Below, piece by piece: positions 1 to 21,661 of a DNA stretch of 21,661 bases. The notes under the pieces are model-generated. The model was not told where the DNA came from. It saw only the letters and a program-made list of their open reading frames with translations, and made no database searches. Numbering within the stretch: the first letter of the stretch is position 1; each line of letters begins with the position of its first letter. A program made the translations under genes and the position numbers. The DNA is from a virus: IMG/VR virus record IMGVR_UViG_3300011113_000517, positions 1-21,661 of that record; one strand, given 5' to 3'.

Positions 1-32
1 TAAAATCATAACAGAAAAAGAATGATTTAACA

Positions 33-611
33 ATGCCAAATAATAGTATAAAAGATATTAAAGATTATGTTTCTCGTCATAAGGGTGTGCAAAGGACAAA
101 TCGTTTCGATATTGGTTTTATAAAGCTTCCGGCTGCTCCAGCAGCTCATGTAGACTCTTCATCATTTTATCCAGTACAAGCGGTAACAATTGGTGGAAGA
201 GGAATGGAGTTTGTAGCAGACAATCTATCTGGATTTAAAAATGGTAGAATTCAACCAAGATCCCAAAAAATTACAGAAGAAGTATTAATCACTTTTTCTG
301 TCACAAATGATAGTCATATCTTAAAAATGTTTAATAGTTGGTTTAATTATTTGTATTCTGGTTCAAGAGTTAAGGGAACTGGTGCTGATTTGACATTAAA
401 ATTTAATGTGCCATATTATAATGATGCTGTAAAAAATGTTGGAATGAAAATAAGATTATTAGATCCCAATGGTGGTACAAATTTAACTTACACATTTTAT
501 GAAGTAATGCCAGCAGAAATGTTTCCTCTTACACTAGATATGAATGCAAAAGAGCCTGGTTATCTAACTCTACAAGTTCAAATGGTATTTAAAGAATTTA
601 GACAGGATTGA
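33..611 (+). CDS. Tail tube protein, T4 gp19-like
   Basis: This is a 192-residue protein that would form (gp19) or initiate (gp54) the inner tail tube of a contractile tail. The N-terminal part carries the RTNRFDIGF strand typical of tube proteins of T4-like phages. The C-terminal part has the TFYEVMPAEMFPLTLDMN run followed by alternating hydrophobic strands and a final EFR, as in the gp19 family. Length is close to T4 gp19 (about 163) with a small extension. ATG at 33 is preceded only by a weak purine stretch. The next gene starts 3 bases after its stop, so the two are probably co-transcribed tail genes. I cannot separate gp19 from the related tube initiator gp54, but the tail-tube fold is well supported. 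Confidence 0.8.
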   Translation: MPNNSIKDIKDYVSRHKGVQRTNRFDIGFIKLPAAPAAHVDSSSFYPVQAVTIGGRGMEFVADNLSGFKNGRIQPRSQKITEEVLITFSVTNDSHILKMFNSWFNYLYSGSRVKGTGADLTLKFNVPYYNDAVKNVGMKIRLLDPNGGTNLTYTFYEVMPAEMFPLTLDMNAKEPGYLTLQVQMVFKEFRQD

Positions 612-613
612 TT

Positions 614-1288
614 ATGAATATAATAAGTGAACTCAATAACGTATTGCCTTTTTATTCTATTGAATTGCCTGTAAGTAAAATTACAGTACAATTTACTCCA
701 TTCAAAGTAAAAGATATAAAAAATATTTCAATTATTTTGCAAGAAAATAATAAAAAAATTGCATACGATGCAATGATAACTGTATTAAAAAACAATACTA
801 AATTATCAGAAAAAGAATTATATAATTTGTGTTTGGCGGATGCAGAGTATCTATTTTTGTACATAAGATCTAAAAGTATAGATGAGGTGTTGAATTTAAT
901 ATTCAATGATCAAAAAATAAAAATTAACATTTCAGAAATTAAAATAAAAAATTCTTTACAAAATAAAACAATTGATATTGGTGATTCAATTAAACTGTTT
1001 TTAAAAACTCCAAATATAAAATTATTAAATAAACTCGACAACTTTGAAAAAAATGATTATTTTAAAGCATGTATTCAAAAATTATCAATAAAGAATGAAA
1101 TATATGATTGTCAAAAATATATTCCAGGGGAGATAAAGGATATATTAGATAATATGCCAATAAAAGTTTTAAATGAGTTGGAAACATTTATAAAAAATGA
1201 ACCAGAGTTGTTTGTAAATCTAGAAGATAAAAAAACAAATGAAGTTAAGGAGGTATGTGGTATATTAAATTTTTTTATCTTTCGGTAA
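614..1288 (+). CDS. T4 gp26-like baseplate/tail assembly protein (frameshift product 1)
   Basis: This 224-residue protein resembles the T4 gp26 baseplate family. The middle segment LCLADAEYLFLYIRSKSIDE (residues about 76-95) is the part I recognise. The family acts in baseplate hub assembly in the host cytoplasm. I chose ATG 614 over the upstream TTG at 608 because AGGA at 604-607 is placed well for it. The C-terminus (CGILNFFIFR) overlaps the next reading frame by 34 bases. In that overlap lies a run of seven T in the T TTT TTT phase after an AAGGAGGT sequence, so part of the ribosomes probably shift to -1 and make a 287-residue fusion. The 0-frame product would be the short form. The family call is by motif memory only. 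Confidence 0.65.
   Translation: MNIISELNNVLPFYSIELPVSKITVQFTPFKVKDIKNISIILQENNKKIAYDAMITVLKNNTKLSEKELYNLCLADAEYLFLYIRSKSIDEVLNLIFNDQKIKINISEIKIKNSLQNKTIDIGDSIKLFLKTPNIKLLNKLDNFEKNDYFKACIQKLSIKNEIYDCQKYIPGEIKDILDNMPIKVLNELETFIKNEPELFVNLEDKKTNEVKEVCGILNFFIFR
1247..1276 (+). promoter_or_regulatory. Probable programmed -1 ribosomal frameshift signal
   Basis: Seven T at 1270-1276 are read as aaT TTT TTT in the frame of the gp26-like gene, which is the X XXY YYZ form of a slippery heptamer. AAGGAGGT at 1247-1254 lies 15 bases upstream. It is too close to ATG 1255 to serve that start well, but it is placed about as the Shine-Dalgarno stimulator in E. coli dnaX. A small hairpin, CTTT CGGT AAAG at 1279-1290, follows. 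The -1 frame continues without stop to 1473. Tail assembly chaperone pairs in many phages use this mechanism. Confidence 0.7.
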
Positions 1289-1476
1289 AGTTTTTTGATC
1301 TTATAGATTTTTATAAAACAAACTTTACCTTAATAAACAATTATAACTGGAGTGTGCAAGATTTAGAAAATATGTATTATTGGGAGAGAGAAATATATGT
1401 TCAATTGTTGAATTCATATATTGAAGATAAAAAACAAATGATGGAAGAAAAAAAATTTAGAGAAAGACTAATGTAA
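1255..1476 (+). CDS. -1 frame extension of the gp26-like protein (gp51-like position)
   Basis: The open -1 frame runs from 1255 to the stop at 1474-1476. The segment used after a shift at 1276 adds 66 residues: a short hydrophobic part, then a helix around DLENMYYWEREIYVQLL and a charged tail rich in K, E and M. The WERE-type helix is like the T segments of tail assembly chaperone fusions. In T4 the gene after 26 is 51, also an assembly factor, so the position agrees. Independent start at ATG 1255 is possible, but the SD core sits one base from the ATG, which is too close. I therefore read it mainly as the C-terminal part of a frameshift fusion. Its stop overlaps the next ATG (TAATG). Confidence 0.6.
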   Translation: MWYIKFFYLSVKFFDLIDFYKTNFTLINNYNWSVQDLENMYYWEREIYVQLLNSYIEDKKQMMEEKKFRERLM

Positions 1477-1973
1477 TGGATAGAGATCAAGATAAATTTT
1501 TATTAGACATACAAGCAGAAAAACAATCATTCAGTTCAATGTTAGACACTGAAGATGATATGGCTGATTATACAGAAAGTAATAAAAATATATCAAAACC
1601 GATATTTGAGGAAGTACAGACTCAACAGATGTCGATGCCAATTATGGAAGATGAGTCTCTTAATTTAAATTTTTTAAATGATCAAAATAAAACTTTAAAG
1701 GATGATTCCTTAAGAATTGAATCATCTATGACCGGAGTAAATTATGATTCAGATATTTCCTCCATTGAAAATTTACAAGAACAAATTTTAAAAAATAAAT
1801 CAGATATTGGAGAAATAGCAACAGGCGTATCAAATGCGTATAATGAATTACACGCATTATCTACAAGAGAAAAAGAGGGCGATCCTTTTGAGGAAAGACC
1901 AACTGTGTTGCCTACAAATTTAATTTTTTATGATAGAATCAAACGAACTGTTGAAACAAATAACTTAAATTAA
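1476..1973 (+). CDS. Unknown acidic protein in tail operon
   Basis: This 165-residue protein starts at an ATG that overlaps the preceding stop by one base (TAATG), so translation is probably coupled to the frameshift region. It is hydrophilic and acidic, with many D, E, S and N, and has no membrane segment. Residues 100-130 (ENLQEQILKNKSDIGEIATGVSNA) look helical, and the C-terminus (about 140-165) is more conserved in character, with the PTVLPTNLIFYDRI segment. I do not recognise the family. Its place after tail tube and tail chaperone-like genes suggests a role in tail or virion assembly. A strong hairpin terminator begins at its stop codon. Confidence 0.6.
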   Translation: MDRDQDKFLLDIQAEKQSFSSMLDTEDDMADYTESNKNISKPIFEEVQTQQMSMPIMEDESLNLNFLNDQNKTLKDDSLRIESSMTGVNYDSDISSIENLQEQILKNKSDIGEIATGVSNAYNELHALSTREKEGDPFEERPTVLPTNLIFYDRIKRTVETNNLN

Positions 1974-1998
1974 AAAAAGCCCCTTGCGGGGCTTTTTT
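1973..1998. terminator. Bidirectional rho-independent terminator
   Basis: AAAAAAGCCCC, loop TTGC, GGGGCTTTTTT: a perfect 11-bp inverted repeat with an A-tract and a T-tract, so it works on both strands. It separates the convergent tail operon (+) from the gp32-like gene (-), touching both stop codons. Confidence 0.9.
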
Positions 1999-1999
1999 C

Positions 2000-2857
2000 T
2001 TAGTCATTCTCCATTTCGGAGAAGTATTTTAGAGGATCCTTTTCCTCAATCTCCTCTGATGCCACTGGGTCCTCAGTAACATCATCCTCAATCGTCTTCT
2101 CAGTGTACTGGGCACGGATATCGTCGCCAGTAGCCTTCTTTAGACGAGCCTGAAGCTCCTCATAGCTCTTAAACTGACTCTTATCAGTAAACTCCTTGAG
2201 AGAGTACTGCTTCTTCCAAAGTTCCTCAAGCTTCTTGTCGTCACCACCGAATAGTGGGGCTGGTGCTGCAAACTCTGAACGATCATAGTTTACATAACCA
2301 CCGACATTGCGAATCTTGATCTTAAAGTCTGCACCTGTCCAGAAGTTGAACGGATCGACGGCGACTTCGTCTTGGTACTCTGGGTGAGCAAGACCCTGAA
2401 TTTTCTGGAAGATCTTAGTACCGTACTGATACAAAAAGTTCTTACCCTTATTTTCTGGATTTGCTGGATCCTCAATAACAAGAATATTGGAAATGTATGC
2501 CAACTTACGCTTACGGCTACGAGCGATATTCTTATCATCCTCAATACCGCTATTCCAAAGTTCTGTATTGGCTTGGCAGATTGGGCACTTCTCGCCAAGG
2601 GTGGTCGGACAGTTCTCAAATAGCCAGCCGCCCTTGCCTTTAAAGGCATGGCTGTAAAGTGCGACGAATGGGGCATCCTCGCCCTCAACCTCCGGTAGGA
2701 AGCGAATTACGGCGTATCCGTTGCCAGCCTTATCGATTCCGGGCTTCCATAGACGGTCGTCCTTGTAACTCTCCTTGGAGTTCATCTTGTCAAGACGCTC
2801 GGTTAGGGATGCGACTGAGTTCTTACTCTTCTTCTTAAAATCTGAAAATCCTGCCAT
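2000..2857 (-). CDS. Single-stranded DNA binding protein, T4 gp32-like
   Basis: This is a 285-residue gp32-type SSB that coats single-stranded DNA in replication, recombination and repair. The basic N-terminus (FKKKSKNS, residues 7-14) fits the cooperativity region. His70, Cys83, Cys91 and Cys94 (NCPTTLGEKCPICQ) reproduce the H-C-C-C zinc site of T4 gp32 (H64, C77, C87, C90). The last 35 residues are very acidic (from about 250), as in the protein-interaction tail of gp32. Length is close to T4 gp32 (301). Codon use is clearly more GC-rich than in the neighbouring tail genes, which suggests high expression or a different history. It has its own promoter and a hairpin in the leader that may be a translational operator. 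Confidence 0.93.
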   Translation of the reverse strand: MAGFSDFKKKSKNSVASLTERLDKMNSKESYKDDRLWKPGIDKAGNGYAVIRFLPEVEGEDAPFVALYSHAFKGKGGWLFENCPTTLGEKCPICQANTELWNSGIEDDKNIARSRKRKLAYISNILVIEDPANPENKGKNFLYQYGTKIFQKIQGLAHPEYQDEVAVDPFNFWTGADFKIKIRNVGGYVNYDRSEFAAPAPLFGGDDKKLEELWKKQYSLKEFTDKSQFKSYEELQARLKKATGDDIRAQYTEKTIEDDVTEDPVASEEIEEKDPLKYFSEMEND

Positions 2858-2887
2858 ATAGTATCTTTCCCCGAGGAACTACCTCGG
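2858..2887 (-). promoter_or_regulatory. Leader hairpin next to the gp32-like ribosome binding site
   Basis: On the minus strand the leader reads CCGAGG TAGTT CCTCGG, then GGAAAG, seven bases and the ATG. The 6-bp GC-rich stem (2871-2876 with 2882-2887) ends right against the SD purines. T4 gp32 represses its own translation through a leader pseudoknot and unstructured RNA. A similar role here is inference. Confidence 0.55.
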
Positions 2888-2903
2888 CCTAATAGTTGTC
2901 TAT

Positions 2904-2931
2904 ATTATATATCGTGGTTTTAGTTAGTCAA
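2904..2931 (-). promoter_or_regulatory. Sigma70-type promoter for the gp32-like gene
   Basis: TTGACT (2931-2926), 16-bp spacer, TATAAT (2909-2904) on the minus strand, followed by a leader of about 40 bases. The -35 box overlaps the stop codon region of the gp33-like gene, so gp32 can be made separately from gp33. Confidence 0.8.
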
Positions 2932-3157
2932 TCGGAAGCTTACGAGATTTAGATTTTTTAATCAGATGTCGTTCCTGTGCTTCATATTGAATTTTTTCAA
3001 TCAGAGGTTTAGTAAGAAGTTTGCCAGCAGCAGATGGATCTAGACCCATTTCTTCTGAAAGTTCAAGAACACAATCCATAAATGGTAATTTTGTGGATTT
3101 TACTCTTGCCAATACTTGGTTTGAAAATTTTTCTTTGGCGTTATCGTCTATGTACAT
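2924..3157 (-). CDS. Late transcription coactivator, T4 gp33-like
   Basis: This 77-residue protein resembles T4 gp33, the RNA polymerase-bound coactivator that links the gp45 clamp to gp55-dependent late transcription. The segment LLTKPLIEKIQYEAQERHL (about residues 48-66) lines up with the T4 gp33 segment ending in IIEKIQSEAIDENLL. The preceding helix (FMDCVLELSEEMGLDPSAA) matches the MVEEFGM helix of T4. It is shorter than T4 gp33 (112). I start at ATG 3157, with GAGGT upstream, rather than at the TTG at 3190. TATAAATA late promoters across this window support the call. Partners gp55 and gp45 are not in this window. Confidence 0.75.
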   Translation of the reverse strand: MYIDDNAKEKFSNQVLARVKSTKLPFMDCVLELSEEMGLDPSAAGKLLTKPLIEKIQYEAQERHLIKKSKSRKLPID

Positions 3158-3203
3158 ATTACAGTATACCTCATAATTATAAAAGTTCAATAATTATTTT
3201 GAC

Positions 3204-3210
3204 CTAAATA
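3204..3210 (+). promoter_or_regulatory. Probable late promoter (CTAAATA)
   Basis: CTAAATA is a one-base variant of the T4 late box, 25 bases before ATG 3236. AAAGGA lies in between as ribosome binding site. Similar CTAAATA boxes precede 5860, 10830 (-) and 16354. Confidence 0.5.
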
Positions 3211-3235
3211 TTCTAGATCTATTTAAAGGAACACT

Positions 3236-4183
3236 ATGGCATCCGATATTGATGATAACATTATTATTGAAACTTCTGGATTAACCGCAGCAGTTGCCAC
3301 CGATGTAGTACAATTTGGTGGAATGACTGCACATTTTCAACTAATAAAATTGGCACATGGAATTTGTGGGTCCGCCACCGTAGTATCTTCTGCAACACCA
3401 CTTCCTGTTGTAGTTTCTGGTGGAATGACTGCTACCATTGCTGGATTTACCGGAACAATTCAAATACAAGGTGCTGCCAGCGGGTATCCAGTTGCTGTAA
3501 CTGGAACTGTAACCACAACAGGATTATCGGCATCACCTGTTTACGTTACCACTGCAACTGGTTCTAGAGTAGAAATTACTGGTGGAATTCCTTTAACAAA
3601 AACAAAAGATGCAATATCTGTATACGGCCCAGCAGGATTAACATATGTTTACGTCCACTTGGTCGATGCTTCCGGCAACTCTTTAAGTTACACAAACAGA
3701 GCATTAGATGTTAATATCACTGGTGCTACAATTAATGCCACAATCCCATCTACAGTTACTGTAGTTGGTTTGTCTGGAGCAACTGCAGTAGGCGTAAGTG
3801 TGGGCAACACAGTAGGTATAAATGATACCAATATTCTTACTGGCATGACCGCAATTTATGGTCAAATTGTAGGAATGAGAACTGACTTGGGTGGGTTTGC
3901 AGTTGTTCGTCCAACTGCATTTACCAACGGTCGCGTAAGTGTAACAACATCTCAATCACAAATGAACAGTGGTGGGTATACTTGCTCTTCTGGAGTAAAT
4001 ATTAAAGCACTTTCAACAAATACAGACTTTGTTTACATCGGAAATACTTCAGGATTTATTGGAGGATCTTCAGGGTATGCTTTAGATCCTGGTGAAAATG
4101 TATTCTTGGATATAGTTAACACAAATAAAATTTGGCTACAAGCAGCATCAGGAACACAAGTAATAACATTCATGGCTTCATAA
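3236..4183 (+). CDS. Putative virion surface protein, beta-rich repeats
   Basis: This 315-residue protein is rich in Thr, Ser, Gly, Val and Ala and nearly free of charged stretches. The first about 220 residues are a series of short alternating strands with recurring elements such as VVVSGGMTATIAG and TGTVTTTGLSASP, typical of fibre or decoration proteins. The last about 90 residues (from GFAVVRPTAF) form a different, more compact beta domain with VYIGNTSGF and LDPGENVFLD, like the terminal domains of phage head or fibre decorations. AAAGGA upstream and a late-type promoter support virion expression. The stop is followed one base later by the ATG of the next gene. Exact location in the virion is not shown by the sequence. 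Confidence 0.65.
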   Translation: MASDIDDNIIIETSGLTAAVATDVVQFGGMTAHFQLIKLAHGICGSATVVSSATPLPVVVSGGMTATIAGFTGTIQIQGAASGYPVAVTGTVTTTGLSASPVYVTTATGSRVEITGGIPLTKTKDAISVYGPAGLTYVYVHLVDASGNSLSYTNRALDVNITGATINATIPSTVTVVGLSGATAVGVSVGNTVGINDTNILTGMTAIYGQIVGMRTDLGGFAVVRPTAFTNGRVSVTTSQSQMNSGGYTCSSGVNIKALSTNTDFVYIGNTSGFIGGSSGYALDPGENVFLDIVNTNKIWLQAASGTQVITFMAS

Positions 4184-4184
4184 T

Positions 4185-5483
4185 ATGCCATCAGTATCCA
4201 TTTTAAATAAAGTAAGATCATATAAGAACTATGGCTTGATATTTCAAGGCAACACATATGATCCTTTATTTACAAAAGGATGGCTACTTTCGGCCCCAAG
4301 TGTTTCTATACAAGGTTCTACTTGTTACATAGACTATTCGCAGTCATATGACTCATCTGACAGAACTTTTTTAAAAAGAACATTTGGAACTCTTTCTTCT
4401 GGTAATACATTTTATTTTCAATCAACAGAATATTATGATCCAATAACAAATACAAGAGGTTCTATAGGCGGTACTTGTAATTTTAGTTCAACATTGAATA
4501 ATGGAAAAATTATAGTATCAACAATTGCCTCCGGTCTTACATATTCTTCTACATATAATTTTTATAAAAAAGAAAACTTTGTAACACCTGTCCAATATAC
4601 ATTTTCTACCTCGGGCGCAACATCTAATAATTTTATATTAAGCACCTTTCCACAAACAACATACACAACATTTAAGAAAATGGGATTTATAGGAAGCCAA
4701 TTTGGTTTCCAAGAATACATTGATGTTTCTGGTGCCACGGGAAACAATACAGGAAGAATAGTTGTTGTTGGATCCGCTGTACTGAAAGACAACCAAGAAG
4801 TTTTATACTTATCATCATCATTAACAAATCAATCTTTAATTTCAACTGCATCCGATCTTTACATGTATATTCGTGGGTATTCAACTGTTACTGAAATAGA
4901 ACAACCAGAAAATATAACAGGAATTTACAGAATCCACGATACTGATAATAAATTAATTGATTGCTATGAGAATCAAAATTATTATCAAACATATTTAAGA
5001 AATCAGGCTCTTGGATCAACATTGTCAGGCTATTGGGTTGAATGTGAAACATGCCCAGACAGCATATATGGATCAGATGTAATCAGTGATGGAACTCCAA
5101 ATAATTTATTATTTGATAACAATCTTTTCTTATTTGTTGAACAAGTAAGCACAGTATTCTCATCTACATTTGTACCTACTTTAACATATGCAGCATACAC
5201 ACAAAGAGGGTACAGTGGAACTGCACAAAGTGCATCAAGATTGACATTTACAATAAGTGTTGGTTTAAAAATTGATCTGAGTCATGCATCGTTGCAGGGA
5301 TGGTCATTTGATGTATTTACTGATGTAAATTGTACAAATAAACTTGTAAACAATATTTTTATATCTGGTCAACCAGGGTACGATCAGTCTTATGTTCTTA
5401 TCAAGAATGCAAGTGATTTGCCAAGAACTCTTTATTGTAAACTTAATGGCCCACAATCATTGACTCTTATAATAAATGTATAA
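4185..5483 (+). CDS. Putative virion structural protein, beta-rich
   Basis: This 432-residue protein has the aromatic, Ser/Thr-rich composition of phage fibre or neck proteins, with many YSSTY-type strands and few Lys or Glu. I do not recognise a family. The first about 220 residues alternate strands with glycine turns. The middle holds a GIYRIHDTDNKLIDCYENQNYYQ segment and a CETCPDS pair of cysteines near residue 289. The last about 90 residues (from GLKIDLSHASLQGWSFDVF) look like a separate beta-sandwich. It is co-transcribed with the preceding gene (one base between them) and ends at a hairpin terminator. A virion role is inferred from composition and position. Confidence 0.6.
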   Translation: MPSVSILNKVRSYKNYGLIFQGNTYDPLFTKGWLLSAPSVSIQGSTCYIDYSQSYDSSDRTFLKRTFGTLSSGNTFYFQSTEYYDPITNTRGSIGGTCNFSSTLNNGKIIVSTIASGLTYSSTYNFYKKENFVTPVQYTFSTSGATSNNFILSTFPQTTYTTFKKMGFIGSQFGFQEYIDVSGATGNNTGRIVVVGSAVLKDNQEVLYLSSSLTNQSLISTASDLYMYIRGYSTVTEIEQPENITGIYRIHDTDNKLIDCYENQNYYQTYLRNQALGSTLSGYWVECETCPDSIYGSDVISDGTPNNLLFDNNLFLFVEQVSTVFSSTFVPTLTYAAYTQRGYSGTAQSASRLTFTISVGLKIDLSHASLQGWSFDVFTDVNCTNKLVNNIFISGQPGYDQSYVLIKNASDLPRTLYCKLNGPQSLTLIINV

Positions 5484-5507
5484 GCCCCACCATTTCTGGT
5501 AGGGCTT
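5482..5507. terminator. Bidirectional terminator between convergent genes
   Basis: AAGCCC and ACCA pair with TGGT and GGGCTT around a TTTC loop, with one C/A mismatch. T-rich sequence (TTTAATTTTTATT) follows on the plus strand. It starts in the stop codon of the 432-residue gene and serves the minus-strand regulator gene from the other side. Confidence 0.75.
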
Positions 5508-5529
5508 ATAGTTTAATTTTTATTAAATT

Positions 5530-5766
5530 TTAACGAACGCGGTTACGAGTAACCTTGTAGTAAGTACGGCCATTCTGTTCCATACGAACTACAGTGTAGT
5601 TGCTGTCCATCCGATCAAAAGCCTCACGGAGGTCGTGCATCGTTGCACGCATATTCTGCACACGGAAACGCTTGCGGGCCTCGCTGGCGGTTAGAGGACG
5701 GCCAGAACGCATGTAATCAAACACTCTCTGAATCTTGGTCGGACGATCAACAGTAGTAATTTCCAT
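5530..5766 (-). CDS. Small winged-helix DNA-binding protein
   Basis: This is a 78-residue basic protein. TKIQRVFDYMRSGRPLTASEARKRF (from residue 10) followed by NMRATMHDLREAFDR reads as two helices and a recognition helix, and the end (YTVVRMEQNGRTYYKVTR) as the two-strand wing. This is the usual winged-helix layout of small phage regulators. The codon use is more GC-rich than in neighbours. AAGGAAAG lies before the ATG, and a consensus sigma70 promoter at 5798-5825 drives it, so it is probably an early or middle gene. The promoter overlaps that of the divergent metallopeptidase-like gene, which it could control; that is inference. Confidence 0.7.
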   Translation of the reverse strand: MEITTVDRPTKIQRVFDYMRSGRPLTASEARKRFRVQNMRATMHDLREAFDRMDSNYTVVRMEQNGRTYYKVTRNRVR

Positions 5767-5797
5767 AACACTTTCCTTTCTTATAAGAAGTTACTAC

Positions 5798-5825
5798 AAT
5801 ATAGCACGCAATCCTTGACTGTCAA
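5798..5825 (-). promoter_or_regulatory. Sigma70-type promoter for the winged-helix gene
   Basis: TTGACA (5825-5820), 16-bp spacer, TATATT (5803-5798) on the minus strand, then a leader of about 30 bases with AAGGAAAG. The -35 box is one half of the palindrome TTGACTGTCAA. Confidence 0.75.
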
Positions 5826-5840
5826 GTATTATACTAAATA
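5815..5840 (+). promoter_or_regulatory. Divergent promoter region with shared -35 palindrome and a CTAAATA box
   Basis: TTGACTGTCAA at 5815-5825 is a perfect odd palindrome. Its left half can act as a plus-strand -35, with a weak -10 near 5839 (TAATAT, spacer 18). CTAAATA at 5834-5840 is also a late-box variant, 19 bases before ATG 5860. GAGGAGGT is the ribosome binding site. Confidence 0.5.
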
Positions 5841-5859
5841 ATATGGCTGAGGAGGTCCT

Positions 5860-6480
5860 ATGGCACCAGGAAGCATTCAGTTCGTAAAGTTTGTGAGAAA
5901 TCACTTAGAACAATACGGTGGAAATTTAATAATTGGTAGGGGAAAAGACGTAAATTGTAATGGTATTATGTGTCCCGGTTTTTTTGATGACCGTAAAATT
6001 TTAATCAAAGTTGCTGGTAATGGAGAAGGGTTTTTATCTACCTTAGTCCACGAATATTGTCATTTTTTGCAATATATAAATGACATCAAAATTTATAAAA
6101 AATCTGATAAAGCTTCCGTAATAGTAGAAAATTGGCTTCTTGGAAAAAATTACAACCCTCAAACTTTAAAGAGGGCTTTTTTCTTGGTACGTGCTATGGA
6201 GCGCGACTGTGAAAAAAGAGCAATGAAATTGATAGATGAATTTAATCTACCAATAGATAGAAAGTTTTATGCCAAGCAGGCTAACTGCTATATCTACACC
6301 CATTTCTTAATGGAAGAAACCAGAAAGTATTGGATGTATAAGAAGAGTCCTTATAAGAGCCGAATTGTAATGAAACTCATGCCTTCAACTATGAAGGTCA
6401 AAAGTCACGTTTCAATTCCACCTAAGATTTATTCTGCTCTGATTCCTTTTGTAGATGCTCGACTGCTACTGGAACAGTGA
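5860..6480 (+). CDS. Predicted zinc metallopeptidase-like protein (HExxH)
   Basis: This 206-residue protein has a clear zincin motif, LVHEYCHFLQY, with His64, Glu65 and His68. A downstream helix (MERDCEKRAMKLIDEF, residues 113-128) offers Glu114 or Glu118 as third zinc ligand, as in gluzincins. The catalytic part sits after a short N-terminal domain with three cysteines. There is no signal peptide, so it would act in the cytoplasm. It starts with a strong GGAGGT. Its last 59 bases overlap the end of the convergent gene on the other strand. Possible substrates are virion precursors or host proteins; the sequence does not tell. Confidence 0.65.
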   Translation: MAPGSIQFVKFVRNHLEQYGGNLIIGRGKDVNCNGIMCPGFFDDRKILIKVAGNGEGFLSTLVHEYCHFLQYINDIKIYKKSDKASVIVENWLLGKNYNPQTLKRAFFLVRAMERDCEKRAMKLIDEFNLPIDRKFYAKQANCYIYTHFLMEETRKYWMYKKSPYKSRIVMKLMPSTMKVKSHVSIPPKIYSALIPFVDARLLLEQ

Positions 6481-6793
6481 ACTTGGTAAAGATGTCTGCG
6501 CCATATGGCCAGCGATCATTTTTATCAAGCATCCCACATCTTTCTAACTCATTTAAGTGATCTTCAAGCCCTTTGATTGTAACTTCATCAATGGGCCATT
6601 TGATCTCTTCATCTTCATTTTTAGATGGGGTTGGAGTTGTGTAATGTTCTGCAACTACAAGATCTGCAACCTTGGCTAGATTACCAGATACATCAAGTGC
6701 CTTTGCACATTGAAAAAACAGATCCTTCTTTAAGGGATCTGTTTCCTTGCGAGCTAGAGACCGAATTTCGTAAACTAACTCTGAAATCTTCAT
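6422..6793 (-). CDS. Unknown protein, 123 residues
   Basis: This 123-residue protein starts at ATG 6793 with CAGGAG at a good distance. It is mostly helical by composition. The first 45 residues (ISELVYEIRSLARKETDPLKKDLFFQCAKAL) form two amphipathic helices. A short linker rich in T, P, S and E follows (residues about 52-64). The rest contains WPIDEVTIKGLEDHLNELERCG, another helix pair. I do not recognise the family. It follows the upstream 120-residue gene by 14 bases and overlaps the end of the convergent metallopeptidase-like gene. A terminator-like hairpin lies inside its 5' third. Confidence 0.6.
   Translation of the reverse strand: MKISELVYEIRSLARKETDPLKKDLFFQCAKALDVSGNLAKVADLVVAEHYTTPTPSKNEDEEIKWPIDEVTIKGLEDHLNELERCGMLDKNDRWPYGADIFTKFTVPVAVEHLQKESEQNKS
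6716..6744 (-). terminator. Intragenic terminator-like hairpin
   Basis: On the minus strand AAACAGATCC, a 9-base loop, GGATCTGTTT and further T residues form a perfect 10-bp stem with a six-T tract (three in the stem). It lies inside the 123-residue gene, about 50 bases after the start. It could attenuate that gene, or be a chance product of its codons. Confidence 0.4.
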
Positions 6794-6807
6794 TTGTACT
6801 CCTGTGC

Positions 6808-7170
6808 TCAGGTGAGCGTCAGGAGATACTTGGTTTGCTGAACCAGACCAAGCATCTCATCACGTATATTTAACAGTGCTGTTTGGTCTTCGTCCAATTC
6901 TTCTGGAATTTCTTTAATCAAAAATTCTTCTAAAGAATTAATTACTTGATCTATAGAAGTTCTAAATGGTCCATTTAATTGAAGTTCTGTAATTTGTTTA
7001 ATTTCTTCTCTGCCTGAAACTCCAATATAAGTTTCAACAAAAGTATCAATTAATCCATCAAGACCTTCATAAAGTTTACCCAATGCTTTGTGTGCAGAAT
7101 ATGATTTAGTACCCCAGTGATGGAGTCTAATTTCATTTTGAAAATTCATTAATTTGTTAATACATTTCAT
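6808..7170 (-). CDS. Unknown helical protein, 120 residues
   Basis: This 120-residue protein begins at ATG 7170, chosen because the late box TATAAATA ends just 7 bases upstream. Longer reading into the promoter is unlikely. It is all-helical by composition. Residues 8-45 (MNFQNEIRLHHWGTKSYSAHKALGKLYE) carry a HHW...H arrangement and acidic residues reminiscent of small ferritin-like phage proteins. The C-terminal helix is IRDEMLGLVQQTKYLLTLT. A metal-binding helical bundle is a guess. It precedes the 123-residue gene in the same direction, and both are probably late. Confidence 0.6.
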   Translation of the reverse strand: MKCINKLMNFQNEIRLHHWGTKSYSAHKALGKLYEGLDGLIDTFVETYIGVSGREEIKQITELQLNGPFRTSIDQVINSLEEFLIKEIPEELDEDQTALLNIRDEMLGLVQQTKYLLTLT

Positions 7171-7177
7171 GGTAAAA

Positions 7178-7185
7178 TATTTATA
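7178..7185 (-). promoter_or_regulatory. T4-type late promoter TATAAATA
   Basis: Exact TATAAATA on the minus strand. The TAA inside it is the stop codon of the Cys-rich gene upstream. Only 7 bases separate it from ATG 7170, so transcripts would have almost no leader. Confidence 0.75.
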
Positions 7186-7801
7186 TATCTTTCTTTGAGT
7201 CAAATAAATTTTTAACAGATTGAACAAAACCTTTTACAGAATTTATTGCATCCTTTACATTAAATCCGTTACCTTTATCTGGTCCAAATTTTTTAAGTGG
7301 ACAATATGCTTTTGGCATCCAAAGTTTATTTGACAATGCTGCTCTTGGATTTTTTGTTCCACAAGAACATGTTGTACACCAACCAATATCTTCTTTGTCT
7401 GGTGTTGGATTCATTCTTCTCGGGCAAGTCATGCAAATAGATTTTCTCTTTTTAAACACTCTATCTGATACTCTACCTTCAAAGAACTGTGATCCTTCTA
7501 CTGTTGAATACTCTACGGCTTTTGTTTTAAATGAAGGTGTTCCAATGGGTTCTGGATATTTTAATTCAACTGGTTTATTGTTATTTGTTATTTCTACTTT
7601 TACTTCTGGTACAGATTTTCTTTGCAAACAACTGTTACAGTCTTTTGGAGTGGGGTTGTTCACCACATTTAAACTACATGATGTGTTACATGTAATCTCA
7701 TCATGTGACCAATGTTCACAGTTAATTTTTTGTTTTGTTATAACAAAATTTGGACCATTTGGTTTACAATCGTATAAAGATTCTTGATATAAATTATTCA
7801 T
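7181..7801 (-). CDS. Cys-rich, probable zinc-binding protein
   Basis: This 206-residue protein has many cysteines in two groups. The N-terminal group has four Cys within residues about 28-60 (NCEHWSHDEITC, CSL, DCNSC). The C-terminal group (about 123-168) is CMTCPRR, then WCTTCSCG, then KAYCPLKK, which looks like a zinc ribbon-type site. The middle is a charged linker with VEYSTVEGSQFFEGRVSDRVFK. The tail is a helix (VKDAINSVKGFVQSVKNLF). It starts 2 bases after the stop of the 1008-residue Gly/Cys-rich protein and is probably made with it, so a role in assembling or folding that protein is possible but unproven. Its stop codon lies in a late promoter. Confidence 0.6.
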   Translation of the reverse strand: MNNLYQESLYDCKPNGPNFVITKQKINCEHWSHDEITCNTSCSLNVVNNPTPKDCNSCLQRKSVPEVKVEITNNNKPVELKYPEPIGTPSFKTKAVEYSTVEGSQFFEGRVSDRVFKKRKSICMTCPRRMNPTPDKEDIGWCTTCSCGTKNPRAALSNKLWMPKAYCPLKKFGPDKGNGFNVKDAINSVKGFVQSVKNLFDSKKDI

Positions 7802-7803
7802 AA

Positions 7804-10800
7804 TTATACAAATTTAACATTAGTAATTCTTGTCTGACACCTTACTGATGAAGATTCTACTGTCCAATATGCACCACCTGAACTGCATGGGTCTTCAATA
7901 ACATTATATTGGGTGCAAATACTTGCACCAAAATTTTGATTTGAATTTCCTATCAGTGATTCTGTTTCATTTCTACAGAAGGAATTAAGAACATTCATTG
8001 GTGCATAATTTGTTCCAATATCTCCATATGGACTTGCATCATAATTTGGAACAAATACGGATGGATATAATTGTGGTGCATCTCCATTTGGATGTTCGTA
8101 ATAATAATATGCTTTTGACCAATAATTTTTATATAAACTATAAGATATACTACTTTTATAATCTGTTGCGCATTCACATATGGGATGACAAAATGGTGGA
8201 TCGCTGCCACACAAACTAGCATTGTCTAAATTAGGTGCAAACCCGACTTTTGCACCAACAACCCATGAAGTACTAGAAGGAGTAAACCAAAATTCTGTTT
8301 CTTGGTAATCCATGTATTCTCTAGTTACAGTTCCATAAAATGAATCGCCTGGAAGTACAGTAAATCCACCAGAAACAGATGAATCTCTAACAACTCTATC
8401 TGATAACCATAAATCTGGTTCATTTACTGTAAATGATATTCCAGATTTTAAATTATTTGATAACGCTAAAATAATTTCACCTAAAGTAACATATCCCTTT
8501 CCTGCGATTGTTGGATCTGGAACTATTTCCAATTGTTTTTCACACAATATCCAACCAATACCAGCAGCACTTGATTGAAGACCAACAGCCGATAACGGAT
8601 CTGTTATTGATGGTTTATCATTTGGATGGCATCTTCGTATTCTTTGTGTGAATCCTAAAACTCTTCTATTGCATCGGTTTGGAGAATCTGAAACGTATTC
8701 TATAAATGCATTGCCACCAACAGTATATGGTGCGTAAAATAATCCAGTTTGGCAAGAAGTTGTATCCCACTTTACTGGTTCGTATAAACCATCGGGTCTA
8801 ACGTTTACAGTATAATTAAATGGTCTGGAAGATTCCACGCAACCAAAACATCTACAACTTTCTGTACCAAAAGGATCAAGCACACAATCACAACATGGAG
8901 GATTTGTAGCAATTGCACATAATTCTGCTTCTGTACAATCAAACACATCAGTACATTCTCCTTTCCATCTAAATCCTGGATGTTTTTGTTTTTTGTCACA
9001 CACAGAGGATTCTACTGAAATTGACCATCTTAATGGCGTTTCTCTCCACGCTCTTCCTTGTAATTTTACATAACATTGTCCATCGGGATCATCTCTATTA
9101 TAATCATCACAATTTCCTTGACCTGTAGAACATAATTCAGATACTTCTGGAGGAACTTGATTATCCTCAGTTAAAGTATATTGAACTGGCAAACACCCTT
9201 GTTCATAATCTGTAGAAAATGGTGATGTTTGTGATAATGTTTCTGGAGTAGTTTTAAAGTCATACCAAAAATTTTTATTTTTTGTTGATTCCCAAACATA
9301 ACCCTCAGACACAGACCAAAATATATCGGGCTTATCTTCAATGCCTTCGCAACAATATTTTGGTTTTACAACATCATAATTGCACCCCGGTTGCTGGCAT
9401 GAATTACAAGTTAAACAATCTCCACCAATTATTTGGCATATTGGTCTTGAAATAATTGCCTCACAGCAACTATTCATTCTGTATGCATTTCCTGCAAGAG
9501 GTATGGGATTTCCCTCTTGGTCTTCAGTGGGCTCACCACTGTATGCTAAATTTGTGAGTTCGCCATCAACAATTCTTAAATTATCACAATAAACGCCCTG
9601 ACATATACCATAGTAAATATAAGTCTCTCCATCCAAATCAAATCTTATAAATGGATATGTTGGATCAATATTATTGTCTTGTTTAAATGTTTCAATTGTT
9701 TGATATTGTGTATCTGTCAAACAGATGTACATCATATCTGGTATCTCTTTAGATAGTTCATTACAAGGACAATACTTACTTAACCATACTGCGGTTATTA
9801 CACCGGGTACTCCTATTTTTTGTGGATTGTAGTCCACTCCAAAACCAAGGCTATTTTTACCTTCATCTTGAAATACATTTACTCCACCACCCATACCAGA
9901 ATGATATATTGGAGTATTGGAATCTTCTAATTTATAATAAGCAATAAATGGATTGCATACATCTCCTGGACCTATATCTGTTCCATCTCTATTAAAAATA
10001 GAATCAGTTAAAGCATTTCCTGTTATTTCTGATTGTTTATCATCTGGCCAAAAGCTTGATCCTCCACCACCGCCGGATTGTTCTTCACCACCACCTCCAC
10101 CGTAATTTCCACCTCCGCCTCCTCCAGAACTTTCCCAGCCTTCACCACCTTCTATTTTTTTTCCATCTTTTGCCCTTGGTCCACCGGCTTTACCACCAGA
10201 TGTTTGTGATCCGGCACCACCTGGCATAGAACCAGATCCCGTAAAACCATTTGTTATACCACCATGGCCCCCAGCACCAAATGCTGCACCAGCACCACCT
10301 GCACCAGTTATTATTTCCCCTTCTTCATTTCCTTGAGCAGATATATTATATCCAAGAATAGAAGCGCCACCGCCATCATACGATCTTCCACCAGTACCTG
10401 GAGAACCTTCTAAAGATAGATCAGCAAGCAATCTGGATTGAGTTAATGCCGCATTTCCACCTTTAGGACTTCCAGAATTGTAATTATGTTGTGATCCACC
10501 ACCACCACCTCTACTTAAAATAATTACATCTCTGGTTGAATCAAATTTTTGTATTGTTACATAGTTTGTTTCGGCACCTTGTTGTACTCTTTCAGGATAC
10601 TGAGGTCCTCTTACTGTAAAATACTCTATTCCAAAATCAATAAATGATGTAACACCAAATAATTTTTGGTATCCCCCTGTTATGCCTTGAAAACCATCTG
10701 GACCGCCAAGTCCCATTTTACCTGGTGCAGTACTACCAGTTAACCAGTATAAACTATGTGTATCATAGTATCTACAAGCTACGGCAATATGGCGACCAGA

Positions 10801-10830
10801 TGCATTACAACAACATGCTTTTTTAGGCAT
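7804..10830 (-). CDS. Large Gly- and Cys-rich putative adhesin / virion protein
   Basis: This 1008-residue protein is the largest gene here. Residues 1-107 include a CCC cluster at the N-terminus and a beta-rich part. Residues about 108-262 are extremely Gly-rich, with runs of five or six Gly separated by short polar motifs, like the polyglycine receptor-binding domains of T4-like adhesins. The remaining about 740 residues are aromatic, Ser/Thr/Pro-rich and hold many cysteine groups (CPCNEL, CLTCNSCQQPGC, CCDCVLDPFGTESCRCFGC, CHPICEC). No signal peptide or membrane segment is visible. GAGGA and a TCTAAATA late box precede the ATG. I read it as a late virion surface protein, probably host-binding. 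Confidence 0.6.
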   Translation of the reverse strand: MPKKACCCNASGRHIAVACRYYDTHSLYWLTGSTAPGKMGLGGPDGFQGITGGYQKLFGVTSFIDFGIEYFTVRGPQYPERVQQGAETNYVTIQKFDSTRDVIILSRGGGGGSQHNYNSGSPKGGNAALTQSRLLADLSLEGSPGTGGRSYDGGGASILGYNISAQGNEEGEIITGAGGAGAAFGAGGHGGITNGFTGSGSMPGGAGSQTSGGKAGGPRAKDGKKIEGGEGWESSGGGGGGNYGGGGGEEQSGGGGGSSFWPDDKQSEITGNALTDSIFNRDGTDIGPGDVCNPFIAYYKLEDSNTPIYHSGMGGGVNVFQDEGKNSLGFGVDYNPQKIGVPGVITAVWLSKYCPCNELSKEIPDMMYICLTDTQYQTIETFKQDNNIDPTYPFIRFDLDGETYIYYGICQGVYCDNLRIVDGELTNLAYSGEPTEDQEGNPIPLAGNAYRMNSCCEAIISRPICQIIGGDCLTCNSCQQPGCNYDVVKPKYCCEGIEDKPDIFWSVSEGYVWESTKNKNFWYDFKTTPETLSQTSPFSTDYEQGCLPVQYTLTEDNQVPPEVSELCSTGQGNCDDYNRDDPDGQCYVKLQGRAWRETPLRWSISVESSVCDKKQKHPGFRWKGECTDVFDCTEAELCAIATNPPCCDCVLDPFGTESCRCFGCVESSRPFNYTVNVRPDGLYEPVKWDTTSCQTGLFYAPYTVGGNAFIEYVSDSPNRCNRRVLGFTQRIRRCHPNDKPSITDPLSAVGLQSSAAGIGWILCEKQLEIVPDPTIAGKGYVTLGEIILALSNNLKSGISFTVNEPDLWLSDRVVRDSSVSGGFTVLPGDSFYGTVTREYMDYQETEFWFTPSSTSWVVGAKVGFAPNLDNASLCGSDPPFCHPICECATDYKSSISYSLYKNYWSKAYYYYEHPNGDAPQLYPSVFVPNYDASPYGDIGTNYAPMNVLNSFCRNETESLIGNSNQNFGASICTQYNVIEDPCSSGGAYWTVESSSVRCQTRITNVKFV

Positions 10831-10847
10831 ACACAGTCCTCGTTATG

Positions 10848-10855
10848 TATTTAGA
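10848..10855 (-). promoter_or_regulatory. Probable late promoter TCTAAATA
   Basis: Minus-strand TCTAAATA whose TAA is the stop codon of the deaminase gene. It lies 17 bases before ATG 10830, with GAGGAC between as ribosome binding site. Confidence 0.6.
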
Positions 10856-11225
10856 GGCAAGTTATACCATTGTCTGTGGTGTAATAAATCTTATGAAAAA
10901 CTTCAGAGCACCATTTGGAGCAAACAGGGCAGGGTTTAGAATTTCTAAAATGCCCAAATCTGTTGAATCTAAAATTTATCAGAACCAACTTTTCACCACG
11001 AAGACTTTTGGGAACTTTACGGAATGCATCCAGTTCAGAATGCATGTCAGCAGTTCTATAACCCAAACGCAAAGTACTGGGGTGAGTCTTAAAAATATTT
11101 TGACCCACAGCAATGACCTTGCGCTTGTACAGAACCAACGAGATGTGCTTCTTCTGTCTCTCCATAGCCATAGAAAGAGGCTTGGCGATAGGAAGGTAAA
11201 TTTTGTTAATCGTGTCTATGTCCAA
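10851..11225 (-). CDS. Zinc-dependent cytidine/deoxycytidylate deaminase-like protein
   Basis: This is a 124-residue protein of the cytidine deaminase superfamily. His62-Ser-Glu64 in ADMHSELDAF is the H[AS]E motif (zinc ligand and proton shuttle), and Pro98-Cys99-x-x-Cys102 in KPCPVCSKWC gives the other two zinc ligands. The substrate could be dCMP, CMP or a nucleoside; the motifs do not separate these. The only start that keeps the N-terminal helix is a TTG at 11225, next to the stop of the preceding gene; ATG at residue 19 would be the alternative. It lies close to GMP reductase and adenylosuccinate synthetase, so several nucleotide enzymes are grouped in this part of the genome. Its stop codon is part of a late promoter. 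Confidence 0.7.
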   Translation of the reverse strand: MDIDTINKIYLPIAKPLSMAMERQKKHISLVLYKRKVIAVGQNIFKTHPSTLRLGYRTADMHSELDAFRKVPKSLRGEKLVLINFRFNRFGHFRNSKPCPVCSKWCSEVFHKIYYTTDNGITCL

Positions 11226-11226
11226 T

Positions 11227-11538
11227 TTAATCCATCGTCAACTTCAACTTCGAAGCCGGTTCCACCGACTTAGAAGGAGTGACAAGTCCATTATTCAGAT
11301 TAGAATCATACTGAGCCTTCAACTCTTCAAGAGGCTCAACGGTGAACGCCACAAAAGTTTTTGGAATCTGAATACCATTTGAAGTTTTGGCATACATCAT
11401 CCAAGGCATCATTCCGATAGCACCTTTTTGCATTGGAATGAGAACTGCTGGATCTTTTAGAGTCCAGTGTGTATTGGTCTCTTCAAATCTTGCTAAAATT
11501 TCTTCACCTGAATTTAGTCTAAATATCTTTACGTTCAT
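11227..11538 (-). CDS. Small conserved phage protein, possible Sm-like fold
   Basis: This is a 103-residue protein. The N-terminal half (VKIFRLNSGEEILARFEE, WTLKDPAVLIP, PWMMYA, IQIPKTFVAF) reads as five strands in the order expected for a small Sm-like barrel. The C-terminal 35 residues are a polar tail starting with VEPLEELKAQYDS. Phage proteins of this layout occur in T4-like genomes, but I cannot name the family with certainty. RNA binding would follow only if the Sm-like reading is right. AAGGAAA precedes ATG 11538 and a consensus promoter lies 22-49 bases upstream. The deaminase start follows directly, so the two probably form an early operon. Confidence 0.5.
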   Translation of the reverse strand: MNVKIFRLNSGEEILARFEETNTHWTLKDPAVLIPMQKGAIGMMPWMMYAKTSNGIQIPKTFVAFTVEPLEELKAQYDSNLNNGLVTPSKSVEPASKLKLTMD

Positions 11539-11559
11539 ATGTTTCCTTTATATGGTTGT

Positions 11560-11587
11560 ATTATAGCACTGATAATAGAAATGGCAA
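11560..11587 (-). promoter_or_regulatory. Sigma70-type promoter for the small conserved gene
   Basis: TTGCCA (11587-11582), 16-bp spacer, TATAAT (11565-11560) on the minus strand. It lies in the divergent gap and overlaps the possible start of the lysozyme gene. Confidence 0.65.
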
Positions 11588-11595
11588 ATAACAAT

Positions 11596-12531
11596 ATGAA
11601 AAGATTTAAACAATTTTTGTTGGAATCTCCAGCACCTCCAAATGTTCAAAGAGTTAAAGATTATATTTGGAAAGAAGAAACACAAGGAAATGAAAATAAA
11701 ATTCGTAAAGTGTATTATCCACAAGAAAATGATCCGACAATAGCTGGAGGACACAGCTTCAAAGATTTAGAACATTCACGAAGAGTATTTGCTGAAGTAT
11801 TTCCAGAAAAAATGAAAGAAAATCCAAATTGGGTTGATCAACTTGCCCAAGGCACTGCTAACATGGAAGATGATGAAATGAAAAAATTATTTGATCATGA
11901 TGTAGAAATAAGATTAAAAAATTTGCCAAAGTTGATAAAAAACTTAAATGACATGAGTCCTGAAATGCAAGAAGTTTTGGCTTCATCTTATTATAGAGGT
12001 TCTTTGGGTGGATCACCCGAAACTGTTAGATTACTAAATGCAGGAAAATATAAAGAGGCTGCTGATGAATATGTTAGAAATGCAGAATATGAAGCATCAA
12101 GAACACAGACACCTCATCCAAAAACTAAAATAGTTCCTGGAAAAGGCGTTTATCAAAGAATGGATAGAGAACGTGAAGTTATGTTGGGTGAATTGGAAAG
12201 ACAATCAAAAATGATGCAAGCATTAAATCAAAATATTACAAAACCATCAGCAAATACTGGTATGGTTATTGGTGGAGATGCAAGATCTCTTTCTATGAGT
12301 GGAGAATTATCTTATCCTGCTGGAAAATCCATATATCATTTTGAAAAACCAGTATCAGAAAAACCTAAAGAGCAAAAAGAAAATAATATAGAATATACTG
12401 TAAAACCGGGTGATAATTTAACAAAAATTGCACAAGCAAATAATAAAAATTTACAAGATATTATTAAATTAAATAATATTTTAGACCCCAATAAAATATC
12501 TGTTGGTCAAAAAATTAAATTACCAAAATAA
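11596..12531 (+). CDS. GH24-type lysozyme with C-terminal LysM
   Basis: This protein of 311 residues begins MKRFKQFLLES. ATG 11581, five codons earlier, is the alternative start; neither has a clear SD. Residues about 17-170 fit the T4 lysozyme/GH24 fold: a catalytic Glu in DYIWKEET (Glu27 or 28), PTIAGGHSF matching the TIGYGHT element, and a late segment (ASSYYRGSLGG...RLLNAGKYKEAADEYVR) matching the GH24 helices. A Gln/Ser-rich linker follows. The last 48 residues (YTVKPGDNLTKIAQANN...ISVGQKIKLP) are a clear LysM cell-wall domain. There is no signal peptide. The short leader ending in LLES resembles T4 capsid-targeting peptides, so it may be virion-packed; a holin-dependent endolysin is the other reading. 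Confidence 0.75.
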   Translation: MKRFKQFLLESPAPPNVQRVKDYIWKEETQGNENKIRKVYYPQENDPTIAGGHSFKDLEHSRRVFAEVFPEKMKENPNWVDQLAQGTANMEDDEMKKLFDHDVEIRLKNLPKLIKNLNDMSPEMQEVLASSYYRGSLGGSPETVRLLNAGKYKEAADEYVRNAEYEASRTQTPHPKTKIVPGKGVYQRMDREREVMLGELERQSKMMQALNQNITKPSANTGMVIGGDARSLSMSGELSYPAGKSIYHFEKPVSEKPKEQKENNIEYTVKPGDNLTKIAQANNKNLQDIIKLNNILDPNKISVGQKIKLPK

Positions 12532-12532
12532 A

Positions 12533-13090
12533 TTAAAACGGAATAGTTTCTTTAATATTATCAATGCAACGCTCCACATACCATTGTGGAGCGTTGTTTA
12601 GTTTCCACTTTGCAATATCAACTTTAGCAGTAATATAGTACTTGCGATAGGCAACAACAGGATCTGTGTTTTTGCAGTCGTCTGGCATTGCCTGTGCAAA
12701 CGGAGTAAGTTTAATTTTAGGAATATTCTTTGGCGGTTCGTATAGAGCACCCAAAAGAAGGGCCTCAAGCTTATGGACTTTACCATAGCGACGAGTGTAT
12801 TCCTTGCACATGGCATATGCGTGCTTCCAAAGCCAAAGATAATTCTCTCGGCTTTCTCTTACCCAAATAGTGCAAGGATGATTGATCATAGTTGCCTTGA
12901 GTAGATCAGGCTTCTTTGATTCATAAGTTTTGTAAGTGCGCTTGCCAGTAACTGTAGTCTGCTGCCCATCCAAAACATGGTGGGCGGTAGACAGCAGTTG
13001 ACAAGATTCAAGAATCATTTTGATGCAGTGTTTATCACACAGCATGTTTGCGGCAGTAACTGGATCGTTATCAACGACAAAAATGTTCAT
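12533..13090 (-). CDS. Conserved phage protein of unknown function, downstream of GMP reductase
   Basis: This is a 185-residue protein. Its start overlaps the GMP reductase stop (ATGA), so the two are translationally coupled. The pattern NDPVTAANMLCDKHCIKMILESCQLL at the N-terminus, the HPCTIWVRESRENYLWLW segment (residues about 71-88) and the TPFAQAMPDDCKNTDPVVAYRKYYI segment (about 128-152) form a set I have met in several phage proteins, but I cannot give it a proven activity. The many His, Cys, Asp and Arg in these blocks suggest an enzyme. Coupling to guaC hints at nucleotide or DNA base metabolism; this is inference. A terminator for the opposite strand lies in its last codons. Confidence 0.65.
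   Translation of the reverse strand: MNIFVVDNDPVTAANMLCDKHCIKMILESCQLLSTAHHVLDGQQTTVTGKRTYKTYESKKPDLLKATMINHPCTIWVRESRENYLWLWKHAYAMCKEYTRRYGKVHKLEALLLGALYEPPKNIPKIKLTPFAQAMPDDCKNTDPVVAYRKYYITAKVDIAKWKLNNAPQWYVERCIDNIKETIPF
12567..12596 (+). terminator. Terminator hairpin inside the convergent gene's 3' end
   Basis: CAACGCTCCACA, loop TACCAT, TGTGGAGCGTTG followed by TTTAG: a perfect 12-bp stem that begins 36 bases after the lysozyme stop. It lies within the coding end of the opposite 185-residue gene (codons around residue 170). Confidence 0.65.
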
Positions 13091-14124
13091 ATTTCGTTCT
13101 GTTCAAATACTGTGTTAAGTTGGTGATTTACTCTGACTAGTTTACCATGAGTATACAACTCTGTCAAGTTAAAAGCACCAACATATGAACACGCTGAACG
13201 AATCCCACCAAGAACTTCTTGAACGGTATGATGGATAGATCCTCTGTAAGGTACTTCCACAGTTCTTCCCTCGGAAGCACGGTAATCCTTAAGACCCCCG
13301 TTGTATCTCTCGTTGGCAGTCTTGCTGGACATTCCATAATGAAGCATCGTGAGTGATGAGTTACTATTGGAGTGACGAATTTCTCCTCCACACTCGTCAT
13401 GTCCTGCAAATGCGCCTCCAGCCATGATGAATGCTGCACCAGCAACAAAAGACTTTGCAAAATCACCAGGGTATACAACTCCGCCATCAGCGACTACCCC
13501 GACTCCTAGTTCTGCCCCAGCCTGTGAGCATTCTGCTACTGCTGACAGTTGAGGGTAGCCCACTCCGGCCACTCTCCGTGTCAAGCACATTGACCCTGAC
13601 CCGATTCCAACCTTTATTAGGTCTGATCCAGCCTTGGCCAACAGTTCCATCCCCTCCGGTGTTACTACGTTGCCCGCTATCAGAATTGATGTTTTCCATT
13701 TGTTCCTCACTTTATTTACAAAATCAGCAAACTTTTCCATATAACCATTTGCAACATCCAAACAAATAAAAGTTGGATCTTTAATTTCTGCTGTATCAAC
13801 ATACAGCATACTCTCTTTATCCATACCAAGAGTCAGTGTAACATACGATTCAATCTCCGGCATTTCTCTCACAAGAGTTTCGTAATAGTTTCCACCCTTG
13901 CGCAAGCACGTAACCATCTTATGTTGATACAATGCTTTTGCCATAGCATGGGTTCCAATCGTTGACATGTTAGATGCCATGATTGGAACACCTTTCCATG
14001 TTCTACCACAATTAAAAATAGTTTCAACCGTAAGATCCACATCCTTACGAGAAGAAACTCTTGAGCTTTGCGGAACAATAAGAACGTCGGAATAATCCAA
14101 TTTTATATCTTCATGTAAAAACAT
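13087..14124 (-). CDS. guaC: GMP reductase
   Basis: This 345-residue protein matches E. coli GuaC (347) along its whole length. GMP reductase turns GMP into IMP and ammonia with NADPH, in the cytoplasm. Seen: DLKL-type N-terminus (EDIKLDYSDVLIVPQ), nucleotide loop KVGIGSGSMCLTR with catalytic Cys180, DGG at 213-215, the AGGAFAGH and YGMSS elements, YRASEGRTV with Glu285 in the position of the catalytic Glu, and GGIRSACSYVGA near the end, which is typical of GMPR rather than IMP dehydrogenase. There is no CBS domain. The promoter -10 box ends only 9 bases before the ATG. All key residues are present, so it should be active. Confidence 0.92.
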   Translation of the reverse strand: MFLHEDIKLDYSDVLIVPQSSRVSSRKDVDLTVETIFNCGRTWKGVPIMASNMSTIGTHAMAKALYQHKMVTCLRKGGNYYETLVREMPEIESYVTLTLGMDKESMLYVDTAEIKDPTFICLDVANGYMEKFADFVNKVRNKWKTSILIAGNVVTPEGMELLAKAGSDLIKVGIGSGSMCLTRRVAGVGYPQLSAVAECSQAGAELGVGVVADGGVVYPGDFAKSFVAGAAFIMAGGAFAGHDECGGEIRHSNSNSSLTMLHYGMSSKTANERYNGGLKDYRASEGRTVEVPYRGSIHHTVQEVLGGIRSACSYVGAFNLTELYTHGKLVRVNHQLNTVFEQNEI

Positions 14125-14133
14125 AAGCCACCT

Positions 14134-14161
14134 ATTATGACACAGATTAATTATATGTCAA
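14134..14161 (-). promoter_or_regulatory. Sigma70-type promoter for guaC, nearly leaderless
   Basis: TTGACA (14161-14156), 16-bp spacer, CATAAT (14139-14134) on the minus strand. Only 9 bases separate it from ATG 14124, so the expected transcript starts within about 3 bases of the ATG and would not contain the AGGTGG seen there. Confidence 0.65.
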
Positions 14162-14331
14162 TTTTTATTTTCTATTCTCTTGATAGCATCTTTAAGACTC
14201 AACATACATTGTGCAAGTTCTTTAGATGTTATCTGCTCACGTAAATAAGCCTCGTACTTATTAATGATAATTTTTGACTCACGAAAGAGTACGGCATACA
14301 TATGGTCAAGGTTTTTTTGTTCCTCTGACAT
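14158..14331 (-). CDS. Small helical protein, 57 residues
   Basis: This short gene encodes MSEEQKNLDHMYAVLFRESK and continues to 57 residues. It is a charged helical protein, with a helix around ESKIIINKYEAYLREQI and another around LAQCMLSLKDAIKRIEN; two-helix or coiled-coil folding is likely. I do not recognise it. It is supported by full use of the gap between neighbours: AATAAATA ends 6 bases before its ATG, and its stop TGA is part of the guaC -35 box. No SD is visible, so translation would be from a nearly leaderless late transcript or by read-through from the upstream gene. Confidence 0.6.
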   Translation of the reverse strand: MSEEQKNLDHMYAVLFRESKIIINKYEAYLREQITSKELAQCMLSLKDAIKRIENKN

Positions 14332-14337
14332 CAATAC

Positions 14338-14345
14338 TATTTATT
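14338..14345 (-). promoter_or_regulatory. Late promoter variant AATAAATA
   Basis: Minus-strand AATAAATA whose TAA is the stop codon of the 208-residue gene. It ends 6 bases before ATG 14331. Confidence 0.5.
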
Positions 14346-14967
14346 CTAGATCCATTGTTTCGTCTCTTACGAATTTTATTAATCTGGACATATAAAAGGA
14401 ATTCCATGTTTTTTTATGAATGTCCCAGAGCACAACCCTATCCCCTTTTAATGGAGAAAAAAAGTTTTGTCTATTTTCGTATTGTGATTCTGGAATAAAA
14501 TTTGCATTTAATGTTCCAACACTTTTTCCGCTGCTTCCATTAATTTTTAAGTAAAAAAATGAGCAGACACCCGTTAAGAGTTCTACAATAGTTTCACTGG
14601 AAGATATGTGGGTTGATGTGTATATTGTATTATTATCGCTTATTATACTAACGTCAACAACATAGTCGTACATTGGATCATATTCTACATTATTAAATTT
14701 TAAATCTTTTTCTTTTGTAAATGCATCATAAGATCCATATATTTTTTCAATGTATGATTTAAATTCTTTATCTTCAGATTCTAAAGATTCGTAGACATTT
14801 TTTTGTTTATCAGATCCATAATATGGTTCTGCTTGTCCCATATAAGAAATACTGGATAAGTTTCCTGACATAAACTGAGATTCTAACTTTTGTGCAACGT
14901 TTGGCACAGATTGTTGATTGTTCTGTGCATTTACGACATTTTCTGAATTGTTAGTTTCTTCAGCCAT
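14341..14967 (-). CDS. Unknown protein, 208 residues
   Basis: This 208-residue protein has an Asn/Gln-rich, low-complexity first 35 residues (NNSENVVNAQNNQQSVPNV), then a folded part from about residue 45. The segment DYVVDVSIISDNNTIYTSTHIS and the C-terminal part (KGDRVVLWDIHKKTWNSFYMSRLIKFVRDE) look like strands of a small barrel, possibly SH3-like. I do not recognise the family. The start at 14967 has no good SD. A TATAAAATA sequence, the late box with one extra A, lies about 20 bases upstream. The flexible N-terminus is common in phage structural or scaffold-associated proteins, but nothing specific supports that here. Confidence 0.55.
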   Translation of the reverse strand: MAEETNNSENVVNAQNNQQSVPNVAQKLESQFMSGNLSSISYMGQAEPYYGSDKQKNVYESLESEDKEFKSYIEKIYGSYDAFTKEKDLKFNNVEYDPMYDYVVDVSIISDNNTIYTSTHISSSETIVELLTGVCSFFYLKINGSSGKSVGTLNANFIPESQYENRQNFFSPLKGDRVVLWDIHKKTWNSFYMSRLIKFVRDETMDLE

Positions 14968-15058
14968 TTTTATTTCTTGACATGTTTATTTTATATGGTA
15001 CACTCCGATAAAACTCTAAAGAACCTATAATACTACTTTATAGTAACCTATATAAAGA

Positions 15059-15247
15059 TTATCTAAAGGTATCATTAGGTGGTCTAAAGTTACCTAATAG
15101 ATTACCTCTAAGATCATTTGATGGAGTTATTTGTTGCGGAACCATATTGACATTTGCATTTGATCGTATATACTGTTCCGATAAAGGACTCGGACGATTC
15201 TTGTATTTTTGTTGAACTTTTCTTATTGTATCTTCTAATGCACCCAT
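15059..15247 (-). CDS. Small basic protein, 62 residues, leaderless late gene
   Basis: This 62-residue protein begins MGALEDTIRKVQQKYKNRPS: one helix, then a Pro/Asn/Gln-rich, probably unfolded tail ending NFRPPNDTFR. I do not recognise it. The start is fixed by the TATAAATA box that ends 5 bases before the ATG. There is no SD, and the predicted transcript begins at about the A of the ATG. It shares a palindromic promoter with the divergent tRNA and adenylosuccinate synthetase genes, so it is probably late. Confidence 0.6.
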   Translation of the reverse strand: MGALEDTIRKVQQKYKNRPSPLSEQYIRSNANVNMVPQQITPSNDLRGNLLGNFRPPNDTFR

Positions 15248-15260
15248 ATAAATATTTATA
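15247..15260. promoter_or_regulatory. Palindromic divergent late promoter TATAAATATTTATA
   Basis: TATAAATATTTATA equals its own reverse complement, so each strand carries an exact TATAAATA with a 2-base overlap. Leftward it drives the 62-residue gene with 5 bases to the ATG. Rightward it ends 3 bases before tRNA-Asn, which is followed by the adenylosuccinate synthetase. Confidence 0.75.
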
Positions 15261-15263
15261 CCT

Positions 15264-15336
15264 TCTCCGATAGCTCAGTAGGTAGAGCGGAAAGCTGTTA
15301 ACTTTCATGTCACTGGTTCGAATCCAGTTCGGAGAG
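15264..15336 (+). tRNA. tRNA-Asn (GUU)
   Basis: A full cloverleaf folds. The acceptor TCTCCGA pairs with TCGGAGA (15264-15270 with 15329-15335), and the D stem is GCTC/GAGC. The anticodon stem is GAAAG/CTTTC with loop CTGTTAA and anticodon GTT at 15297-15299. The T stem is ACTGG/CCAGT with loop TTCGAAT. The discriminator is G and no CCA is encoded. It reads AAC and AAU codons, which are abundant in this AT-rich genome. Confidence 0.95.
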
Positions 15337-15349
15337 TTTGGAACTTTTT

Positions 15350-16345
15350 ATGATTGAACATGTAGACATTATTTACGGTCTTGCCTGGGGTGACGAGGGC
15401 AAGGGAAAGATCTCAAACGCAATTGCTAAAGACTACGATATGGTCTGTCGTTGGAATGGCGGTCCCAACGCAGGACACACCGTATGGATAAACAATGTAA
15501 AATACAAAACCCACATCATACCGTGTGGAATTTTTGAAGATAAACCTTCAATCATTGGTCCTGGATGTGTTCTTCACATTGATAAATTTTATAAAGAACT
15601 TAGTTATCTCCATCAAAATGGATTTAACATCGATCTTGTAAAAGTTTCTCCAAGAGCCCATATCATTACAGATGATCACATCGAATATGATTTGAACAAC
15701 CTAAAAGGCAAACTTGGTACAACTGGTCAGGGTATTGCTCCTTGCTATGCTGACAAGATGCTAAGAAAGGGAAAACGCGCCGAGGATGTTTTTTCGCGCA
15801 ACTTTCTTTGGGATGAAAAACTTGAAGGTCGCATACTTTGCGAAGGTGCTCAAAGCGTATGGCTGGATATTGACCACGGTGATTATCCATACGTAACTTC
15901 AAGCACTACAATGCCTTATGGTGCTTGCTCGCTTGGGTTCTCACCAAAGAAGATTGGCAAACTTATAGGTGTCGCAAAGATATATGACACCAAGAGCGGT
16001 GTAGATCCACTCTTTCCAGAGACGCTGTGGGAAGACAAAATCCTCAACCAGATCATTCAGGAAGGTCAGGAATTTGGTTCTACGACCGGTCGCAAGCGCC
16101 TAGTCAACTGGCTGAATCTTGACAAACTTATTGCTGCAATCAAACTTTCAGGATGCACAGACCTATACATCAACAAGTGTGATGTTCTTGAAACGGTTGG
16201 TGAGTACAGATTAAAGTTTGAGGGGCAGATGGTAAACTTTCAAGACATCCAAACAATGAAAGATTTTATCAAATTTTTCATCAAAGAACAAACTGATGCA
16301 ACTGAAATTAATTTTTCAGGAAGCAAAGAATATGCGCATATCTAA
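15350..16345 (+). CDS. purA: Adenylosuccinate synthetase (PurA/PurZ family)
   Basis: This 331-residue protein belongs to the adenylosuccinate synthetase family: IMP, Asp and GTP give adenylosuccinate (PurA), or dGMP as substrate in phage PurZ. Seen: GLAWGDEGKGK with Asp15 (the PurA general base), NAGHT with His43, GTTGQGIAPCY at 123-133, the Asp-binding loop GSTTGRKR at 243-250, LDIDHGDYPYVTSS at 172-185, and NKCD near 275 as guanine-base site. Canonical PurZ has Ser instead of that Asp, so this looks PurA-like. It is about 100 residues shorter than bacterial PurA, near archaeal PurA and phage PurZ lengths. ATG 15350 with GGAA is preferred to TTG 15338. It shares its transcript with tRNA-Asn. 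Confidence 0.88.
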   Translation: MIEHVDIIYGLAWGDEGKGKISNAIAKDYDMVCRWNGGPNAGHTVWINNVKYKTHIIPCGIFEDKPSIIGPGCVLHIDKFYKELSYLHQNGFNIDLVKVSPRAHIITDDHIEYDLNNLKGKLGTTGQGIAPCYADKMLRKGKRAEDVFSRNFLWDEKLEGRILCEGAQSVWLDIDHGDYPYVTSSTTMPYGACSLGFSPKKIGKLIGVAKIYDTKSGVDPLFPETLWEDKILNQIIQEGQEFGSTTGRKRLVNWLNLDKLIAAIKLSGCTDLYINKCDVLETVGEYRLKFEGQMVNFQDIQTMKDFIKFFIKEQTDATEINFSGSKEYAHI

Positions 16346-16348
16346 ATA
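16341..16348 (+). promoter_or_regulatory. Late promoter variant TCTAAATA
   Basis: TCTAAATA contains the TAA stop of the adenylosuccinate synthetase gene and ends 5 bases before ATG 16354. Confidence 0.6.
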
Positions 16349-16353
16349 TTTGC

Positions 16354-16806
16354 ATGTTCTTCAAAGATGATTTTAACCACCTATCACCAAATATTAGAGA
16401 CAATCATTATCTCCTTATAGAAAAATTCAAAAAAGAATTACGCAGGGGAGACAAGGGTAGACTTGAAAAACTTTTGGCAAAAAAAGAAAAACGTTTAGAT
16501 GCTCTAGAAGCAAAAAATAAACGTTTGAGAGAATTATCATATCCTGCTAAAATAGATCCAAATGATCCTGTAGTTGGAACGGCGGGTGGGATGCTTGATT
16601 GGGAATCTAAAAAAGAACTTTCCCATCTAAGAGATATTAATAAAATTAAAGCAGCTTTGAGAGAACAAATGATGCCTAAAGAGGGTGAAAACACCCTTGA
16701 TATTGATTTTCAAGAAAAACAAAAGAAAAAAGATGAAATAAAAGCTCAAAAAGTCGAAAGACAAATTGAGAAAGTAGATGATGAAGCAGATCAAAGTCAC
16801 ATATAA
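16354..16806 (+). CDS. Coiled-coil protein of unknown function
   Basis: This 150-residue, highly charged protein is rich in Lys, Glu and Arg. Residues about 20-65 (KKELRRGDKGRLEKLLAKKE and onward) form a long basic helix or coiled coil, residues 66-90 a loop with NDPVVGTAGGMLDWESK, and the rest a second charged helix. I do not recognise the family. It is the first gene after a late box placed 5 bases before the ATG, and is followed two bases after its stop by the first of the four proteins with a shared leader. It lacks that leader itself. A scaffold or head-associated function is possible from composition and place. Confidence 0.55.
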   Translation: MFFKDDFNHLSPNIRDNHYLLIEKFKKELRRGDKGRLEKLLAKKEKRLDALEAKNKRLRELSYPAKIDPNDPVVGTAGGMLDWESKKELSHLRDINKIKAALREQMMPKEGENTLDIDFQEKQKKKDEIKAQKVERQIEKVDDEADQSHI

Positions 16807-16808
16807 AC

Positions 16809-17198
16809 ATGAACTACCTAACAAACTATTACAAAAATTTAGCAGAATCACTTCAACAAGAAGTTAATATTCTTGAACAATTATTAAATGAGTCTGGATA
16901 TAAAAAAGCCATGCGCAGTAAAAATCCAGATCGTATTAAAAAAGAAATTGCAAGACAAAAAAACAGAAAACAAGATGTGTATTCACGTAAAGAAAAAGCT
17001 GACCGTGAAAAACGTGAAGCCGAGTATGAAGGTGATAAACAACTTGCAAGAATAAGAGAAAAAGATTCAGACACATATTACAATACCGCATTAGCACATG
17101 ATGACAATCTTGATAAACTTTCAAACAAAAGAGATAGGCTTTTAGGAAAAGTTCAACAAAATTGGTCACCAATGGCTAGAATGTATTTTCATTCTTAA
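16809..17198 (+). CDS. Shared-leader protein A
   Basis: This is a 129-residue protein. The first about 30 residues (MNYLTNYYKNLAESLQ..., then a heptad-like stretch ending LLNES) are nearly the same as those of three other genes downstream (17226, 18070, 19103). The rest is unrelated to them: a very basic and charged helical part (KKEIARQKNRKQDVYSRKEK) up to residue about 100, and an aromatic end. It starts 2 bases after the previous stop. The sharing of only the N-terminus suggests a sorting or assembly signal, for example for capsid packaging. There is no membrane segment or export signal. Function unknown. Confidence 0.6.
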   Translation: MNYLTNYYKNLAESLQQEVNILEQLLNESGYKKAMRSKNPDRIKKEIARQKNRKQDVYSRKEKADREKREAEYEGDKQLARIREKDSDTYYNTALAHDDNLDKLSNKRDRLLGKVQQNWSPMARMYFHS

Positions 17199-17201
17199 AA
17201 T

Positions 17202-17209
17202 TATAAATA
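17202..17209 (+). promoter_or_regulatory. T4-type late promoter TATAAATA
   Basis: Exact TATAAATA, 16 bases before ATG 17226, with AAAAAGGT as ribosome binding site in between. Confidence 0.75.
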
Positions 17210-17225
17210 ATAAAAAGGTACACAG

Positions 17226-17780
17226 ATGAATTACTTAACAAACTATTACAAAAATTTAGCAGAATCATTACAAGAACAAGTTAATGAACTAGAAAATTTA
17301 ATTCTAGAATACAAAAAATCGAGAACTCAACGCGTTGATATTCACGACGTTGAAGATAAAGGTGAAGACGCACCAATGATTCACGGTAGAGTTGTGACCA
17401 AGAAGGGTAATCCAGCAGGCAAGGGTGCTGCAAAGGAAAGAAGTGTATCTTTCTATCCTTCTCAAGCATTTAAGACTATTCAAAATTATCCAGGCCATCA
17501 AGAAGGAGATGCTTGGGACATAATCAGCAATGCAGGACGCCCAACTATCGAAAATAACCCAATCTATGCAAATCTTAGGGCTAAAGGACCAGCGCTAGAA
17601 GTAAAAAGAGGTGATATAGTGGCTGGACTAGAAAGAGGCGAACCAAGACCTAAAGGTGGACACGAAAAAGGAAAAGGCAAGAAGACTGCAAAGAAGCGCG
17701 AAGCAATGCGTAAAGCAGGACAACAAAACGAGTCCATGACATATCTACAAAGATTGTTAGACGATCTCGACCAAGAATAA
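17226..17780 (+). CDS. Shared-leader protein B
   Basis: This 184-residue protein opens with MNYLTNYYKNLAESLQEQVN, identical to protein A for 16 residues, and a heptad helix to about residue 30. The body is basic, with HDVEDKGEDAPMIHGRVVTKK, then SFYPSQAFKTIQNYPGHQEG (about residues 75-94), and a lysine-rich segment (GHEKGKGKKTAKKREAMRK, about 143-161). It ends with another short helix (SMTYLQRLLDDLDQE). The middle and basic parts are more GC-rich than the leader, as if different bodies were joined to one leader. A nucleic-acid-binding internal head protein is a possible reading. It has its own late promoter and a terminator 25 bases after the stop. Confidence 0.6.
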   Translation: MNYLTNYYKNLAESLQEQVNELENLILEYKKSRTQRVDIHDVEDKGEDAPMIHGRVVTKKGNPAGKGAAKERSVSFYPSQAFKTIQNYPGHQEGDAWDIISNAGRPTIENNPIYANLRAKGPALEVKRGDIVAGLERGEPRPKGGHEKGKGKKTAKKREAMRKAGQQNESMTYLQRLLDDLDQE

Positions 17781-17805
17781 ATTTTTAGTTAAAATTTTAA
17801 ATAAC

Positions 17806-17833
17806 AAAAGGGTCCCAGAAATGGGACCCTTTT
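17806..17833. terminator. Bidirectional terminator
   Basis: AAAAGGGTCCC, loop AGAAAT, GGGACCCTTTT: an 11-bp perfect stem with A- and T-tracts on both sides. It lies between convergent protein B and the small membrane protein. Confidence 0.9.
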
Positions 17834-17859
17834 CTATTGGCCTAAAATGACTTATAGGC

Positions 17860-18021
17860 TCACTTAGCAGCAGGAGTCTCTACGGCTGCTGGCTTGACCT
17901 CGACGGCCTTAGAATGATTGCTAGCAGCCCAAAGAACGACTACAGTAAATACTCCTAGAATTACGAGAGTCCAAGTAAGAGGCGAAACAGACTTAACAAA
18001 CTTTTTAATCTTATCTAACAT
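17860..18021 (-). CDS. Small single-pass membrane protein, 53 residues
   Basis: This is a 53-residue protein. A basic amphipathic start (MLDKIKKFVKSVSP) is followed by one clear membrane segment (LTWTLVILGVFTVVVLWAA, residues 15-33) and an Ala/Pro/Val-rich tail (VEVKPAAVETPAAK). The positive N-terminus predicts the N-terminus inside and the tail outside. AAAGGAGA lies at a good distance from the ATG. GATAAATA on the same strand lies 19 bases upstream as probable late promoter. It could be a holin-like or spanin-like lysis protein, or a host envelope modifier, but one helix and no lysis partner next to it leave this open. Confidence 0.75.
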   Translation of the reverse strand: MLDKIKKFVKSVSPLTWTLVILGVFTVVVLWAASNHSKAVEVKPAAVETPAAK

Positions 18022-18040
18022 GATATCTCCTTTGAATAAC

Positions 18041-18064
18041 TATTTATCTCAATTTTAATAAATA
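18041..18064. promoter_or_regulatory. Divergent late promoter pair
   Basis: Minus strand GATAAATA (18048-18041) serves the small membrane protein, with 19 bases to the ATG and an SD. Plus strand AATAAATA (18057-18064) ends 5 bases before ATG 18070 of protein C, with no SD. Confidence 0.6.
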
Positions 18065-18069
18065 ACTTT

Positions 18070-19098
18070 ATGGACTACTTGACAAAATATTACAAAAATT
18101 TATGTGAGCAATACCAAGAACAATTGGATAATCTCAAAAGACGCGCAGCCGATTTAAAAGCAGGAGAATGGTGGGGGAAAGAGGTTCCAGAAGATATTTC
18201 AAAACAATATCAAAATGATCCAAAATATTGGATGGCATCATCTTCAGACTTTCGTCGTATTCGTTTTGCTCCTGATGAAATTCCTGGAGTAAAACCATAT
18301 AAGGATCTTCCTCCTGATATTGATACCTTTGCAACTGCAACAGATATAAAAAAATCAATGCCAGCATATTTTAAATCTGGATTTTTTTCAAATTCACTTA
18401 ATACACAACAACCAAGTACACCCGTAGATTGGAATAAATTTAGTAATATTCTTTCAAATCGTCCAAAACCAAAATTAGAACCAGAGATGGAAACGTATAG
18501 AGGAGCGCCAGTAAGATCCAAATTGGAATCAAACTCTTCATCATATGTTTCTGACAATGCATATTCGCCACAAAACACACCAGCAGCAAATCGTGAAAGT
18601 CAAAACACAAGAGACATGTTTGACAGAATGTCAGGAAATCGTCCTCCATCATATTCATTGACACGAAATACTGTCCCACCACAATCTTACGAAGATCAAG
18701 AACTTGCCAGCAAGATGAGACAGAACAGAAAAGATTCACTCAACAGAATGGCTGCGGGACAAAAAGAAATCACAGACATATGGAATGAGGCAGGAGAAAG
18801 AATTAGAAAAATTTATGCTCCAAAACCAGATCCATCTAAAATGACTCCAGAACAAAAATCAGAGCATATGGCAAGAACTGGTGACTCAACTGAACCAGTA
18901 AAGAGAACAACAGAAGAAATTTTAAGAGATGCAGAAAATGCAACAAAACGTTTAAGAGCAATATTAGACAAAACCAAACCAACAGAATCACAAAAGAAAC
19001 CAGAAGTAGCCTCTCCAACTTTACCACCAGATGCAATGGGAGCAATTCAAGCAATGTTAGCATCTGCAGCAGAATCATCAAAAAGAATGGTAAAGTAA
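18070..19098 (+). CDS. Shared-leader protein C, Pro/Ser-rich
   Basis: This 342-residue protein begins MDYLTKYYKNLCEQYQEQLD, which is the common leader with small changes; the heptad continues to about residue 32. The body is Pro-, Ser-, Asn- and Arg-rich and probably mostly unfolded between residues 110 and 210 (for example NRPPSYSLTRNTVPPQSYED). A charged helical part from about 225 to 260 (EITDIWNEAGERIRKIYAP) and a Lys/Thr/Pro-rich end follow. I find no known enzyme motif. It starts 5 bases after an AATAAATA box and is followed 4 bases later by protein D. Unfolded, packable bodies after a common leader fit internal virion proteins, as inference. Confidence 0.6.
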   Translation: MDYLTKYYKNLCEQYQEQLDNLKRRAADLKAGEWWGKEVPEDISKQYQNDPKYWMASSSDFRRIRFAPDEIPGVKPYKDLPPDIDTFATATDIKKSMPAYFKSGFFSNSLNTQQPSTPVDWNKFSNILSNRPKPKLEPEMETYRGAPVRSKLESNSSSYVSDNAYSPQNTPAANRESQNTRDMFDRMSGNRPPSYSLTRNTVPPQSYEDQELASKMRQNRKDSLNRMAAGQKEITDIWNEAGERIRKIYAPKPDPSKMTPEQKSEHMARTGDSTEPVKRTTEEILRDAENATKRLRAILDKTKPTESQKKPEVASPTLPPDAMGAIQAMLASAAESSKRMVK

Positions 19099-19102
19099 AA
19101 AT

Positions 19103-19579
19103 ATGGACTACTTAACTAACTATTACAAAAATCATTGTGAGCAATTACAAGAACATATAAATTTTTTGCAAAATTTATTAAATGAAGAAGATGACAAAAT
19201 TAAAACACGTTACGTTTATGATGAAGATGAAGATTTTGTAGGTCCACCACAAACTTTAAATTATGATGTATTGCCAGATGACGAAATTCAATACAGAACT
19301 CAAAAGATAGAACAATATACAAAATTAGGACACAGAAATAAACAAATTTCAGATGCTTGGAATTATATTTCCAAAAATAATTCTGATCCTGTTACACTTA
19401 ATAAAATAAAAAATGAGTTTGAAAAAGAAATTTATAAAAACAGAGAACAAACATTGAGGCTTGGTGATGAGATATGGAAAAAAGGAAAGGATCGAAAATA
19501 CGTCGATCCAAGAATAGCAGAGATAAATGCAAGAATCAATAGACAGATGACAGACAGCGAAGAAAAGCCAATAAGTTAA
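19103..19579 (+). CDS. Shared-leader protein D
   Basis: This 158-residue protein starts MDYLTNYYKNHCEQLQEHIN and continues with a leucine heptad to LLNEEDD near residue 32. The body is acidic first (YDEDEDFVGPPQTL, about 39-52), then helical and charged (TKLGHRNKQISDAWNYISKN and DPVTLNKIKNEFEKEIYKN), with a basic end. The body shows no similarity to those of A, B or C by eye. The spacing of 4 bases from gene C suggests one transcript. It is the last gene of the AT-rich part and is followed by a palindrome and a strong hairpin with seven T. Confidence 0.6.
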   Translation: MDYLTNYYKNHCEQLQEHINFLQNLLNEEDDKIKTRYVYDEDEDFVGPPQTLNYDVLPDDEIQYRTQKIEQYTKLGHRNKQISDAWNYISKNNSDPVTLNKIKNEFEKEIYKNREQTLRLGDEIWKKGKDRKYVDPRIAEINARINRQMTDSEEKPIS

Positions 19580-19601
19580 AAGTATTGTAAATTTTACAAT
19601 G

Positions 19602-19736
19602 AACCTTTTTGGGCCTTTTGGGGCCCAAAATTTTTTTATGCCATATATGGTTTTTGAGATATGGGGGTCGTTTTTATAATCAACCTTTTTGAGGGTTTTG
19701 CTGGCCAAAAAATTTTTATACCATCAAGGATTTTAA
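19602..19736 (+). repeat. Two degenerate direct repeats of about 54 bases
   Basis: Copy 1 (about 19602-19655) and copy 2 (about 19682-19735) share AACCTTTTTG, a GTTTTG- or CTTTTG-type centre, GGCC or GGCCC with A-runs, an A/T tract and CCAT followed by GG and T-run. Copy 1 folds into a strong hairpin, while copy 2 has lost most of the stem. Confidence 0.55.
19606..19637 (+). terminator. Rho-independent terminator after protein D
   Basis: TTTTGGGCC, loop TTTTGG, GGCCCAAAA then seven T: a 9-bp perfect stem with T-tract, 28 bases after the stop of protein D. It ends the late operon. Confidence 0.8.
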
Positions 19737-19874
19737 AAAACTTTGAGAGAAAGAGAAACACGACGCTATCCCCGAAACGTTTCACAGTTTTGAAATTTCT
19801 GAAATTTACTGTTTGGACCGGCTCTCCTGGGCCTCAGAACATTTTTTCAAATTAATATTTGCACCCATAGCACA

Positions 19875-19901
19875 GCAGGCCCCCTGTGTCAAGGGGCCTG
19901 C
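19875..19901. terminator. GC-rich hairpin downstream of the first GC-rich gene
   Basis: GCAGGCCCC, a 9-base loop, GGGGCCTGC: a perfect 9-bp stem about 30 bases beyond the stop of the minus-strand zinc-ribbon-like gene. There is no clean T-tract, so its role as terminator is uncertain. Confidence 0.45.
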
Positions 19902-19928
19902 CGGAAGTTTATCAAATTATTTCCCGGG

Positions 19929-20186
19929 TTAGTCCTCGTAGGGATCGTAGCCTGGGCCGTAGCGATCCTCGTAGCGAGCTGAGTACTGCTCTTCCTGCCA
20001 CGCTGAGTTCAGGTAGCGTTCCGAATCGTAGGCGCTGTCGTTCCTGTGTCCGGGGGGCACGCCGTCGCAGTCGTAGCACGGCTGGCAGATGCCGATCTCC
20101 TGGGCGTCCGTGCAGGCGTCGGTGATGGGCGCGTTGCAGAACGCGCAGGTGCGGGGGGTTTCATCGTTGGTGGTGCTGAGGCACAT
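19929..20186 (-). CDS. Small protein with zinc-ribbon-like cysteines, leaderless
   Basis: This is an 85-residue protein from ATG 20186, chosen because the consensus promoter ends exactly 6 bases upstream; the TTG two codons earlier lies in the promoter gap. Residues 14-40 carry CAFC, a single Cys, then CQPCYDC, which can form one zinc site. The C-terminal 40 residues are rich in Tyr, Asp, Glu and Arg (QEEQYSARYEDRYGPGYDPYED) and probably unfolded. I do not recognise the family. GC-rich codon use separates it from everything to the left. It is a single-gene unit with its own promoter. Confidence 0.65.
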   Translation of the reverse strand: MCLSTTNDETPRTCAFCNAPITDACTDAQEIGICQPCYDCDGVPPGHRNDSAYDSERYLNSAWQEEQYSARYEDRYGPGYDPYED

Positions 20187-20192
20187 ACGCAA

Positions 20193-20220
20193 ATTATAAA
20201 CTCTTCCCGGGTGCTGTCAA
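20193..20220 (-). promoter_or_regulatory. Consensus sigma70 promoter, leaderless
   Basis: TTGACA (20220-20215), 16-bp spacer, TATAAT (20198-20193) on the minus strand: both boxes are perfect. Six bases then the ATG, so transcription should begin at the start codon. Confidence 0.9.
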
Positions 20221-20246
20221 TACCTGGTGCTGCGTGAAATCAAAAA

Positions 20247-20324
20247 AAATCTCCGGCCCTCTCCCGCTCCAGACATTCGGCCCGTGTAACGGGCAGGGAG
20301 CATTGGGTTCGGGGCCGGAGATTT
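20247..20324 (-). terminator. Large branched terminator hairpin
   Basis: AAATCTCCGGCCC (20247-20259) pairs over 13 bp with 20312-20324. Inside are CTCCC/GGGAG and the hairpin GCCCGT GTA ACGGGC. On the minus strand it is followed by eight T, 20 bases after the acidic-protein gene, so it should end that transcript. The inner structure is more than a terminator needs. Confidence 0.7.
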
Positions 20325-20344
20325 GTTGAGCTAGGGCGGGGGGC

Positions 20345-20611
20345 TTACATCTCGCCCCATCCAGCTGAGGCCAGCCAGTCGTTGTCCGCGTCCCAATCGT
20401 CCTGCGTCATCATGCCGCAGGCGTCAGCGAAGCCGTCGCTGTCCGGGCGCTCGCAGTACTCCGGCTCCTCATCGGAGCTGCCTTCGGCCAGCCGCACCTC
20501 GGGGCCGTCCTCGGGCTCGGCGGGCTCGGCGTCGTGCACGTCGCCCTCATCGTAGTACTCCTCACAGCCGGGCAGGTCGAAATCGTCGTAGTCGCGTTCA
20601 GGGGTGCTCAT
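20345..20611 (-). CDS. Very acidic small protein, leaderless
   Basis: This 88-residue protein has more than a third Asp and Glu, spread over its length (for example ERDYDDFDLPGCEEYYDEGD), few Lys or Arg, and a Trp-containing end (DDWDADNDWLASAGWGEM). Such composition is seen in DNA-mimic phage proteins that block host nucleases or regulators, but also in unfolded proteins. No family recognised. The start is fixed by the promoter 6 bases upstream. The -35 to -10 spacer contains half of a 12-bp inverted repeat. Strong early expression is likely; function is unknown. Confidence 0.65.
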   Translation of the reverse strand: MSTPERDYDDFDLPGCEEYYDEGDVHDAEPAEPEDGPEVRLAEGSSDEEPEYCERPDSDGFADACGMMTQDDWDADNDWLASAGWGEM

Positions 20612-20617
20612 GCGTGT

Positions 20618-20645
20618 ATTGTACCCAAAGCCCGGTGAAAGTCAA
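20618..20645 (-). promoter_or_regulatory. Sigma70-type promoter, leaderless, with operator-like half site
   Basis: TTGACT (20645-20640), 16-bp spacer, TACAAT (20623-20618) on the minus strand, six bases to the ATG. The spacer contains TTTCACCGGGCT, repeated in inverse order beyond the middle of the intergenic region. Confidence 0.85.
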
Positions 20646-20755
20646 CCCCCCTTTCCCAATATTTTTTCATTCTGAAAGCCGGCCAGGTATGAATGGCCGG
20701 CCCCAGGTGCCTGGCCCGATAACCTGGGCAGAAATATTTCTAATTTCACCGGGCT
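20629..20755. repeat. Nested inverted repeats between divergent promoters
   Basis: Outer arms AGCCCGGTGAAA (20629-20640) and TTTCACCGGGCT (20744-20755) match over 12 bases. Inside lie AATATTT/AAATATT arms, then two side-by-side hairpins: CCGGCCA/TGGCCGG (20679-20700) and CCCAGGT/ACCTGGG (20702-20728). It is an operator region or an origin-like structure; the sequence does not decide. Confidence 0.75.
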
Positions 20756-20761
20756 ACCACC

Positions 20762-20789
20762 TTGACCTAGGCGGAGAGTCTGGTACAAT
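20762..20789 (+). promoter_or_regulatory. Sigma70-type promoter, leaderless
   Basis: TTGACC, 16-bp spacer, TACAAT, then six bases to ATG 20796. It lies directly after the right arm of the inverted repeats. Confidence 0.85.
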
Positions 20790-20795
20790 TCCCGC

Positions 20796-21197
20796 ATGAA
20801 CAGCACCACCTTCAGCTCCGCTATCGACATCGTTCACAGCACCTCCCGCACCGTTGACGCGCTCCGTGGCCCGGATCGCGAAGACCGCATCGGGGAGTGC
20901 CGGATCGCGAACCGCAGCAACTACACCCGCATCACCTTCGACGGCCTCGCGTCTGCCGCGTTTATGATCCCCGTCGGCCCCTACGCTGCCCGCGTGTGGT
21001 CGTCGCCGGAGGCTTCCTTCGGAACCTTCCACTTCCTCGGCGGTCCCGGTGAGGACGCGCTGGCCTGCCTGACGCCCAGCGAGATGCGGGCAATGGCCTA
21101 CGGCCTGCTGGCTGCGGCCAACTGGGCCGACAGCAGGGACACGGACCGCAAGCAGGCGGAACGCCGTCCCGCCCGTCCCTGCCCCTCCCAGGCCTAA
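20796..21197 (+). CDS. Unknown protein, 133 residues, leaderless
   Basis: This 133-residue protein has a GC-rich, Ala/Arg-rich composition. Residues about 30-85 read as strands (RIGECRIANRSNYTRITFDG, AAFMIPVGPYAARVW, ASFGTFHFLGG), followed by a helix starting at LTPSEMRAMAYGLLAAANWAD. The end (RDTDRKQAERRPARPC) is basic and unfolded. The strand-helix layout is compact and enzyme-like or single-domain, but I do not recognise it. The promoter position fixes the ATG. It faces away from the acidic-protein gene across the inverted-repeat region and may be controlled together with it. Confidence 0.65.
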   Translation: MNSTTFSSAIDIVHSTSRTVDALRGPDREDRIGECRIANRSNYTRITFDGLASAAFMIPVGPYAARVWSSPEASFGTFHFLGGPGEDALACLTPSEMRAMAYGLLAAANWADSRDTDRKQAERRPARPCPSQA

Positions 21198-21241
21198 CCC
21201 GATGGGGGACGGGAAAGAAATAATAAATCTTCCCGTCCCCC

Positions 21242-21269
21242 TTGACACGCCCCGAACATAAGGTAACAT
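21242..21269 (+). promoter_or_regulatory. Sigma70-type promoter, leaderless
   Basis: TTGACA, 16-bp spacer, TAACAT, then six bases to ATG 21276. It is the fourth promoter with the same geometry in this GC-rich part. Confidence 0.8.
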
Positions 21270-21275
21270 TCAGCC

Positions 21276-21515
21276 ATGACCAAGCACCCGACCTTCGACC
21301 GCATCCTGTTCGCCCTCTGCATCATCAGCGCGTGGACGCTGCCCAGCATCTTCCTGTGGGCCTTCACGCAGCCGAACGACCTTCCTCTGTGGTGGAACGG
21401 TGCAGGCATCATCTGCTCCTGCTTCCTGTTCCTCTGCGCCTTCGTGATGACCTTCGTCATCGGCGGACTCCGCTATGTCCTGACGGGCAGCGAGTTCCCG
21501 GAGGACACCAAGTAA
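21276..21515 (+). CDS. Small two-helix membrane protein, leaderless
   Basis: This 79-residue protein has two clear membrane segments: residues about 8-30 (FDRILFALCIISAWTLPSIF) and about 40-66 (WNGAGIICSCFLFLCAFVMT), joined by a short loop (TQPNDLPLWW). It ends in a short polar tail (TGSEFPEDTK). Charges predict both ends on the same side. It could be a holin-like or superinfection-exclusion-type protein; nothing in the sequence decides. It has its own promoter 6 bases before the ATG, and UUCG-type hairpins follow the stop. Confidence 0.75.
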   Translation: MTKHPTFDRILFALCIISAWTLPSIFLWAFTQPNDLPLWWNGAGIICSCFLFLCAFVMTFVIGGLRYVLTGSEFPEDTK

Positions 21516-21530
21516 CTGGGTGGTGCCAGC

Positions 21531-21583
21531 AACAACTGAACGGGATTCGTCCCTGCCCCGGCTTCGGCTGGGGCTAGGTTGTT
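21531..21583 (+). terminator. Three-stem structure with two UUCG hairpins
   Basis: AACAAC pairs with GTTGTT (21531-21536 with 21578-21583) and closes two hairpins, GGGA TTCG TCCC (21542-21553) and GCCCCGGC TTCG GCTGGGGC (21555-21574, one G-T pair). It follows the membrane-protein stop by about 15 bases and is read as a terminator or a structured RNA. Confidence 0.5.
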
Positions 21584-21610
21584 TGTGGCGGGGCCGGTCA
21601 CCAGGCTACT

Positions 21611-21637
21611 ATCAGAAATCGCCCTGCGATTTCTGAT
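21611..21637. terminator. Perfect 12-bp hairpin near the window end
   Basis: ATCAGAAATCGC, loop CCT, GCGATTTCTGAT followed by TTATTTG. It is a stem of 12 perfect pairs and probably a second terminator. Nothing further is supported in the remaining bases. Confidence 0.55.
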
Positions 21638-21661
21638 TTATTTGTGGATGGTGCGCCTGAT

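Follow-up and report, generated by a model that had tools for sequence, protein, structure and literature searches.

A shared N-terminal leader on unrelated proteins of uncultured T4-like phages is probably a capsid-targeting propeptide

Four adjacent, co-oriented genes on one 21.7-kb IMG/VR virus record (the window, meaning the whole stretch of DNA analysed) share a leader of about 28 residues, MNYLTNYYKNLxExLQExVNxLExLLNE, on otherwise unrelated bodies. This YLT leader is very probably a capsid-targeting propeptide of an uncultured T4-like phage lineage, by which the proteins would be docked and which a gp21-type protease would remove, the body being kept with the DNA. It is taken to define a second class of such propeptides, a variant of T4-type capsid targeting in which at least three leaders appear to be interchangeable. 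Three things are new: the class of leader, the fact that two other leaders replace it on the same cargo, and the promoter that abuts it. The four genes (A to D) and their leaders are as follows, a slash marking the putative cut here and below.

16809..17198, + strand: putative cargo protein A, 129 aa; its YLT leader has 28 aa and ends LNE/SG; basic helical body, pI 9.9
16809..16892, + strand: leader of A, codons 1-28
17226..17780, + strand: putative cargo protein B, 184 aa; leader to E28 (ILE/YK); basic body, pI 9.6
17226..17309, + strand: leader of B, codons 1-28
18070..19098, + strand: putative cargo protein C, 342 aa; the usual L-x-E is missing where its leader ends (RRAAD); pI of the body 9.3
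18070..18147, + strand: leader of C, codons 1-26
19103..19579, + strand: putative cargo protein D, 158 aa; leader ending LNE28/ED; acidic body, pI 5.3
19103..19186, + strand: leader of D, codons 1-28

The initial annotation of this sequence described four genes starting at 16809, 17226, 18070 and 19103 with one leader and unlike bodies, and its coordinates and lengths agree with those given here. Residues M1, Y3, L4, T5, Y7, Y8, K9, N10, E13, Q16 and L22 are invariant in all four leaders. The only exact matches in the window to a 14-base core pattern are the starts of A-D, and there are 6 matches, against 0.63 expected, when one mismatch is allowed. The bodies had also been described as unrelated, and similarity running on through them, as in ordinary duplication, had been named beforehand as an alignment result that would refute the packaged-cargo reading. 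The similarity does not continue into the bodies, and past about residue 30 none that could be aligned was found among those of A-D.

A search for the leader motif in related phages, as the annotation had proposed, found it far beyond chance. Scanning the IMG/VR viral contigs with one window protein gave 40 loci, on 40 contigs, and a new scan with the leader alignment gave 77 loci, partly on the same contigs. An HMM run over all ORFs of these loci identified 159 distinct leader proteins, all in uncultured T4-like contigs, with 1 to 8 leader genes per record (40 records), the 8 being on a 92-kb contig. The leader is absent from 50,697 sequenced phage records, where there were only four spurious matches near E=7, and from 84,980 prokaryote species (one genome each). 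Relatives of three of the cargo proteins were not found among the 50,697 phages either, and the motif letters of the leader were not found in the open literature library.

The S77 prohead protease of gp21 type (PF03420) and gp23 (PF07068) co-occur in the same 11 of 40 records. A profile search found both to be missing from the window contig. The window is, however, collinear with L007, a section of a 135-kb contig with genes for the T4-type major capsid protein gp23 and a gp21-type prohead protease, and with L027, where the IMP dehydrogenase-like protein is 94% identical. A capsid protein from this group (L061) has its best matches among cultured phages at 53–54%, to cyanophages and other marine T4-like phages. 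This match and the collinearity make the window a fragment of a T4-like phage without a close cultured relative. A chimeric assembly was ruled out as the source of the window's 62% GC end, as many related contigs make the same jump directly after the leader genes, with shared DNA.

When the first 97 leader proteins were compared all against all, 46 body families were present, and only 3 of the 111 pairs residing on the same contig had similar bodies, which marks the leader as a module rather than the slowly changing end of a duplicate. That the four window genes are diverged duplicates, with the leader as their slowly evolving conserved end, is suggested by their adjacency, common orientation and common leader, but given these counts, and the presence of one body under three different leaders, it deserves next to no credence. 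Indeed, for the leader family as a whole ordinary duplication is refuted by body diversity and leader swaps. Protein B shares 35–54% identity with 8 relatives bearing the same leader. There are almost no recognised domains in the bodies (Pfam and PHROGs, 97 members), the few matches being short: dockerin/EF-hand-like, DUF7178, and a peptidase/endolysin-like stretch in L017:9089. A "cytidyltransferase" match in L043 was set aside, being a short stretch that several other families match as well. The YLT bodies are somewhat basic, with a median pI of 8.3 vs 6.6. Some T4 internal proteins, IPI* among them, inhibit restriction enzymes.

In T4, gp21 cleaves after L/I-X-E, and the capsid-targeting leader (CTS) directs internal proteins to the core (PMC9026906). 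The sequence [LIMV]-x-E is present at residues 22–38 in 156 of the 159 YLT leaders. Of the first 97 leaders, 95 have [LIMVF]-x-E where shuffling the stretch gives 43±5, and in 57 the next residue is A, S, G or T, where shuffling gives 11±3. The initial annotation had the leader end at about residue 30, which is roughly correct; the end is sharper than this and lies at the L/I-x-E site, mostly at residue 23, 28 or 31, so that the end motif stays constant while leader length changes stepwise. Three of the four window leaders have such a gp21-site end, the exception being C (18070). Most leaders carry additional L-x-E within them (E13 and E17 in NLxEQLQE; also E23 and E28). The gp23 of these phages keeps L-x-E-D at the place expected for propeptide removal (HL[TIY]ED).

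The same bodies are found under three leader classes: YLT, T4-type (MKSFKQFLxE), and a third, FNDHLxFSNN (FSNN). The first body family has the T4-type leader in L014 (MKSFKQHLHE/SGLKKAL), a 23-aa YLT leader in L005 and 12 others (..INLIE/AGLKRAL), a 28-aa YLT leader in window protein A (..LLNE/SGYKKAM), and the third leader, NNFSDHLLFSNNIWDN, in L104 (..FLKQKELHE/AGLKKAM). Homology of this body begins at the x-E joint despite leaders of 10, 23 or about 28 residues. The second family has the T4-type leader in L022 (MQSFKQFLLNE/A) and the YLT leader in L028 (..INLIE/A), these two being 57% identical over 264 aa, and the third leader in L118 (MFKDHLIFSNNLQDAANQLRLHE/A), which is 74% identical to L028 over 317 aa. 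There are weaker two-leader cases, L034/L038 with L085, and L113 and L030 with L005, where the L113 match falls inside the body. In L136_4926 an FSNN leader is joined to a YYKNLCEQLQEK part in one protein. In at least two well-supported families, then, a body occurs with either the YLT leader or a T4-type CTS, with homology from the x-E joint in the two clearest. A segment that is swapped with a T4-type CTS at the cut site would most simply be a capsid-targeting propeptide itself, and this natural leader exchange, as read from the sequences, is the strongest evidence in this analysis.

The other two leader classes appear to be present in the window as well. The four genes of the initial annotation are all real, and two related cases were overlooked:

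16354..16806, + strand: probable further cargo gene; its start, MFFKDDFNHLSPNIRDN, resembles the FSNN leader in an alignment by eye and would be a divergent third-type leader
11596..12531, + strand: T4-type capsid-targeting leader MKRFKQFLLE/S on a LysM-domain protein, from an in-frame ATG at 11596 inside ORF 11539-12531

A body that carries a YLT leader in L038 matches the C-terminal part of the first of these ORFs, and L027 has an FSNN gene at the equivalent position. The ORF is not among the FSNN HMM matches.

Proteins that meet the protease, as they would in the propeptide reading, should lose L/I-x-E from their bodies. With the bodies thinned to one per 50%-identity cluster and the expectation taken from composition-keeping shuffles, [LIM]-x-E was observed 96 times in YLT bodies, against 203±12 expected (z -8.7; z -8.0 with local shuffles). 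T4-type CTS proteins from the same contigs have 24 against 55±7 expected (z -4.4), whereas 380 other genes have 727 against 693±23 (z +1.5) and so show no depletion. The control motifs LxD, LxK, LxQ, ExL, LE and LxxE are not depleted in the bodies. In the window, there is one L/I/M-x-E site in the body of A, one in that of D, and none in B or C. T4 IPII and IPIII have the site solely at the end of the CTS, with no L/I/M-x-E in the mature parts. Such motif loss points to exposure to the protease, and not to the place where the proteins later reside.

The leader might also mark scaffold-like proteins of the prohead core that are later destroyed, as are gp22, gp67 and gp68 of T4. These would be in the same compartment and meet the same protease, and several L-x-E sites (E13, E17, E23, E28) are present in the leaders. 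T4 core proteins are, however, cut into many fragments (PMC9026906), whereas the bodies here have half the expected sites and are very diverse in sequence, which makes this alternative very improbable.

AlphaFold predicts the leader to be a single helix, residues 2–28 in A and 3–30 in B, and the helix in A breaks at residue 29, the putative cut site. The predicted structure of A is helical, with a pTM of 0.34, and that of B is of modest confidence; no fold match for the body of B was found at E<=0.001. The hydrophobic residues of the leader, at 4, 8, 11, 15, 19, 22 and 26, are spaced in heptads, as would suit docking on a helical scaffold. The heptad and the single helix would also fit with a retained coiled-coil domain for docking or oligomerisation, for example in tail or baseplate attachment, unrelated to the prohead protease, and genes for a tail tube and a baseplate hub are present 15 kb away in the window. 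Such a domain would leave the L/I-x-E end, the motif loss from the bodies and the swap with a 10-aa T4-type CTS at the joint unexplained, and it is considered quite improbable.

The T4 late promoter core, TATAAATA, is found within 120 nt upstream of 57 of the 159 leader genes (36%) and of 28 of 371 others (8%), a comparison set that includes mechanically called ORFs and has less AT-rich upstream regions (40% vs 32% GC). It ranks second of 56 rearrangements of the same letters, the first being TAAATAAT, which overlaps it as TATAAATAAT. In 45 of the 57 leader genes the core ends exactly 5 nt before the ATG. Over all loci there are 81 TATAAATA sites at this spacing, most of them before genes for YLT leader, T4-type CTS or FSNN cargo proteins; the rest are before members of a small conserved family (SLEDxIRxVxxKYKNRPSPL) or before still other genes. 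In gp22 and gp23 of the same phages TATAAATA is 21–28 nt before the ATG, and a stretch resembling a ribosome site separates the two; in the T4 segments examined the late promoter core is 13–28 nt before the ATG. At this exact spacing the canonical TATAAATA is missing from all four window genes. B has it further upstream, A and D have neither it nor AATAAATA at 5 nt, and C has the following site:

18057..18064, + strand: AATAAATA, which differs from TATAAATA by one base and precedes the ATG of C by exactly 5 nt

T4 late promoters have a known transcription start point. With the 5-nt spacing, this would have many cargo mRNAs starting at or beside their own ATG.

The initial annotation proposed a targeting signal that is removed by the prohead protease, on unrelated cargo that is packaged. 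The proposal is supported by the leader-end motif, the motif loss from bodies, the leader swaps and the late promoters, and gp21 and gp23 are encoded in these phages. On the precedent of T4, the protein would be translated late in infection, and its leader would form an amphipathic helix, through which the new protein docks on the prohead's scaffold core. Cleavage by the gp21-type protease would follow, after L/I-x-E where the leader ends and often at L-x-E inside the leader too, so that the leader departs while the mature body remains in the head with the DNA. Injection of the body at infection goes a step further than this precedent, but the bodies are probably carried to the next cell in this way. 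Docking, cleavage, packaging and injection are all inferred from sequence. Counting against the reading are the lack of an L/I-x-E end in C, the absence of gp21 and gp23 from the window contig itself, a leader that is longer than those of the T4 internal proteins and not clearly similar to them, the near lack of recognised domains in the bodies, and the presence of upstream promoters for only about a third of the leader genes.

It also seems somewhat probable that there is a modular packaging code, in which at least three unrelated leaders are traded among bodies, with promoter and leader forming a mobile cassette that makes a protein into head cargo. The partners or layers that are addressed in the prohead core may differ from one leader to the next.

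The closest known parallel is with T4 IPI, IPII, IPIII and Alt (CTS MKTYQEFIAE/A), which likewise have a short N-terminal leader, diverse bodies and an L/I-x-E cut site, with a gp21-type protease and gp23 present, as in the phages with the YLT leader. The T4 leaders are 10–19 aa (PMC9026906), while the YLT leader is 23–34 aa and helical, with no clear sequence similarity to them. It differs also in its YLTNYYKN motif, in usually having several L-x-E sites, and in coexisting with T4-type CTS proteins. Those proteins (MKSFKQFLxE), in the same uncultured phages, share body families and the degree of L-x-E loss with the YLT proteins, but have a 10-aa leader of other sequence and include lysozyme-like and LysM bodies. 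In SPN3US and phiKZ, inner head proteins have propeptides that contain additional cut sites and are taken off by a gp21-like protease, and SPN3US gp53 and gp54 have an identical N-terminus and diverged bodies (PMC5694885). These are giant phages, however, with an A-x-E motif in SPN3US and propeptides often >100 aa, and no description was found for SPN3US/phiKZ of a broad family of unrelated bodies under one leader.

The proteins probably taken into the host by T4-like phages, such as restriction inhibitors and host-takeover enzymes, are nearly invisible to homology search, and the leader provides a searchable tag for them, yielding 159 candidates in phages without a close cultured relative. 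The combination of L-x-E loss from the body and leader swap would be a general route to calling head cargo from sequence alone. The leader is also a candidate for a second, unrelated tag by which proteins might be loaded into phage heads.

Directly 3' of the leader-gene cluster, the GC content rises from about 36% to about 60% (window 19850-21661), and the same rise follows the leader genes in the related viral contigs L027, L030, L021, L039, L013, L015, L016, L028, L037 and L123. In many related contigs the high-GC stretch is 2 to more than 9 kb long, shares patches of DNA between contigs and, in part, carries tRNA genes. The GC change is a sharp, conserved composition border within the phage genome.

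The T4-type capsid-targeting sequence (CTS) also fronts several lysozyme-like proteins and one protein with a VFHGTS stretch, the latter presumably reminiscent of ADP-ribosyltransferases such as Alt.

CTS protein, minus strand: L016:13356
CTS proteins, which we take to resemble T4 lysozyme: L012:3495, L035:4689, L037:1651

One 434 aa ORF has two leaders, and the body after the second is that found under the FSNN leader (the third class) in L013, such that the ORF looks like a joining of two cargo proteins.

L029:10447-11748: YLT leader at the start, degenerate internal leader at about residue 140

The sequence KIKKYSWIHELNAAAMKAKLLNE, with the putative cut position before a following A, is possibly a fourth leader class and occurs on differing bodies. 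Loss of L-x-E, the prohead protease site, is weak in these bodies (15 vs 25 expected), and several of the genes have the late promoter core TATAAATA 5 nt before the ATG.

Genes with this sequence: L020:5297, L031:5455, L032:6817, L033:6760, L036:6184, L040:6293, L072:260, L074:236

Leader genes also occur in divergent pairs, the ATGs just 25-30 nt or so apart, with mirrored and overlapping late promoters between them.

Divergent pairs: L015:7516/7545; L030:7022/7051; L021:4638/4663

At many loci, exactly 5 nt separate the end of TATAAATA from the ATG downstream of it, whether the gene carries the YLT leader, the CTS or the FSNN leader; in the same phages the spacing for gp22 (scaffold) and gp23 (major capsid protein) is 21-28 nt and includes a ribosome-site-like stretch.

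Examples of the 5 nt spacing: L008:4469, L029:10447, L030:7051

Spacing of 5 nt would mean that the mRNAs of the cargo genes have almost no 5' leader.
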